Assembly (NCBI RefSeq): GCF_002115785.1
Contig: NZ_JFJY01000001.1
Span: forward strand, 496,001-560,000
DNA: 64,000 nt
Reading direction: 5' to 3'
From: Thalassospira sp. MCCC 1A03138
GTDB taxonomy: Bacteria; Pseudomonadota; Alphaproteobacteria; Rhodospirillales; Thalassospiraceae
The notes under the pieces were generated by a model, which was not told where the DNA came from, searched no databases, and saw only the letters and a list, made by a program, of their open reading frames with translations. This document shows positions 1 through 64,000 of this stretch, piece by piece. A program made the position numbers and the translations under genes. How positions within the stretch are numbered: the first letter of the stretch is position 1; every line of letters begins with the position of its first letter.

Positions 1-474
1 GTCATCCCATTCAACCACGCCATCGGTCAGAAGGAAGCGCCAGTGCGGTTTGCGCCCTTCCGCCTCAAGATGGGCGATTTCATCATCCGAAAGCGTCAAT
101 GCCTTGCGGTCATAGATGAACGGTTGATGACGCTGGCGTGCGGCCTTGCGTTTCCAGTTCAGTTCGCCTTCGGTTTCATAGCACGGATAAAGCATGTTGC
201 GCGATTTCAGGTCGTCAATCGCCGCGTCATATTTATCCTGACGCAGACTTTGACGTTCTTCGCGGTCCCAGTCGATACCAAGCCATTTCAGGTCTTCACG
301 GATCGCATCGACATATTCATCTTTGGAACGGACCGGATCGGTATCGTCAAAGCGCAGGATGAATTCGCCACCATGTTTACGGGCATAAAGCCAGTTCATC
401 ATGGCAACGCGGGCATTACCGACGTGAAGAAGCCCGGTCGGGCTGGGTGCAAATCGCAGGACAGGTTTTGTCAT
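1..474 (-). CDS. gltX: Glutamate--tRNA ligase (GltX), N-terminal part, cut by window edge
   Basis: Class I aminoacyl-tRNA synthetase that charges tRNA-Glu in the cytoplasm. Reading the minus strand from the ATG at 474 gives 158 residues beginning [20 protein letters not shown]. This holds the APSPTG signature of Glx-tRNA synthetases and the HIGH-equivalent HVGN of the ATP site. Further on, RFDDTDP is the typical acceptor-site segment. The C-terminal part, with the KMSKS loop and anticodon-binding domain, lies outside the window. The gene starts 12 bp after the stop of nadE on the same strand, so the two are probably co-transcribed. The visible part is intact. Confidence 0.93.
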
Positions 475-486
475 TTCAAACTTTTT

Positions 487-2163
487 TCAGGTCACTAAAT
501 TCGTGAAACCGTTGGTAATCGGATAGCGGCGGTCGCGGCCAAAGGCACGCGGAGTAATCTTGACCCCGGGTGGTGCCTGTCGGCGTTTATATTCCGCCCG
601 GTCCAGCAACCGCCAGACCCGGCGCACCGTGGCCTCGTCATGGCCGCTTTCGACAATCTCGGAAACAGACCGTTCGCCTTCAATCATCTGATGAAGGATA
701 TCATCAAGAACGTCATAAGGCGGCAGGCTATCTTCGTCTTTCTGATCCGGGCGCAGTTCGGCCGATGGCGGCTTGGTAATGATCCGTTCCGGGATCACAA
801 TGCCGTCCGGACCAAGCGCGCCCGCCGGATGATGGGCATTGCGCCAATGGCAAAGCGCAAACACAGTAGTTTTGTAAAGGTCCTTCAAAACCGAATAGCC
901 ACCGCACATGTCACCATACAGCGTGGCATAGCCAACCGACATTTCCGACTTGTTGCCCGTCGTCAGAACCATATGGCCGAACTTGTTTGAAAGCCCCATC
1001 AGGATGATCCCGCGTGAACGGGCCTGAATGTTTTCTTCGGTAATGTCCGGGTCACGGCCTTCGAATGCCGGGCCAAGCATCTGTTCGAATGCCCCCATGG
1101 CAGGCCCGATATTAATGCTTTCAATGCCGGTTTTCAGCATCCCGGCACATTGTGCGGCATCCTCAAGGCTTTCGCGTGACGTATAGGGCGACGGCATCAT
1201 CACCAGCCGCACCCGATCCGCCCCCAGCGCATCAACAGCAATGGCCGCCGAAAGCGCGCTGTCGATCCCGCCCGACATGCCGATTACAACACCGGGAAAG
1301 CGGTTTTTGTTCACATAATCCCGAAGCCCCAAAACCAGCGTCTGATATATCGCATCAAGTCCGCTTGGATAGTCGGCCTTTGGTGCATTTTCATCGCACC
1401 GCCAGCTACCATCTTCACCACGCGACCACGTATTGGTCACGACATCCTCGGAAAAGCCCGGCAGGGCCACGGCCAATGATCCATCACCGTTAAGACCGAA
1501 CGAGCCGCCATCAAACACCAGTTCGTCCTGGCCACCAACCTCGTTGCAGTAAATCATCGGAACGCCGGATTCACGTACCCGATCCGCAATCAGGTTACGG
1601 CGCAGATCGCCCTTGTCGGCCTCGAACGGTGATCCGTTCGGCACGAGGAAAATTTCCGCGCCGCGGTCTTTCAGATGGGCAACAACCTTTGGCGTCCAGA
1701 CATCCTCGCAGATCGGCACACCAAGTTTCACCCCGCGGAAGGACACCACATCGGGCATCGGTCCACCACTGAACACGCGTTTTTCATCAAACACGCCATA
1801 ATTCGGCAGGTCGTTTTTCGCCCGCACCGTTTCGATCTTGCCCTGATCAATCAGAAGAACCGCGTTAAAGCGTTCCCCGTCAATATCCCACGGTGTCGTC
1901 AGCAACAGGGCCGGGCCGTTTTTGCGGGCCTTGGTGCGCGCGCATATATTATCGACCGCATGGCGCAGATGGCGCATGAAGGCAGGCTTCATCACAAGAT
2001 CCTCGGGCGGATAGCCCGACAGAACCAGTTCGGAATAAAGGACAATATCCGCGCCCTGATCAGCCGCAGTTTCCCAGGCAGCCACAACTTTCTCGGCATT
2101 CCCGGCAACGTCGCCGACAACGGGGTTAAGCTGGGCAATCGCGATGGCAAGCATATTTGTCAT
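487..2163 (-). CDS. nadE: Glutamine-dependent NAD+ synthetase
   Basis: Makes NAD+ from deamido-NAD+, ATP and glutamine, the last step of NAD biosynthesis. At 558 residues it has the two-domain layout of the glutamine-using form. The N-terminal nitrilase-type amidase domain (about 1-260) shows the nucleophile region PICEDVW. The C-terminal synthetase domain (about 275-558) has the ATP pyrophosphatase P-loop SGGIDSALS. A second in-frame ATG three codons in (MLAIAIAQLNP) is an equally good start, because the conserved beta strand begins there. It is followed by gltX on the same strand. The 208 bp upstream separates it from a divergent YbjQ gene and must carry promoters for both. Confidence 0.95.
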   Translation of the reverse strand: MTNMLAIAIAQLNPVVGDVAGNAEKVVAAWETAADQGADIVLYSELVLSGYPPEDLVMKPAFMRHLRHAVDNICARTKARKNGPALLLTTPWDIDGERFNAVLLIDQGKIETVRAKNDLPNYGVFDEKRVFSGGPMPDVVSFRGVKLGVPICEDVWTPKVVAHLKDRGAEIFLVPNGSPFEADKGDLRRNLIADRVRESGVPMIYCNEVGGQDELVFDGGSFGLNGDGSLAVALPGFSEDVVTNTWSRGEDGSWRCDENAPKADYPSGLDAIYQTLVLGLRDYVNKNRFPGVVIGMSGGIDSALSAAIAVDALGADRVRLVMMPSPYTSRESLEDAAQCAGMLKTGIESINIGPAMGAFEQMLGPAFEGRDPDITEENIQARSRGIILMGLSNKFGHMVLTTGNKSEMSVGYATLYGDMCGGYSVLKDLYKTTVFALCHWRNAHHPAGALGPDGIVIPERIITKPPSAELRPDQKDEDSLPPYDVLDDILHQMIEGERSVSEIVESGHDEATVRRVWRLLDRAEYKRRQAPPGVKITPRAFGRDRRYPITNGFTNLVT

Positions 2164-2371
2164 GATGTTGGAATAGGAGGCGTCCGGTTTGGTGTCAATT
2201 GCCGAATGCGCGATAGCAGCACTGCATCAGCAACAATGCCGTATTTTTGCATTGTCATAGCAACTTCATTCACCGTCACTTGATAATCGCTTGCAATACG
2301 TTCGCAAAGTGGCTTTATTGCGCCAGCCGAAAAATCGGCACCAAAAACAATAATTTGAGACGAGCAAACCA

Positions 2372-2716
2372 ATGACGAAAAACCAAAACACGGCGGCAGA
2401 ATTGCCGGTCGTGACAATATCCCATATTCCAGGCCGTGAAATCAGCGAAAATCTGGGCATCGTATTTGGCAGTTCGGTTCGCAGCCGAAGTTTCCTGTTT
2501 GATATTTTTGCCTTTTTCAAAAACCTGTTTGGCGGCGAAGTGCGCTCTTATACCCGCCTTCTAGAACAGGCCCAGACCGAGGCCCTCGAACGCCTGGTCA
2601 AACAGGCCGGTGTGATGGATGCCGATGCGGTTGTTGATGTGCATTTTTCCACATCGCAGGTCGCATACAAGGCGGCTGAAATCTTTGCCTATGGCACGGC
2701 TGTTCGCCTGAAATAA
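2372..2716 (+). CDS. YbjQ/UPF0145 family protein
   Basis: 114 residues matching the small YbjQ (UPF0145, 'heavy-metal-binding domain') family. The family forms a compact, probably oligomeric alpha/beta fold of unknown biochemical role. The typical pattern is visible: TISHIPGREISENLGIVFGS near the start, a hydrophobic SFLFDIFAFFKNLFGGE segment, a long helix with repeated A/L/E residues, then DADAVVDVHFSTSQV and a terminal strand. The next gene, 18 bp downstream on the same strand, encodes a peptidase whose N-terminal half looks like a second copy of this domain, so the two probably work together. The metal-binding label of the family is not backed by clustered Cys or His residues here. Confidence 0.85.
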   Translation: MTKNQNTAAELPVVTISHIPGREISENLGIVFGSSVRSRSFLFDIFAFFKNLFGGEVRSYTRLLEQAQTEALERLVKQAGVMDADAVVDVHFSTSQVAYKAAEIFAYGTAVRLK

Positions 2717-2734
2717 TCCCCGGAGTCTTTTCCA

Positions 2735-4084
2735 ATGCAGGAACTATTTGTTCCGGGGATCATGCTAATGATCCTGATCGGGATCGCCTTTGTGACAGGC
2801 CGTCTGGCTGAAGCCGCCCACGAACGCGCCCTGCGCCGTGACGAGCAACTTTTGCCAAATCAGCACCTGAGCACCGAGGACCATGCCCCCGAAGACATCG
2901 TTCTGCGTTACAGCAGAATGGTCACCGGCAAGGTTGTGATCGGCGAAGACCGGTTCCGCAATCTGCTTGCGCGTCTGCGCATTTTCGTTGGCGGCCGATT
3001 GGGGGCACACGAAGCCACCATCACGCGTGCCAAACGCGAAGCCATGCTGCGCATGCGGACCGACGCCAAGGGCGCATCCCACATTACCGGCATCCGCATG
3101 ACCACAGCTCAGCTTGGCCGTGGCATGGTGGAAATGATGGTTTCGGGCACGGCCCTTTATACCGACAAACGCCCCAGCGGCGGCTTTCCGTCTGCCCTGC
3201 CTGATGATGGCATCAATATCAGCCATAAAAACCTGCTGGTTGAATTTACATCGGCAAGTGCGGCGTTTCTGTTTATCTGCTGGGGCATTTACGCTGCCAG
3301 CGGTTTTGCTGTCGAATGGGCAACCCGCCAGATTTCGATCGAGGATGAAATCGCCATCTGGTCCGATCTTGAAGGCGACTACATCATCGAACGCCGCAGC
3401 GATGATGAACGCAGCCTGCCGGAACGCTATATCCTTGATCTGATCAACTCGATCCCGAAATCGGCCCTTGGCCCGGCTGCGGCCTATGATTTCGAAGTTG
3501 TCATCATCCCCGATGAAACGCCAAATGCCGCCGCCCTGCCCGGCGGGTTGATCCTTGTTCATACTGGCATGCTTGAACTGGTCGACACCGAAAACGAACT
3601 GTTATCCATCCTTGGGCATGAAATCGGCCATTATAACGGCCGTGACCATCTTGAAGGGCTAGGGCGGCAGGCGGTTGGCGTTGCCCTGTCGGCGATGATG
3701 TTCCAGGCCGATGCGGTTCTGACCACCTGGATTGCCGGGTGGCCAAAAATGCTGGCTGATCTGGATTATTCCCGATCCCAGGAACTTGATGCCGATAAAT
3801 GGGGGCTCGATATCGTCATGGCGAAATATGGCCATGCCACCGATGTCGCAACCACCTTTGCCAAGCTTGCGATGATGCAGGAGGATGAGAGCATGCTTGA
3901 TTATCTCGGCACGCACCCTCATCCAATGGATCGCGTGCGACGCCTTAATAAAATGGTCGCGGACCGCAATCTGCCGCTTGGTGAACCGATACCGCTACAG
4001 ACAGCTTTCGAACGCTATGTCGATGCCCTCGAAGGGCAGTCAACAATCTACGACGAGTACGAAGCTCCGGAAGGATCAGAATAA
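2735..4084 (+). CDS. YbjQ-like domain fused to M48-family zinc metallopeptidase
   Basis: 449 residues. The start is a hydrophobic segment (about 5-20) likely to anchor it in the inner membrane. Residues about 65-145 resemble a YbjQ/UPF0145 domain (KVVIGEDRFRNLLARLRIF, then a helix and GIRMTTAQLG). A second membrane segment lies at about 168-190. The C-terminal half is an M48 peptidase with the zinc motif HEIGH at 295-299 and the downstream glutamate ligand in SQELDADKWG (E350). An ELDAD motif is the M48 hallmark. The family includes HtpX, Oma1 and BepA, which act in protein quality control. It ends in TAATG with the next gene, so translation is coupled. The fusion is unusual and fits a free YbjQ next door. 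Confidence 0.85.
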   Translation: MQELFVPGIMLMILIGIAFVTGRLAEAAHERALRRDEQLLPNQHLSTEDHAPEDIVLRYSRMVTGKVVIGEDRFRNLLARLRIFVGGRLGAHEATITRAKREAMLRMRTDAKGASHITGIRMTTAQLGRGMVEMMVSGTALYTDKRPSGGFPSALPDDGINISHKNLLVEFTSASAAFLFICWGIYAASGFAVEWATRQISIEDEIAIWSDLEGDYIIERRSDDERSLPERYILDLINSIPKSALGPAAAYDFEVVIIPDETPNAAALPGGLILVHTGMLELVDTENELLSILGHEIGHYNGRDHLEGLGRQAVGVALSAMMFQADAVLTTWIAGWPKMLADLDYSRSQELDADKWGLDIVMAKYGHATDVATTFAKLAMMQEDESMLDYLGTHPHPMDRVRRLNKMVADRNLPLGEPIPLQTAFERYVDALEGQSTIYDEYEAPEGSE

Positions 4085-4659
4085 TGCGTCTCTTTTTATC
4101 CCCGTTCCGCTTTCTTAGCGTCAGCGGCAAACCCAATATCGAATTCTGGTTCACCCAGTGTATCATTCTGGCGTCAACGGTTCTTGGTGTGTATCTGGCA
4201 AGCTTTGCCGGCTTCCGGATTGCGGTTGATTTCGACCGCTATCAAAGTCTATCGGATGTCAGCTATCTGGAAAAATCGCTTGAGGCCGAGTTTGTCGACA
4301 ATATCGAGCGTGTAGAACAATGGATCGCGGAATATCCCGAAGCCCCGATGAAATGGCACGCCCGCGAACTGACGCCAGAAGCGACGCATCGCCTTGACGA
4401 TATGGTCTGGTCGACGATGCGTTATTCACCGCGTACGTTCGAAGTCCATCCGGAAATCATTACCGGCGTGCGTCGTTTCTATACCGGTATCGAAGCCCAG
4501 ATGACCAGTCTGTTCCAGCAACAGTCGGCCAACGGCTATTCCCGTCGCGCCATTGAAAACATGAAACAGCAGGTCGCGGCTGCACGCACCGATATCCTGC
4601 CAAAACTGCGTGGCGAAATCGAAACGCTTGATGCAGAACTGGCCGATATGATGGATTGA
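4084..4659 (+). CDS. Membrane-anchored protein of unknown function
   Basis: 191 residues. I do not recognise the family. One transmembrane segment lies at about 22-45 (FTQCIILASTVLGVYLASFAG), followed by a soluble helical region rich in Glu, Ala and Gln. A coiled-coil-like stretch runs from about 140 to 190 (AIENMKQQVAAARTDILPKL, then alternating EIETLDAELAD). Its ATG overlaps the stop of the M48 gene by one base, so it is the third gene of the YbjQ/M48 operon. It may be a partner or adaptor of the peptidase, which is inference from position only. A strong terminator follows at 4680-4715. Confidence 0.75.
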   Translation: MRLFLSPFRFLSVSGKPNIEFWFTQCIILASTVLGVYLASFAGFRIAVDFDRYQSLSDVSYLEKSLEAEFVDNIERVEQWIAEYPEAPMKWHARELTPEATHRLDDMVWSTMRYSPRTFEVHPEIITGVRRFYTGIEAQMTSLFQQQSANGYSRRAIENMKQQVAAARTDILPKLRGEIETLDAELADMMD

Positions 4660-4679
4660 TCGACCGATCCGACAATGCG

Positions 4680-4715
4680 AAGGCCGGGAAGCATAAAACA
4701 CCCGGCCTTTTTTTA
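4680..4715 (+). terminator. Rho-independent terminator of the YbjQ/M48 operon
   Basis: GGCCGGG (4682-4688) pairs with CCCGGCC (4701-4707) and is followed directly by seven T residues. It sits 20 bp after the operon's last stop codon. The minus-strand gene that converges on it ends at 4726. Confidence 0.85.
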
Positions 4716-4725
4716 TGCGGAATTT

Positions 4726-5211
4726 TTACAGCGCTAGTGCAGCGTCAATTTCATCCTGGCTCATGGTTTTGGCCGACCCATGGATGATGCCACTTGCAAC
4801 ATCCATGAAACGCTGAAGGGACAATGTCACCGTACTGGCAGTTTCGCGTAAAAGGTCTTCATTACCCTCGGCAATCAGCGCATCAAGCTGTTCGTTGGCG
4901 CGAAACACGATGGCGTTCATATGCTCGATGGTTTCCTCGAACGGGCGTCGGAAACGAGCCGGCACATGATCATAGGCCTCAATCGCCAATTCCTTGTCGG
5001 AAAAGGCACTGTCACGGAAATGGTCCTGATAGCCTTTCGGCGCCCATTCCTTGCAGTCCTCAATCATGTCGGGCATGTCCGGAACCATTTCCAGAAGCAT
5101 CACGATTTCATTGAAATGGTTCAGGTAATCGGTCGCAAGCAGCGTGGTCGAGGAAATGTTGGTTCCCTCCACTTTTTTCTGCCATGCGGCGAAATCCGCC
5201 TCATCCACCAT
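4726..5211 (-). CDS. Conserved small helical protein with C-terminal SQDEIDAAL motif
   Basis: 161 residues, predicted soluble and mostly helical, without signal peptide or membrane segment. I do not recognise a named family. The centre has an acidic, Met/Pro-rich stretch (EMVPDMPDMIEDCKEWAP) and a helix-rich region with many charged residues. The C-terminus ends TMSQDEIDAALAL. SQ(D/A)EIDALL is the short peptide at the N-terminus of the flagellar switch protein FliM that binds phosphorylated CheY, so a similar docking tail is possible. That link is inference. The gene stands alone, converges on the M48 operon, and has its own upstream region. Confidence 0.7.
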   Translation of the reverse strand: MVDEADFAAWQKKVEGTNISSTTLLATDYLNHFNEIVMLLEMVPDMPDMIEDCKEWAPKGYQDHFRDSAFSDKELAIEAYDHVPARFRRPFEETIEHMNAIVFRANEQLDALIAEGNEDLLRETASTVTLSLQRFMDVASGIIHGSAKTMSQDEIDAALAL

Positions 5212-5402
5212 GTTTCGTGCGACCCCTTCCCCAAAATCCCCGCGATATCGTGCCGCGATTGTCTATACTTAAGGATGTTGTGCCAATCAGTGTAGAGGCA
5301 AAATGCATACTCACTGTCAGAATTAACGAAACATCCTCTAGCAACGCATCCCTTAAATAGAAAAAACCACGAACTCAACTCTCAAAAAGACATGCTACCT
5401 AT

Positions 5403-5434
5403 AAAAAAGGCGTCCGGTTTCCCGAACGCCTTTT
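5403..5434 (-). terminator. Terminator of the DAHP synthase gene
   Basis: On the minus strand GGCGTTCGG and CCGGACGCC form a nine-pair stem (one G-U pair) around a GAAA tetraloop, followed by six T residues. It begins 24 bp after the stop codon of the DAHP synthase gene. Confidence 0.85.
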
Positions 5435-5457
5435 CGCATCAATTGTTCGATGTTCAA

Positions 5458-6843
5458 TTATGCCGACGCTGCAAGCTGCTCCGCACGAACGCTGTCGCGT
5501 TCTTTTTTGATCATTTCGGCTATCAGGAAGGCAAGTTCAAGGGCCTGCCCGCCATTCAAACGCGGATCGCAATGGGTGTGGTAACGATCCGAAAGGCTAT
5601 CGACGGTTACTTCACGCGCGCCGCCAATGCACTCGGTCACATCCGTGCCGGTCATTTCAAAATGAACGCCACCGGCATGGGTGCCTTCGGCCTTGTGCAC
5701 ATCAAAGAACGATTTGACTTCCGACAGGATCGCATCGAACGGACGGGTTTTATACCCGTTCGCCGCCTTGATCGTGTTGCCGTGCATCGGATCGCAGGAC
5801 CAGACAACCTTGCGGCCCTCTGCCTTGACCCGCTGCACCAGACGCGGCAGGTGGTCTTCAACCTTGCCTGCCCCCATACGTGCGATCAGGGTCAGACGAC
5901 CGGCTTCGTTTTTCGGGTTCAACGCATCGATCAGACGGATCAGATCGTCTTCTTCGGTGGTCGGTCCGCATTTCATGCCAATCGGGTTGTTCACGCCGCG
6001 CATGAATTCAACATGCGCCCCGTCAAGCTGACGGGTACGGTCGCCAATCCACAACATATGCGCCGAACAGTCATACCAGTCGCCGGTCAGGCTGTCCTGA
6101 CGGGTCAGGGCCTGTTCGTACCCCAGCAAAAGCGCCTCGTGCGAGGTATAGAAATCCGTCTCGCGCATCTGCGGTGCGGTTTCGGCCGTAATGCCACATG
6201 CCTGCATGAAGGCAACGGCCTCATCAATCTGGGTCGTCATCTTGCGATATCGTTCGCCCGCGGGGCTGTTATCAACAAATGACAGGTTCCAACGATGGAT
6301 TTTGCTCAGATCGGCAAAACCACCCTGCGCAAAAGCACGCAGCAGGTTCAGCGTCGATGCCGACTGGTTATAGGCGCGAATCTGACGCTGCGGGTCCGGA
6401 ACACGGGCTTCGGACGTAAACTCGATGCCATTAATATTGTCACCGCGATAGCTTGGCAGTTCGACGCCATCGATGGTTTCCGTATCCGACGAACGCGGCT
6501 TGGCGAACTGTCCCGCCATACGGCCAACTTTGACCACCGGGCATGCCGCGCCATAGGTCAGAACAACCGCCATCTGCAACATAACCTTGAAGGTGTCGCG
6601 GATGTTGTTGGGATGAAATTCCTTAAAGCTCTCGGCACAGTCCCCGCCCTGCAGCAGGAATGCGTTGCCTTCGGCAACTTCACCAAGCTTTTCTTTTAAT
6701 GCGCGCGCTTCGCCAGCAAATACCAAAGGAGGATAGCTGCCGAGCTCTTGCTCTACGGCCTTGACGGCCTGTGCATCCGGATATGTCGGCATCTGCTTCA
6801 CAGGCAGTTTGCGCCAACTATCAATGCTCCAGCTCTTGCTCAT
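5458..6843 (-). CDS. 3-deoxy-7-phosphoheptulonate synthase, class II
   Basis: First enzyme of the shikimate pathway, joining phosphoenolpyruvate and erythrose 4-phosphate to give DAHP for aromatic amino acids. The 461 residues match the plant-like class II family from end to end. Visible landmarks are QGGDCAESF (metal and PEP site), the [16 protein letters not shown] block that includes the [14 protein letters not shown] family signature, [10 protein letters not shown] and CDPMHGNTI. The protein starts [11 protein letters not shown], a usual beginning for this family. The gene is monocistronic with its own terminator. The short C-terminal tail is normal. Feedback-regulatory insertions cannot be judged from sequence alone. 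Confidence 0.95.
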
Positions 6844-7240
6844 TTGCTTCCTCTCAATCCGGCATGTCCATCATGCCGTTACTATACCATATACTCAGCG
6901 TCACAGCGGATTTCCGCCCATATCGCCGGTGCTGTCAACCGGGCCAAACTTGATACGGGTTTTGCAACCGCATTTCCACCCCTTCCGTGCAATTCGCAAA
7001 GAAAAACCCGCAAATTTTTACCAATACCCACAAACAAAACGCAAAATTCCACCCCAAGACATCATTCCAGATGGATTTGTGAGGGCCCCCGTTCCCGTCG
7101 GGGCTCCGGAAATCTTGCGAATCCGGCTATCGTTCATGCCATCAACGCCCTATCAGCACTTCCGGTTTTCGTATCTGTCCATCACAAACTTACCTCGCGT
7201 CCGTCGGCAAAAGGCCATCAACTTTGGAGAGATAAAGGCC
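6844..7240. other. Gene-free interval, 397 bp
   Basis: Lies between the divergent DAHP synthase gene and the proline-rich small gene, so promoters for both must be here. The first 50 bp upstream of DAHP synthase is AT-rich. Around 7010-7060 the plus strand is A/C-rich and low in G. I see no convincing promoter boxes, hairpins or RNA genes. Open frames that run through it show no coding character. Confidence 0.5.
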
Positions 7241-7543
7241 ATGCCCACAATCAACACCAATAGTTTTGCCTTTCGCAAATCATTGATGGGGCCGCCTGGT
7301 CCGGCAATTCCAATACCGCGTCCGGTTTGGGGGCCATGGAAACCGACCGACAGCGTGGCCCCCTGCCAAAGTTCAGATAATCCGGTTCCGCCACCCCTGC
7401 CAACCTCCACATCCGAGATGCGGTTTGAGTGGCGGCTTGAAAAAGCCAGCAAGCAATACAAGCCCAGCCTGCCATCCATGGCACCGGGACCGTTTGATCC
7501 GCCGATCATGAATTGGCGCCTCTATGTCAGCCAGATTTTATAG
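7241..7543 (+). CDS. Proline-rich small protein, accessory
   Basis: 100 residues, starting at an ATG preceded by GGAGA at a usable distance (the frame is open further upstream but has no good start). Unrecognised. It is rich in Pro, Gly and Ser (GPPGPAIPIPRPVWGPWKP; PVPPPLPTSTS). A short charged segment FEWRLEKASKQYKP sits in the middle and the tail is hydrophobic (PPIMNWRLYVSQIL). It has no signal peptide and no cysteine pairs. Its stop is 12 bp before the HNH-like gene, so the two form a unit. It could be a linker, adaptor or targeting partner of that protein. This is not supported by homology. Confidence 0.6.
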   Translation: MPTINTNSFAFRKSLMGPPGPAIPIPRPVWGPWKPTDSVAPCQSSDNPVPPPLPTSTSEMRFEWRLEKASKQYKPSLPSMAPGPFDPPIMNWRLYVSQIL

Positions 7544-7555
7544 GGATGTAACGCC

Positions 7556-8353
7556 ATGTTTGTTCTTCTGGACACAAATGGAAATCTCTTACGCCCGACA
7601 CCCGAAGCATCAACAGCTTACAATTCATACTGGTACCCGGGAACAGACGGCACGTCCGGCGACTTCGATTTTGGATCCGGATGCGAGGCATGGTTTACCT
7701 GCCCTGCCTGCCAACGCAAAGTTGCCAATGCCTTTGCACAGGCAGATCACAATTTTCCCGACAGCCTGTTAAAAGACATGTTTACCGGTGCAAATCAAAA
7801 CAGATACCAAGCGATTAGTAATCTGGCTGCGCAGCACAATAATAACCCTATGGTTGGCAACGGCTCTTGGGGCAACACATTGGGGGAAACGACCATCAGC
7901 CTGCCCGATTTCAGTTTTGTTCAATATTACGTCCTCGGTTACGGGGAGACCGACAAGACATTCTACGAAACATGGCGCAATGACGATGAAGACGATCCAA
8001 TAGAAATATTAACCGCCACACGCGTCAACGGGCAAACACAGTTCAGGTTCAATGTGCCTGCCTTCCAGAACCCGATCACCCATTCTCTGGTCGATGTCTC
8101 CTGCGCCGACCACGATAATATTTGCATGATTTGTTTGGCCTGCAATCAGGCAAAATCCAATGCACTTTATCCGGCCCACGAGCCTTTTACTCAAGCGGTG
8201 CGTCAACTACCCGGCACAAACATTCGGGAGGCAAACGCAATGCCAACCAATCAGGGCGTAACCTATACCGTTCCCCCGGAAGGAGACTGCAACAACGCTC
8301 CCTCACCTTATCAGAATGACGATGATGTCGATATGCAAGACGAGGATACTTAG
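7556..8353 (+). CDS. HNH-like zinc-ribbon protein with a long insertion
   Basis: 265 residues. CPAC at about 49-52 and ADHNFP at about 62-67 are followed by an insertion of roughly 120 residues, then NICMICLACNQAKSN at about 190-204. The pieces in order (CxxC, DHxxP, N...CxxCNxxKS) match the pattern of HNH/beta-beta-alpha-metal nucleases, in which the two cysteine pairs bind a structural zinc and the DH histidine is catalytic. The insertion is rich in aromatic and polar residues. The tail is acidic (DDDVDMQDEDT). A nuclease role is therefore inferred from motifs. The gene sits with a proline-rich partner in an interval of lower GC than its neighbours, so it looks acquired. Cellular target unknown. 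Confidence 0.6.
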   Translation: MFVLLDTNGNLLRPTPEASTAYNSYWYPGTDGTSGDFDFGSGCEAWFTCPACQRKVANAFAQADHNFPDSLLKDMFTGANQNRYQAISNLAAQHNNNPMVGNGSWGNTLGETTISLPDFSFVQYYVLGYGETDKTFYETWRNDDEDDPIEILTATRVNGQTQFRFNVPAFQNPITHSLVDVSCADHDNICMICLACNQAKSNALYPAHEPFTQAVRQLPGTNIREANAMPTNQGVTYTVPPEGDCNNAPSPYQNDDDVDMQDEDT

Positions 8354-8360
8354 TCCTCGT
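8340..8360 (+). other. Hairpin spanning the stop codon of the HNH-like gene
   Basis: ACGAGGA (8340-8346) and TCCTCGT (8354-8360) are perfect complements around a seven-base loop that contains the TAG stop. No T run follows, so it is not a classical terminator. A second small stem, TTCCGG/CCGGAA, lies near 8377-8395. Confidence 0.5.
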
Positions 8361-8473
8361 AACCGCCTTGTAAATTCCGGCATTAACCCCGGAACATCCT
8401 GAAAACCAGTATTAATCGATAAACTTATCAACTATTAGACAAGGGTATTCCAAGCAGGATCAACGGAACCCCT

Positions 8474-9223
8474 ATGACAATCGAAACGGCAGCGATCATT
8501 GCCTGCGCCTATTTCATTGCCGCTTTTGTCAAAGGGGCAACCGGGCTTGGCTTTTCAACATCCGCCCTGCCGGTTCTCGCCCTTGGTATCGGGTTAAAAG
8601 CCGCGATGCCGCTGGTGATCATTCCATCATTGGTCAGCAACAGCATCGTCATGGCACAGGCCGGGCATTTTCACGAAACCGTCAAGCGGTTCTGGCCTAT
8701 GTTCGTTGCCACCGTGCCGGGGCTTGTCGTCGGGCTTGTGGTGCTTGATCTGGTCAACAGCCTGATGGCGGGGGCGGTTCTTGGCGTCGTTTTGATGGTT
8801 TACGGCGCAGTGACATTATGGTGGCCGGGGCGGCCGGTACCGGAAAAACTGCAAAAACCATTGGCCCCGGTGATGGGGTTCGCAACGGGGCTTGTCAATG
8901 GCATTACCGGATCACAGGTCATGCCGGTTCTGCCTTTCCTTCTGGCCCTTCGTCTGGACCCGAAACGCTTCATTCAGGCGATCAATATTTCCTTCAGCCT
9001 GTCGAGCATCGTGATGGCCATTGGCCTTTCAAAACTTGGCCTGATGACGCTTGAAAGCGTCTGGATATCTCTTGCCGGGTTGATCCCGGTTTATCTGGGC
9101 ACCAAGCTTGGCGGCATTGTCAGATCACGCATGGATGCGGAAAGTTTCCGCAGGCTGGTTCTGATCATGCTGGTGATTTTCGGGGTGATATTGATCGGTA
9201 AATTCGCACTGTTTCACCCTTAA
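8474..9223 (+). CDS. TauE/SafE-family sulfite/organosulfonate exporter
   Basis: 249 residues with about eight hydrophobic segments and the repeated motif pattern of the TauE/SafE (DUF81) family. The N-terminal half has AAFVKGATGLGFSTSALPVL and the C-terminal half has the related MGFATGLVNGITGSQVMPVL. Members export small anions such as sulfite or sulfoacetate across the inner membrane or act as related permeases. The substrate cannot be told from sequence. The gene is followed closely by yigZ, whose likely start is 49 bp after this stop, so the two may share a transcript, though no functional link is known. Confidence 0.85.
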   Translation: MTIETAAIIACAYFIAAFVKGATGLGFSTSALPVLALGIGLKAAMPLVIIPSLVSNSIVMAQAGHFHETVKRFWPMFVATVPGLVVGLVVLDLVNSLMAGAVLGVVLMVYGAVTLWWPGRPVPEKLQKPLAPVMGFATGLVNGITGSQVMPVLPFLLALRLDPKRFIQAINISFSLSSIVMAIGLSKLGLMTLESVWISLAGLIPVYLGTKLGGIVRSRMDAESFRRLVLIMLVIFGVILIGKFALFHP

Positions 9224-9271
9224 CGCTTGAGCACGCTGGCGCAACACGCCTGCCTTTGCTATCCAATCGGT

Positions 9272-9841
9272 ATGAAAACCGTCATCCGCCCCGCATTTGC
9301 CGAAACCGAAGAAAAGAAATCGCGCTTTCTCGCCGAGCTGGTCCCTTATGACCATCTCGCGACAAGACTTGCCGAACTGCGCGTCGCCCACCCCAAGGCC
9401 AATCACCATGTCACGGCCTATCGTTATCTGAATGACGAAAACCAATTGATCGAGCATGGCAAGGATGACGGGGAGCCATCGGGCACGTCTGGCGTTCCGT
9501 GCCTTAAGGTGCTTCAGGGGCGTGATCTGATTAATGTCGCGGTGATCGTCACGCGCTATTTTGGCGGTGTGAAGCTTGGCACCGGCGGATTGGTGCGGGC
9601 TTATAGCGGGGCGGCAAATGCAGTTTGCAGTGTTGCCGACGTCATCGATTATGTCCCGCAGGGTGAAGCCGACCTGTTTGCCGGTTTTTCCGATGCCGGA
9701 ACGCTGGAGCAGGCCTGCGCACAGGATGGCATCACCGTTCTGGACCGGCAGTTCGATACCACGGGCACACGCATCCGGATTTCCGGGCCAAAGGAACGGG
9801 TGGCCGAGCTTACCGGGAGTTTCCCGATCCACCGGGATTAG
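9272..9841 (+). CDS. yigZ: YigZ/IMPACT family protein
   Basis: 189 residues. The N-terminal IMPACT (UPF0029) domain shows EKKSRFLAEL, then HHVTAYRY and DDGEPSGTSGVP, and VTRYFGGVKLGTGGLVRAY, which is the most conserved stretch of the family. The C-terminal ferredoxin-like domain is present (about 135-189). The eukaryotic relative IMPACT regulates the Gcn2 kinase. Bacterial YigZ has an unsettled role, possibly in nucleic acid or translation-related binding. The ATG at 9272 (MKTVIRPAF) is preferred over an upstream start, because the earlier residues do not resemble the family. It converges on the LacI-type gene with no visible terminator. Confidence 0.88.
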   Translation: MKTVIRPAFAETEEKKSRFLAELVPYDHLATRLAELRVAHPKANHHVTAYRYLNDENQLIEHGKDDGEPSGTSGVPCLKVLQGRDLINVAVIVTRYFGGVKLGTGGLVRAYSGAANAVCSVADVIDYVPQGEADLFAGFSDAGTLEQACAQDGITVLDRQFDTTGTRIRISGPKERVAELTGSFPIHRD

Positions 9842-9865
9842 CAGCTGGTGCTATCAATAAAGGAG

Positions 9866-10891
9866 TCAGGCCCGCCGCGCGGTACTTTGGCGTTCCTGCA
9901 ACTGGAAGCCAAGATCGACAACGCGGTTTTCCGGTTCTTCGCCATCCAGGCGTGCCCGGATCATATCAACCGCCGTTTTGCCAATGCCGTATCGGTTTGT
10001 CCGGATACTGGTCAATGACGGACAGGCCGCCGCCATCATTTCAAGATCGTTGAAACCGATAATGCCAAGGTCTTCGGGCACACGCAGCCCGGCATGCTGG
10101 CAGCCAAACAGAACGCCCAGCGCCATATCGTCGTTGTTGCAGAAAACCGCTTCAATATCCGGGCATTTTGCACGCAACGTTGCGATCAGTTCTGCACCCA
10201 GTGATGTGCTTGATGACCGGGTTGTTGTCATGAACAGCTCCGAATCATACCGGCCTGCTGATCGCAAAGCTTCGGCAAAGCCCTCCATACGGCGGCGTGA
10301 TCGCGGGTCCATGCGTGCACCGATGAAACCAATATTGCGATATCCGCGCTGCAACAGGTGATATCCGGCCGCGCGCCCGCCTTCGAAATGCGAGAATCCG
10401 ACCATCATATCAATCGGATCGGGATCGACTTCCATGACCTGCACCACCGGACAATCGGCACTTTCCAGCAAGGCCCGCGCCGCCGGAGTTTGATCCCCAC
10501 CCGCAACAATCAGCGCGGCCGGACGCTGCCCAAGGAAAATGCGGATCAGGCGTTCTTCTTCTTCCGCGACATAGCGCGAATTGCCAAGCTGCACCTGAAG
10601 CGGCCCGTGTTCCAGCTCGTCATAAATCGCGCGCAGCGTATCGGCAAACACGTTGTTGGTCAGCGACGGCACAATCACGCCAACAATATTGGAACGCGAT
10701 GATGCAAGGGCACTGGCATGGGAATGGGGAACGTAATCAAGCTTGCGAACCGCGGCATCAATGCGTTCGCGCAACGGGGCGGATACCTTGGCCGGATCAC
10801 GCAAGGCCCGTGAAACGGTGATCGTGCTGACCCCGGCCTTGTCAGCCACATCTGCGATGGTCGGCCGTCCGGCCCCTCTGCGTTTTCTCAT
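9866..10891 (-). CDS. LacI-family repressor, probably of gluconate uptake (GntR-like)
   Basis: 341 residues. The N-terminal helix-turn-helix (about 10-35, TIADVADKAGVSTITVSRAL) and hinge (about 45-60, YVPHSHASALAS) are standard for LacI regulators. The periplasmic-binding-protein-like sensor domain covers about 65-335. It is divergent from gntK-dctPQM, and the shared intergenic region contains two copies of a TGTTAGCGCTAACA-type palindrome. That sequence is close to the operators of gluconate repressors of this family. It likely represses the kinase and transporter operon and is released by gluconate or 6-phosphogluconate. The ligand is inference from the neighbouring gluconokinase. Confidence 0.9.
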   Translation of the reverse strand: MRKRRGAGRPTIADVADKAGVSTITVSRALRDPAKVSAPLRERIDAAVRKLDYVPHSHASALASSRSNIVGVIVPSLTNNVFADTLRAIYDELEHGPLQVQLGNSRYVAEEEERLIRIFLGQRPAALIVAGGDQTPAARALLESADCPVVQVMEVDPDPIDMMVGFSHFEGGRAAGYHLLQRGYRNIGFIGARMDPRSRRRMEGFAEALRSAGRYDSELFMTTTRSSSTSLGAELIATLRAKCPDIEAVFCNNDDMALGVLFGCQHAGLRVPEDLGIIGFNDLEMMAAACPSLTSIRTNRYGIGKTAVDMIRARLDGEEPENRVVDLGFQLQERQSTARRA

Positions 10892-10949
10892 GTCTTCCTT
10901 CTCATACCCTGTTCCTCATATCCGCGATCCCGGGGTTGCACAATATCTG

Positions 10950-10978
10950 TTGACTCGATGTTAGCGCTATCATTATGT
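10950..10978 (+). promoter_or_regulatory. Likely gntK promoter with embedded operators
   Basis: TTGACT at 10950-10955 is a near-consensus -35 box. A weak -10 lies at 10971-10976 (CATTAT, 15 bp spacing) or 10973-10978 (TTATGT, 17 bp spacing). One operator palindrome fills the spacer and the other overlaps the -10 region, an arrangement suited to repression by blocking RNA polymerase. Confidence 0.5.
10959..10972. promoter_or_regulatory. LacI-type operator, copy 1
   Basis: TGTTAGCGCTATCA differs by one base from the perfect palindrome of copy 2. The centres of the two copies are 17 bp apart, between the repressor gene and gntK. Confidence 0.7.
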
Positions 10979-10989
10979 TAGCGCTAACA
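10976..10989. promoter_or_regulatory. LacI-type operator, copy 2
   Basis: TGTTAGCGCTAACA is a perfect 14-bp palindrome with the central CG typical of LacI-family operators. It is 44 bp upstream of the gluconokinase start. Confidence 0.8.
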
Positions 10990-11032
10990 AATCAAGGCGG
11001 GCAACACCCGCTCAAGAAAAGACGAAATAAAA

Positions 11033-11644
11033 GTGGCGGGAGGATCAGCCATCAAAGCCGAATTTGTCATCGTGATGGGTGTCAGCGGATCAGGCAAGAC
11101 CGCGGTCGCAAAGGGCCTTGCCAGCATCATGAATGGTGTGTGGCTTGACGCGGACGATTATCATCCCCCTCAAAATGTTGAAAACATGCGCAACGGCATC
11201 CCGCTTAATGACGAAATGCGCTGGCCGTGGCTGGCATCACTTGGGACAGCGGCAAAAGAAGTCGCGCATGGAATTGAGTCAAACCATGTATCGCCGAAAA
11301 TCTTTATCGCCTGTTCGGCACTCAAACGGCGCTATCGCGATTTCCTGCGCGATCACATGACACCCGTAACTTTTGTTTTTCTGGACGGTTCGCGCGAAGT
11401 GATCCGGTCCCGGCTGGATCGCCGGGTCGGCCATTTCATGCCGCCCGGATTGCTTGACAGTCAGTTGGCTGATCTCGAACCGCTGGGGCCGGACGAGACA
11501 AGCGTGACTGTTTCCATCGACGCCCCGATTGAAGCCGTGGTTTCGACCGCTGCTGCCCGTCTTGCAGCCGGCGAAATCGACAGTCCATCCATCAAAACGC
11601 ATAACACCGCCGGAAAACCGGTAACCCAGGGAGAAGACAGATGA
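11033..11644 (+). CDS. gntK: Gluconokinase
   Basis: Phosphorylates D-gluconate to 6-phosphogluconate with ATP, feeding the Entner-Doudoroff or pentose phosphate pathway. The 203 residues have a Walker A loop GVSGSGKTAVA near 16-26. The family signature DADDYHPPQNVENMRNGIPL follows, then DDEMRWPWL-like and a kinase region containing CSALKRRYRDFLR. The start is a GTG with a poor ribosome site. No better in-frame start keeps the first beta strand. The C-terminal 25 residues are longer than usual. Its stop overlaps the dctP start as ATGA, so it leads a kinase-transporter operon. Gluconate as substrate fits the family and the operator type. Confidence 0.9.
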   Translation: MAGGSAIKAEFVIVMGVSGSGKTAVAKGLASIMNGVWLDADDYHPPQNVENMRNGIPLNDEMRWPWLASLGTAAKEVAHGIESNHVSPKIFIACSALKRRYRDFLRDHMTPVTFVFLDGSREVIRSRLDRRVGHFMPPGLLDSQLADLEPLGPDETSVTVSIDAPIEAVVSTAAARLAAGEIDSPSIKTHNTAGKPVTQGEDR

Positions 11645-12669
11645 CCCTATCGTTCAAGACACTCGCCGGAACTGCACTTGCCGCCAGCCTGATGATAGCA
11701 TCACCGCTGATCGCAAATGCACAGGAATTCACCCTTAAAGTCCAGTCAAGCGATGCGGCCGGCGTGCCGAACTTCGTGATCGAACAGGAATGGGCCGAAC
11801 GCGTTGGCAAAATGTCGGGCGGGCGCATTGCTGTTGAAATGCTGCCGATCAACTCGGTTGTCGAACATGCCGAAACCCAGGACGCCATCGCGGCCGGTAT
11901 TCTTGACGGCCACATCACCGATACCAGCTATTTCACTGGCAAAGACCCGGCATTCGGCCTGATCGCCAACCCGGTCGGCGCATGGTCGGCACCGTCCGAA
12001 ATGCTGCGTTTCGTTGAATATGGTGGCGGCAAGGAACTGATGAATGAAATGCTCGAGCCCTATGGCCTGCACTTCATCGGTGCAGTAACACCGGGACTGG
12101 AAGCCTTTGTATCGTCCGTCCCGCTTGATGGCGTTGCTGACCTCAAAGGCCTGAAAATGCGTGCGCCTGAAGGCATGGTGCAGGAAGTCTTTGCCGCAGC
12201 CGGAGCCTCCCCGGTGAACATTCCGCAGTCCGAAGTCTTCACATCCCTTGATAAAAAGGTGATTGATGCTGCGGATGCTACCGTGTTCTCGACCAACCAG
12301 GCGATGGGTCTGCACGATGTTGCCAAACATCCGGTTTATCCGGGCTTCCATTCCATGCCGATGCTTGAAGTTTCGATCAACAAGGCGAAATGGGATTCCA
12401 TGCCCGAAGACCTCCAGACCATTCTGGAAGTTTCGGTCCGTGATCTGGCGCGCGACATGGACGCACAGCTTGCCATGAAAGACATGGAAGCCGTAGCCAA
12501 GGCACGTGCAGCTGGTGGTGTCACCATCCACAACTGGTCAGCAGAGGAACGCGCCAAGTTCCGTAAAATTGCGACCAGCCAGTGGGAAAAAGTCGCCGCA
12601 CGTTCGGAAAATGCCCAGAAGGTTTATGATACGCTTGTCAAGTACCTGACCGAACAGGGCATGATCTAA
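11641..12669 (+). CDS. TRAP transporter substrate-binding protein (DctP family)
   Basis: 342 residues with a signal peptide (about 1-28, hydrophobic core then SPLIANAQ|EF), so periplasmic. The mature part has the DctP-family layout, including GLKMRAPEGMVQEVFAAAGA (the conserved RxP arginine that contacts a carboxylate ligand) and VINIPQSEVF-like spacing before ALDKKVIDA-like DKKVIDAADAT. It captures an organic acid for the downstream DctQM membrane unit. A sugar acid such as gluconate is likely, given the linked gluconokinase and repressor. Its start overlaps gntK, and a structured intergenic RNA separates it from dctQ. Confidence 0.9.
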   Translation: MTLSFKTLAGTALAASLMIASPLIANAQEFTLKVQSSDAAGVPNFVIEQEWAERVGKMSGGRIAVEMLPINSVVEHAETQDAIAAGILDGHITDTSYFTGKDPAFGLIANPVGAWSAPSEMLRFVEYGGGKELMNEMLEPYGLHFIGAVTPGLEAFVSSVPLDGVADLKGLKMRAPEGMVQEVFAAAGASPVNIPQSEVFTSLDKKVIDAADATVFSTNQAMGLHDVAKHPVYPGFHSMPMLEVSINKAKWDSMPEDLQTILEVSVRDLARDMDAQLAMKDMEAVAKARAAGGVTIHNWSAEERAKFRKIATSQWEKVAARSENAQKVYDTLVKYLTEQGMI

Positions 12670-12689
12670 GTCCTGCCTTAAACATCCGT

Positions 12690-12720
12690 TTCCGGCGGTT
12701 TCCGCAAAGACCCGCCGGAA
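12690..12720 (+). other. Hairpin after dctP
   Basis: TTCCGGCGG (12690-12698) and CCGCCGGAA (12712-12720) form a perfect nine-pair stem with a 13-base loop, 20 bp after the dctP stop. There is no T run. It may protect the 3' end of the dctP message. Confidence 0.65.
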
Positions 12721-12728
12721 CGACCCGG

Positions 12729-12797
12729 TACAATCCGGCCATGCCCGATAGAAGAGACGCTATCGGGTGAAGCGGTCCTCCCCGCTGCCGGATTGTA
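12729..12797 (+). ncRNA. Predicted three-way-junction RNA element between dctP and dctQ
   Basis: An outer stem of 11 Watson-Crick pairs (12729-12739 with 12787-12797, core ACAATCCGGC/GCCGGATTGT) encloses two hairpins. Hairpin one is CCCGATAG (12744-12751) with CTATCGGG (12760-12767) and an eight-base loop. Hairpin two is AGCGG (12771-12775) with CCGCT (12782-12786). The junction linkers are CATG, TGA and none. The element ends 28 bases before the likely dctQ start and 14 before its ribosome site. This is cis-acting RNA read directly from complementarity. I do not match it to a known riboswitch class. Confidence 0.6.
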
Positions 12798-12825
12798 TTC
12801 TTTGTCGCGACAAGGAATGCTGAAA

Positions 12826-13449
12826 ATGGCCCCGAGCGCAGAAAAAATGGCGCATAGCGAAATTCCCCCAGCCCTGGAACCGGATGGCGCCCTAACACCT
12901 GTCCCAAAGGTTTCCGGCCTTTTGGGCCGGGTTATCGACAAGATCAGCACGGTTTTCGCGCTGGGTTTCCTGTTGGCAATGGGCATCCTGATTTTCGAGA
13001 TTTTCATGCGTCACGTTTTTAACAGCCCAACCCTTTGGGCGCATGAAACCACAACATTTTTGTCGGCTATCGGCTTTGTTTTTGCCGGGCTTTACTGTGC
13101 ATCGCGCGACAAGCATATCCGGGTTGTCATCATCTACGACATTGCCGGACCGAAATTGCGCCGGGCACTTGATATCGGCATTTCAATCGTCTGTGCCATT
13201 TCGTCGGGCTTTTTTGCCTGGGCGGCGTGGTTGATGGTGCAGCGTGCCGCCTTCAAACCCGATGGCAGCATCCATCTCGAAACCACCGGCAGCGCCTTTA
13301 ATGCGCCTTATCCGGGATTGCTGAAAATCTTCATGCTGATTGTTCTGATCGCATTGACTATCCAGTTTGTCGTTCTGGCGATCAATTATGTCCGTGCCAA
13401 ACCTGATGATGCGCGCGCAAATTCCGGGACGGCAAAAGACAATGACTGA
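12826..13449 (+). CDS. TRAP transporter small permease (DctQ family)
   Basis: 207 residues from the ATG at 12826, which has AAGGA nine bases upstream. Earlier in-frame starts at 12817 (AAGGA directly abutting) and a TTG inside the RNA stem are less likely. A cytoplasmic N-terminal tail of about 35 residues precedes four hydrophobic segments (about 45-68, 80-100, 120-145, 165-190). The family's conserved region around FMRHVFNSPTLWAHETT is clear. DctQ pairs with DctM to form the sodium-driven importer fed by DctP. It lies between dctP and dctM on the same strand. Confidence 0.88.
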   Translation: MAPSAEKMAHSEIPPALEPDGALTPVPKVSGLLGRVIDKISTVFALGFLLAMGILIFEIFMRHVFNSPTLWAHETTTFLSAIGFVFAGLYCASRDKHIRVVIIYDIAGPKLRRALDIGISIVCAISSGFFAWAAWLMVQRAAFKPDGSIHLETTGSAFNAPYPGLLKIFMLIVLIALTIQFVVLAINYVRAKPDDARANSGTAKDND

Positions 13450-13522
13450 CCCGAAACCCTGCCAAAACTCGCCCATGCACAGCATGACGACCGTCATATC
13501 CGGCGCAACAGGATAAATCCCG

Positions 13523-14830
13523 ATGTTTGATTTGCAGTCCCTTGGCATTGAATATGGCACGCTTGCGATGTTCGTGCTGCTGCTTGGTTTTTTGATGACC
13601 GGCATGCCGCTGGCATTTGTGACCCTGCTGATTGCTCTGCTGTTTACCCTTGGCTGGTTCGGACCGATGGCGGTGCCACTGATCACCAGCCGGGTCTATT
13701 CGTTTGTGTCATCCTTTGTCTTTGTATCCGTGCCGATGTTCGTGATGATGGCGGCGATCCTTGATCGATCCGGTATTGCCAAGGACCTGTTTGAAGCCAT
13801 GCGCCTGTTTGGCGGGCGGCTTAAGGGCGGGGTCGCGGTCCAGACGATTTTTGTCGCCGTGATCCTTGCCGCCATGAGCGGCATTATTGGCGGCGAAATA
13901 GTGTTGCTGGGCCTGCTGGCCCTGCCGCAGATGCTCCGTCAGGGATATGACAAGAATCTGGCTATTGGTGTTGTCTGTGCCGGCGGGTCGCTGGGCACGA
14001 TGGTGCCACCCTCGATCGTTCTGATCATCTATGGTTTGACGGCCAATGTGTCGATCGGCGATCTGTTCACTGCATCCTTCATTCCGGGCTTCATGCTGGC
14101 GGGGTTCTATGTCGCCTATGTACTGATCCGCTGTTACACGGGGGATAATATCGCCCCGCCGCCGCACACCGAAAAAATCCCGAACGAGGAAAAAATCCGT
14201 CTGCTCAAGGGCCTGATCCTGCCATTCCTGGTCGTGATCTGTGTTCTGGGTTCGATCTATGGCGGGATTGCGTCGGTTACGGAAGCCTCGGCTGTTGGCG
14301 TTGCCGGAGTGGTTGCCTCGACGATTGTCCGGCGTGAATTCTCGCTTGCGATGTTAAAGGGCGCGGCCCTTCAGACGCTATCGACATGCGGGATGATTGT
14401 CTGGATCGGGATTGGCGCATCGGCACTGGTCGGGGTGTTCAACCTGATGGGCGGGATCAAGTTTGTCTCCGTCCTGATTACCGGCATTTCCGACGACCCG
14501 ATGATCATCATCCTGTTCATGATGCTGATCCTGTTCGTGCTGGGCATGTTCCTTGACTGGGTCGGGATCGCGCTTCTGACCATGCCGATCTTTGTGCCGA
14601 TCATCAAACAGCTTGGCTTTGATCCGGTATGGTTCGGGGTGCTGTTTGCGATGAACATGCAGGTCAGCTTCCTGTCCCCGCCGTTTGGCCCTGCCGCATT
14701 TTACCTGAAATCCGTGGCACCACCGGACATAACGCTTGGCACGATATTCAAGGCACTGGTGCCATTCATCTGCCTGCAGGTGCTGGCCGTGGCCATTCTG
14801 ATCATCTTCCCGGGGATTACCGGACGATAG
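13523..14830 (+). CDS. TRAP transporter large permease (DctM family)
   Basis: 435 residues, about 12 hydrophobic segments, the usual size for DctM. Recognisable stretches are LGFLMTGMPLAFVTLLIALL at the N-terminus, VSVPMFVMMAAILDRSGIA, and GGSLGTMVPPSIVLIIYG, the conserved scaffold/transport motif. The C-terminal FLSPPFGPAAFYLK is also typical. It forms the ion-coupled transport channel with DctQ. A 73-bp gap follows dctQ. The operon ends at a strong terminator 33 bp past the stop. Confidence 0.93.
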   Translation: MFDLQSLGIEYGTLAMFVLLLGFLMTGMPLAFVTLLIALLFTLGWFGPMAVPLITSRVYSFVSSFVFVSVPMFVMMAAILDRSGIAKDLFEAMRLFGGRLKGGVAVQTIFVAVILAAMSGIIGGEIVLLGLLALPQMLRQGYDKNLAIGVVCAGGSLGTMVPPSIVLIIYGLTANVSIGDLFTASFIPGFMLAGFYVAYVLIRCYTGDNIAPPPHTEKIPNEEKIRLLKGLILPFLVVICVLGSIYGGIASVTEASAVGVAGVVASTIVRREFSLAMLKGAALQTLSTCGMIVWIGIGASALVGVFNLMGGIKFVSVLITGISDDPMIIILFMMLILFVLGMFLDWVGIALLTMPIFVPIIKQLGFDPVWFGVLFAMNMQVSFLSPPFGPAAFYLKSVAPPDITLGTIFKALVPFICLQVLAVAILIIFPGITGR

Positions 14831-14862
14831 GATCGTTTGCATCGCCAGAAACCGAGAACGAC

Positions 14863-14892
14863 AAAGGGGAAGCCATAACGGCTTCCCCTTTG
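14863..14892 (+). terminator. Terminator of the gntK-dctPQM operon
   Basis: AAAGGGGAAGC (14863-14873) pairs perfectly with GCTTCCCCTTT (14881-14891) around a seven-base loop. The stem's A and T ends give a short U tract in the transcript and could also work in the other direction. Confidence 0.8.
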
Positions 14893-14936
14893 CCTTCGCA
14901 CCACCCCATCCTCTAGGGAGAGCTGTGGGAGACCAA

Positions 14937-14960
14937 ATTCCCGCCAGAACGGGAATGACG
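14937..14960 (+). repeat. REP-like palindrome, single copy
   Basis: ATTCCCG (14937-14943) and CGGGAAT (14950-14956) with a six-base loop, followed by GACG. The same ATTCCCGC...GCGGGAATGACG unit recurs at 28563-28586, so it belongs to a dispersed extragenic palindrome family. Confidence 0.6.
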
Positions 14961-14994
14961 GCGTGGTGCGGGTGCAGGCTTTGCGCAGGAGCAA

Positions 14995-16011
14995 TCAGCC
15001 GTTGCGATACAGATAGCTATAGGCATTGATCGCAGGCACACCGCCAAGATGGGCGTAAAGGACCTTGGACCCCTTGGGGAAATAGCCCTTTTTGACCAGA
15101 TCGATCATGCCCTGCATCGATTTGCCTTCGTAAACCGGGTCGGTCATCATGCCTTCGAGACGGCCACACAGGCGGATCGCCTCGTTGGTTTCATCGGACG
15201 GTACGCCATAAGCCGGATAGGAGTAATCTTCGATCAGTGTAAGGTCGCGATCCGAAATACCGCCTTCAAGTTCAACCAGATCAGCGGTTTTCTGGGCAAT
15301 CGCCAGAACCTGTGCGCGGGTCTGTTCGGGCGTGCCGGATGCATCAATGCCGACCACCTTGTCCGCCCGACCATCGGCGGCAAAACCGACCGCCATGCCC
15401 GCATGGGTGGAACCGGTCACGGTGCAGACCACGACATAATCGAATTTAAAGCCAAGCTCGGCTTCCTGGGCGCGGACTTCCTCGGCAAAACCGACAAAGC
15501 CAAGCCCGCCATATTTATGCACCGATGCCCCAGCCGGGATCGGGTAAGGCACCCCACCCTTGGCCTTCACATCCTCAAGGGCGGCTTCCCAGCTTTCGCG
15601 GATACCGATATCAAAACCCTCATCGACCAGTTCGATCTCAGCCCCCATGACGCGGCTCATCAATATGTTGCCGACCCGGTCATAAACCGCATCATTGAAC
15701 GGCACCCAGCTTTCCTGCACCAGACGGCATTTCATGCCGATCTTGGCGGCGATGGCCGCGACCTGCCTTGTGTGGTTGGATTGCACGCCGCCGATGGTGA
15801 CAAGGGTATCAGCCCCGGATTTGATCGCATCGGGAATGATATATTCCATCTTGCGGACTTTATTGCCGCCAAAGGCCAGACCGGAATTGCAATCCTCGCG
15901 CTTGGCATAAAGTTCGACATCGCCACCAAGATGGGCGGAAAGACGCGGCAGGGCCTCAATCGGGGTCGGGCCAAAAGTCAGTTTGTATTTTTCAAATTTA
16001 TCTAGGCGCAT
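14995..16011 (-). CDS. acdS: 1-aminocyclopropane-1-carboxylate deaminase
   Basis: PLP enzyme that cleaves the plant ethylene precursor ACC to 2-oxobutyrate and ammonia. The 338 residues equal the length of the Pseudomonas enzyme, and the key positions fall at the same numbers: K51 (PLP lysine, in GGNKVRK), S78 (in GVQSNHTR), Y294, E295 (in DPVYEGKS) and L322 (in AHLGGVPA). E295 and L322 are the residues that separate true ACC deaminases from D-cysteine desulfhydrases, so the deaminase call is firm. The start is at MRLDKFEKY. Upstream in-frame codons do not resemble the family. It is divergent from an Lrp-type regulator, the classic acdS/acdR arrangement. Confidence 0.96.
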
Positions 16012-16080
16012 CGCGCACTCCCTGATTTGCAGAACGACATGGGAAACGAACCTCATGAAGGGGAAATGCTAGCGTCAAGC

Positions 16081-16121
16081 GCGTGAAAGGTGCGCTCGAA
16101 CTTCGCACCAATTTTTCACGC
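16081..16121. promoter_or_regulatory. Inverted repeat in the acdS-acdR intergenic region
   Basis: GCGTGAAAGGTGCG (16081-16094) is mirrored by CGCACC (16104-16109) and TTTCACGC (16114-16121), interrupted by AATT. The arms are long enough for a dimeric or octameric Lrp-type regulator site. It lies 70 bp upstream of acdS and 70 bp upstream of acdR, and is the best candidate AcdR operator. Confidence 0.55.
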
Positions 16122-16190
16122 GAAGCTTTTATCATATGAAAAAATGTGCCTAGAATTTCGAAAATTTACAGAATTCCGGAAGGTTCTTTC

Positions 16191-16679
16191 ATGACGCAAC
16201 CTGCCAGTCCCGCGAATGCCGCCCCGATAGACCGCATTGATCAAAAGATTCTGCGCCTGCTGCAAACTGACGGGCGGATGGGCAATGCCGATATCGCCAA
16301 ACGGGTCAATGTCAGCCCGGCCACCTGCCACCGCCGGATGCAACGCCTGTTTGAAGAAGGATATATCACCTCCATCCGCGCCCAGATCGCCCCGGACAAG
16401 GTGGATCGCGCCGCACTGGTGATGGTTGGCGTGGTGCTGGACCGATCAACGCCCGATAGCTTCGCCGCGTTCGAAACCGCGTGCCGCAAACTGCCCTTCA
16501 TCCTTGATTGCCATCTGGTGGCGGGGGATTTCGATTACTTCCTGAAAATCCGGGTCCGCGACATGGCCGATTTCAATCACCTGCATGGCGATCAGTTGAT
16601 TGCGCTTCCCGGTGTCAGGCAAACGCGAACGTTTTTTGTGATGAAAGAGGTCGTCGACAATGCACCGCTGGCGTTTTGA
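16191..16679 (+). CDS. acdR: Lrp/AsnC-family regulator of acdS
   Basis: 162 residues. The N-terminal winged helix (about 12-65) begins IDRIDQKILRLLQTDGRMGN and contains the AsnC-type recognition helix VSPATCHRRMQRL. The C-terminal RAM/ligand domain (about 75-155) has the GDFDYFLKIRV strand that is nearly invariant in the family. The start at 16191 follows GGAAGG. It is transcribed divergently from acdS. In known acdR/acdS pairs the regulator activates acdS when ACC is present, and the same is inferred here. It ends 22 bp from the convergent pbpC stop. Confidence 0.9.
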   Translation: MTQPASPANAAPIDRIDQKILRLLQTDGRMGNADIAKRVNVSPATCHRRMQRLFEEGYITSIRAQIAPDKVDRAALVMVGVVLDRSTPDSFAAFETACRKLPFILDCHLVAGDFDYFLKIRVRDMADFNHLHGDQLIALPGVRQTRTFFVMKEVVDNAPLAF

Positions 16680-16700
16680 CCAAGAACAAGATCAACGGAG

Positions 16701-18812
16701 TTAGCGGTCGGACGGCAACGCTGTACGAATGGTGATGCGGCGATGGTGCGCTGCTCCCTGACGATCAAGCACGGTGATATCATAAAAACCCGGTGCATCG
16801 GGCATCCAGTTTACGGTGCGTTTCCAAGGGTCGGAAACAAGCGGCACGCCATTGATGATCCAGATCAGAGGGCGCAGCCCGTTGCGGGCACGCAGCGGCA
16901 CACCGCGCTGCTGAATATCGCCGAGCAGGAAAACCGCATCCTCGACAGGGGAAATGATATCAAGGCGGTTGGCAGCCTGTTTTGTCGTGCCCTTCTGTTG
17001 ACGCGAAAAGTCCTTAAGAAGGTCGGGCGGCGGGGCTTTCCAAAGGTTAAAGGCCGCGTTCCGCGCCGGAGGCAAAGGCGGACGGGGAAGTTTTTCAAAC
17101 ACCGAAAACAAAATGGGGGCGGCACTGCCAAGGCCGGTTTGGCCCGGTATCGGTTGCCCGGATGCCTTCCCCACCCAAACGCCAACGGTATAATCCCCCG
17201 CATAGCCAAATGCCCAAGCATCGCGATAGCCATATGAGGTGCCGGTTTTAAAGGCAATCGGCGGGGCATTGGTATTGTCCGACGACTGCCAACGATATCC
17301 CGCAGGACGCGGCGTATTTTGCAAAATACCCGCGATCCAGTTTTGAGTTCGAACTGAAAACATATCGCTGTCGGACAGGCACGGAACGGGCGCCCGATCA
17401 CGCAGATATTGCAACGGACAGTTTTTACGATCCGCAGCCAGCGCCCGATAAAACCCGATCAGGTCTTCAAGGCACACTCCAACCCCGCCAAGCGCCATGG
17501 CAAGATTGGGACTTTGCGCTTCACCGGGCAACCGCATTTCAAGGCCATTTCGGCGCAAGCTTTGCGCAAACCGGATCGGGCCATATCGTTCAAGCACCTT
17601 GACGGCCGGGATGTTGAGGCTAAATCGCAGGGCGTCGGCAATGCTGACCTGCCCATATTCGCCGTGATCGAAGTTGGTCGGGTGGTAACTGCCATCGGCA
17701 ATTTCCCGATCCCAGATCATGGTCTGGGGATGGGTCTGGTGATCATCAAATGACAGGGCGTAGATGAACGGCTTTAACGTTGATCCGGGGGAACGGATGG
17801 CACGCGTCATATCGACGAACCCGTGACTGACCCGATCCAGATAATCGCGAGCCCCCAGATGGGCACGGACCTTGGACGTGCTGTTTTCAACGACCATAAT
17901 GGCCACAGATCGTTCGGGGGCCTGATCCCCACCGTGAAATTCAACAAGCTTTTGCAGGTCAGCCTGAAGGGCCAGATCAATCGTCGTGACGATACGGGTC
18001 TGATCGCGATTGGCTGCGACCAACCGTTCGGCAAGATGCGGGGCAAGCATCGGCAACGGATATTGCGCAACGGGCAAAGGTTCCGCCAAAGCTTCGATAT
18101 AATCGGCCCGGGAAATGGCATTCGTTAAATATAGCCGATCCAGCACCTTGTCACGGGCAGCACGCGCCGTTTCGGGAAAACGATCCGGGCGCAGACGGCC
18201 GGGCGATTGCGGCAGCACGGTAAGCAAGGCCGCCTCGGCAATTGTCAGGTGATCGGGTTCTTTGCGGAAATAGACATGGGTGGCACTTCGAATACCCTCG
18301 ACACGCCCGCCAAACGGGGCCAGCGTGACATACATATCAAGGATTTCCGTTTTGGAATAATGGGCTTCGAGTTGGATGGCGCGCAGCATTTCGACGATTT
18401 TCGATAGGATCGTGCGATCACGCGGCTCCAGAAGGCGGGCAACCTGCATCGTCAGTGTTGATCCGCCCGACACGACATGCCCTGCCCGCACCCATTGCCC
18501 GACGGCGCGGATAAGGGCCAGCGGATCAACGCCAAAGTGACTGTCAAAACGGCGGTCCTCATAGGATTTCAGAAACCGGATATATTTCGGATCAATTTCC
18601 GCAATCCGCGTTTCCAGCCGCAGCAATCCATCGGCGGTGCCAAAAACCCGCAACGGGCGGCCATTTTCACCTTCAACCACGGTTGAAAGATCATCCAACC
18701 GGGCAAGATTGGGCGGGAAAACCCGATCAAGCCCCCACAGACACGCCATTGCCAGCAGAAAACTGCCGACAATGATAGAAGCGCGTCCGGGTTTGGGCCA
18801 TGTCAATGTCAC
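16701..18812 (-). CDS. pbpC: Penicillin-binding protein 1C
   Basis: Bifunctional cell-wall enzyme of 703 residues. An N-terminal membrane anchor (about 12-30) is followed by a GT51 glycosyltransferase domain (about 55-225; the conserved EDRRFDSHFGVDPLALIRA and GGSTLTMQVARL are visible). The transpeptidase domain follows, with SxxK as STLK near 345, SxN as SLN near 400 and KTGTS near 520. The C-terminal BiPBP_C domain (about 610-700) is typical of PBP1C. It lies 18 bp downstream of the alpha-2-macroglobulin gene, a pairing known from E. coli yfhM-pbpC. All catalytic motifs are intact. Confidence 0.95.
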   Translation of the reverse strand: MTLTWPKPGRASIIVGSFLLAMACLWGLDRVFPPNLARLDDLSTVVEGENGRPLRVFGTADGLLRLETRIAEIDPKYIRFLKSYEDRRFDSHFGVDPLALIRAVGQWVRAGHVVSGGSTLTMQVARLLEPRDRTILSKIVEMLRAIQLEAHYSKTEILDMYVTLAPFGGRVEGIRSATHVYFRKEPDHLTIAEAALLTVLPQSPGRLRPDRFPETARAARDKVLDRLYLTNAISRADYIEALAEPLPVAQYPLPMLAPHLAERLVAANRDQTRIVTTIDLALQADLQKLVEFHGGDQAPERSVAIMVVENSTSKVRAHLGARDYLDRVSHGFVDMTRAIRSPGSTLKPFIYALSFDDHQTHPQTMIWDREIADGSYHPTNFDHGEYGQVSIADALRFSLNIPAVKVLERYGPIRFAQSLRRNGLEMRLPGEAQSPNLAMALGGVGVCLEDLIGFYRALAADRKNCPLQYLRDRAPVPCLSDSDMFSVRTQNWIAGILQNTPRPAGYRWQSSDNTNAPPIAFKTGTSYGYRDAWAFGYAGDYTVGVWVGKASGQPIPGQTGLGSAAPILFSVFEKLPRPPLPPARNAAFNLWKAPPPDLLKDFSRQQKGTTKQAANRLDIISPVEDAVFLLGDIQQRGVPLRARNGLRPLIWIINGVPLVSDPWKRTVNWMPDAPGFYDITVLDRQGAAHHRRITIRTALPSDR

Positions 18813-18830
18813 GGCGGATGTCTTTCGCGG

Positions 18831-21800
18831 TTAGTTGATCGGTTTGACCACAAGCGAGGACACCGCACCACGGGCGAAGAAGGCCGGTTTGTACATATCT
18901 TCGATATAAGGTGCCGGAAGAATATAGGTCCCCGGCGTCACCGCACGAACAACGTAAGACAGGCGGAAGTCGGCTTTCTCGTAACGCCCGTAGCCGCCAC
19001 TGCCAATATTGATCGAGGCGACGAACCGGTCATCACGTTCAGCGCGGAAATCGGTCCAAGAGACGTCATCGGGGCCAAGAGAAAGCTTGCCATCCAGTTC
19101 AGGGAAATGCGCGTTGCTTTCAATTTCAAACCCGGCAGGCAGCAAATCCACCACCAAGGCACGGTGCGACAGTTTGGCCGTACTTTTCCCCGACAGAACC
19201 ACAATCAAGCGATCACCGGTTTTGACATTTTCCAAAGAGGCCGGTTTGCCATCAAGATCAAAATATTGGCGCTTGATCGACAGGTTATGGGCCTCTGGTG
19301 CCAGTGGGCTGGCCGGAATGCCGGTAACGGACCAGCGGGCAAAAACCGTGTGATCCCCGATATTTTCCACCTTGTATCCCGGTGTCACAAGTTCGGGCGG
19401 CAATGTCAGGCGATAACTTTGCGCCGGTTCCATGTCTCGTCCGTTCAGACGCAGGGAAACCAGCTGGCTGGCATCTTTGGTAATGCTGGTCGCCGCCTGC
19501 AACAGCCAGCCTTTTTCCTGGGTACTTGTATAGCGTTCCTGATCGGATTGTTCGGTGACAGCCCGCAAAAGTGCCAGGCGTTCCGTTTCGCTGGCAAAGA
19601 TTTCCTTTGGCAGGGTCAGGATTGCCGACAGATCGCGCAAGGACGAGCCGAAGCTGTGATAATAGCGCCCGGTCGAGCCAAGATTTTGAAGGATGTCATC
19701 CATTGAAACCGGATCGGCGTCCGCGCCAACCGTCACCAGGGCGGCATTCACCTGAGCGCGTGCCAGCGACCCGACGCCGGTATTGAGCAGTTTTTCTGCT
19801 TCGTATTTCAGGTTCGACACGGAATACCGATCATTGCGCGCCAGGACCAGCACCATATAGGCGCGTGCCTCGGGCGGATATTGTTCATAGCGCACAACGT
19901 CCTGCATCCAATCCAGCGCATCATCAAAACGGTCATCCAGCACGGTGTATCCGCGCGCACGCGCGGCCGTCAGGAAATCGGTGGCGTACGCAGTCAGCCA
20001 CGGTTCGGGATCATTATGGCGATCCCAGAAACCGAAACTGCCATCGCTGCGCTGCTTGGCAAGAATGCGCACGATGCCGTCACGGATTTTGTCATCCAGA
20101 CCGGCCGCATCGAAACGGACGTCACTCCAGCGTGACTGAGCATCCCCAAACGACAGCAACGGGAACGCCCGGCTGGTGGTTTGCTCCAGACAACCATAGG
20201 GATAGCGATCAAGTGCCGTGATCAGGTCCTGAACCCTGATTTCGGGAACCGAGGACAGGGTCAGGTTCATATTGACCGTTTCAGGCAAATACTGACCGAG
20301 GATGTCGGCATTGAAATCAAGGACATCACCCGCGGTCAATTCCGCCTGTGCGGTGTGGTTTTCCCAAGGCTGGGCGGGACGAACTTCCATATCCCACTGG
20401 CGCTGCTGGCGGTAGCCATCCGGCCCGGAAACATCAAGTGTCAGCGTCCCGACACCGATCTTTCGCGCGGTAATGTCAAATGCAGTTTCAATTTGCTGGC
20501 CCTGTGCCAAAACACCGTTCCAGTCGGGCTGGGCGATGGTAAATTCATCACTGGACGACAAGCGGGTGTGATAATTGCCAGCCGGACCGCTTAGATTTTG
20601 CAGACGCAGAGCCACATTGGAGACATCCCCCGGTGCCTGAAAACGGGCGGGTAAAAGTTCGGCGACAATCGGGGCACGTACCAGCATATTTGCCGCCCCA
20701 CCACCGGTGGCGGTTTTGCTATAGGCCACGGCAAAGAAACGCAGTTTTCCGTTAAAATCAGGCAGATCAAACTGTGCCGTCGCCACACCGTTTTTATCGG
20801 GTTTCAAGGTATCACTGGCCAGTGCCACCGATTTGAATACGCGCGCACACAATGACCCCAGATTCCCAGAATCCGTTTCATCCCCCCCGGACCGGATCGT
20901 TCCTGCATCCCCGGATTGCGGGGCGATCAGATGACCATAAAGATCATAATAGCCAAGTTGCAGATATTGCTGTGCCAGCAGATCAAGATCAGGGCGCGGT
21001 GTCCTGAAACCGGTAAGACGCAGGATGCCTTCATCAACGGCAAAGACATTGACGCGCAGGTCTTCATCACCAACCACGACGCCCGAAACCGTGACCGGCA
21101 CCGAAAGATGACTGGATGGCAGGACTTCGTCGGGCAGATCAAAATCGACTTTCAATCTGTGGCTTTCACTATCAAACGAAATCCATTTGGCCCCGACGGC
21201 ACGGAACGGACCGTGCTGATCGGTATCAAGACCCGCACGATAGGCCGTGGCAAGAACATAGGCGCCGCTGCCCCATTCCGCACGGACAGGGATACTGAAT
21301 TCCGTACCATCCGCCGAAAGATCAAATTCCTGACGCCACAGAATGTTTTTGTGGGCAACCGTTACCTGAAGTCTGCCTTCGAACGGCGCTTTGACAAAGC
21401 CATTGATCGTATCCCCCGGTTTGACGTCGTCGGCCTCAACCGTCAGGGCAAGCTGATCGGGGCGATCGGGTGATTGCCCGTTCGACCACCATCCGACATG
21501 GAAGGTATGATCGGCCGCACTGCCGGTCTGGCTATCGCGAATGACCGCGCGATAATACCCCCAGTCATCAAATCCGCGATCAAACGAAACAACGCCATCC
21601 GGGCCGGTCGTGACGATTTCCCGATCAATGGGAATGTCGTATTTTTCGTAACTCGATTGCCAGCGACCATCCTGATAGAACCAGTTGTAATCGCGTTCCT
21701 CGCGGACCCATTCGATCTGCAATTCATGATTGGCGATTGGATCACCCTTGGCATTCAGGGCGATTGCGTCAAATGTCGCGGCTTGCCCATAAGACAGGGT

Positions 21801-23903
21801 ATCGCCATCAAAGCGGGCTCTTACACCAACAAAGGTGTCACTATTGCGCAGCGGCAGATTGACGGTCGCCCGGCTGGGACGGCCATCGATATCGGCAACC
21901 TCGATGTTTAGCCGGACGCGCAGCGGCGAGGAAACATCGACCTCGTCAAAGGCCGGAACCTTTAGTTCGGCGTAACCACTGTCATCGCTTTTGACAGGGT
22001 CGAAAGCATTGCGGATTTGCGCCGTTTCCGATGCCAAGCCAAAATAATAATCGCCATAGGTCTCAAACGGTTTGTGATCAACCTGAAGCAAGGCGTCCCC
22101 ACTGACCCAAAGGCCGCCTCCCGGGGCCCCAAACAGATAATCGGCTTGAACATCAACAGGCATTGATGCGCCAAAGGCCATATAAGGGGCCGATACATGC
22201 GCGCTGACTTCAAGACGTTCGGGAACGAATTCCTCGACCTGAATTTCAAGATTGCCGATGGCATCCGCCTTTGGATCGCTATAGGCAGCAATCCGCCATT
22301 TTCCGGTCGCGGCAGCGCCTGAAATGGGGATATCGACACGCCCGCCGCCCAAATCATCAGGGGACTGAACTGTTTTGAAAACTTCCTTGCCATCGGGTTG
22401 ATACAAAACAATGGTCAGGGGAATTTGGGCGCGCGCATTGGCCTTGTCATCACGCAGCAAATAACCAAGCTTCACCGTCTCGCCCGGTCGATAGATACCA
22501 CGTTCCGAGTACAGATAGGTTTGCAGCGGTTTGGGCGGCGCCTTGCCCGCGACACCATGGTCCGACAGCTCCAGTGCTGGCTGGGTCAGCGAAATAAACG
22601 AAAAATCACCGTCTCTGGTTTCTGCGGTCAGATAAACCGCCTGTTTGCCACCAGTGCCGTTTAACAATGCCCCCGAAAGGTCCGCCCAGCCATCCGCCCT
22701 GGTGACGGCTTCACCGAGTATTTCATTATTGCGGGCGACAAGCCGCACCGTCGCCCGACTGATCGGTTCGGCCGATTTAAGCGACCGGACCTGAAGCGAC
22801 AGGCCATTTTCGCCGCTATAGGCCGAAAGACCAAGATCGGTGACCACCAACCATTGGGTCGGCTGATTGGCCCAGCTGTCATCCTGATCCGGATCGCTTG
22901 CGACCAGAACATACAGCCCCGGCTTGAAGTCCGAGACCATATCGCGCAGGGGAATCTGGGTGACGACGTCCTGATCCGGACGATTGCGAATATCAAGCGT
23001 TCCGGACCAGATTTCTGCGCCGATATCATTGCCGATCTGGCGCATGTCCCAATTATCAAGTTCACGCGCCAGAAGATTGCGGGTCAGCGTCGTAACGATG
23101 TTTCGTTCCACAACGCGATAGAATTTAAGCGCCAAACGATCATGATTGACCGTTGTAACCGGCAAGACCGGCGTATCACTTTTTGGCAGGATATAGCTGT
23201 TTGTACCCAGTGAAATCGTGGCACGGCGCGTCCCGACCTTCACATCGTGGCTGAGATCCTCTGCCAGGGTAAAATCGTGAGGGCCTCTCAGACCCTTGCG
23301 CAGGGTAACATTGGTGATCTGCGAATGCGGAAGGCCAAACAGACACAGTGCGCCGTTGGAAATACGCGCCGAATAGTCCCGTTTTGGCGACAATTCGATA
23401 TAGGAACGCAATTCAAGATCCTGATCGGCACGCAATTCGTGATCAAACACAAAGCAGGTTTCGCTCACCGCTTTGTCCGATGCCACCGACACATTCTGAA
23501 GAACAATATCCCCGCGCAGCATTCCGGCAAGAACCGCAATCCGGGCATCATATTGCCCCGCAAGGCAGTCATGGATTTTTGCGGTTTCCGATGCGTCAAA
23601 ACTGCAGGCGCGGTTGCGTTCCCAAAGCCAGCCCACCTGATCACTTTCGATGCTGTTTTGCTGATCCGGGTCTGACATGGACATTACAGACTGGTAACGT
23701 CGCGCCATTTCAAGGTCACGTTTTGCCAGGTCTTCGTTCTGACAGATCGCATGCTCAATAAGCGTTGATGCGCGTTCGCACGGGAAACTTGCGTCATAGG
23801 TCACGGGCGTCTGTGGCAGCTCCTTTTCCTGAGCAAGAGCCGTTAAAGCCGGCAAAGTAACCATCAAGAAAAAAAGGCCTGTCAGCCATTTCACGCAACG
23901 CAT
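18831..23903 (-). CDS. Bacterial alpha-2-macroglobulin (YfhM type) with LprI-like N-terminus
   Basis: 1690 residues, a periplasmic protease trap. A signal peptide (about 1-24, ends LTALAQ) is followed by a region of about 25-125 that resembles the LprI/DUF1311 fold: it has paired cysteines and the pattern ICQNEDLAKRDLEMARRY. Then come the MG domains (including PLQTYLYSERGIYRPGETV, the family's hallmark MG stretch, at about 460-480). A thioester motif GCLEQ lies near residue 1237, and the C-terminal domains follow. An intact CLEQ predicts a working thioester that can bind attacking proteases. There is no lipobox cysteine, so it is probably soluble or otherwise held. It leads an operon with pbpC, which rebuilds damaged wall. 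Confidence 0.92.
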   Translation of the reverse strand: MRCVKWLTGLFFLMVTLPALTALAQEKELPQTPVTYDASFPCERASTLIEHAICQNEDLAKRDLEMARRYQSVMSMSDPDQQNSIESDQVGWLWERNRACSFDASETAKIHDCLAGQYDARIAVLAGMLRGDIVLQNVSVASDKAVSETCFVFDHELRADQDLELRSYIELSPKRDYSARISNGALCLFGLPHSQITNVTLRKGLRGPHDFTLAEDLSHDVKVGTRRATISLGTNSYILPKSDTPVLPVTTVNHDRLALKFYRVVERNIVTTLTRNLLARELDNWDMRQIGNDIGAEIWSGTLDIRNRPDQDVVTQIPLRDMVSDFKPGLYVLVASDPDQDDSWANQPTQWLVVTDLGLSAYSGENGLSLQVRSLKSAEPISRATVRLVARNNEILGEAVTRADGWADLSGALLNGTGGKQAVYLTAETRDGDFSFISLTQPALELSDHGVAGKAPPKPLQTYLYSERGIYRPGETVKLGYLLRDDKANARAQIPLTIVLYQPDGKEVFKTVQSPDDLGGGRVDIPISGAAATGKWRIAAYSDPKADAIGNLEIQVEEFVPERLEVSAHVSAPYMAFGASMPVDVQADYLFGAPGGGLWVSGDALLQVDHKPFETYGDYYFGLASETAQIRNAFDPVKSDDSGYAELKVPAFDEVDVSSPLRVRLNIEVADIDGRPSRATVNLPLRNSDTFVGVRARFDGDTLSYGQAATFDAIALNAKGDPIANHELQIEWVREERDYNWFYQDGRWQSSYEKYDIPIDREIVTTGPDGVVSFDRGFDDWGYYRAVIRDSQTGSAADHTFHVGWWSNGQSPDRPDQLALTVEADDVKPGDTINGFVKAPFEGRLQVTVAHKNILWRQEFDLSADGTEFSIPVRAEWGSGAYVLATAYRAGLDTDQHGPFRAVGAKWISFDSESHRLKVDFDLPDEVLPSSHLSVPVTVSGVVVGDEDLRVNVFAVDEGILRLTGFRTPRPDLDLLAQQYLQLGYYDLYGHLIAPQSGDAGTIRSGGDETDSGNLGSLCARVFKSVALASDTLKPDKNGVATAQFDLPDFNGKLRFFAVAYSKTATGGGAANMLVRAPIVAELLPARFQAPGDVSNVALRLQNLSGPAGNYHTRLSSSDEFTIAQPDWNGVLAQGQQIETAFDITARKIGVGTLTLDVSGPDGYRQQRQWDMEVRPAQPWENHTAQAELTAGDVLDFNADILGQYLPETVNMNLTLSSVPEIRVQDLITALDRYPYGCLEQTTSRAFPLLSFGDAQSRWSDVRFDAAGLDDKIRDGIVRILAKQRSDGSFGFWDRHNDPEPWLTAYATDFLTAARARGYTVLDDRFDDALDWMQDVVRYEQYPPEARAYMVLVLARNDRYSVSNLKYEAEKLLNTGVGSLARAQVNAALVTVGADADPVSMDDILQNLGSTGRYYHSFGSSLRDLSAILTLPKEIFASETERLALLRAVTEQSDQERYTSTQEKGWLLQAATSITKDASQLVSLRLNGRDMEPAQSYRLTLPPELVTPGYKVENIGDHTVFARWSVTGIPASPLAPEAHNLSIKRQYFDLDGKPASLENVKTGDRLIVVLSGKSTAKLSHRALVVDLLPAGFEIESNAHFPELDGKLSLGPDDVSWTDFRAERDDRFVASINIGSGGYGRYEKADFRLSYVVRAVTPGTYILPAPYIEDMYKPAFFARGAVSSLVVKPIN

Positions 23904-24000
23904 CCGAACCTCTGTATTTTTATTTTATTGGCAGAATTCTGATTTTTATCCTTCTGCACAATAAAGGTTTTTTGTGGTCCGTCGTCCAGCATAAACATCA

Positions 24001-24040
24001 CAAAAAAAACAGGCGGTTTACGGGAAACCACCTGTTTTCA
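24001..24040 (-). terminator. Terminator of the glutathione reductase gene
   Basis: On the minus strand AAAACAGGTGGTTT pairs with AAACCGCCTGTTTT (one mismatch-like pair) around CCCGT, followed by a run of T. It is 24 bp past the gor stop. Confidence 0.75.
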
Positions 24041-24063
24041 GAAGACTGGCCGGAAACCGGATT

Positions 24064-25425
24064 TCAATCGCCAACCGGGAAGCGCATGGTCACGAATTCT
24101 TCCGCCGCCGACGGATGCACCGCGACGGTTTGGTCGAACTGGGCCTTGGTTGCGCCCATGCGGACCGCAATGCCGATACCCTGAATGATTTCGGCGGCGT
24201 CCGGGCCGACCATATGCGCACCAAGAACGACGTCGGTGGTTTTATCGACGATGAGTTTCATCAGCGTTTTTTCATCGCGCCCCGAAAGAGTATGGCGCAT
24301 TGGTTTGAAGGTCGATTTGTAAATAACGACTTCGCCCCCCTTCGCGCGGGCTTCTTCCTCGCTCAGGCCAACCGTGCCGACCGGTGGCTGGCTGAACACG
24401 GCTGTCGGGATGGCGTTATAGGACATCGACCACGGTTTGCCGCCAAATACCGTATCGGCGAACGCCATGCCTTCCTTGATCGCGACCGGGGTCAGTTGGA
24501 CATGATCGCGGACATCGCCAACCGCATAGATATTTGGCACGCTGGTTTGCAGACCCGTATTGGTGATGATGGCACTATTATCCTTAAGCTCCACCCCGAC
24601 CTCCTCAAGACCCATGCCATGGGTTTTCGGTTTGCGGCCGGTGGCAAACATGATGGCATCGACAACCTGATGCCCGCCGCCGGTCAGAGTCAGGGAAAGC
24701 GTCCCGTCGTCATTTTTGCTGATCGCGGTGACATTGGTGTTCAGCTTAAGGTCGATACCTTTTTTGACGATTTCCCGGGCCAGATGTTCGCGAATATCAT
24801 GATCAAAACCGCGCAAAATCTGATCGCCGCGATAGAATTGCGTCACCTGCGCGCCAAGGCCTGCGAAAATCCCGGCAAATTCAACCGCGATATAACCGCC
24901 GCCAACCACGGCGATACGTTTGGGCAAATCGTCAAGGTGGAAGGCCTCGTTGGAGGAAATCGCGTGCTCAACACCGGGAATATCGGGCAGTGATGGCGTG
25001 CCGCCCACCGCAATCAGGATACGATCCGCCGTTACGGTTTTATCGCCGACGGCAATGGTGTGTGCATCCTTAAGCACCGCGCGGCTTTCGAACAGTTCGA
25101 TATTCGATCCCGCCAAAAGCTTTTTATAGATGCCATTCAGGCGATCAATTTCCGCATCCTTGTTGGCAATCAGCTTTTTCCAGCTAAAGCTGGGCTCGCC
25201 CGGAAGGGTCCAGCCATAGGCGGCTGCATCTTCGAAATCCTCGGCAAAATGTGCGCCGTAAACCAGAAGCTTTTTGGGCACACAGCCACGAATGACACAG
25301 GTGCCGCCAACGCGGCTTTCCTCGGCAATCGCGACCTTGGCACCATAGCCAGATGCAACGCGCGCGGCCCGCACGCCGCCCGATCCGGCACCGATGACAA
25401 ACAGGTCAAAATCATAATCCGACAT
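24064..25425 (-). CDS. gor: Glutathione-disulfide reductase
   Basis: FAD-dependent cytoplasmic enzyme that reduces oxidised glutathione with NADPH. The 453 residues have the N-terminal FAD motif FVIGAGSGGVRAAR and the redox-active disulfide in GGTCVIRGCVPKKLLVYG. The second nucleotide motif VVGGGYIAVEFAGIFAGLG binds NADPH. MFATGRKPKTHGM follows, and the C-terminal HPSAAEEFVTMR holds the catalytic His-Glu pair. The length and motifs match bacterial Gor rather than dihydrolipoamide dehydrogenase. It has its own terminator and stands divergent from a small membrane protein gene. Confidence 0.94.
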   Translation of the reverse strand: MSDYDFDLFVIGAGSGGVRAARVASGYGAKVAIAEESRVGGTCVIRGCVPKKLLVYGAHFAEDFEDAAAYGWTLPGEPSFSWKKLIANKDAEIDRLNGIYKKLLAGSNIELFESRAVLKDAHTIAVGDKTVTADRILIAVGGTPSLPDIPGVEHAISSNEAFHLDDLPKRIAVVGGGYIAVEFAGIFAGLGAQVTQFYRGDQILRGFDHDIREHLAREIVKKGIDLKLNTNVTAISKNDDGTLSLTLTGGGHQVVDAIMFATGRKPKTHGMGLEEVGVELKDNSAIITNTGLQTSVPNIYAVGDVRDHVQLTPVAIKEGMAFADTVFGGKPWSMSYNAIPTAVFSQPPVGTVGLSEEEARAKGGEVVIYKSTFKPMRHTLSGRDEKTLMKLIVDKTTDVVLGAHMVGPDAAEIIQGIGIAVRMGATKAQFDQTVAVHPSAAEEFVTMRFPVGD

Positions 25426-25660
25426 GCGGAATCCCTTATTTCTCGATCATGGTGATCATTGCGTGATATGGGGCCAAATGTAGGGCGGAAATCACAAGAG
25501 TCGAGGCAAAACCCGCCCCTTTGCGATGAATTTCGCGTTATCGGCCGCCAAAAGCACAAGACCGGCCTGCCCAACCGAAGATGGCATTTGGCCATTTACT
25601 TGCTATATGCTGCAAAGAGCCGGTGATCTGAACCGGCCCCACAACACAGGAACAACGCCC

Positions 25661-26080
25661 ATGAGTGACCGGATGACAGGTCAGGACGCATCGTTTGACA
25701 ATGCCCCGCAATATGCAGATACGCGCGGCGGCAATACGGCTGTCGTCTGCTACGGCCTAATGATCGCGACCCTGTTTACCGCCTTTGCCACCGGTTTGAT
25801 CGCGCTGATTATTGCCTATGTCGCGCGCGAGGATGATGATCACTGGACCAACAGCCATTACACATTCATCATCCGCACATTCTGGATCAGCATCCTTTAT
25901 GCGATCATTCTGGGCTTCTTCACCTTCGTGATCGGATGGGTGCCACTTCTGGGCTGGGCGATTGTCGGGCTGATGGCGCTGTATACCACCGCGTGGTTTA
26001 TCGGACGCAACGTGATTGGCGTTTTGCGCGCCCTTAACGGCAGCCCGATTGATAATCCGAAAAGCTGGTTCTTCGGATAA
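25661..26080 (+). CDS. DUF4870-like small membrane protein
   Basis: 139 residues. A polar N-terminus of about 25 residues precedes three or four hydrophobic segments (about 28-60, 78-100, 100-125). The layout and the HWTNSHYTFIIRTFW stretch resemble the DUF4870 (Tic20-like) family of inner-membrane proteins, whose role is unknown. The start at 25661 has AGGA upstream at nine bases. A hairpin GCCGGT/ACCGGC lies just upstream, in the leader. It precedes dgt on the same strand with a 110-bp gap. Confidence 0.7.
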   Translation: MSDRMTGQDASFDNAPQYADTRGGNTAVVCYGLMIATLFTAFATGLIALIIAYVAREDDDHWTNSHYTFIIRTFWISILYAIILGFFTFVIGWVPLLGWAIVGLMALYTTAWFIGRNVIGVLRALNGSPIDNPKSWFFG

Positions 26081-26190
26081 GATCACACTGATTTGGCGCA
26101 ATCGGTTTTGCCCGATTGCGCCCGACTCCCCACCCCGTTAAAGTCGGGTTTGCGGACGCACACACGACACGGACAGGGAGTCGCATCGCC

Positions 26191-27630
26191 ATGGGTTCGA
26201 TGCAACCGGCCAAAATGCGCTGGGAAAATCTGCTTTCACCACACCGGCTTGATTTTCGGGATGGCAAGATCCGCCTGCCCGATGGCCATCCGCATCCAAG
26301 CCCTGACGGCAGAAGCCCGTTCCAGATCGATGTTGACCGGATCATTTTTTCATCCTCGTTCCGCCGTCTTCAGAACAAGACACAGGTTCATCCGCTTTCG
26401 GAAAATGACCATGTGCATACCCGCCTGACCCACACGATAGAGGTCGGATCGGTCGGGCAATCCCTTGGCCTGATGGCCGGTGCGCATATCGTCAAGCACC
26501 TGCCGAAAGGAAGCCCGATCACCATTGCCGATATCGGCTATATGGTACAGGCCGCGTGCCTGGCCCATGATATCGGCAATCCGCCGTTTGGCCATTCCGG
26601 CGAGGATGCGATCAATGAATGGTTCACCACATCGCGCCTTGCCAAGGAAGAACTGACCGGGCGGCTGACCGGGCCGGAGCTTGAAGATTTGCGGCATTTC
26701 GAAGGGAATGCGCAGGGGTTACGGATCATCAGCCAGCTTGAAATGAAGCGGTTTGATGGTGGGTTGAACCTGACTTACGGCACACTCGGCAGCTTCATCA
26801 AATATCCGCGCAGCACGTCGGTGCCCGATGCGCGCCGCCGCGAGTATACCGGTCTCAAGAAACCCGGATATTATCAGGCGGAACGCGACATCGCCCATGC
26901 GATTGCCAATGTTTGCGGGCTATCACCGCTTGACGGGTTTGACGGCGCGTGGCGACGTCATCCGCTGGTCTATCTGGTCGAGGCGGCCGATGACATCTGT
27001 TATTCGGTGGTCGATCTTGAAGATGGCTGGGAGCTTAACTGTGTCAGTTTCGAGCAGGTCGAACGCGCCTTGGCCCCGATTGCCCGCCATCCGGAAAAAT
27101 ATGAAGGCGACGCCGAAAAACGCTGGGCCGATTTGCGGGCCGAGCCATGGTATGCCGAGAAATCCGAAGATGACCGGATCGGCTTTTTGCGTGGCAAGGC
27201 GATTGGCAATCTGGTGAAGGCGGCGGTTGATGCCTTTATCGAGCATGAGGATGCGTTGCTTTCGGGCACGCTGGAAGGCGATCTGCTGGCCAATACGCCG
27301 CTTGGCAAGGATGCCAAAAACTGCAAGATGCTGGCGGTTGAGCGGATTTATAACGCGCCCCATGTCCTGCCGATTGAAATGGCCGGGTTCGAGGTCATCA
27401 ACGGCCTGCTTGACAGCTTTGTGCGGGCCGCGATTGACATCGAAGAACATCAGAAACACGGCAAACGCCTGCCGCCGCAGGCCGACCGGATCGACAAACT
27501 TCTGTCGGGCAAACTTTCGGAAGCCGACGGGCTTTATGCCCGGATCATGCGGGTGATGGATTACATTTCCGGCATGACGGACCGCTATGCGGTGACGCTG
27601 TTTCGCAAACTCCAAGGCATTACGATTTAA
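26191..27630 (+). CDS. dgt: Deoxyguanosinetriphosphate triphosphohydrolase-like protein
   Basis: HD-domain dNTPase that removes triphosphate from dNTPs. From the ATG at 26191 (GGGAG upstream) it has 479 residues. The metal site is visible: RLTHTIEV supplies the first His, CLAHDIGNPPFGHSGED is the central HD, and YLVEAADDICYSVVDLEDG gives the later Asp. The N-terminal FSSSFRRLQNKTQVHPL is a family signature. It follows the type 1/2 dGTPase pattern, which keeps the dNTP pool balanced and can restrict phages in some bacteria. Substrate specificity cannot be read from sequence. Confidence 0.92.
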   Translation: MGSMQPAKMRWENLLSPHRLDFRDGKIRLPDGHPHPSPDGRSPFQIDVDRIIFSSSFRRLQNKTQVHPLSENDHVHTRLTHTIEVGSVGQSLGLMAGAHIVKHLPKGSPITIADIGYMVQAACLAHDIGNPPFGHSGEDAINEWFTTSRLAKEELTGRLTGPELEDLRHFEGNAQGLRIISQLEMKRFDGGLNLTYGTLGSFIKYPRSTSVPDARRREYTGLKKPGYYQAERDIAHAIANVCGLSPLDGFDGAWRRHPLVYLVEAADDICYSVVDLEDGWELNCVSFEQVERALAPIARHPEKYEGDAEKRWADLRAEPWYAEKSEDDRIGFLRGKAIGNLVKAAVDAFIEHEDALLSGTLEGDLLANTPLGKDAKNCKMLAVERIYNAPHVLPIEMAGFEVINGLLDSFVRAAIDIEEHQKHGKRLPPQADRIDKLLSGKLSEADGLYARIMRVMDYISGMTDRYAVTLFRKLQGITI

Positions 27631-27797
27631 CGGAAATGCCGCCTAAAGTATTGAGAAACATATCATATTTATCACAGTAAGTTTCTACCGGGAGCTTTTG
27701 ACGGGAATTTTTTCCATCATTCTTGAAAAAGTTCTTGATTTGTTCTTTTCGTTGTGTCATAAAGATAAAGTCAACAGGACAAATGGGTCCGGAGACA

Positions 27798-27832
27798 AAA
27801 CCCGCAAAGCGTGATTCGCTTTGCGGGTTTTT
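27798..27832 (+). terminator. Strong terminator downstream of dgt
   Basis: AACCCGCAAAGCG and CGCTTTGCGGGTT form a 13-pair stem around TGATT, followed by TTTT. It lies about 170 bp past the dgt stop. With A residues before the stem it may act in both directions. An AT-rich stretch just upstream could hold the promoter of a short RNA, but this is not supported. Confidence 0.75.
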
Positions 27833-28500
27833 TGCGTTTCGGGCGGCAAAGACAGGAATGGGATGATGACAGGGCAGCGATCTGACGGGATGAAATGGCG
27901 GGGGTGGCATCGCCGAAGGGGCATCACTGGCGCATGGAAAAGTCATTACGGCGGTGGTGTGTTCGTGCGGTAAGGCCGCGGGAAATTTGCGAAAACTGTG
28001 GTTTGTCATGACGGGAGAGATGTGCCCTTGGGGCAAGGGCGTTTGTTCGGGGCAGCGAGAACCGGGGCGAAGTTGGTTCAGTCCGGTCGGTGAAGCGTGA
28101 CAATGCCGAGAATCAGCGGGCCCGAATTGCGCCCGGATTGGATCGGCTGGCCGGGTTGCCGGGGTGGCAAGCAAGATCGGTTGCCAGCGGGGCGATGGTG
28201 CATTCGGACATGCCAAAAGGCCGGTCATCGGTGGCGGGACGTGCGCCTGCCATGCGACAACGTTCTTGCCTTTGGGGCGAGGTGCGTTTTGGGGCAACCA
28301 AGAGCGGCGAGTGTTTGTTCGGGGCAGCTTGGTCCGTCCGGGGCGTGGTCCGTCCAGTGGGTGGCGTTTGGCGATGTGCAGGGGGCTGCGGGTTTGGCGG
28401 ACTGGATTGGTGGCGGGCCGATGTGCGTTTGGGATGCAGTGGGGCAGCGGGGGCGGCTTGTGGGCTTAGCTGGCGGGGCTGGCTTTGGCGATGGATCAAA

Positions 28501-28588
28501 ATCGTCATTCCGGGCGCAGCGCAGCGTAGACCCGAAATCCATGCTCCATTGAAAGAGACTGGATTCCCGCCGTCGCGGGAATGACGAT
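28501..28588. repeat. REPIN-like element with 11-bp terminal inverted repeats
   Basis: ATCGTCATTCC (28501-28511) is the exact reverse complement of GGAATGACGAT (28578-28588). Inside the right arm is ATTCCCGC/GCGGGAAT with a CGTC loop. The left arm contains the imperfect stem ATTCCGGG...CCCGAAAT. Two palindromes in inverted orientation are the structure of a REPIN, mobilised in trans by RAYT transposases. A single related unit is at 14937-14960. Confidence 0.6.
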
Positions 28589-28650
28589 CAGGTCGGGAAG
28601 GCTTTGCCCGCAGTCTGAAAAGCCCGGCACAAGGACCGGGCTTTGGTTTT

Positions 28651-29394
28651 TCAGATGATGTAGTGGATACCGCATTCGGTTTTGTCCTGCCCGGCCCAGC
28701 GACCGGCACGGACATCGGTTGAATTGGGATCAACGCGATCCGTGCATGGCATGCAGCCGATGGACAGGAAGCCTTCGGCCTCCAGCGGGTGGTGTGGCAA
28801 GGCGCGGTTTTCAAAGATATCTTCGATATCCTCGCGCCGGTAACCGGCCAGCGGATTGATCTTGATCCGGGTTCCGGCAGTTTCGATCACGGGCAGTTGC
28901 CCGCGTTCGCCACCGTGGAAGCGTTTGCGCCCGGTCAGCCACGCGTCATAGCCCTTAAGCGCACGTTGCAGCGGCTCGACCTTGCGCAGATAGCAGCATT
29001 TGGCGGTATCCGTGGCAAACAGCATGCCGTTGGGATCGTCCGCCGCCAGAAGCGTTTCATCCGGGCGCATGATCTGGATATTGGTCAGGCCAAGCTGATC
29101 AACGAGCTGCTCGCGATAACGATGGGTTTCGCCAAACAGCTTGCGGGTATCAAGGAAGATCACCGGCAGGTTGGGATCGACCTCGGACACAAGGGCCAGC
29201 AGAGCCGCGGCCTCTGTCCCAAACGACGAGGTCATGGTGATCTTGCCATTGAATTCTTCATGCACCATCGGTTCGATCAGGGAAATGCCCTGCAAGTGGC
29301 CGTATCGCGACAGCAGATCGGCTGCGCGGACTTCGGCTTCCTCGACCGACATCGAGCCGCCGGTAACAATGTCTTCTTCGCGCATGACTGTCAT
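28651..29394 (-). CDS. cysH: Adenylyl-sulfate reductase, thioredoxin-dependent (CysH family)
   Basis: Assimilatory reduction of activated sulfate to sulfite. 247 residues from the ATG at 29394, which shares its A with the upstream stop as TGATG. The catalytic cysteine lies in the C-terminal ECGIHYI. Two further cysteine pairs, KCCYLRK and GCMPC, bind a [4Fe-4S] cluster. These pairs mark the APS-reducing branch, not the PAPS-reducing type of enterobacteria. The substrate-binding SSFGTEAAAL and FLDTRKLFGETHRY segments are in place. Longer in-frame starts would overlap the upstream gene more deeply. Confidence 0.92.
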   Translation of the reverse strand: MTVMREEDIVTGGSMSVEEAEVRAADLLSRYGHLQGISLIEPMVHEEFNGKITMTSSFGTEAAALLALVSEVDPNLPVIFLDTRKLFGETHRYREQLVDQLGLTNIQIMRPDETLLAADDPNGMLFATDTAKCCYLRKVEPLQRALKGYDAWLTGRKRFHGGERGQLPVIETAGTRIKINPLAGYRREDIEDIFENRALPHHPLEAEGFLSIGCMPCTDRVDPNSTDVRAGRWAGQDKTECGIHYII

Positions 29395-29951
29395 CACAAC
29401 CATCCCCGACGGTCGATATAATCGTCCGTCATTTTCAGAAGCTGCTTCATATCCGCCCCATCGGCCTTCCATTTTTCACGCTGATCGGAAAGCTCGCGCA
29501 GGCGCTGATCCCATTTGGGCACCAGCCAGTTTTCAATCGCATGGCGGATACGGCCGGCCAGACGCGGGCTGTGCCCGTTGGTCGACACCGTAATCATCAG
29601 ATCACCGCGCGTGACCCGCGCTGGCGAGAAAAAATCACAGTATTCCTTGACGTCCTCGACATTGGCGATGGTGCCGACGGCCTTGGCGATGGCGGCCAGT
29701 TCGGCGGCCTTTTCATGCGGCAAATCAACAATAAATAGGATTGCGGCCGCGTTGACATCGGCCGAATTCGGGAGATAGCGGTGCAACCGGTCGCCGGCCT
29801 GGTCCACCAGTTCGGCAATCGGGTCTTCGGCATAAACGGTGACGTATTTCGCCCCATCACCGTCAAGCTGGCGCAAACGGTTCAGGGTTGCCTGACCGTT
29901 GCCCACCAGCGCGACCGAAAGCCGCGCAAGGTCCAGATTGATGGGAAACAT
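29394..29951 (-). CDS. Precorrin-2 dehydrogenase / sirohydrochlorin ferrochelatase-like protein
   Basis: 185 residues matching the N-terminal half of siroheme synthase CysG (Met8p-like). It begins MFPINLDLARLSVALVGNG, where the NAD-binding glycine motif is VALVGNGQA. It contains IANVEDVKEYCDFFSPARV, close to the conserved NxxDxxxxCdF-PA block, and then ITVSTNGHSPRLAGRIR, which carries the catalytic region. The enzyme converts precorrin-2 to siroheme, the cofactor of sulfite reductase. No uroporphyrinogen methyltransferase half is present. It is translationally coupled to cysH, which suits sulfate assimilation. No sulfite reductase gene is found between them. Confidence 0.88.
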   Translation of the reverse strand: MFPINLDLARLSVALVGNGQATLNRLRQLDGDGAKYVTVYAEDPIAELVDQAGDRLHRYLPNSADVNAAAILFIVDLPHEKAAELAAIAKAVGTIANVEDVKEYCDFFSPARVTRGDLMITVSTNGHSPRLAGRIRHAIENWLVPKWDQRLRELSDQREKWKADGADMKQLLKMTDDYIDRRGWL

Positions 29952-29990
29952 CGTCGATCCTCAAAAGAAAGTTTCTGTTGGTTGATTAAG

Positions 29991-30019
29991 ACTATGGGTG
30001 TGTATATCGGATAATTCAA
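29991..30019 (-). promoter_or_regulatory. Putative promoter of the siroheme-cysH operon
   Basis: On the minus strand TTGAAT (30019-30014) and CATAGT (29996-29991) are separated by 17 bp, about 40 bp upstream of the siroheme gene start. The surrounding DNA is AT-rich. No effector site was identified. Confidence 0.4.
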
Positions 30020-30209
30020 TACATTTTTTATGTGTTTTATATTTATAGAACACTATTTTCTGCGTTAATAAATCCATGATCCGGCCCCGATGCCGGACGT
30101 AGAAATCGGACGCAGAAACGTTGCGGTGAAGCTTTTCCTGCACTTTTTGAAATTTCACCCTATATTGGGCGCGAATTTAAGCGCTTCGCATGACAAAGAG
30201 ATCCCGCCG

Positions 30210-31286
30210 ATGTCCTCGATTGAGCAAACCAGCAGCGTATCATCCCCCGCCCCTGCCACCGGTTCCATCGCCCCCACCCCGCACAGGAATGTTGCGATAT
30301 GGCTGTTTTTTGTGGCGGCCATGGTGTTCATCATGGTGGTGATTGGCGGCCTGACGCGGCTGACCGAGTCCGGGTTATCCATCGTGGAATGGCGGCCCTT
30401 TACCGGGATCATCCCGCCAATGAACGAGGCGGACTGGATGGCGCTTTATCAGCAATACAGCCAGTATCCGGAGTTTCAGAAGATCAATGCCTGGATGTCG
30501 GTCGAGGATTTCAAATCGATTTTCTGGCTGGAATTCATTCACCGGCTTTGGGGCCGGTTAATTGGCGTTGTGTTCTTTGTGCCGTTCGTCTGGTTCCTTG
30601 CCAAAAAATCCATTGATGGCGCGACCAAATGGAAGCTTTGGGGCCTGTTCATCCTTGGCGGCTTGCAGGGGGCGATGGGCTGGTACATGGTCATGAGCGG
30701 CCTTGTCGACCGCCCCGATGTCAGCCAGTACCGCCTGACCGCGCATTTCGGTCTGGCGCTGGTGATTTTCATCGCGTTGATGTGGGTCGGGTTTAATCAA
30801 TATGCCCCGCGCGGCATTTCAACCCATGCGTCGAAACGCGGCTGGCAGCTTCTGGCGCTGATCGTGTTTACCGCCCTTTCGGGCGGCTTTGTTGCCGGGA
30901 TCAATGCCGGACATACCTATAACACCTTCCCGCTGATGGACGGGCAACTGATCCCCGACGGGCTGTTTGTCTATAGCCCGACATGGCTGGCGCCATTTGA
31001 AGACCATATGACGGTGCAGTGGGATCACCGGTGGCTGGCGAAACTGACCTTTGTCATGGTGATCCTGTTCTGGTGGCGGGCGGGGAAATGGAACCTGTCA
31101 CCGCAGCAACGCCTTGCCACCCATCTGGTGCTGGCGGCGGTTTGCCTTCAGGTGACATTGGGGATTTCAACACTGCTGTCGGTTGTGTGGCTACCGCTGG
31201 GTGTGGCGCATCAGGCGGGTGCCGTCATCCTTGTTGGGGCGATGACTTATGCGGTTTACAGGTTGTCGGGAGATCGGGGTGCTTGA
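30210..31286 (+). CDS. ctaA: Heme A synthase, COX15/CtaA family
   Basis: Inner-membrane enzyme that oxidises heme O to heme A for aa3-type cytochrome oxidase. From the ATG at 30210 it has 358 residues and about eight transmembrane segments. Its conserved histidines sit in the usual motifs: IHRLWGRLIG, RLTAHFGLA and WDHRWLAKL with VAHQAGA near the end. VIGGLTRLTESGLSIVEWRP is the family's N-terminal signature. The alphaproteobacterial (type 2, COX15-like) subgroup is clear. It precedes, with no visible terminator, the convergent SIR2 gene 44 bp away. Confidence 0.94.
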   Translation: MSSIEQTSSVSSPAPATGSIAPTPHRNVAIWLFFVAAMVFIMVVIGGLTRLTESGLSIVEWRPFTGIIPPMNEADWMALYQQYSQYPEFQKINAWMSVEDFKSIFWLEFIHRLWGRLIGVVFFVPFVWFLAKKSIDGATKWKLWGLFILGGLQGAMGWYMVMSGLVDRPDVSQYRLTAHFGLALVIFIALMWVGFNQYAPRGISTHASKRGWQLLALIVFTALSGGFVAGINAGHTYNTFPLMDGQLIPDGLFVYSPTWLAPFEDHMTVQWDHRWLAKLTFVMVILFWWRAGKWNLSPQQRLATHLVLAAVCLQVTLGISTLLSVVWLPLGVAHQAGAVILVGAMTYAVYRLSGDRGA

Positions 31287-31330
31287 AGGGGCTTGATGCC
31301 ACAACACGTGCATTTAAAGGACAGAAGAAA

Positions 31331-34300
31331 TTAGATCGCTAGGTCATAAAGACGTTGATACTGCTGATTCTCAACAAGGGTTTTCTCAGCCTCTTTCATC
31401 TCATTGAGCATTTCCTGAAGCGTATGTTTGTTCCAATTCTCGATGTTATTATCGGGAATCATTATCGCCAGCATCTTAAGCGTATCGATGGGCCATTTCC
31501 GATGGATTCCACTTTGTTGAATCTGCCAGAGCACATGTTCTGTTCCCGGCCTTAGGGATTGTTCCGCCCAATTGAGAGCGTCCGGAAAGGCGTCACCTGT
31601 TTTAATCAAGCATTCTACGAGCTCGATGGATGTCTTCGTCGTATTTCTAGCTTGAGCTTTTGGCCAGTAGGCTTGTAGCCAAGGGAAGCAAATATCCTTC
31701 CATATATCTGCTTGTTTTTCGATATTATCTCCAAGACGATCTTTGAATGATACAGCTATGTCGATAAGACCATCCTCAGGTAAACGGTCCACTACCAAGC
31801 GAACGTCTTCCGGTTTGATGATTGTACTCGGGTCCAAACTAGCGCCCACAAACAGATAAACGAGATTCGAACGTTGATCCCCCAACTCCGAATAATTTTC
31901 AAGAGCGGTAATAAAGTCTGTTTTGAATGCTGCCAGCAAGTTCGGCCCTGCACTCGCGGCCCACGCATAGGCAGCCCATAACTCTCGGGCTTCACCGGAG
32001 GTATCCCAGTGCATCCATGGCAACAGTGATGTCTTCGTCCAATCCGGTGCAATTGCAAAAAGATTTAATAGTTTGGAGGCCAACATGACCCGCCCCAAGC
32101 GGCCAGCCTCTAATGCAACGATAGAATCAAAATAAGCCAAAACAGGCTCAGGTAGCCCCCTACCAACTTCTGGCTGGTACTTCCAAAGCCGATTAACCGC
32201 CGCCTCAGCAAGCTGACCAGCAGCGCTGTTTAAAGCCTTAGTAAGAATGTCGTCAGTTTGAACCCTGGACTCATCAGTGACTGCACACCATCCTTTGTTC
32301 CAGAATAGTCGGAAAGTGTCCTCTTCTTTGACTAAACATTCCTCAGAGAAGCCTTCTATACAGGACGAAATCGCCGAGCTAGCCTCAGAATACAAACTAT
32401 CAGGAGCCTTGAGAAGAAGCCCCGCAAGATAAGAAAGCGTTCTGGGCCGAATTTTTCCTTCGCGACGGAGCGCGCTCGTACTCCATAACAAACTATTCCA
32501 ATATTTTGCTGGCCAGTCTCCCTTATCCGCCAGATTGCGAAGCACACGTAAGGCGCTAACAGGCCAAGTCATGTAAATGCCAGTAAATTCTTCCTCACCA
32601 ATCTCGCTTTCTCTGACTTGATTGGTTAGCTGATCGATGAGCGGCTTTTCCTGCCAGTCAGAGCGCACATGCTCATACGGATCAACCCATTGAGCTCTTC
32701 CGCCCCATGAAAGAAATTCGTCTACATCCAGAGCTTCGTCTTGTGGCGATTTATACGCCTCGGCGATTTGTCGCGTTTCAAAATTGAGCTCCACCCCCGA
32801 GGATGCAAGTTTACTCAGCCGGAGATTGATCTTTCTTTCTCGTCGCTGTTCATGACCTTCACTGCTTTCTTCTACGGGCGGGCCAATTCGAATGACCTCT
32901 ACCAACCGCTCTAAGTCTTCGGCAGGCAATCGCTGACCAGCCTTTCGCAGGAACACCATGACCTCGTGATAAAGCTCATTTGACCACACGTTTTGAGGGG
33001 TTCCGGCAAGCAATAGATTGGTTGCTGCATGAATATCCGCATTCGGATCCTCAGTAAGGACATGGAGCGCCAACCGGTGGAATAAGGGAATCTCACTTTC
33101 TAGCCATAAATTGAGCACGAGATTTGCATGAGAACTATTTCGCGCTGCAACTGCAAAGTATCCGTCCCGCGCCCAATCAATCAGAAAAGTCCAATCATCC
33201 CTATCCCGGTTCTGTTCATGGTCTTCGATGGCAGGGCGATAGAATGAAGGAATACTAAATCCTACCTCATCTAGGGGCAGGAGCTGCGTGGCGTGACGCA
33301 ACTGTTCCGTAATCTCCAGTGCATGATTGGCAAAGAATTCCTCTTTGTATGGAGACCGGTCAAATCGGGCCCTCCGCCAATGCTCACCGTCAGTAACCAA
33401 CTTGAAATGTGCGCAATCCTCCAAAAACGTCAACGGAGCCGGGTCATCGTCGCGCAGATTTCTAAAACTAAGATGCCTTGATGGCCCCGGGACGACAATC
33501 AGGTGCGGCTTGGAAGTTTCGACAATAGCACGCCCGAGAAGCTTGCGTTCTGCATCTGATGCCGCGTTTACAACCAAGCCTTCCCACCAGAGGTCTTCAC
33601 GATGGTCGATAGGAGTATTTTGCGTTAGGACAGTCCATAAGAGACGCAGTCGATCTGGCAATTCTGGTGGTTCATTTTCACCGCCTCTCTTCTGGGAAAG
33701 ATGGTGGCGCACTTGATCGCGGAAGAAAGGATGGAGGCAGCCACCTTTGCGCGCCGCCCAACCCAAGACTTGAGGAACATGCAAATGATTGGCAAGCCAA
33801 CGGGCAAGTTGTGTGGAAATATCATCTAAAGCTGCATTCGCGTATTGAGCAAAGACGCCCGCTACGATGGGCACACGTTTTACGCTTCCATCAGCAAGCT
33901 TGTCCACCGGCCTTGATAGAAGCCCCGCCTCATCGAAAACGTCGAGCCACCCTGCAAGAATAGGGAAGTCATTCTCATCCGTAATCACTTCGGCTTCTGC
34001 GAGTGCTTTAGCCGTTGGCTTGTCCGATAGAGCCCAAGTCACACGTTGAGCAATTGGGTCCTGCGCGTTAGACGGCAACTTGCGTAGCTCATCGAAAACG
34101 ATTTGACGGCGTAAATTAATTGGGTCTCTACTAATATCTGCCCATCTGACAAGCGTATCCGTCAGCTTTCCAAAACCGTCTTGAGCATCGAACAAAATTG
34201 GCGTTACGTTTTTGCCCTGCCAAGCCAAATCTGCTCTTCTTCGCCCTTCTTCGCCATCTTTGAAATCGGCGAACGCATAAGCTTTCTGGAAACGCGCCCC

Positions 34301-34984
34301 TCTTTGGCGTTCTGCGGCCAGCGCATCAACCATATATGACATAACCGGGTCGTTCAGGCTGTAGCCCACGAATACGATGGTAAATTCGCGGAACAACTCC
34401 GTAATGAACCGCGACGCCCACCGTTCCGTGAGATAGGCACGTCCGAAATCGGCGGCTGTCAGAACAAGGCTCTGCCCGTTGGTATCCGTATCCGTAATTC
34501 TTCCATGAAGATATACGACAGAACCCCAACCGTGAGGCTTGGGAAGGGGAAGCTTCGGTGCAGCGTCAAACAAGATGTTGGGATCGGCAAGCTCAAAACG
34601 ATCATCAAAGTTAGTTGTAACAAGACGAATAAAACCACCTGAGTGACGTGAAAGGTCGAGAAGCGCCTTATGGGTAACCAATGAATTCTCCGGAGGCTGC
34701 ACGGTAAGGATATTAATCGCCTCACGCCGGAGAACACCATCATTCAAACGATTTTCGAGTAACCCAAGAACCTTATCGAGTTGACCTTTTTCACAGAGGT
34801 CTTGTTCCAATTCCAACTTCGCTTGGGCGGTACGTTCATAAATTTGCGACACAAGCCCATCAAACATCGGCAAACCTGTGCTTACCGAAATTCCCGACCC
34901 GCAAAAGAAAACGACTTTGCCATCATCCCGAAGATTCAATAATTCGACCGGAATATTCGGCCCATTCTGTATCAACTCAGGCAT
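31331..34984 (-). CDS. SIR2-domain protein, large, probable anti-phage defence gene
   Basis: 1217 residues. The first ~290 form a SIR2-like NAD-binding domain: CGSGIS at 28-33 (the GAGxS equivalent), TTNFDD at 123-128, a catalytic histidine H160 in YLHGRI, and GYSLND at 207-212. The remaining ~920 residues are mostly helical, Trp/Leu-rich and without membrane segments or known enzyme motifs. They may be the large C-terminal sensor region seen in SIR2 defence proteins such as Dsr1, possibly the DUF4020 family, which I cannot confirm. Such proteins sense phage and deplete NAD+. The gene stands alone, with lower GC and different codon use than its neighbours, inserted between the housekeeping genes ctaA and DUF3422. 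Confidence 0.8.
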   Translation of the reverse strand: MPELIQNGPNIPVELLNLRDDGKVVFFCGSGISVSTGLPMFDGLVSQIYERTAQAKLELEQDLCEKGQLDKVLGLLENRLNDGVLRREAINILTVQPPENSLVTHKALLDLSRHSGGFIRLVTTNFDDRFELADPNILFDAAPKLPLPKPHGWGSVVYLHGRITDTDTNGQSLVLTAADFGRAYLTERWASRFITELFREFTIVFVGYSLNDPVMSYMVDALAAERQRGARFQKAYAFADFKDGEEGRRRADLAWQGKNVTPILFDAQDGFGKLTDTLVRWADISRDPINLRRQIVFDELRKLPSNAQDPIAQRVTWALSDKPTAKALAEAEVITDENDFPILAGWLDVFDEAGLLSRPVDKLADGSVKRVPIVAGVFAQYANAALDDISTQLARWLANHLHVPQVLGWAARKGGCLHPFFRDQVRHHLSQKRGGENEPPELPDRLRLLWTVLTQNTPIDHREDLWWEGLVVNAASDAERKLLGRAIVETSKPHLIVVPGPSRHLSFRNLRDDDPAPLTFLEDCAHFKLVTDGEHWRRARFDRSPYKEEFFANHALEITEQLRHATQLLPLDEVGFSIPSFYRPAIEDHEQNRDRDDWTFLIDWARDGYFAVAARNSSHANLVLNLWLESEIPLFHRLALHVLTEDPNADIHAATNLLLAGTPQNVWSNELYHEVMVFLRKAGQRLPAEDLERLVEVIRIGPPVEESSEGHEQRRERKINLRLSKLASSGVELNFETRQIAEAYKSPQDEALDVDEFLSWGGRAQWVDPYEHVRSDWQEKPLIDQLTNQVRESEIGEEEFTGIYMTWPVSALRVLRNLADKGDWPAKYWNSLLWSTSALRREGKIRPRTLSYLAGLLLKAPDSLYSEASSAISSCIEGFSEECLVKEEDTFRLFWNKGWCAVTDESRVQTDDILTKALNSAAGQLAEAAVNRLWKYQPEVGRGLPEPVLAYFDSIVALEAGRLGRVMLASKLLNLFAIAPDWTKTSLLPWMHWDTSGEARELWAAYAWAASAGPNLLAAFKTDFITALENYSELGDQRSNLVYLFVGASLDPSTIIKPEDVRLVVDRLPEDGLIDIAVSFKDRLGDNIEKQADIWKDICFPWLQAYWPKAQARNTTKTSIELVECLIKTGDAFPDALNWAEQSLRPGTEHVLWQIQQSGIHRKWPIDTLKMLAIMIPDNNIENWNKHTLQEMLNEMKEAEKTLVENQQYQRLYDLAI

Positions 34985-35064
34985 TCAATTGCCCCCCTTG
35001 AAACAGTATGAAACAGCGGTGCAACTTCAACAACACCAAACCACTCAACGACACTTTATAAGAG

Positions 35065-35081
35065 CATCATTTACAATGATG
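35065..35081. promoter_or_regulatory. Palindrome upstream of the SIR2 gene
   Basis: CATCATT (35065-35071), TAC, then AATGATG (35075-35081) is a perfect 7-bp dyad about 85 bp upstream of the SIR2 start, next to an AT-rich TTATAA stretch (35057-35062). It may be an operator or a promoter-associated element of this island. Confidence 0.35.
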
Positions 35082-35161
35082 ATGCAGCACTACCGTTCGG
35101 CATATTAAAGCTTAGATGCCCTCAATATGCTCCCAACTGCAAAGCCCGGCCTAAAACACCC

Positions 35162-36430
35162 TCACCCGTCATCCCGATGCAGCGCCTTCCTGATCCGGCG
35201 CATCGATATCCAGATGGCACCAAGGACGACCGGCACGGCGATGCCGGTGGCGACACGGTCGTTGATCGGAACGCCTGCATCCTTGATTGCCTTGAACAGA
35301 TATCCCAGAAGCCCGACGGCGTAATAGGTGATCGCCGCCACCGACAGGCCTTCGACGGTTTGTTGCAGGCGCAGTTGCAGTTTCACACGGCGGTCCATGC
35401 TGGCCAGCAGGTCGCGGTTTTGGGCTTCCAGCAGGATATCGACCCTTGTACGCAGCAGGTTGTTGGCGCGGGCCACCCGTTTTGAGAGGACTTCGAGGCG
35501 ATCACCGATATTCTGGCAGGTGCGCATGGCCGGGGCCAGGCGGCGTTCCATAAACTCGGTCATGGTTTGCAGGCCTTCGACGCGTTCCTCGCGCAGTTCG
35601 ACGAGGCGGGCCTGCAAAATGCGGTAATAGGCGCGTGCCGCACTGAAACGGTAATTCAGCGATGCGGCCATTTCTTCGGTCTGGGCGGCAAGGTCGGTCA
35701 GTTTTTGCAGGGTGCCTTCATCGTCGGTGTGCGATTTGCTGGCCATTTCGGCGGTGATGGATGACAGGCGGGTGTCGATTTCCGAGACCTTGGGCGTTGC
35801 GCAATGGGCCAGCGGAAAGGCCAGCAAGGCCATCATGCGATAGACTTCGATTTCCTTGAGCCGCTGGATCAGACGCCCGGCCTGCAGGACCTCAAGGCCC
35901 TGATCGCGGATCAGGATGCGGCCAAAGCCATCGCCATGCAGGCGAAAATCGGTCCAGACCATCGCCGTGCCGCCCAAAACGCGGCTGCCGGTCAGGCCGT
36001 TGTGATCAAACAGGCGCGATACTTCATCAGACGAGCGTTCGTCGCGGTCCATGGCGATGTGCAAGCCAACCAGAAGCTGCCCCGGGGTCGCGGCAAGCCA
36101 GTCCTGCGGGATCAGGTTGATGACCGGGTCATCAAATGGATGATCAAAGGCGGCCTGCCGTTTGAAGACATAGACCGTGAATTCCGCATGGCGTTCCCAG
36201 ATGACGGAAAAACCGTCGCACTGGGCTTCGTAATATTTCTGATCGGGTGCCGGGGGTGTCAGGCTGTATCGCTGGCAGAAGCCCTGAAAATGATCGCGGA
36301 CATCGGTATCAAGCTCCTCGCCCGCGTGGAAGGCGATGCAGGTGCAGCGGGCCGGGCTTTGTACCCCGCCGAACGGCCGGGCATGGATTTCGTTATGAAG
36401 GGCGACACGCTGGGGATGTTCAACAAACAT
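35162..36430 (-). CDS. DUF3422 family protein
   Basis: 422 residues of a family common in proteobacteria with no known function. It begins near HPQRVALHNEIHARPFGGVQ, the family's characteristic N-terminal LHxExHARP block. Two C-terminal hydrophobic segments (about 365-410) suggest anchoring to the inner membrane with the long helical middle (about 240-350, with coiled-coil character) in the cytoplasm. The ATG at 36430 is preferred, since GAAAG lies at a suitable distance. A GTG two codons upstream is also possible. It is divergent from tldD. Confidence 0.88.
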   Translation of the reverse strand: MFVEHPQRVALHNEIHARPFGGVQSPARCTCIAFHAGEELDTDVRDHFQGFCQRYSLTPPAPDQKYYEAQCDGFSVIWERHAEFTVYVFKRQAAFDHPFDDPVINLIPQDWLAATPGQLLVGLHIAMDRDERSSDEVSRLFDHNGLTGSRVLGGTAMVWTDFRLHGDGFGRILIRDQGLEVLQAGRLIQRLKEIEVYRMMALLAFPLAHCATPKVSEIDTRLSSITAEMASKSHTDDEGTLQKLTDLAAQTEEMAASLNYRFSAARAYYRILQARLVELREERVEGLQTMTEFMERRLAPAMRTCQNIGDRLEVLSKRVARANNLLRTRVDILLEAQNRDLLASMDRRVKLQLRLQQTVEGLSVAAITYYAVGLLGYLFKAIKDAGVPINDRVATGIAVPVVLGAIWISMRRIRKALHRDDG

Positions 36431-36655
36431 TGCCACGGGCTTTCATAATTGGCCATTGCGGTCTATATAGAGCCTTCGGGGCACGCCCCGACACGTTCTG
36501 TATAGACGAAAGTCAAAGGTGGCAGATAGCCCTGAAAACGTAAGGGAAAATACTGTCACAGATGCTTTAACTTACAGGCGAAAATCGCCCGCTTGGCCAA
36601 AACCGGCCGCCCGTCGCCCATCTGTTGCCATCCGGCACGCCCGCAAGGAGGTTTC

Positions 36656-38089
36656 ATGACCGATCTGAGCAAAACCGACAGCCTGTTTTTCGCCAATGGC
36701 GACCTTGATCGCGACCGGCTTGAAAAGCAGGTCAATGACGCGCTGGGTGCGGCGGAAGACGGGGAACTTTTCCTTGAATACCGGCAGTCCGAAAGCCTGA
36801 CATGGGATGATGGCCGCCTGCGCAGTGCGAATTTCGATACCGCACAGGGTTTTGGCCTGCGTGCGGTTGCCGATGAGGCCACCGCCTTTTCGCATACCAA
36901 CGAACTTTCCAATGACGCGGTCGGCCGTGCGGCCGAAACCGTCAAGGCGGTTGGCAATGGCCGTTCGGGCAAGGTCGATCTCGGATCAATCGGCACCAAT
37001 GTGTCGCTTTATTCCGATGTCAATCCGCTGGGCGAGGCAACGTTTGAGGCGAAGGTTGATCTGCTGGGCAAGATCGATGCCTATGCGCGCGCCAAGGACC
37101 CGCGCGTGGTGCAGGTTTCCGCATCGATTTCGGGCAACTGGCAGGCGGTGCAAATCTGGCGCAGTGGCGGACAGCGGATTGGTGATATTCGCCCGCTGGT
37201 GCGGTTTAACGTATCGGTCGTCGTCAAGCAGGGCGACCGTATGGAAACCGGATCGCATGGTCAGGGCGGACGCATTGGCTATGACGGGTTCTTTGAAGAA
37301 AAAAGCTGGAAATCGGCGGTTGACGAAGCATTGCGTCAGGCGACGCTGAACCTTGAATCGGTTGCCGCACCTGCGGGCGAGATGACCGTGGTGCTGGGTC
37401 CTGGCTGGCCGGGCATTCTGCTGCATGAAGCCATCGGCCACGGGCTTGAGGGCGATTTCAACCGCAAGGGCACATCAGCCTTTGCCGGTTTGCTGGGCCA
37501 GCGGATTGCGTCGCCGGGGGTCACGGTTGTTGATGATGGCACGATCCATGATCGCCGCGGGTCGCTTTCGATTGATGATGAAGGCACCCCGACGCAGCGC
37601 ACGGTTCTGATCGAGGATGGCATCCTGAAAGGTTTCATGCAGGACCGCCTCAATGCGCGCCTGACGGGTGTGAAATCCACCGGTAATGGACGGCGTCAAT
37701 CCTATGCCCATGCGCCGATGCCGCGCATGACCAATACCTATATGCTGGGCGGTGACAAGGACCCGGGCGAAATCCTGGCGTCGGTCAAGAAGGGCATTTA
37801 TGCGGTCAATTTCGGTGGCGGGCAGGTCGATATCACATCAGGCAAGTTCGTGTTTTCCGCATCCGAGGCCTATCTGATCGAAAACGGCAAGCTTGGCGCG
37901 CCGGTCAAGGGGGCGACCCTGATTGGCAATGGCCCCGACAGCCTGACCAAGGTCTCCATGATCGGCAATGACATGAAGCTTGATGACGGGATCGGCACGT
38001 GTGGCAAGGATGGCCAGGGTGTGCCGGTTGGCGTTGGTCAGCCAACACTTCGCATTGATGGCCTGACCGTGGGTGGCACGGCCATGTAA
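36656..38089 (+). CDS. tldD: TldD-type metalloprotease
   Basis: 477 residues, the large subunit of the TldD/TldE (PmbA) peptidase that processes antitoxins and modified peptides such as microcin precursors. The extended zinc motif HEAIGHGLEGDFNRKGTSAF (HExxxH) near 255-275 is intact. The C-terminal GGGQVDITSGKFVFSASEAY is a family hallmark. The start at 36656 follows a strong AGGAGG. No tldE/pmbA is beside it, which is normal, as the partner is often encoded elsewhere. A hairpin lies 42 bp past the stop. Confidence 0.94.
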   Translation: MTDLSKTDSLFFANGDLDRDRLEKQVNDALGAAEDGELFLEYRQSESLTWDDGRLRSANFDTAQGFGLRAVADEATAFSHTNELSNDAVGRAAETVKAVGNGRSGKVDLGSIGTNVSLYSDVNPLGEATFEAKVDLLGKIDAYARAKDPRVVQVSASISGNWQAVQIWRSGGQRIGDIRPLVRFNVSVVVKQGDRMETGSHGQGGRIGYDGFFEEKSWKSAVDEALRQATLNLESVAAPAGEMTVVLGPGWPGILLHEAIGHGLEGDFNRKGTSAFAGLLGQRIASPGVTVVDDGTIHDRRGSLSIDDEGTPTQRTVLIEDGILKGFMQDRLNARLTGVKSTGNGRRQSYAHAPMPRMTNTYMLGGDKDPGEILASVKKGIYAVNFGGGQVDITSGKFVFSASEAYLIENGKLGAPVKGATLIGNGPDSLTKVSMIGNDMKLDDGIGTCGKDGQGVPVGVGQPTLRIDGLTVGGTAM

Positions 38090-38130
38090 TCGGCTGAAAT
38101 TAAAACAAAATTTGAACTAATTTCCCTGCA

Positions 38131-38158
38131 AAAGACCCGGCAAATTGCCGGGTCTTTG
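38131..38158. terminator. Bidirectional hairpin after tldD
   Basis: AAAGACCCGGCAA and TTGCCGGGTCTTT are perfect complements (38131-38143 and 38145-38157). The transcript end is a short U tract. Confidence 0.75.
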
Positions 38159-38301
38159 TACTTACGAATAAGTATAAAGACCATTGCATAGACTTGATAT
38201 CATTCAAACGCATGACTTTCCCGCAGACCGTATAATCAATAATCTATAACGATAAAATCAGACCGGTTTTGTTCAGGTGACGCGACAGGTGTTGCGTTGG
38301 G

Positions 38302-39819
38302 GTGGGTGGCCTTAAAAACAAAGCCGGATTGCGACCTTGGGGAAAAATATTGAAATCGCTCAGATGGCGGTGCGGCACGGCCTTGATTGTCCTGTGCGGC
38401 ATGCTGATAACAGGCGCGACAACAACAAGCGCACAGCAAAGCGTCGATGTCCGTACGGATGAAGCCCGCAACTTCATTGGCGATTTTACGCAGATCATTG
38501 ATGCGGCGGAACGGTCCCGCCTGCTGCTTCAGACCGATGATGGCAGCGATATCAGTTTTGCCGATGTTCTGGCCCATCCCGATGATGTTGTCCTGAATTT
38601 CCGCTGGGCCAAGGCGCAGATTGCGCGCGGGGATGTCCGCGGCGCATCGGCGACACTGGAACGCATCCTTGTGCTTGATCCCGACCTTGCCGCGATCAGG
38701 CTTTATTACGCGATTGTGCTTTATCGGCTTGATAGCCTTGACGAAGCGCGTGCGCAGTTTGAACGCCTGCGGGCGATGAATGTATCGCCCGATGTGGCCG
38801 CCGACATTGACCGTTATCTTTCGGCGATCGAGACACGGCGCAAACGGCTTCATCAGTATCTGACCCTGACCTTTGGCAGCCAGATTGACAGCAACCGCAA
38901 TGCGGCACCATCCGACAAGCAGCAGCTTGTCACCGGGACACTGACCAATATCACGGCCGCCGAGGACAAGCCGCGCAACGATATCGCCTATATCGGGGCG
39001 ATGCGTTATGACGTCAGCTATGATCTTGGCTATCAGGAAGGGCACGAGGTATTTGCCGCCCTGACCGGCTATGGCAGCGATCAGGTGCAGATCGACAGCC
39101 TTGATCTGGGGTCGTTTTCGGTTGACCTTGGCGCGCGTATCCGCGGCGGATATTTCAGCCTGACACCGGTTATCAACCAGACCGTTCAGTCGCTTTCGCG
39201 CGAAAAATACCTGACATCGCGAAGCGGCCGATTGCGTGCGGACTGGAACGTCCGGCCCGATACCAACCTTTACACCGAAGTCAGCTATGCCGATGAACGG
39301 TATCAGAATACGACGGAATCAAGCGCGCTTCGGCTGCATTCCGGGCAGCGATATGGCGCACGAACCGGGGTGAATTACGCATGGAGCCCGTCAAACCGCA
39401 CGACGATTGATCTTAATGCGGGTAAAAAGGAAGCCGCACGCAATTTCAACAGTTATGACAGCTTGAGTGCGGAACTGATCCATGCTTATCTGTTTGGCGG
39501 GGGAAGTTATATCAGCGGAAGTGTTCGCTATGGTCTTGATCAATATCGCGATCCGGACTTTCTGGTGACCGGCAATTCGCCGCAACACCGACAGGACCGG
39601 ACGACAAGATTGCGACTGACCTATGGCGCGCCGCTTTCGCAAATGCTGCCAGATGACTTGTTTGGGGATAGCAAAACGGCAGGACAGATATATGCCTTTC
39701 TGGCACCGATCAACTGGTCGGTCACCGGTGAATATCTGAACACAGAATCAAACATTCCCAATTACGAATATCATAACGCGCGCGCGCAGTTTTTCCTGAC
39801 GCGCCGATGGGAATTCTAG
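38302..39819 (+). CDS. TPR/beta-barrel outer-membrane protein resembling a Slam (type XI) translocon
   Basis: 505 residues. After a signal-type hydrophobic segment (about 26-44, ends TTSA|QQS) there is a helical TPR-like region (about 60-185, FRWAKAQIARGDVRGASATL and similar). From about 195 the sequence becomes beta-rich with alternating aromatic and polar residues and ends in Trp-Glu-Phe, the typical C-terminal signal of outer-membrane barrels. N-terminal TPRs plus a C-terminal barrel is the layout of Slam, which moves lipoproteins or soluble proteins across the outer membrane. The first codon is a GTG with a weak ribosome site. A TTG near residue 17 is possible. It leads the operon with a FecR-domain protein and a cyclase. 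Confidence 0.65.
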   Translation: MGGLKNKAGLRPWGKILKSLRWRCGTALIVLCGMLITGATTTSAQQSVDVRTDEARNFIGDFTQIIDAAERSRLLLQTDDGSDISFADVLAHPDDVVLNFRWAKAQIARGDVRGASATLERILVLDPDLAAIRLYYAIVLYRLDSLDEARAQFERLRAMNVSPDVAADIDRYLSAIETRRKRLHQYLTLTFGSQIDSNRNAAPSDKQQLVTGTLTNITAAEDKPRNDIAYIGAMRYDVSYDLGYQEGHEVFAALTGYGSDQVQIDSLDLGSFSVDLGARIRGGYFSLTPVINQTVQSLSREKYLTSRSGRLRADWNVRPDTNLYTEVSYADERYQNTTESSALRLHSGQRYGARTGVNYAWSPSNRTTIDLNAGKKEAARNFNSYDSLSAELIHAYLFGGGSYISGSVRYGLDQYRDPDFLVTGNSPQHRQDRTTRLRLTYGAPLSQMLPDDLFGDSKTAGQIYAFLAPINWSVTGEYLNTESNIPNYEYHNARAQFFLTRRWEF

Positions 39820-39837
39820 GGCGTGGGAGTTTTAGGG

Positions 39838-41271
39838 ATGTCGGTATTCAAAGCTTTGGTCCTCCGTTCCGCAAAACGGGCCGGATATACCCGGATTGCA
39901 GCCCTTTCAGGGGTGGCACTTCTGGCCAGTGTCACGATGGCACAGGCCGAACGCAGCGGTGAAATGGCCGGGGTTTCCGCCGCGGTCAAGGGTGAGGTGC
40001 TTCTGGCGCAGTCGGTTGGCGAGGTTGGCGTGCTGGTCGAGAGCGGCATGCCGGTTTACCTTGGCGACCGCATCACGACATCGGCCAATTCAGGCATGCA
40101 GATCCTGTTGCTTGATGAAACGGTGTTTACCATCGGCCCGAACAGCGACCTTGCGATTGACGAATTCGTTTATGACCCGGTGACCGGCAACGGCAGGATC
40201 GTTGCCGATATGGCGCGCGGCGTCGTGCGGTTTGTCACCGGTAAAATCCCGCTTAAAAATCCGTCGAGCATGGATGTCAATCTGCCGGTCGGATCGATTG
40301 GCATTCGCGGCACCATCGGCCTGATCCGGTCGGTTTCAGCCGATGAAGCCAACCAGATCGTGCCGGGCAGTTTTGATTTTTCAAGCGATGGAAACAATAG
40401 CGGCGAAGGCCCGCAGATTTTCATGGCCGTCAATCAGGGGCCGGGCCTTTCGCGCAATGATACCACATCGCGCCCCGGTGCCTTTGCCGTGTTTGACCAG
40501 AACGGCAATAGCGAAAATGTGACCGGCGAGAATTTCGGTGTGTTTGTTGCCAGCAACAAGGTCACCGAACCGATCCGCTTCCCGGAAAGCCTTGCAACAT
40601 TCGACTTTTCGCGCGCATTGGTGCGCACCGCATCGAACAGCCAGGGCGAAGGCGGCAGCACAGCATCCTCCGCGCCGGCATCGGGCAGCAATGGCCTGAC
40701 CACACAGCAGACCCGTCAGGCTAAGACGCAGACCGGATCAACCATGGCCTCGACACTTGATGTCGCCATGGCGCAGGTATCGAGCACGAACGCCGGGGGC
40801 AGCGTTACGGATGCGGCCACCGCCCTGAACCAGATCGAGGAAACCACGCAGAATAATGGTGGGGGTAGCGGCGAATTCACATTTGATGGCATGCGTCAGA
40901 TCACCAGTGGATCGGCTTCTACCGGAACGATCAATGTGGATGGTGCCAACATTGATTACAGCTTTAGCTCAAATGTCGACTTTGCGAACCGGACGATTGG
41001 CATCCTGTTTTCAAACATTACCCAAACAGGTTCCGGCTTGACCGGCAAAGCAGGGTTCCTTGATGGCAGCTTTAACGCTACCACATACGATTATTCCGGT
41101 AGCAACGGGCAGGTAGCTTTCTCGGGCTCCGACTTTCAGTATACCTCCGACTGTGTGACGCTTGGCTGCAATGCGTCCGCAACTTTCAAAGATGCCTATA
41201 ATGTCGATTTCGACCTTTCGACCACAGACTACCCGGACGGAGAGTCCGGTTCAGGTACGTTGACCCCATAG
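39838..41271 (+). CDS. Secreted FecR-domain protein with C-terminal beta-rich domain
   Basis: 477 residues from the ATG at 39838 (GGGAG upstream). The signal peptide is cleaved after about 36 (MAQA|ER). The FecR domain (about 45-155) has VYLGDRITTSANSGMQILLL and the following TIGPNSDLAIDEFVYD and VRGTIGLIRS-type motif GSIGIRGTIGL. Then comes a Ser/Thr/Asn-rich linker (about 225-335). The last ~135 residues (341-477) have repeated short strands (VDFANRTIGILFSNIT, AGFLDGSFN, DAYNVDFDLS), resembling a TbpB-like small barrel. It lacks a lipobox. The upstream Slam-like gene and this domain suggest a secreted cargo. That is inference. Confidence 0.75.
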   Translation: MSVFKALVLRSAKRAGYTRIAALSGVALLASVTMAQAERSGEMAGVSAAVKGEVLLAQSVGEVGVLVESGMPVYLGDRITTSANSGMQILLLDETVFTIGPNSDLAIDEFVYDPVTGNGRIVADMARGVVRFVTGKIPLKNPSSMDVNLPVGSIGIRGTIGLIRSVSADEANQIVPGSFDFSSDGNNSGEGPQIFMAVNQGPGLSRNDTTSRPGAFAVFDQNGNSENVTGENFGVFVASNKVTEPIRFPESLATFDFSRALVRTASNSQGEGGSTASSAPASGSNGLTTQQTRQAKTQTGSTMASTLDVAMAQVSSTNAGGSVTDAATALNQIEETTQNNGGGSGEFTFDGMRQITSGSASTGTINVDGANIDYSFSSNVDFANRTIGILFSNITQTGSGLTGKAGFLDGSFNATTYDYSGSNGQVAFSGSDFQYTSDCVTLGCNASATFKDAYNVDFDLSTTDYPDGESGSGTLTP

Positions 41272-41284
41272 CTTTGGTATTGAC

Positions 41285-43600
41285 GTGACCGATCAACCAA
41301 GCACATCAGGACACCTTTCACGCGCACGCGTGACATTGTGGCTACATTATCTGGTGCCGCTTGCCGTGCTTCTGGTTTGTGTGGTTCTGCGCTGGCAGGA
41401 TGTGCCGCTGGTCGGGCAGTTGCGGATGTCGGTGTTTGACACCTATCAGCGGATCGCGCCGCGCGCGTTTGAGGACGCGGGTGTCAGAATCATCGATATT
41501 GACGAACGCAGCCTTGATGAAATGGGGCAATGGCCGTGGCCGCGCACGAGGCTTGCGGAACTGATTTACCGGTTGCGACTGGCAGGGGCGCAGGTTGTCG
41601 GTTTCGATATCGTGTTTGCCGAACCCGATCGCACATCGCCCGCGAGGGTCATTCACGACTGGCCCAAAACCGACAATAGCGACGCCCTCGCGAAACTTGC
41701 CGAAACCCTGCCCGATCATGATTTGCTGTTTGCCGAGTTTATCAATGGTGTCGGACAGGTGGTCACCGCCGCCCAGCTGACATCACAGCTGTTCCGGACC
41801 CTGCCGCGTCAGGCCGGTAATTTCAGCGTTGGCGGCGAAGCCGGTCGGCATCTGGCGGATTTCATCCCGGTTCTTTCGGGGGCGACCGCGAACCTTTCGG
41901 TGATCGAAGAGGCCGCCGCCGGCAATGCGATCATTAATGTGTCGCCCGAACAGGACGGGGTCGTGCGCCGGGTTCCGCTGATGCTGGCGCTTGATCACGA
42001 GGAACCGCTGATCGGCAAGCCGGTTTACCCGACGCTTTCGATGGAAGTTTTCCGTATTCTTCAGGATGCACCGCGCACCATGAATGTACGGCTATCGGGG
42101 GCAAGTGGCGCAACGCGATGGACCACCGCCGAAGGCGTTGAAGCGATCCGGGTCGGTGCCACAACCATCCCGACGGATCAATCCGGACAGATGTGGGTTC
42201 ATTTCACCGGACACCACCCGGAACGATATATTTCGGCGGCCGACGTGATCAAAGGCAACCTTCCCGAACGGGCGCTTCAAAATACGGTTGTTCTGATTGG
42301 CACCAGTGCGGCGGGGTTGCTTGATCTAAGATCCACTCCGCTTGATCCGGTTCTGCCCGGCGTTGAAATCCATGCCGAGATGTTAGAGCAGATGCTTCTG
42401 GGCCAGTTCCTGACTAGGCCCTACTGGGCAGCCGAGATCGAAACACTGGTTCTGTTACTGGTCGGGATATTTTTCGTGCTGGCGATCCCGAAGCTTGGCG
42501 CGGTTTGGCCGGCGATTATCGGTGGCACCATGACGGTGGCGGCCGTTGCCTTTTCATGGTGGGCCTATATCAGCCACCATGTCCTGATTGATCCGGTTTA
42601 CGGCGCGGTATCACTGATCGCGGTTTATCTGATTGCCAGTTCCATCGGCTTCATGCGGACCGAAGGCGAACGCAAACAGGTGCGCGCGGCCTTTGCCAAC
42701 TATCTGTCACCGGCACTGGTTGAACAGCTTGCCCGCCACCCGGAGCGTTTGAAACTGGGCGGGGAAACCCGCGACATGACATTGCTGTTTTGCGATGTGC
42801 GCGGATTTACGTCCATCTCGGAGGGTTTCAAATCCAACCCGCAAGGATTGACCCGCCTGATCAACCGGTTGCTCACCCCGCTTAGCAAGGCGATCCTGGA
42901 CCGGGAAGGCACCATCGACAAATATATGGGCGACTGCATCATGGCGTTCTGGAATGCGCCACTTGATGTCACGGCGCACGCCCGCCGGGCCTGCGAAAGT
43001 GCGCTTGCGATGTTTGATGCGCTTGAACACCTTAATGCGCGCCGTGCCGAGGAAGCAACCGAGGAAGGCCAGTACTATCTGCCACTTAATATCGGGATCG
43101 GGATCAATAGCGGCAATTGCCTTGTCGGCAATATGGGATCCGATCAGCGGTTTGATTATTCGGTGCTGGGCGATGCGGTCAATCTGGCTTCAAGGCTGGA
43201 AGGACAGTCGAAGAATTACGGTGTTGGCATTGTTCTTGGCGAGGATACCGCAAGACAGGTCCATGATGATTTCGCCATCCTTGAGCTTGACCTGATTGCC
43301 GTGAAGGGCAAAAGCGAGGCGGTGCGCATCTTTACCCTACTGGGCGATGGCACGCTGGCACATAGCGAAGAATTTGGCCGTCTGCGTGACCGGCACGCAA
43401 ATATGATCCAGTGCTATCGACTGCAGGATTGGGATGGTGCGGAAAAACGGATTGATGACTGCACCACGGTTGCGACCGACATGATCGCGCCATTCGACCT
43501 TGCCGGGCTTTACCAACTTTATCGGGATCGCATTGCGACTTTCCGTGCCAGCCCGCCACCACCGGACTGGGATGGTGTTTTTGTCGCAACCAGCAAGTAA
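41285..43600 (+). CDS. CHASE2-domain adenylate/guanylate cyclase
   Basis: 771 residues, an inner-membrane signalling cyclase. A first membrane segment (about 18-38) precedes a periplasmic CHASE2 sensor (about 45-375; FDTYQRIAPRAFEDAGVRIIDIDERSL is the family start). Three membrane segments follow (about 385-450). The class III cyclase domain (about 485-670) has the metal-binding aspartates in FCDVRGFTS and KYMGDCIMAFW. The substrate lysine in DKYMGD and the Asp in VLGDAVNLASRLE favour ATP over GTP. The start is a GTG 14 bp after the FecR gene. FecR-CHASE2 cyclase pairs are known as a recurring arrangement, and the ligand is unknown. Confidence 0.88.
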   Translation: MTDQPSTSGHLSRARVTLWLHYLVPLAVLLVCVVLRWQDVPLVGQLRMSVFDTYQRIAPRAFEDAGVRIIDIDERSLDEMGQWPWPRTRLAELIYRLRLAGAQVVGFDIVFAEPDRTSPARVIHDWPKTDNSDALAKLAETLPDHDLLFAEFINGVGQVVTAAQLTSQLFRTLPRQAGNFSVGGEAGRHLADFIPVLSGATANLSVIEEAAAGNAIINVSPEQDGVVRRVPLMLALDHEEPLIGKPVYPTLSMEVFRILQDAPRTMNVRLSGASGATRWTTAEGVEAIRVGATTIPTDQSGQMWVHFTGHHPERYISAADVIKGNLPERALQNTVVLIGTSAAGLLDLRSTPLDPVLPGVEIHAEMLEQMLLGQFLTRPYWAAEIETLVLLLVGIFFVLAIPKLGAVWPAIIGGTMTVAAVAFSWWAYISHHVLIDPVYGAVSLIAVYLIASSIGFMRTEGERKQVRAAFANYLSPALVEQLARHPERLKLGGETRDMTLLFCDVRGFTSISEGFKSNPQGLTRLINRLLTPLSKAILDREGTIDKYMGDCIMAFWNAPLDVTAHARRACESALAMFDALEHLNARRAEEATEEGQYYLPLNIGIGINSGNCLVGNMGSDQRFDYSVLGDAVNLASRLEGQSKNYGVGIVLGEDTARQVHDDFAILELDLIAVKGKSEAVRIFTLLGDGTLAHSEEFGRLRDRHANMIQCYRLQDWDGAEKRIDDCTTVATDMIAPFDLAGLYQLYRDRIATFRASPPPPDWDGVFVATSK

Positions 43601-43689
43601 CCCGTTTCTTGCATTTCACATGCGATCAACCGAAGCTGAATATCCTGTTACCTAAAGCCCCTGCCCCACCTTACAGAACCGAGGCCCCG

Positions 43690-44703
43690 ATGAATTTTTC
43701 GTCTGATAATGTGTCGCCGATCTGCCCGGAAATCCTCGCCGCGATTGCCGAGGCCAGCGATCCTGCCCTGCCCTATGGTGCGGACGCGGCGAGCCAGCAG
43801 CTTGATCACGCGTTTTCGGACCTGTTTGGCAAAGAGGTCGCGGTGGTGCCGGTTGCCACCGGGACGGCGGCCAATCTTGTCGGGTTGTCGGCACTGGTGT
43901 CCCCGTTTGGCGGGGTGGCCTGCCATCATCAGGCGCATATCAACCGGACGGAATCGACCGGGGTGGCATTTTATGGCAACGGGGCAAAATTGATGACCAT
44001 GGACGGGCCATCGGCGAAGCTGTTGCCCGAAACACTTGATGCGTTTTTAACCCGCGAAAACACCCATGGCATGCATTCGGTTGATCCGGAATGTGTGGCC
44101 ATCACGCAGGCGACCGAATTCGGCACGATCTATGACGTTGATGAGGTGCAGGCGATTGGCAGGGTAACAAAAACACACGGCATGAAGTTCTTTATGGACG
44201 GGGCGCGGTTTGCCAATGCCATTGCCGCCCTTGGCTGCCATCCGGCCGATATCACCTGGAAGGCGGGGCTTGATGTTTTAAGCTTTGGCGCGACCAAGAA
44301 CGGCGCGATGGCGGTGGATGCGATCATTCTGTTTGACCCGTCATTGCGCGCAAGGGTCGAAAAGGCGCGTAAGCGCGGCGGGCATCTGTTTTCCAAGCAT
44401 CGTTATCTGGCCGCACAGCTTCTGGCCTATGTGAAGGATGATCTGTGGCTGCGTAATGCGCGCCATGCCAATCAGGCCGCAAGCGCCCTTTGCCAGTCGC
44501 TTGAAACCCTTGGCGCACGAGCGGCCTTTGCCCCGCAGGGCAACGAGCTGTTTGTGCATATGGATGACGATCTGGCAGAACGGTTGCGCAAGGCCGGGCT
44601 GGTCTTTCGGCCATGGCCCGCGGTCGGGCCAGATGCGTTTCGCTTTGTTAGCGGCTGGAACAGCCCGATTGAGGCGATCCGCGCGTTACCGGAAACACTA
44701 TAG
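43690..44703 (+). CDS. ltaE: Low-specificity L-threonine aldolase, copy 1
   Basis: PLP fold-type I enzyme that splits threonine to glycine and acetaldehyde. 337 residues from MNFSSDNVSPICPEIL. The phosphate-binding ATGTAANLV, the active-site HHQAHINRTES, MDGARFANA, and the PLP lysine in FGATKNGAMAVDA are present. It lies about 100 bp upstream of a second, similar gene on the same strand. The start at 43690 is chosen because the family begins there. No ribosome site stands out. Confidence 0.9.
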   Translation: MNFSSDNVSPICPEILAAIAEASDPALPYGADAASQQLDHAFSDLFGKEVAVVPVATGTAANLVGLSALVSPFGGVACHHQAHINRTESTGVAFYGNGAKLMTMDGPSAKLLPETLDAFLTRENTHGMHSVDPECVAITQATEFGTIYDVDEVQAIGRVTKTHGMKFFMDGARFANAIAALGCHPADITWKAGLDVLSFGATKNGAMAVDAIILFDPSLRARVEKARKRGGHLFSKHRYLAAQLLAYVKDDLWLRNARHANQAASALCQSLETLGARAAFAPQGNELFVHMDDDLAERLRKAGLVFRPWPAVGPDAFRFVSGWNSPIEAIRALPETL

Positions 44704-44805
44704 GCATCATTGCCATTCGAACGGATCGCGTGTGATAAAGGTTGGTCAGGTTGCGGGGCAGTCCCCGAAGCCTATGGACGCCACCACAAGATACGGACCC
44801 GTTCG

Positions 44806-45831
44806 ATGAATTTTGCCTCTGACAATGTATCGCCCCTGTGCCCGGAAATCCTGGCAGCCCTCGAACATGAAGCCAGCGGCAATGCGCCTGCCTATGGCAG
44901 TGACGACACCAGCCGTCAGCTTGACGCGGCCTTTTCCGAATTGTTTGACCGTGAGGTCGCGGTTGTTCCGGTCGCCACCGGGACCGCAGCAAACTGCATC
45001 AGCCTGTCGGCACTGGTATCGCCGTTTGGCGGCATCGTCTGCCATCACGAGGCCCATATCAACGAAGATGAAAGCACGGGCGTTGCGTTCTTTACCGGCG
45101 GGGCGAAGCTGATGCCGGTTGATGGCCCGGCAGCAAAGCTTGAGGCCGACAATCTGGATGCCTTTCTGGCAAGCCGGGTGGATCGCGGGGTGCATTCGGT
45201 GGCCCCGGAATGCGTGGCGATCACGCAGGCAACCGAACTGGGCACTGTTTACACCGCCGACGAAGTCGCCGCCATTGGCGCGATCTGCAAAAAGCGCGAC
45301 CTTCGCCTGTTCATGGATGGGGCGCGGTTTGCCAATGCGGTTGCCCATCTGGGCTGCCACCCGGCCGATATCACGTGGAAGGCCGGTGTTGATGCGATCA
45401 GCTTCGGGGCAACCAAAAACGGTGCGCAGGCGGTTGATGCGATTGTCCTGTTTGATACGTCACTGCGCGGCAAGGTCGAACAGGCCCGCAAGCGCAGCGG
45501 ACATCTGTATTCCAAGCATCGTTATCTAAGCTCACAGCTTCTGGCCTATGTGAAGGATGATCTTTGGCTGCGCAATGCGCGCCACGCCAACGGGGCGGCC
45601 AGAACCCTTTGTGACATGCTGGTTTCGCATGGGGCAACATTGGCCCATGCGGCCGATGGCAATGAGATTTTTGCGAATATCCCCGCCGAACTGGCGCAGA
45701 AAATGCGCGATGCCGGGGCGCTGTTTTATCCGTGGCCGTCATTGGGGGAGGATATTTATCGATTTGTGACAGCGTGGAACACGGATACCGCGCAAATCAG
45801 CGATCTTAATGATCGTATTGCGCGCAATTGA
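44806..45831 (+). CDS. Low-specificity L-threonine aldolase, copy 2
   Basis: 341 residues, clearly a tandem paralogue of the gene upstream: MNFASDNVSPLCPEIL, VATGTAANCISLSALVSPFG, MDGARFANAVAHLGCHPADI and SFGATKNGAQAVDAIVLFD are near-identical to copy 1, but loops and the C-terminus differ. All catalytic residues, including the PLP lysine, are kept, so it is probably active. The conserved differences around the substrate pocket (for example HHEAHINEDES against HHQAHINRTES) may change specificity towards another beta-hydroxy amino acid. The gene is followed by a hairpin. Confidence 0.88.
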   Translation: MNFASDNVSPLCPEILAALEHEASGNAPAYGSDDTSRQLDAAFSELFDREVAVVPVATGTAANCISLSALVSPFGGIVCHHEAHINEDESTGVAFFTGGAKLMPVDGPAAKLEADNLDAFLASRVDRGVHSVAPECVAITQATELGTVYTADEVAAIGAICKKRDLRLFMDGARFANAVAHLGCHPADITWKAGVDAISFGATKNGAQAVDAIVLFDTSLRGKVEQARKRSGHLYSKHRYLSSQLLAYVKDDLWLRNARHANGAARTLCDMLVSHGATLAHAADGNEIFANIPAELAQKMRDAGALFYPWPSLGEDIYRFVTAWNTDTAQISDLNDRIARN

Positions 45832-46231
45832 TCGGCGCAAGGGGTTCCGTGATCAAACGAATCTAGAAATTTCAAGAAGATAGATCGGACGGAAAAGCAC
45901 GTTAGCTTTATGTGTTTTTCCGTTCCGTCATGTATAGACCCGAAAAAAATGCACGGCTCCCATACCCGATTGTGGGAGACAATTTCATAAAAATAACAGA
46001 CACTTGACATAAATTCATCATTCATCCGATCAGCTGATCCTACGTAGAACCCCGCAGGAAACGTTGACGATACGCAGAAACCCTGATTATTTTCCCTCGT
46101 CGATTGCCAACATAACTGTTGGATCGGGTAAACCCGCCCGTCTATTTGCGCAAATTGCAATGCATGAGCCGTTCAAGGCCAGCAGCCACCTGTGCAAATT
46201 GTTCGGGCCAGCCTTGAGGGAGGCATCTTAT
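45832..46231. other. Gene-free interval of 400 bp before dppA
   Basis: It contains a long hairpin (45886-45922), a smaller stem CTCCCA/TGGGAG near 45957-45977, and a TTGACA box at 46004-46009 which could be the dppA promoter, although no good -10 follows at 17 bp. Open frames here, including a minus-strand one of about 130 codons, have no coding character. Confidence 0.5.
45886..45922. terminator. Hairpin after threonine aldolase copy 2
   Basis: CGGACGGAAAAGCAC (45886-45900) faces GTGTTTTTCCG (45912-45922), giving a stem of about 11 pairs with one G-U pair and a T/A-rich arm. It probably ends the aldolase transcript; the T-rich arm makes it a plausible but not classical terminator. Confidence 0.45.
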
Positions 46232-47839
46232 ATGAAAGCGAATTTCGTCAAAGCGGCGATCGGTGCAGGTCTGCTTGCAGCGACTGCGCTTGCTGCTCCG
46301 ACTGCCGCTTCGGCAAAAACCCTGGTTTATTGCTCGGAAGGAAGCCCGGAAGGCTTCAACCCGCAGCTTTACACCTCTGGTACCACTTTTGACGCGACTT
46401 CACGAAACGTCTTTAACCGTCTGGTACAGTTCAAGCGCGGCACGACCACCATCGTTCCGGGCCTTGCAACCAGCTGGGACGTATCGGCCGATGGCACGGA
46501 ATACACCTTTAACCTGCGTAAAGGCGTTAAATTCCAGACCACCGATGCCTTCACCCCGACCCGCGATTTCAACGCAGACGACGTTGTCTTCTCGTTCCGT
46601 CGCCAGTGGGACAAAGAACATCCGTACCATGCGGTTTCCGGTGGCGGTTACGAGTATTTCAACTCGATGTCCATGGGCGAACTGATCAAGGACATCGTCA
46701 AGGTTGACGATTACACCGTCAAATTCATTCTGAACCGTCCGGAAGCACCGTTCATTGCCAACATGGCGATGGATTTCGCATCCGTCCTGTCGGCGGAATA
46801 TGCTGATCAGATGATGGAAGCGGGCACCCCCGAGAACGTCGACCTGAACCCGGTTGGTACCGGTCCGTTCCAGGTTGTTCAGTACCAGAAAGATGCGGTT
46901 ATCCGTTACAAAGCGTTCCCGGAATACTGGGAAGGCAAAGCCGCAATCGATAACCTGATCTTCGCCATCACCCCGGACAGCACCGTACGCTATCAGAAAA
47001 TGAAAGCTGGTGAATGCCATGTCATGCCGTACCCGAACCCGGCTGACCTGACCGCGATGGAATCCGATGGCGACATCAACCTGATGAGCCAGGAAGGTCT
47101 GAACGTCGGTTATCTTGGTTACAACACCCAGAAAGAACCCTTCACCAATGTCAAGGTCCGTAAGGCCCTGAACATGGCGATCAACAAAGCCGCCATCATC
47201 GAAGGTGTTTATCAGGGTGCAGGCGTTGCCGCCAAAAACCCGATCCCGCCGACCATCTGGTCGTACAACAACGATACCGTTGACGATCCGTATGATCCGG
47301 AAGCCGCCAAGAAGTTGCTGGCAGAAGCCGGTTATCCGGATGGTTTCACCACCGATATCTGGGCCATGCCGGTACAGCGTCCTTACAACCCGAACGCACG
47401 CCGTATGGCTGAACTCGTTCAGGCTGACTGGGCTGCGATTGGCGTGAATGCCGAAATCGTTTCCTACGAGTGGGGCGAATACCTTGAGCGCACCAAAAAA
47501 GGTGAACAGGGTAGCTTCATGCTCGGTTGGACCGGCGATAACGGCGACCCCGACAACTTCCTTGCTGTTCTGCTGGGTTGCGATGCCGTTGGCAGCGCGA
47601 ACCGTGCACAGTGGTGCAACGAGGAATTCGACAGCTTGATCCAGCAGGCAAAAACCACTGCTGACGTTCTTGAGCGTACCCGTCTGTACGAAGAAGCCCA
47701 GACCGTCTTCAAACGTGAAGCACCGTGGGCAACCATCGCACACTCGATCGTTTTCGAACCGGTCCGTAAAGAAGTTGTCGACTACAAGATCGATCCGTTT
47801 GGCGGTCACATCTTCTACGGCGTCGATATCAAAGAATAA
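46232..47839 (+). CDS. dppA: Dipeptide-type ABC transporter substrate-binding protein
   Basis: 535 residues. The signal peptide (about 1-27, ends AASA|KT) exports it to the periplasm. The mature part has the SBP family 5 fold: TLVYCSEGSPEGFNPQLYTSG at the start, LRKGVKFQTTDAF, DFNADDVVFSFRRQWD, then VGTGPFQVVQYQKD and NVRKALNMAINKAAI-like VRKALNMAINKAAIIEGVYQ. The lone Cys pair (Cys of VYCSE and GECHVMPY) is typical of DppA. A GAGGGAGG ribosome site lies upstream. It is the receptor of the dppBCDF importer, with an intergenic hairpin before dppB. Codon use is strongly biased, as in highly expressed genes. Confidence 0.92.
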   Translation: MKANFVKAAIGAGLLAATALAAPTAASAKTLVYCSEGSPEGFNPQLYTSGTTFDATSRNVFNRLVQFKRGTTTIVPGLATSWDVSADGTEYTFNLRKGVKFQTTDAFTPTRDFNADDVVFSFRRQWDKEHPYHAVSGGGYEYFNSMSMGELIKDIVKVDDYTVKFILNRPEAPFIANMAMDFASVLSAEYADQMMEAGTPENVDLNPVGTGPFQVVQYQKDAVIRYKAFPEYWEGKAAIDNLIFAITPDSTVRYQKMKAGECHVMPYPNPADLTAMESDGDINLMSQEGLNVGYLGYNTQKEPFTNVKVRKALNMAINKAAIIEGVYQGAGVAAKNPIPPTIWSYNNDTVDDPYDPEAAKKLLAEAGYPDGFTTDIWAMPVQRPYNPNARRMAELVQADWAAIGVNAEIVSYEWGEYLERTKKGEQGSFMLGWTGDNGDPDNFLAVLLGCDAVGSANRAQWCNEEFDSLIQQAKTTADVLERTRLYEEAQTVFKREAPWATIAHSIVFEPVRKEVVDYKIDPFGGHIFYGVDIKE

Positions 47840-47860
47840 CACGCCCCTACACCTTGCCGA

Positions 47861-47886
47861 AGAGGCCCGGTTTTCCGGGCCTCTTT
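47861..47886 (+). terminator. Intra-operon hairpin between dppA and dppB
   Basis: AGAGGCCCGG (47861-47870) and CCGGGCCTCT (47875-47884) form a perfect ten-pair stem with a TTTT loop, followed by only two or three T. It is likely a partial terminator or a stabiliser that keeps dppA mRNA in excess. Confidence 0.7.
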
Positions 47887-47955
47887 GCAATTCCGCAATA
47901 GAGAGAGACGTCCGCCCGCAGGCCCGCGCGCGGATGCCAAAAAAGGCCCAATGGC

Positions 47956-48966
47956 ATGTTAGGTTTCCTTTTACGCCGTTTGGGTGACGTCATACCGACT
48001 TTCTTTGGCGTTACCATTCTGGTGTTTCTGATGATTCACCTGATCCCGAGCGACCCGATCCAGATGCGCGCAGGTGAACGCAGTATCGACCCCGAACGAT
48101 ACGCCGAACTGCAAAAGGAATATGGTTTCGACAGACCGCTTGTTGTTCAGTATTTCGATTATCTGGGCGGTGTTTTGCAGGGTGATCTTGGTGAATCCTT
48201 TGTCACCAAACGTCCGGTGATCGAAGAATTCGCGACCCTTTTCCCGGCTACGATCGAGCTTTCCATCGCGGGGATTCTGTTTGCGGTCATTATCGGTTTG
48301 CCATTGGGGGTCATTGCCGCGATCAACAGGGGAAAGTGGCTTGACCATCTGACCATGAGTTTATCGCTGACCGGATATTCAATGCCTATCTTCTGGTGGG
48401 CGCTGTTACTGATCATGTTCTTTTCGACGACGCTTGGCTGGACCCCGGTTTCCGGCCGCCTGTCGATCATGTATTACATCGAACCGACCACCGGTTTCAT
48501 GCTGATTGATACCCTGATCAGCGATGAGAAAGGCGCGTTTATCAGTGCGCTCCGTCATCTGATCCTGCCAACGATTGCGCTTGGCACCATTCCGATGGCC
48601 GTGATTGCGCGTATGACACGCTCCTCGATGCTTGAAGTTCTGGGCGAGGAATATATCCGGGTGGCGCGTGCCAAGGGGCTTGCCCCGATGCGGGTGATCA
48701 TGGTCCATGCGCTGCGCAATGCCCTGATCCCGGTTATTACGGTGATCGGCCTTCAGGTCGGTGTGCTGTTTGCCGGTGCGATCCTGACAGAAACCATTTT
48801 CTCGTGGCCCGGTATTGGCAAATGGATTGTCGAGGCACTGAACCGCCGCGATTACCCGACCATCCAGGGCGGTATCCTGATGATTGCCTTCGTGGTTATG
48901 GGGGTCAATCTGCTCGTCGATCTGATGTATGGGGTGATCAATCCCCGCATCCGGCACAAGCGTTAA
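47956..48966 (+). CDS. dppB: Dipeptide ABC transporter permease DppB
   Basis: 336 residues with six hydrophobic segments. The N-terminal MLGFLLRRLGDVIPTFFGVTILVFLMIHLIPSDP is typical of DppB/OppB. The ABC-permease EAA loop is EEYIRVARAKGLAPMRVIMVHALRNALIPV, which docks on the ATPases. It lies 117 bp after dppA and 14 bp before dppC. Confidence 0.95.
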   Translation: MLGFLLRRLGDVIPTFFGVTILVFLMIHLIPSDPIQMRAGERSIDPERYAELQKEYGFDRPLVVQYFDYLGGVLQGDLGESFVTKRPVIEEFATLFPATIELSIAGILFAVIIGLPLGVIAAINRGKWLDHLTMSLSLTGYSMPIFWWALLLIMFFSTTLGWTPVSGRLSIMYYIEPTTGFMLIDTLISDEKGAFISALRHLILPTIALGTIPMAVIARMTRSSMLEVLGEEYIRVARAKGLAPMRVIMVHALRNALIPVITVIGLQVGVLFAGAILTETIFSWPGIGKWIVEALNRRDYPTIQGGILMIAFVVMGVNLLVDLMYGVINPRIRHKR

Positions 48967-48979
48967 GGGGGCGCGGGAA

Positions 48980-49921
48980 ATGACAAACCAGAATACCCAA
49001 TCATCCACCCCCGAAACGGCAGCAGCCGAAGTGGTGGCAGTGGAAGACCAGAAGATCAATCCGCCAAGCCCGTTCATGGAAACGTGGAATTATTTCCGCA
49101 AGAACCGTGGCGCCTATGTCGGCCTGATCGTGATCTGCTTTATCCTGTTCATGGCGGCATTCGCCCAGTGGATTGCCCCATTTGATCCGATTGCACAGGA
49201 CCGCACCGCGTTCCTGAAGCCGCCGATCTGGATGGAAGGTGCTGATCCGCGCTATATCCTTGGTACGGACGCGGTTGGCCGTGACATCCTGTCACGCCTG
49301 ATCCATGGCGCGCAGCTTTCGGTGACCATCGGCGTGTTCGTCGTGATCATTTCAATGATCGCCGGTATCGTTCTTGGACTGGTTGCGGGTTATTTCCGTG
49401 GCTGGATCGAAGTCGGCATCATGCGCATGATGGATACCATGCTGGCCCTGCCCAGCCTGATCATGGCGATGGCGATTGTCGCGATCCTCGGACCGGGGCT
49501 TGAAAATGCCATGCTGGCGATTGCGATCGTCCAGTTGCCGCATTATGTGCGCCTGTCGCGTGCCTCGGTGGTGTCCGAACTGAACAAGGAATATGTCATC
49601 GCATCGCAGATTGCCGGTGCCGGTCATATGCGCCAGATGTTCGTCAATATCCTGCCGAACTGCATGGCGCCACTGATCGTTCAGGGCACATTGGGCATTT
49701 CCAGTGCCATCCTTGATGCTGCCGCCCTTGGCTTCCTTGGCCTTGGCGCGCAGCCGCCGCTGCCGGAATGGGGTACCATGCTGGCCGAAGCCCGCGAATT
49801 CGTGGGATCGGCATGGTGGGTGATCACCTTCCCCGGCCTTTGCATCCTCGTCACCGTGCTTGCCTTCAACCTGATGGGTGATGGTCTGCGCGATGCCCTT
49901 GATCCCAAGATGAAGCGGTAA
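48980..49921 (+). CDS. dppC: Dipeptide ABC transporter permease DppC
   Basis: 313 residues. A polar N-terminus of about 45 residues precedes the first membrane segment. The DppC signature GTDAVGRDILSRLIHGAQLS follows, and the EAA loop is NKEYVIASQIAGAGHMRQMFVNILPN. Six segments in all. It partners DppB. The next gene begins 4 bp after its stop, so expression is coupled. Confidence 0.95.
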   Translation: MTNQNTQSSTPETAAAEVVAVEDQKINPPSPFMETWNYFRKNRGAYVGLIVICFILFMAAFAQWIAPFDPIAQDRTAFLKPPIWMEGADPRYILGTDAVGRDILSRLIHGAQLSVTIGVFVVIISMIAGIVLGLVAGYFRGWIEVGIMRMMDTMLALPSLIMAMAIVAILGPGLENAMLAIAIVQLPHYVRLSRASVVSELNKEYVIASQIAGAGHMRQMFVNILPNCMAPLIVQGTLGISSAILDAAALGFLGLGAQPPLPEWGTMLAEAREFVGSAWWVITFPGLCILVTVLAFNLMGDGLRDALDPKMKR

Positions 49922-49924
49922 GTC

Positions 49925-50925
<1,001 letters not shown>

Positions 50926-50926
<1 letters not shown>

Positions 50927-51918
50927 TGAGTTTTCTTGATGCAAAACCCGGTGTTCCGTTGCTGGAATCCGATGATCTTGTCCGTCACTACGAAGTCAGC
51001 CGCGGCCTTGGCAAACCCAGTGCGATGGTCAAGGCGCTTGATGGTGTTTCCTTTACGCTGGAAGCCAAAAAGACGCTGGCGGTTGTTGGCGAGTCCGGTT
51101 GTGGCAAGTCCACGCTTGGCCGTCAGTTGACCCTGATTGAAAAGCCCAGTGCCGGACAGCTTAAAATCAATGGCGAAGCGGTTGGTGATCTGAGCGACAG
51201 GGAAGCCAAACTGTTCCGTCGCACGGTTCAGATGATCTTCCAGAACCCTTACGGATCGCTGAACCCGCGCAAGAAAGTCGGTCAGATCCTTGGCGAGCCG
51301 GTGTTGCTTAACATGGATCTGGGTCGCAAGGAGCGCGAGGAACGTGTGCGCGAAACCATGGCCAAGGTTGGCCTGCGCCCCGAATTTTACGGGCGCTATC
51401 CACATATGTTCTCGGGCGGGCAGCGTCAGCGTATTGCAATTGCGCGTGCGCTGATCCTTGAACCGAAAGTCATCGTTGCCGATGAACCGGTTTCCGCCCT
51501 TGACGTGTCAGTCCAGGCACAGGTCCTGAACCTGATGATGGACCTGCAGGAAGAGATGAATGTCGCCTATGTGTTCATCTCGCACGATCTTTCCGTCGTT
51601 CGCCATATTGCAGATGACGTCATGGTGATGTATTTGGGGCGCGTCGCTGAAAAGGGACCGACCGAAGAAATCTTTGCCAAGCCGCTGCATCCCTATACAA
51701 GGGCACTTCTGGCATCGGCACCAAAGATCGATCCGGCGCATCGCGTCAAGGCAGAGCCGCTTACCGGTGAACTGCCTTCACCGATCAATCCGCCGTCGGG
51801 CTGTGCGTTTCATAAACGCTGCCCGTTCGCGACCGACCATTGCGCACAGGTTCGCCCTGAATTGCGCATGTATGAAGGCCGCGAGGTGGCTTGCCATCGG
51901 GTCGAAGAAATCGCCTGA
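50926..51918 (+). CDS. dppF: Dipeptide ABC transporter ATPase DppF
   Basis: 330 residues. Walker A GESGCGKSTLG, Q loop MIFQNPYGSLNPRKKV, signature FSGGQRQRIAIARAL, Walker B VIVADEPVSALDV. The C-terminal extension has CAFHKRCPFATDHCAQ, the cysteine cluster found in DppF/OppF. It is the second ATPase that energises peptide import and completes the dppABCDF set. Confidence 0.95.
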
Positions 51919-52058
51919 AAACAGGCGATCGCCCGGATATCCGGGTAGACAAGGGAGCAAGGGGGCGCGCTTTAACAAGCTGCGCCCCTGAGCCTTTCAG
52001 GGTCACAAGAAAGCCTGCAAAGACCTTGCTGGCTGTATGCGAACTCTGAGAACAAAAC
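51919..52058. other. Intergenic stems after dppF
   Basis: CCCGGATATCCGGG (51931-51944) is a perfect palindrome just after the dppF stop. GGGGGCGC (51959-51966 region) can pair with GCGCCCC (51982-51988 region). Neither is followed by a T run, so no clear terminator, yet they probably mark the 3' end of the dpp transcript. Confidence 0.4.
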
Positions 52059-52358
52059 TCAGCCCCAGAATGTTTCTTCGTGCGTGGCCTGATATTGCTT
52101 TATCTCGCTTCTCATCCTGCCTTGCCAGTTATGCACGAAGTCTAAAACCTCTGACGTTTCAAGATGGGCTTTCAATGACGATTGATCGCGCCAACGTTCG
52201 GCAATCACGAGACGCCCCGGGCATGCCGCATCAGGATTAACCGCATAAAAAAGACAGCCTTTTTCGGGCTTTGCATTACGCGCGATCACCTGAACGTCGG
52301 CGATGAACTGATCAATTTCAGGTGGATCAACATGAATGTGCCCCATCAGAATGATCAT
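52059..52358 (-). CDS. Antibiotic biosynthesis monooxygenase (ABM) domain protein
   Basis: 99 residues of a small dimeric alpha-beta barrel. It begins MIILMGHIHVDPPEIDQFIA and includes EKGCLFYAVNPDA and ERWRDQSSLKAHLETSEV, the typical ABM core. Members include the quinol monooxygenase YgiN and stress-related enzymes that work without metal. The start is one base after the stop of the quinone oxidoreductase gene, so they are coupled, and a role in quinone or electrophile handling is a reasonable inference. Confidence 0.82.
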   Translation of the reverse strand: MIILMGHIHVDPPEIDQFIADVQVIARNAKPEKGCLFYAVNPDAACPGRLVIAERWRDQSSLKAHLETSEVLDFVHNWQGRMRSEIKQYQATHEETFWG

Positions 52359-52359
52359 G

Positions 52360-53376
52360 TCATTCCACCACGAGCACGATCTTGCCCTGAATGTGCCCTT
52401 TGGCCGCACGTTCATGAGCCTTGCGGGCATCGGCAAGCGGGTATGTGCTGTCGAGCACGACGCGAAGTGTGCCGTCACTCAGCAGATCGGCAAGCTCCGC
52501 CAGTTGATCGCCGTTTGACCGAACCTGCGTTGCCGATACCGTAATGCCAAGCTTTTCAGCTTCTTCGTGACTGGAAAAGCCCAGCGGGAACACCGGGAAA
52601 AGGGCACCACCCCGTTTGATCGTGCGCAGGAAACGCCCGGCGGTCGGCCCGCCAAGGGCATCAATCACAAGATCAATATCCCGCACGACGACTTCGGGTG
52701 CGGTTTTCGTATAGTCGATAAATTCGTCAGCCCCCAAGTCGCTTAGAAGAGCCTCGTGTTTGCCAGACGCAACCGCGATGACCCTGGCACCTTTGAGTTT
52801 TGCGACCTGCACGGCAAAATGCCCAACACCACCGGCAGCGCCATTCACAAGAACGGTTTTTCCCGAAAGTTCAACCGGCTTATGCTGATAGGACTGAAGC
52901 GGATTTGGTTCACTATGTCCCAGATCAACCAGGAACTGCCAAGCGGTAAGAAGCGACATGGGTGCCGCCGCCGCATGCACATGATCAATCCCGACCGGCT
53001 TGGGGGCGGCTTCCGATGCAGGGACCGTGACATATTGTGCATAGGCCCTGCTTCCCCCGGCAAGCCCGGACGGGAAACGAACCATGGCGTAAACGTCGTC
53101 TTCTGGCGCAAAGCCGGTAACATCATCGGCAACGGCGTCAACGACACCTGATATGTCGGTTCCAAGTATCACCGGGAAGGATATTTGCGGCTGCCATTCC
53201 GGCGGCAGCATCCTGTAGCCATCACGCAGATACCAGTCGGGCGGATTAATCCCGACCGCGTGCACCCGGACCCTTATTTCACCCGGTCCCGGATCAGGTA
53301 TCGGTGCGTCCTCGTAGCGCATGACCTCGGGTCCGCCGAACGCGTGCTGACGGACCGCCTTCATTGTCTTTGTCAT
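52360..53376 (-). CDS. NADPH-dependent quinone oxidoreductase-like MDR protein
   Basis: 338 residues of the medium-chain dehydrogenase/reductase superfamily (quinone oxidoreductase branch). The start MTKTMKAVRQHAFGGPEVMRYED follows GAAGAAG. The N-terminal catalytic domain lacks the structural-zinc cysteines. The Rossmann motif is VLVNGAAGGVGHFAVQVAKL (about 160-180), typical of NADPH-using quinone reductases. The ending GKIVLVVE is usual. It probably reduces quinones or electrophiles. It lies divergent from a TetR repressor with an operator-like dyad between them. Confidence 0.88.
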   Translation of the reverse strand: MTKTMKAVRQHAFGGPEVMRYEDAPIPDPGPGEIRVRVHAVGINPPDWYLRDGYRMLPPEWQPQISFPVILGTDISGVVDAVADDVTGFAPEDDVYAMVRFPSGLAGGSRAYAQYVTVPASEAAPKPVGIDHVHAAAAPMSLLTAWQFLVDLGHSEPNPLQSYQHKPVELSGKTVLVNGAAGGVGHFAVQVAKLKGARVIAVASGKHEALLSDLGADEFIDYTKTAPEVVVRDIDLVIDALGGPTAGRFLRTIKRGGALFPVFPLGFSSHEEAEKLGITVSATQVRSNGDQLAELADLLSDGTLRVVLDSTYPLADARKAHERAAKGHIQGKIVLVVE

Positions 53377-53437
53377 TACGGCTTCTTCTTTCATCGCATA
53401 TGTGCTATCCACAATCGGAGCACTGATCCGCATTTAT

Positions 53438-53450
53438 GGAGCAGTGCTCC
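53438..53450. promoter_or_regulatory. TetR-type operator-like dyad
   Basis: GGAGCAGTGCTCC is a palindrome apart from its central base. A related half-site, CGGAGCAC, is at 53416-53423. It sits between the divergent oxidoreductase and TetR genes and 19 bp from the TetR start. It is the likely binding site of the adjacent repressor. Confidence 0.55.
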
Positions 53451-53468
53451 GTTTGTCAAGAGGAACAT

Positions 53469-54014
53469 ATGCGGGCCGACGCAAAGAAGAACTACGAACA
53501 TCTGCTTGCCATCGCGCGGGAGGTTGTCAAAGACCAGGGTGCGGAAGCATCTTTGCGCGACATCGCCCGCAAAGCCGGGGTGGGACTTGGTACGCTGTAC
53601 CGACATTTTCCAACGCGCGAGGCACTGCTTGAAACCCTGCTGCGCGAGAGCTTTGACGGGCTGAAAGAATCAGCGCGCGAACGCGAAACCGCAAGTTCGC
53701 CGGATGATGCGCTGGTATCGTGGTTACGTGATCTTGTTGCGTGCGCAAACGACTATCGCGGTGTCATTGCCGCGATGGTGGCCGCCATTGAGGATGAAGA
53801 GTCCGCTCTTCATGCGTCGTGCGTTACTATGAAAGCCGCGGGGACAAGGCTTCTTGTCCGGGCGCAGGAAAAGGGCGTTGCGCGCACCGACATTGATGGC
53901 GGTGACCTGTTCGCCATGGTGGGCGCACTTGCCTGGCTTGGCGATCAGCCATCATCGGCACCACGTGCGGATCATCTGTTCAATGTCATCACCAGCGCCA
54001 TCCTGAAAAAGTGA
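53469..54014 (+). CDS. TetR-family transcriptional regulator
   Basis: 181 residues. The N-terminal helix-turn-helix (about 15-55) has the sequence ASLRDIARKAGVGLGTLYRHFPTREALLETLL, a clear TetR pattern. The C-terminal ligand domain (about 70-180) is variable. The start at 53469 follows GAGGAA. An upstream in-frame start gives an unlikely N-terminus. It probably represses the divergent oxidoreductase-ABM operon and is released by an electrophile or drug, by analogy with similar pairs. Confidence 0.88.
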   Translation: MRADAKKNYEHLLAIAREVVKDQGAEASLRDIARKAGVGLGTLYRHFPTREALLETLLRESFDGLKESARERETASSPDDALVSWLRDLVACANDYRGVIAAMVAAIEDEESALHASCVTMKAAGTRLLVRAQEKGVARTDIDGGDLFAMVGALAWLGDQPSSAPRADHLFNVITSAILKK

Positions 54015-54049
54015 TGACCGGGACCATCACATCCGTAAACCGTCATGGA

Positions 54050-54697
54050 TCAGGCGCTACTACGCGTCCGGTCCGTCAGGGCCAGCAGCACCCCTGCGGC
54101 GATCAGAAGGCTGCCGCTGATGCGGTTGAGCCAGCGCATGTGGCGGGCGGAGCGGATCAGCCCCTTTACCTGCCCGCCGACAAGCCCGTAGCCCAGAAGA
54201 ACACAGGCCTCCATCGCGATGAAGGTCACGCCCATGATCGCGAATTGCGGACCGTATGAACCGGCCGGATCAAGGAATTGCGGAAAGAAGGCGGTAAAGA
54301 TCAGGATCGCCTTGGGATTGCCAATCGCCGTCAGAAATTCCGTCCGGGCCAGTGACATCGCACCGGGATGGGCGACAAAGCCGACGGTATCACCGGGAAC
54401 CTCCGGCTCGGCAACCCTGGTTCGCCAGCTTTTGAGACCCAGATAAACCAGATAGATCGCCCCACCCCACTTGATGATCATGAAGGCGGTTTCGCTTGCG
54501 GCAAGCACCACGCCAAGCCCCATGGCCGTCACAACGATCATCAGGGCAAAAGCCAGCAGGCGGCCCGCCCCGCCGATGGCGGCCGACGCAACGCCGTGAC
54601 GCGCGCCATTGAACATCGCCAGAAGATTATTCGGTCCGGGGGCCATCGAAAGCGCCAAGGCCGCGCCGGAAAACAGCAACCATGTATCAAGCTGCAT
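54050..54697 (-). CDS. LysE/RhtB-family amino acid exporter
   Basis: 215 residues and about six hydrophobic segments. The N-terminal MQLDTWLLFSGAALALSMAPGPNN includes the family's GPN motif. The region around GAGRLLAFALMIVVTAMGLG matches RhtB. It exports amino acids or derivatives (threonine, homoserine or similar). Substrate cannot be assigned. It lies upstream of a cupin gene's end on the same strand, with a 50-bp gap. Confidence 0.87.
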   Translation of the reverse strand: MQLDTWLLFSGAALALSMAPGPNNLLAMFNGARHGVASAAIGGAGRLLAFALMIVVTAMGLGVVLAASETAFMIIKWGGAIYLVYLGLKSWRTRVAEPEVPGDTVGFVAHPGAMSLARTEFLTAIGNPKAILIFTAFFPQFLDPAGSYGPQFAIMGVTFIAMEACVLLGYGLVGGQVKGLIRSARHMRWLNRISGSLLIAAGVLLALTDRTRSSA

Positions 54698-54746
54698 TTG
54701 GGGAAGTCCTGTGAAAAATGGGTGACCGGCTGATTGCGCCCGAAAT

Positions 54747-55250
54747 TCAGTCGCGCGTCAAGGCGGCAATCATGGTTGCCGCAGCCGGCCATTTCGACGA
54801 AAGGTCCGCCCGTTTGCCCATCGCGAAATCGGCGAAATCAAAACCGGGTGCCACCGTACAGCCCAGAAGGGCAAATTTGCCACCTTGTTTCAGGCGCGCG
54901 CCCTGCCAGACATTTTTCGGCACGATCATTTGCGGTTTCTGCCCCGCCAGCAGGTCATTGCCGATTTCAACCAGCCGGTGGCTACCATCGGCATAAAGTT
55001 GGAGCTGTTCGACCGGATCGCCAAGGTAATGATGGAAAATCTCGTCACTGGTCAGGATATGCATGCCCGAAAAGGTATCAGGCGTCAGCAGGTAATAGAT
55101 CGCGGTCCCCGTTGATCGCACGCCAAGATACCGGTTGCCCGGATTGCAGGTTTCCAGCGCGCGGAATGTTTCGGCGTAAAAGCCGCCTTCGGGATGCGGT
55201 TGCAGGCCGAGTTTTTCGATCAATTGGTCGATGGTAATATCGCGGGACAT
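54747..55250 (-). CDS. Cupin_5 (DUF985) family protein
   Basis: 167 residues. It begins ITIDQLIEKLGLQPHPEGGFYAETFR, the hallmark start of the DUF985 cupins, and continues with TAIYYLLTPDTFSGMH, EIFHHYLGDPVEQLQLY and the C-terminal GCTVAPGFDFADFAMG. The metal-site histidines of the cupin barrel are in IFHHYLG. Function of the family is not known. A GGGAG ribosome site supports the start. Confidence 0.85.
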   Translation of the reverse strand: MSRDITIDQLIEKLGLQPHPEGGFYAETFRALETCNPGNRYLGVRSTGTAIYYLLTPDTFSGMHILTSDEIFHHYLGDPVEQLQLYADGSHRLVEIGNDLLAGQKPQMIVPKNVWQGARLKQGGKFALLGCTVAPGFDFADFAMGKRADLSSKWPAAATMIAALTRD

Positions 55251-55294
55251 GGCGCACTCCCTGCATGGGATGGATGATGGCCGACCATCATGAC

Positions 55295-55324
55295 AAAAAA
55301 GGGGAACGGTGCAAACCGTTCCCC
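55295..55324 (-). terminator. Terminator of the PCuAC operon
   Basis: On the minus strand GGGGAACGGT and ACCGTTCCCC form a perfect ten-pair stem with a four-base loop, followed by six T. It lies 31 bp past the copper chaperone stop. Confidence 0.9.
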
Positions 55325-55355
55325 CGTATAATTTGGATATATGCGAAACGAGGAC

Positions 55356-55862
55356 TTAGTGGCCCTTGTGTTCCTGATCGCCCATTTTCATGTCGCCGTG
55401 ATCCATACCGGCATCGCCGTGCGGGCCTTTGGACATTGATCCCATCACATCAATGGTCACCGGTATGTCGCCCGCCTTTTCAAAGGTGAGCGTTACGTCG
55501 ATTTTTTCACCTTCGACCAGCGGCTTGTGCAGGCCGATCAGCATGACGTGATAGCTGCCCGGTTTGAACATCAGTTCACCATGCATCGGCACATCGATCC
55601 CGCCTTCGACCGGGCGCATCTTCATGACGTTGTTTTCCATGATATGCGTGTGCAGTTCGGTTTTATCGGCCAGATCGGATTTCACCCCGACAATGCGATC
55701 CGCCATGCCGGTATTTTCGACCGTCAGGAAAGCCGCGCCATTTGGCACCTTGCCAAGCGACGCCTTGGCCCAGGCATCCTTGATTTCGATATCGGCGGCA
55801 AACGCCTGGGTCGCGGCAAACAGACCGGCCAGGGTCGCAATAACAGCAAACAGTTTTTTCAT
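55356..55862 (-). CDS. Periplasmic copper chaperone PCuAC
   Basis: 168 residues. The signal peptide (about 1-23, QAFA|ADIEIKDAW) sends it to the periplasm, where PCuAC proteins deliver Cu(I) to cytochrome oxidase. The metal motif H(M)x10Mx21HxM is present: a HTHIMENN histidine near 72, Met residues in MKMRPVEGG, and HVML near 105. The C-terminal tail is rich in His, Met and Asp (GDAGMDHGDMKMGDQEHKGH), a possible second copper-binding site. It follows a DUF2946-like gene on the same strand by 76 bp. Confidence 0.9.
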   Translation of the reverse strand: MKKLFAVIATLAGLFAATQAFAADIEIKDAWAKASLGKVPNGAAFLTVENTGMADRIVGVKSDLADKTELHTHIMENNVMKMRPVEGGIDVPMHGELMFKPGSYHVMLIGLHKPLVEGEKIDVTLTFEKAGDIPVTIDVMGSMSKGPHGDAGMDHGDMKMGDQEHKGH

Positions 55863-55938
55863 GATCTTTGTTTCCATCCTTGTCCGGTGTGGATTGGTTG
55901 CATCACACCGGTGATTTGATTTCGGGTGTATCGGGAAA

Positions 55939-56412
55939 TCAGATGGAATGCGGGGGTGCGCGGGAATAGCGCGTGCGCGGCACGGTGATCGTGGCGGCAA
56001 GCAGGCGGGCTTGCGCGTATTCGGCATCATGGATGAGTGAAACCGGCGCGCCAAACGGCACGTCCAGACTTGCCATCGCCCCATGATGGGACGCGCATAG
56101 CGAACAGAAACCATGACCGGCAGAATGCCCACCGGAATTTTGTGACGCGCCGTCAGGGCCGACGTCGCCAAACGATATGGCGCGCACCCCATCCGCCGTG
56201 CAGATGAAGATCAGATCGCCACCGGGGGCGGCATTGGCCCCGGTAATGGCGGTTAACCCGCCACCACTGGCACCGCCATACATCGCACTCACGAAACCCG
56301 ACTGCGTCACCCCGGTCATCAGGATGACGAATGCCAGCATCCAGACCCGCAGGAGTTTGCCCGCAGCCCGGATATTCATATGTGACAGCATCGGTTTGGT
56401 ACGAATACGCAT
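55939..56412 (-). CDS. DUF2946-like protein, probably copper-related
   Basis: 157 residues. A hydrophobic N-terminal segment (about 15-40) looks like a signal or anchor. Later it has GHGFCSLCASHHG (about 110-122), a Cys-x2-Cys with nearby histidines that matches the DUF2946 motif. Members lie beside copper genes in many proteobacteria. It sits directly upstream of the PCuAC gene. The first codon is uncertain: Met at 56412, 56391 or 56379 would all be in frame, and none has a clear ribosome site. Confidence 0.65.
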   Translation of the reverse strand: MRIRTKPMLSHMNIRAAGKLLRVWMLAFVILMTGVTQSGFVSAMYGGASGGGLTAITGANAAPGGDLIFICTADGVRAISFGDVGPDGASQNSGGHSAGHGFCSLCASHHGAMASLDVPFGAPVSLIHDAEYAQARLLAATITVPRTRYSRAPPHSI

Positions 56413-56532
56413 GGATTGGGTATGCCTGAATTTACCCCCCGCGACAATGAGATATATCATTGCCGCAGGGTGACAATTGGGGCACGATCACCGCCGAAAA
56501 AGCTGATCCAGGCTGATCGAAAGGATACGTTT

Positions 56533-57006
56533 TTGCCCTACGCGATGGCTGTTCCGATATCCCTGCCCCATCCTGCAATGGTCGATGCCGATTGGGCGGA
56601 CAGTTTTGCGATCACGATTGACGATCCCGACATCACCCCCGAACAAGCCGCGCAAAAGATCATGGATGGCCGGCCGGTCTGGATGGGGTATCTGCTGGCA
56701 CTACGTAACGCGATGGTCCGTCCGCTGGGGCTTAAAACCGCGCCCGAACCGGACGCCGATGTCATCGGCCTTTTCCCGGTGATTGAGCGCGGGGACGATT
56801 TCATCGTGCTGGGCATGGATGACAGGCATCTTGATTTTCGCCTGACGGTCGAGGTCGAAAAATTCCAGTGCGGGCAGACGGTGATCCGGTCCAGCACCCT
56901 GATCCGGCGGCATAATATGCTGGGCTGGATGTATCTTGGCACCATCATGCCGTTTCATAAGGCAATCGTTCCCGCAATGCTGAACGGGGCGTTTGCATCC
57001 CGATAG
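56533..57006 (+). CDS. DUF2867 family protein
   Basis: 157 residues with the TTG start at 56533, which has AAGGA seven bases upstream. An ATG at 56545 (MAVPISLPHP) is the other option. The central region ADWADSFAITIDDP and FDFRLTVEVEKF-like DFRLTVEVEKFQCGQTVIRSST, with HNMLGWMYLGTIMPFHKAIVP at the end, matches DUF2867, a family of unknown function with a SRPBCC-like fold. It stands alone, divergent from the copper genes, and converges on fumC. Confidence 0.78.
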   Translation: MPYAMAVPISLPHPAMVDADWADSFAITIDDPDITPEQAAQKIMDGRPVWMGYLLALRNAMVRPLGLKTAPEPDADVIGLFPVIERGDDFIVLGMDDRHLDFRLTVEVEKFQCGQTVIRSSTLIRRHNMLGWMYLGTIMPFHKAIVPAMLNGAFASR

Positions 57007-57018
57007 GCGGATAAATAA

Positions 57019-57040
57019 CGGGCCGGTCAAAACCGGCCCG
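57019..57040. terminator. Hairpin between DUF2867 and fumC
   Basis: CGGGCCGGT and ACCGGCCCG form a perfect nine-pair stem around CAAA, placed between two convergent genes. It lacks T runs, so it may end both transcripts only in part. Confidence 0.6.
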
Positions 57041-57055
57041 CATCATCACATCAAA

Positions 57056-58444
57056 TCAGATCATATCGCGTGCGCGAACCAGTTCATCGAACTTCGCCCC
57101 GTCAAGGAAGCCAAGCGCGATGGTTGCTTCCTTAAGGCTGCTGCGATCCTTGTGCGCCTTTTTGGCGACGGCGGCGGCATTGTCATAACCGATATGGGGT
57201 GCAAGAGCGGTCACCAGCATCAGGCTTTGTTCGACATAGTGATCGATTTTTTCCTGATCGGCTTCGAGGCCAACAACGCAGTTATCGGCAAAACTGACCG
57301 AGGCATCGGCAATCAGGCGGATCGATTGCAGCAGGTTATAAATGATCACCGGTTTGAACACGTTCAGATCCAGATGACCGTTTGAACCGCCGACAGTCAC
57401 AGCAACATGGTTGCCGATCACCTGTGCACAGACCATGGTCAGGGCTTCGGCCTGGGTCGGGTTGACCTTGCCCGGCATGATCGATGATCCCGGCTCGTTC
57501 GCGGGCAGGACCAGTTCACCAAGTCCGCAACGCGGACCAGACCCCAGCAGACGGATATCATTGCCAATCTTCATCAGCGACGTCGCCAGAACGTTCAGCA
57601 CACCCGACATCTCGACACAGGCATCATGGGCGGCAAGGGCTTCGAACTTGTTGGCCGCCGTTTCGAATTTAAGCCCCGTGATCGTCGAAACCTGTTTGGC
57701 AAATTCGACATCAAAGCCCTTTGGCGCATTCAGGCCGGTGCCAAGGGCAGTCCCACCCTGCGCCAGTTTGCGAAGCCGGACCAGCGCATCATCAATGCGA
57801 TCAAGGCCAAGCGCGATCTGGGCGGCGTAGCCCGAAAATTCCTGCCCCAGGGTCAGCGGCACCGCATCCTGCATGTGGGTGCGGCCTATTTTGACGATAT
57901 CGGCAAAGGCCTTGACCTTTGCATCTAGGGCACTTCGAAGATGGGCCAAGGCCGGTTTCAGGTTTTCTTCGATCTCGACCACGGCGGCGATATGCATGGC
58001 TGCCGGGAAACTGTCATTGGATGACTGGCCGCGATTGACATGATCGTTGGGATGAACCGGATCGCGTTTGCCCATCGGCTTGCCAAGGATTTCACAGGCC
58101 CGGTTGGCGATGACCTCGTTGGCATTCATGTTGGTCTGCGTACCACTGCCGGTCTGCCACACGACAAGCGGGAAGTGATCCAGCAGCTTGCCATCGGCGA
58201 CTTCGCGCGCGGCGGCCTCAATCGCCTCGGCAAGGTTGGCATCCAGATTGCCAAGGGCGGCATTGGCGCGTGCGGCAGCCAGTTTCTGTATCCCGAACGC
58301 CCGGATCAGGGCATCGGGCATGCGTTCGCCGCCAATGCGGAAATTCTGTTTTGATCGCTGGGTCTGCGCCCCCCAATACCGGTCCGCAGGCACATCGATG
58401 CTGCCCATGGTGTCCTGTTCGGTGCGGGTGGTCACTGGATTGGT
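57056..58444 (-). CDS. fumC: Class II fumarate hydratase
   Basis: Oxygen-stable TCA-cycle enzyme converting fumarate to malate. 462 residues from the GTG at 58444, preceded by GGAGG at nine bases. The family starts in the [21 protein letters not shown] region, and the signature [13 protein letters not shown] (about 320-332) carries the catalytic loop. [14 protein letters not shown], the active-site His and Ser stretch, is intact. A start further upstream would add residues not seen in the family. It follows a GlpR-type gene on the same strand by about 155 bp. Confidence 0.95.
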
Positions 58445-58598
58445 CACGATAGAAATCCTCCGTGTCAGAAAACATACTGACCGGGGCGGGAACCCGGCTG
58501 GCAATTACGTTTTGCCGACCCCGAATATGGGCGCAAATGATCGTTCGCGCAAAGTCACTGTGTTGAAAAAATGCAGTTTTATCGTCAGCGATAAAATA

Positions 58599-59411
58599 TC
58601 AGCCGGCGATTGCCCCGTGATCTGCGGAAACGTTGTCCTGCCATGCGACAATCTGAACGCCGATGCGATCCAGATGGGACAGCAGTTTTTCAGGTGGCAA
58701 ACGATCCGTGATCACCCCGGTCAGGGCTTCAAGCGGTGCGATGTTTTCAAGGTAACGCTGATCAAACTTGGTGTGATCCACCATCAGCCAGGTTTCATCG
58801 GACCGTTCCATCATGGCGCGTTTGACCGCGACCGCACGACGGTTAACGTCACTGAACCCCTGCCATGCAACGCCCGATGCACCGATAAAGGCCTTGTTGG
58901 CGTGGAAACGACGCAGGAATTCGACAGTATCATTGCCGTAGACCGCATTTTCACGCGGATCGAACTGCCCCGGACACATGATGACATCGTCAATAACCGC
59001 CTGTTCGCCCATGCCATGCACCACCGCATAGCAATTGGTCAGAACCGTGCGCCGCAATGCGCCGGGGTTCTGGGCCATATAGGGGGCAAGCTGGCTGACG
59101 GTGGACCCGGCATCGATCATGATCACATCGCCCGGCCGGATCATATTGCCCGCCATGATGCCGATCCGTTCGAACCCGGCAACCGCGGTCATCTGGCGCT
59201 GGGCCAGATCGGGCTGATGGCCCATGGGCTGTGCGGACGCCCCGCCAAATTCACGTTTGATCAGGCCATCGTCACTTAGCGCGTCCAGATCACGGCGAAT
59301 TGTTTCAGTTGCCACATCGAATCGTTCCGCCAATGTGGCAACTCTCACATGCGGATGAATTTGCAGTTCCTGAAGAATGCGCTGCTGCCGTTCCTTTTTT
59401 CCGATACGCAA
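58599..59411 (-). CDS. DeoR/GlpR-family transcriptional regulator
   Basis: 270 residues. The N-terminal winged helix (about 5-60) has KKERQQRILQELQIH and ATETIRRDLDALSDDGLIKREFGGA, the DeoR signature. The C-terminal sugar-phosphate sensor (about 75-250) has the DAGSTVSQLAPYM and TNCYAVVHGM segments, a DeoRC pattern. It is divergent from the Phn transporter-glpD operon. Control by glycerol-3-phosphate or a similar phosphorylated ligand is inferred from the family and from glpD downstream. Confidence 0.88.
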   Translation of the reverse strand: MRIGKKERQQRILQELQIHPHVRVATLAERFDVATETIRRDLDALSDDGLIKREFGGASAQPMGHQPDLAQRQMTAVAGFERIGIMAGNMIRPGDVIMIDAGSTVSQLAPYMAQNPGALRRTVLTNCYAVVHGMGEQAVIDDVIMCPGQFDPRENAVYGNDTVEFLRRFHANKAFIGASGVAWQGFSDVNRRAVAVKRAMMERSDETWLMVDHTKFDQRYLENIAPLEALTGVITDRLPPEKLLSHLDRIGVQIVAWQDNVSADHGAIAG

Positions 59412-59474
59412 AGAGCCTCTCTCCCCTGAATAGCCTAGCCCGCACCACTTTTGGATAAGGTTAGCAGTTATTTT

Positions 59475-59491
59475 TGTAACTGATTGTTACA
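59475..59491. promoter_or_regulatory. Operator-like dyad between regulator and transporter operon
   Basis: TGTAAC (59475-59480), TGATT, GTTACA (59486-59491) is a perfect 6-bp inverted repeat in the divergent intergenic region. It is a candidate site for the adjacent DeoR/GlpR regulator. Confidence 0.5.
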
Positions 59492-59524
59492 GTTTTATGT
59501 TGCTTTTCAAACTTTTTGCCACTT

Positions 59525-59530
59525 TATAAT
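59525..59530 (+). promoter_or_regulatory. -10 box TATAAT for the Phn operon
   Basis: A perfect TATAAT 87 bp upstream of the phnD start. The best -35 candidates (TTGCTT 59500-59505 at 19 bp, TTTCAA 59504-59509 at 15 bp) are poorly spaced, which fits a regulated promoter. Confidence 0.5.
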
Positions 59531-59616
59531 GTTGATAAAAGCAACAACAAAAACAACAAAACCACATTTAAAACCGGCATTAAGCCCGCGTTTACAGGGA
59601 AGAAAGGTTCTGTCTC

Positions 59617-60618
59617 ATGTTTTCACATGCGAAAAAAATGGACATTTTGAAAGTTTCTACGCTGCTTGCCGCCATCGGCATGATGAGCTTTGGCAGCAGC
59701 ACGGCATTTGCACAGGCCGATGATTGCATCGCACGTGGCGATCTTGATCAGATGTATTGCGACATGGATGGCGATCTGGTTGCCGATGCACCGCCCGCCG
59801 ATCAGCAGGTTGACCCGGACACCCTCGTGTTTGCCTATACCCCGGTCGAAGACCCGGCGGTTTATGCCGATATCTGGCAGCCGTTCCTTGAACATCTTGA
59901 AAAAGTGACCGGCAAGGATGTCCACTTCTTTGCGGTTCAGTCGAACTCGGCCGAAGTCGAAGCCATGCGCAGCGGCCGTCTGCACGTTGCCGGTTTCTCG
60001 ACCGGTCCGACCCCGTTTGCGGTCAACCTTGCCGGTGCGGTTCCGTTCGCATTGATGGGTGGCGATGATGGCCGTTTCGGTTACACGCTGCAGCTTTATA
60101 CCCGCGTTGACAGCGGCATCGACAAGATCGAGGACCTGAAGGGCAAGCGCGTTGCGCACACCTCGCCGACCTCGAACTCGGGCAACCTTGCACCGCGCGC
60201 ACTGCTTCCGGGTCAGGGCATCGTTCCGGAACAGGATTACGAAGTCGTCTATTCCGGTTCGCATGATCAGTCGATCCTTGGCGTTGTTGCCGGTGACTAT
60301 GACGCAGCCCCGGTTGCATCCGAAGTCGTCGAACGTATGGTCCAGCGCGACCTTTATGATCCGAACGAAGTCAAAATCATCTATGAAAGCAAGCCTTTCC
60401 CGACCACTTCGTTCAACTATGCCTATAACCTGAAGCCGGAACTGATCGAAAAGATCAAGGAAGCCTTCTTTACCTTCGACATGAAGGGCACCGCCCTTGG
60501 CGAAGAATTCAAAGGCGTATCGAAATTCGTTCCTGTCACCTACCAGAAAGACTGGGACGTTATTCGTGAAATCCAGGCTGCCAACGGCGTGAAATACACC
60601 CCGGACAACCTGAAGTAA
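59617..60618 (+). CDS. Phosphonate-type ABC transporter substrate-binding protein (PhnD family)
   Basis: 333 residues. The signal peptide (about 1-33, AFAQ|ADDC) sends it to the periplasm. The mature part has FAYTPVEDPAVYADIWQPFL, GRLHVAGFSTGPTPFAVN, and GKRVAHTSPTSNSGNLAPRALL, the conserved phosphate/phosphonate-binding (TSxS-type) loop. The ABC SBP family covers phosphonate, phosphite and related ligands. AAGAAAGG precedes the ATG at 59617. It is first in an operon with phnC, two phnE and glpD, which argues for a glycerol-phosphonate or phosphoglycerol-type substrate rather than a simple phosphonate. Confidence 0.88.
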   Translation: MFSHAKKMDILKVSTLLAAIGMMSFGSSTAFAQADDCIARGDLDQMYCDMDGDLVADAPPADQQVDPDTLVFAYTPVEDPAVYADIWQPFLEHLEKVTGKDVHFFAVQSNSAEVEAMRSGRLHVAGFSTGPTPFAVNLAGAVPFALMGGDDGRFGYTLQLYTRVDSGIDKIEDLKGKRVAHTSPTSNSGNLAPRALLPGQGIVPEQDYEVVYSGSHDQSILGVVAGDYDAAPVASEVVERMVQRDLYDPNEVKIIYESKPFPTTSFNYAYNLKPELIEKIKEAFFTFDMKGTALGEEFKGVSKFVPVTYQKDWDVIREIQAANGVKYTPDNLK

Positions 60619-60640
60619 TCCCTTCTTTCAAACTGCTTCT

Positions 60641-60675
60641 GCCGGGATCGGTTTTCGATCCCGGTAGTCTTTTTT
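60641..60675 (+). terminator. Intra-operon attenuator between phnD and phnC
   Basis: CCGGGATCG (60642-60650) and CGATCCCGG (60656-60664) make a perfect nine-pair stem around GTTTT, followed by TAGTCTTTTTT. This looks like a real terminator, so readthrough likely sets the expression of the remaining operon below that of the binding protein. Confidence 0.8.
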
Positions 60676-60687
60676 CAAGGTATCGTG

Positions 60688-61485
60688 ATGCTGCGTATCA
60701 AAGATCTGGTCAAACGCTATGGCAAGGATGAGGCTGTTCTGAAGGACCTGAACCTTGAGGTTCCCGGCGAAAGCGTCGTTGCCATCATTGGGGCATCGGG
60801 TGCTGGTAAAAGCACGCTTTTGCGCTGTATTAACCGTCTGGTCGAACCGACATCTGGCTCAATTGACCTTAACGGCACCGAACTGACGACTTTGTCGGGT
60901 GGCGATCTGCGTCTGGCGCGTCGCCGTATCGGCATGATTTTTCAGGGTTTCAACCTGATCAACCGTTTGACGGTTATGGAAAATGTTCTGTCGGGACGGT
61001 TGGGATATGTTCCGGCCTGGCGCGCCATGACCCGCAATTTCCCCCAAAGCGACATTGATCGTGCGTTTCAATTGATGGAACGTGTCGGTATTGCCCATTA
61101 TGCCAACAAACGCGCCGATGAATTATCGGGTGGCGAACGCCAGCGTGTCGGCGTGGTTCGCGCCCTGATGCAGGAACCCGAAATCCTGCTGGCCGATGAA
61201 CCGACGGCGTCGCTTGATCCCAAAACATCCCGACAGATCATGGAATTGCTACGCGCACTGGCATCCGAGCTGCACCTGCCGGTTCTGATCAATATCCACA
61301 ATGTCACCGAGGCCAAGGAATATACCCAGCGCATCGTCGGCATGCGGTTTGGTCGCATCATCTTTGACAGTGTGCCGACGGATCTTACCCAGGATGCCAT
61401 GGATGAAATCTATGCCGGGGTTCCGGCAGAAGAACGTGGCGAAACCGGCGATCCGGAATCCCTGCGCGAGGTTGTATCGCAATGA
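60688..61485 (+). CDS. phnC: Phosphonate-type ABC transporter ATPase (PhnC family)
   Basis: 265 residues from the ATG at 60688 (AAGG seven bases upstream; a GTG one codon earlier is closer to the ribosome site). Walker A GASGAGKSTLLRC, Q loop MIFQGFNLI, signature ELSGGERQRVGVVRAL, Walker B ILLADEPTASLDP, H loop INIHNVTEA. Matches PhnC throughout. Its stop overlaps the following permease start as ATGA. Confidence 0.93.
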   Translation: MLRIKDLVKRYGKDEAVLKDLNLEVPGESVVAIIGASGAGKSTLLRCINRLVEPTSGSIDLNGTELTTLSGGDLRLARRRIGMIFQGFNLINRLTVMENVLSGRLGYVPAWRAMTRNFPQSDIDRAFQLMERVGIAHYANKRADELSGGERQRVGVVRALMQEPEILLADEPTASLDPKTSRQIMELLRALASELHLPVLINIHNVTEAKEYTQRIVGMRFGRIIFDSVPTDLTQDAMDEIYAGVPAEERGETGDPESLREVVSQ

Positions 61486-62294
61486 CCAGTTCCGTTGAAA
61501 AAACAACGGGCCATCGCACATGGAAGAAGCCGCCCTTTATCGCCAATCCGGCGATACGCTGGGCGATCATCCTTGGCGTATTGGCCTATGTCGTGTGGGC
61601 GGTCACCAGCCTGCCCTTTAACTGGGAACGTATTCAGGAAGGCATTCCGCGCGCCATCCGTATTTTCAAGGGCGCTTTCCCGCCGGACATGATCCGGGGT
61701 GAACTGGTGCTGCAGGGCTTTCTTGAAAGCATCAAGATCGCCATCGTTGCAACCCTTGCCGGTGTGATGCTCAGCGTGCCGATTGCCTTTGCCGCCGCAT
61801 CCAATATTGCGCCCAAATGGCTTTATAACGTCGGGCGTGGCATTATCATTATCGCGCGCAGTTTCCATCCGGTGATCGTTGCCATCCTGTTCGTCAAGGC
61901 GGTCGGTTTTGGTCCGCTGGCGGGGATTCTGACCCTGACGATCTATTCCATCGGTTTCGTTGCCAAAATGCTGGCCGAACGGATCGAGGAAATCGACTGG
62001 GGCCAGGTCGAAGCCATCCGGGCGGCCGGGGGCGGGACATTCATCACCATGCTTTATGCCGTGATCCCGCAAATCATGCCCCGCCAGATCGGTCTTTCGA
62101 TCTATCAGCTTGACAGCAATCTGCGCGCGTCTGCCGTGGTCGGCATTGTTGGCGCGGGCGGGATCGGATCGACCCTGATGAATGCGTTTCGGCGCTATGA
62201 CTATGACTTCGCGCTTGCGATCACGCTTTGCATCATCGGCGTCATCCTGATCAGCGAAGCCATAAGCGGCCGGATCCGGAGGAACATATGGTAA
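61482..62294 (+). CDS. phnE: Phosphonate-type ABC transporter permease, first PhnE
   Basis: 270 residues with about five hydrophobic segments. FARSFHPVIVAILFVKAVGFGPLAGIL and RIEEIDWGQVEAIRAAGGGTF match the PhnE core, the latter being the EAA coupling loop. Start overlaps phnC and end overlaps the second permease. A pair of non-identical PhnE subunits forms the membrane channel. Confidence 0.92.
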   Translation: MTSSVEKTTGHRTWKKPPFIANPAIRWAIILGVLAYVVWAVTSLPFNWERIQEGIPRAIRIFKGAFPPDMIRGELVLQGFLESIKIAIVATLAGVMLSVPIAFAAASNIAPKWLYNVGRGIIIIARSFHPVIVAILFVKAVGFGPLAGILTLTIYSIGFVAKMLAERIEEIDWGQVEAIRAAGGGTFITMLYAVIPQIMPRQIGLSIYQLDSNLRASAVVGIVGAGGIGSTLMNAFRRYDYDFALAITLCIIGVILISEAISGRIRRNIW

Positions 62295-63112
62295 CGACAA
62301 CACAAAACACCGGACCGGACGCCATCGCCGAACGCGAATGGTCACGCTATACCCCCAAACAACGCTGGCTGCGCTTCGCCATGTATGGCGGCGTGGTTCT
62401 GGCAACGGTCTGGTCGCTTTCGACGATCAACATCATCTGGCCGTGGCTTTGGGATGCCCCGAAACAGATGGGCGATCTTTTTTCGCGCATGTATCCGCCG
62501 TCCCTCAATGATTGGGAAATGATCGCAATCACGTTGCTTGAAACCGTCAATATTGCGACGATTGCAACCTTCTTTGCGGTATTCCTTTCATTGCCGATTG
62601 CCCTGATCGCGGCCCAGAACACCACGCCCAACAAGCTGACGCTTTGGATTGGCCGGTTCATTCTGGTGTCGTCGCGGTCGGTCAATACCATCATCTGGGC
62701 GCTGCTATTTGTTGCGATTTTCGGCCCCGGCGTGATGGCCGGTATTCTGGCGATTATTTTCCGTTCGATCGGTTTTATCGGCAAATTGCTGGGCGAGGCG
62801 ATCGAGGAGATCGACCGGGCCCCGATCGAGGCGCTTGAGTCCGTCGGTGCATCGCGGTTCAAAATCCTGATTTACGGGGTTGTGCCACAGGTCATGCCGA
62901 CTTTCTTTGCGGTCTCGATCCTGCGTTGGGACATCAATCTGCGTGAAAGTACGGTTCTGGGTCTGGTTGGGGCTGGCGGGATCGGTATCGTCCTGCAAGG
63001 CGCGATTGACACCTTTGCCTGGCAGACGGTTGCCACCATTCTTCTGGCGATCATCGGTCTTGTGATCGTGGGCGAGGCCCTGGCGGCCTGGCTGCGCAAA
63101 AAGGTGATCTGA
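62288..63112 (+). CDS. phnE: Phosphonate-type ABC transporter permease, second PhnE
   Basis: 274 residues from the ATG at 62288, preceded by GGAGGAAC and overlapping the first permease by 7 bp. Segments such as SSRSVNTIIWALLFVAIFGPGVMAGIL and EAIEEIDRAPIEALESVGAS repeat the PhnE pattern. The protein differs clearly from the upstream paralogue in the first 60 residues. It is one base from the glpD start. Confidence 0.92.
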   Translation: MVTTTQNTGPDAIAEREWSRYTPKQRWLRFAMYGGVVLATVWSLSTINIIWPWLWDAPKQMGDLFSRMYPPSLNDWEMIAITLLETVNIATIATFFAVFLSLPIALIAAQNTTPNKLTLWIGRFILVSSRSVNTIIWALLFVAIFGPGVMAGILAIIFRSIGFIGKLLGEAIEEIDRAPIEALESVGASRFKILIYGVVPQVMPTFFAVSILRWDINLRESTVLGLVGAGGIGIVLQGAIDTFAWQTVATILLAIIGLVIVGEALAAWLRKKVI

Positions 63113-63113
63113 C

Positions 63114-64000
63114 GTGTCTGAACATTACGACCTTCTGGTCGTAGGCGGCGGCATCAATGGTGCGGGTATTGCCCGTGATGCCGCCGGTCGCGGCCTGTCC
63201 GTCCTTCTGGTCGAACAGCGCGACCTTGCCTCGGCCACATCTTCATCCTCGACCAAACTGATCCATGGTGGCCTGCGGTATCTGGAACATTACGAATTCC
63301 GGCTGGTGCGTGAAGCCTTGCAGGAACGCGAAGTTCTTCTGGCAGCCGCCCCGCATATCATCTGGCCGCTGACCTTTGTTCTGCCGCACCATAAGGGGCT
63401 TCGGCCCAAATGGATGCTGCGTGCCGGGTTGTTCCTGTATGACCATCTGGCAAAGCGTAAACGTTTGCCGGCTTCACGCGCCCTGTCCCTGAACGGTACA
63501 GCCGAAGGCAAACCGCTTCTGGACCAGTTCACCAGCGGCTTTTCCTATTCCGATTGCTGGGTCGATGATGCCAGGCTTGTGGTTTTAAATGCCCTTGATG
63601 CGCAGGCCCGCGGGGCGGTGATCAAAACCCGGACACGATGTGCCGCCCTTGTGCGCGGAACGGACGGCTGGACCGCGACACTGCAATCCGAAAACGGCAA
63701 GGAAACCAGCGTTTTGGCAAAGGCCGTGGTCAATGCCGCAGGTCCGTGGGTGACCGATATGGTCAACCGTGCCGGACTTGGTGACAAGGCGGCAGGGTTA
63801 CGGCTGGTCAAAGGCAGCCATTTCATCGTACCGCGCATTCATCCGCATGATCATTGCTATATCTTCCAGAACGGGGATGGTCGCATTGCCTTTGCCATCC
63901 CCTATCAGCAGGATTACACCCTGATCGGGACGACGGATGTGCCCTATGACGGTGATCCGGCCGAGGTGAAGATCAGCGACGGTGAAATCGATTACCTGCT
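63114..64000 (+). CDS. glpD: Glycerol-3-phosphate dehydrogenase, FAD-dependent, cut by window edge
   Basis: The 295 residues visible begin with GTG at 63114, one base after the phnE stop. The N-terminal FAD motif is LLVVGGGINGAGIARDAAGRG, followed by SSSSTKLIHGGLRYLEH, the strongly conserved GlpD signature. VVNAAGPWVTDMVN and the later KGSHFIVPRI follow the family order. The enzyme oxidises glycerol-3-phosphate to dihydroxyacetone phosphate and passes electrons to the quinone pool at the inner membrane. The C-terminal part lies beyond the window. Its place directly behind a Phn-type transporter is unusual. Confidence 0.92.
   Translation, partial: MSEHYDLLVVGGGINGAGIARDAAGRGLSVLLVEQRDLASATSSSSTKLIHGGLRYLEHYEFRLVREALQEREVLLAAAPHIIWPLTFVLPHHKGLRPKWMLRAGLFLYDHLAKRKRLPASRALSLNGTAEGKPLLDQFTSGFSYSDCWVDDARLVVLNALDAQARGAVIKTRTRCAALVRGTDGWTATLQSENGKETSVLAKAVVNAAGPWVTDMVNRAGLGDKAAGLRLVKGSHFIVPRIHPHDHCYIFQNGDGRIAFAIPYQQDYTLIGTTDVPYDGDPAEVKISDGEIDYL

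Follow-up and report, generated by a model that had tools for sequence, protein, structure and literature searches.

The solitary gene between ctaA and a DUF3422 gene in the window (the whole 64,000-nucleotide stretch of Thalassospira sp. MCCC 1A03138 DNA that was analysed) very probably encodes a single-gene anti-phage defence protein, belonging to a divergent branch of the Dsr1 family. A defence-associated sirtuin had been proposed at this position in an earlier sequence-only reading, and at the level of sequence comparison this is supported by homology to Dsr1 over the full length, by an aligned catalytic pair, and by the variability of the junction in which the gene lies. From these comparisons we infer the NADase activity of the protein, its protection against phage, and its trigger.

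The reading frame opens with ATG and continues for 1217 codons without an internal stop (Table 1). Its exact coordinates on the minus strand and all four motifs quoted in the sequence-only reading were borne out, these being CGSGIS (residues 28–33), TTNFDD (123–128), H160 within LHG, and GYSLND (207–212). The only Pfam match above the cut-off was SIR2_2 (E 9.3e-20, residues 121–263). The gene had also been described as lower in GC than both neighbours, and we see a GC content of 0.493 and a GC3 of 0.475, against 0.567 and 0.712 for ctaA and 0.604 and 0.720 for the DUF3422 gene. No sigma-70 consensus was found on the gene's strand within the upstream gap, and the promoter scan gave 2 sites versus 4.3 in shuffles. 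Terminator-like sites numbered 9 versus 3.9 in shuffles; eight of these lie inside the dsr1-like gene and one in ctaA, and they are taken as chance or coding structure.

Table 1 Features of the dsr1-like locus, in positions of the window
Feature	Position	Strand	Basis
ctaA/COX15, left flanking core gene	30090..31286	+	Pfam, junction comparison
Variable segment between ctaA and DUF3422	31292..35158	.	Homology ends in G028 and G025
dsr1-like gene, 1217 aa (1218 codons with stop)	31331..34984	-	ORF, Pfam, PADLOC, NCBIfam, AlphaFold2 model
C-terminal helical region, residues 291–1217, predicted sensor/regulatory	31334..34114	-	PADLOC match, model to residue 1195; role by analogy to DSR2
SIR2 (predicted NADase) domain, residues 1–290, candidate catalytic N125 and H160	34115..34984	-	Pfam, alignments, model
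177-bp upstream gap, presumed promoter	34985..35161	-	G-rich RBS-like stretch directly before ATG
DUF3422 gene, right flanking core gene, convergent with ctaA	35162..36436	-	Pfam, junction comparison

A comparison of the C-terminal ~900 residues with Dsr1 had been suggested, and this was positive along the whole length of the protein: the PADLOC Dsr1 profile PDLC04167 matched residues 4–1216 through profile positions 3–1239 of 1248 (594.6 bits, E 9.8e-179). Such E-values rule out chance matching of the sequences. The NCBIfam Dsr1 model (NF041818) gave 735.2 bits, about half of its curated equivalog cut-off of 1400, while three fellow members of the same clade scored 673–749 bits, and the E. 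coli H6 and G190 proteins scored 1674 and 1895 bits, respectively. A family alignment of 26 rows was assembled, in which L120_G203 and L093 are one protein counted twice; the tree used 24 of these rows, dropping L120_G203 as well as L122_G176, for which only 699 columns were aligned. The window protein falls in a 100/100 clade with the G043 protein (63–64% identical), the G315 protein and an Aestuariivita metagenome-assembled genome. A second 100/100 clade holds seven named Dsr1 proteins (from E. coli, Shewanella, Nitrosococcus, two Pantoea, Duffyella and Agrobacterium) together with the G190 protein. Both clades and the long-branched G366 row form one 99/96 group at the midpoint root. As the tree leaves the order of these three lineages unsettled, a strict sister relation between the window clade and the named Dsr1 clade is not claimed.

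Like Dsr1 (NF041818; PADLOC PDLC04167 and PDLC02183), the window protein is the product of a single gene and has an N-terminal SIR2 domain with the same motifs, and the C-terminal part is likewise long in both and can be aligned end to end. Seven C-terminal residues (W346, W396, P493, W627, W829, W1107 and P1108) do not vary across an alignment of 21 rows, among them six named Dsr1 proteins. In length, six of the seven named proteins have 1263–1291 residues and that of Agrobacterium has 1211 (counting their reading frames from the first start codon), compared to 1217 here. Unlike them, however, the window protein belongs to a separate clade and is only 27–30% identical to them overall and 22–25% after residue 300, so its trigger may differ from theirs. 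Because homology is full-length but the clade is its own and the score lies under the cut-off, the sequence is placed in the Dsr1 family, broadly taken, as a divergent member with a branch to itself, and is not taken for the NCBIfam equivalog.

Within the SIR2 domain, S33, T123, T124, N125, D127, H160, G207, Y208 and D212 are identical in 26/26 rows (one protein appearing twice). In a profile built from 21 family members, N125 fell opposite N133 of DSR2 and H160 opposite H171, with the DSR2 numbering counted from printed chain positions. Passages of the literature describe the N133A/H171A double mutant of DSR2 as a dead control (PMC10973363), and GAGXS and TTNXD as conserved motifs of these SIR2 domains (PMC12931631). 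A SIR2 site that is degenerate in a structural model had been named as an observation that would speak against a defence role, and at the level of sequence the alignment of both residues with the DSR2 pair instead indicates an intact SIR2 domain with a conserved catalytic pair, for which NADase activity is predicted.

An AlphaFold2 model was generated for residues 1–1195 with 17 sequences (mean pLDDT 79.7, pTM 0.48). The alignment behind it comprised L038 and 15 of the 27 viral loci described below; eight near-copies were left out, as were the broken or partial frames L135, L137 and L141, and L151, in which no ORF was found. The model has an alpha/beta SIR2 domain up to about residue 290, a border read from its helix/strand pattern, and mostly helices thereafter, in keeping with the ~920 mostly helical C-terminal residues predicted earlier. 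Segments with pLDDT below 50 include 359–383, 502–519, 571–582 and 746–780. Among the best 50 PDB matches listed, ranks 1–35 are all DSR2 chains and the remainder are DSR2 and ThsA. The partial DSR2 chain 8wyc_D, of 273 residues, superposes with a TM-score of 0.71 on the target, whereas DSR2 chains of more than 900 residues superpose loosely (0.18–0.20 on the query and 0.22–0.24 on the target), and for this reason the model supports the SIR2 fold while the likeness of the C-terminus to that of DSR2 is suggestive only. For the latter, Foldseek gave E 2e-10 over the chain, with a TM-score of 0.19–0.23 for that match. A search of a viral structure library with the model gave no match at E ≤ 0.001.

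Several SIR2 systems had been listed as analogues; of these only Dsr1 proved to be a family match, while sequence matches to ThsA and DSR2 were confined to the SIR2 part. DSR2 (PDB 8wkt, 8wy8, 8wyc and others) resembles the window protein in joining SIR2 to a long C-terminus in one chain and in the catalytic pair. It differs in that its profile matches the SIR2 region only, in that its chains of more than 900 residues do not superpose whole, and in that the window protein shows no DUF4020, a domain suggested earlier for the C-terminal ~900 residues, among Pfam matches with E up to 1. Membership of the DUF4020/DSR2 group is not supported by the profile and Pfam results. The same Pfam search gave no SLOG, pAgo, HerA or STAND NTPase domain. 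Thoeris ThsA was set aside on the basis of weak ThsA matches lying only within residues 21–227, the lack of SLOG, and the absence of ThsB among ten flanking proteins, and SIR2-pAgo, SIR2-HerA and Avs5 on the absence of pAgo, HerA and STAND NTPase from both the window protein and the ten flanking proteins. These ten proteins gave no PADLOC match (E up to 0.001) except for a dGTPase at 26116–27630, taken as the usual housekeeping Dgt, and to that extent the gene is solitary, as had been claimed.

The insert itself was delimited by comparison with relatives: homology on the left ends at 31291 in G028, just past the ctaA stop, or at 31311 in G025, and resumes on the right at 35154–35159 (35159 in G028). 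The two ends of the insert show no repeats, an integrase ORF is absent from it, and the window has no tRNA; on these grounds a transposon or integron was rejected. The junction could be read in 26 of 28 relatives from the same genus, G011 and G012 having given no DUF3422 match, and the gap was taken as the distance between the tblastn match ends of ctaA and DUF3422. An empty site had been suggested as a check, and it exists: the junction is nearly empty (11–99 bp) in 20/26 relatives and holds other cargo, of 1.0–6.3 kb, in the remaining 6/26. In the earlier description of the gene as like an island cargo, ‘island’ is a little strong for a single-gene insert at a junction where some relatives have different cargo. 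As a control, four neighbouring junctions were assessed, and gaps of at least 900 bp were found in 0/26, 0/26, 0/26 and 0/22 genomes. The largest control gap, 876 bp at DUF3422-tldD in G009 (L049; median there 197), falls just under the 900-bp line.

Among the occupied junctions we see two known defence types, two candidates, and two without a defence call. The known types are a type IIG restriction-methylase (1068 bits) in G027 and, in G001, a SIR2 (E 2.2e-165) and HerA (E 2.1e-233) pair at L043:5272-8597, accompanied by a LysE-type transporter and a 319-aa protein. This means that two different SIR2 defence families share one site in the genus. The SIR2-HerA system resembles the window gene in having a defence-type SIR2 protein, but it has two genes, the window gene has no HerA among its ten flanking proteins, and the two SIR2 proteins best match different PADLOC families. 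The candidates are a Fic protein in G028 matching the PADLOC candidate system PDC-S24 (E 1.2e-182), with a 158-aa protein beside it, and a TrlF-family ATPase in G025 (677 bits, cut-off 350), which is a defence candidate by judgement and for which PADLOC matches were partial only (best Ppl, E 3e-23). The cargo of G008, for which the GntR ORF alone was scanned, includes a GntR regulator with weak PADLOC matches in the helix-turn-helix, and further ORFs that by eye are TonB receptor-like and iron-binding-protein-like; that of G007 is a 272-aa protein. Searches of Pfam, PADLOC and NCBIfam (E up to 0.01) left the proteins of 272 aa (L042:4742-5560), 158 aa (L040:6470-6946) and 319 aa (L043:9215-10174) unmatched, and these are candidates for new defence parts. 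Passages of a paper on the P. aeruginosa hotspots cDHS1 and cDHS2 (PMC10250203) describe defence genes of various kinds lodged between constant core genes, with lower GC and no single mobilising element. The ctaA-DUF3422 junction is alike in these respects, but differs in being short and convergent, nearly empty in most relatives, and occupied by one small block where it is filled.

Two other places in the window are recorded here. Adjacent ORFs of 364 and 373 aa at 43609–45831 share a near-identical stretch of ~15 residues close to their starts, and are apparently a tandem duplication. The region 27630–28650 is gene-poor, with GC of up to 0.62, GC skew of up to 0.28 and doubtful ORFs, and is possibly an intergenic repeat element.

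Conservation of the locus in all relatives, with no phage-protection phenotype, had been given as a second observation that would count against defence. A close full-length match was found only in the organism's own genome (1/29 genomes of the genus), with none in the 28 others. Five other genomes of the genus carry distant relatives at other places (35–37% identical in the SIR2 stretch). Another Dsr1-family gene (L068:8432-12232, G004) is an insert with an nnrS-like gene on one side and pepA on the other; among 28 loci examined, nnrS lies within ~350 bp of pepA in 16, and as the loci carry only 1.5 kb of flank the rest cannot be judged. From 385 genomes sampled across the class there were 16 with a match, the organism's own among them. 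Near-full-length single-stretch matches came from that genome, G043 and G315, and elsewhere the matches were partial or fragmented. The closest homologue is that of G043, from another family of the same class, which is 64% identical over its full length and has an open frame. Of 72,556 plasmid records, 59 gave a match, all below 60% identity; in 12 the match covered 80% or more of the query. One E. coli dsr1 allele occurs in 14 of the 5426 E. coli genomes searched.

Phage sequences were also searched. The window protein gave no match at E 1e-5 among 50,697 phage records, nor any in a scan of viral contigs with this protein alone, and a phage origin of the window copy was rejected on both results. 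A query made from the family alignment recovered 27 loci in viral contigs, with best segments 23–38% identical. The surroundings of three of these were inspected. Genes of the named Dsr1 type lie in prophage-like contigs at L138:7998-11834, among lambdoid early genes, and at L125:1407-5234, beside an integrase, and L144 has a Dsr1-type gene among other phage-like genes, all as judged by eye. Because these surroundings are phage-like, Dsr1-type genes probably travel in prophages too.

One could instead suppose that the protein belongs to a functionally distinct, related family that uses the same SIR2-helical plan and still depletes NAD+, but senses plasmids or other mobile DNA. The four-row clade with 100/100 support apart from the named Dsr1 proteins, the NCBIfam score, and the C-terminal identity of 22–25% all lean in this direction. 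We nevertheless consider it improbable, as homology to Dsr1 spans the whole length and the seven C-terminal Trp and Pro residues are invariant in 21 rows that include six named Dsr1 proteins. A housekeeping sirtuin-like enzyme, one that deacylates proteins or regulates NAD and plays no part in defence, would agree with a SIR2 fold that is common to deacylases and with a weak NCBIfam match to PRK00481 (E 0.14), but it is very unlikely in view of the single genome with a close full-length match, the low GC3, the variable junction, and a protein that matches Dsr1 and not deacylases. The lack of a consensus promoter above chance could be read as the mark of a dead or decaying gene, brought in by a recombination tract and non-functional. 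The uninterrupted frame, the intact catalytic residues and the open-framed homologue in G043 argue against this, and we give it next to no weight.

For the preferred reading, a defence protein of the Dsr1 family, a mechanism can be proposed from published findings on related proteins. Passages of these papers state that a T4 clone lacking nrdC.5 is blocked by dsr1 of E. coli ECOR17, which is also protective in MG1655 when carried on a plasmid (PMC9391042), that inhibition of phage replication by DSR1 does not involve cell death (PMC10952713, citing Garb 2022), and that the C-terminal domain of DSR2 senses the phage tail tube protein, upon which the SIR2 pocket opens (PMC10973363). The literature passages on Dsr1 do not state its trigger. 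By inference from these findings, the helical C-terminus would hold the SIR2 pocket shut and would bind a phage product during infection, and binding would release NAD+ hydrolysis, stopping phage growth. By analogy with DSR2, a structural phage protein would be the likeliest class of trigger. The gene would have arrived by horizontal transfer, and would pass from strain to strain through recombination in the conserved genes on either side, a route that the authors of the Pseudomonas hotspot paper also raise in the passages concerned (PMC10250203).

A bolder and rather doubtful proposal is that ctaA-DUF3422 is a core defence hotspot of the genus, where whole small defence systems are swapped by flank recombination without an integrase, that the window gene represents a subtype of Dsr1 responding to a phage trigger of its own, and that its sensor and the unnamed cargo proteins of G007 (272 aa), G028 (158 aa) and G001 (319 aa) are new defence parts.

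Overall, the dsr1-like gene is of an already known kind on a less-known branch, and the hotspot is the fresher part of these data. The analysis adds a branch close to Dsr1, full-length and supported by the tree, which lies below the NCBI naming cut-off, and such genes may therefore be named merely as SIR2 family proteins; many of the listed plasmid relatives carry the name ‘SIR2 family protein’ only. A divergent branch of this type helps to tell conserved regulatory residues from sensor residues, and the ctaA-DUF3422 junction offers a fixed address for defence-gene searches in the genus.
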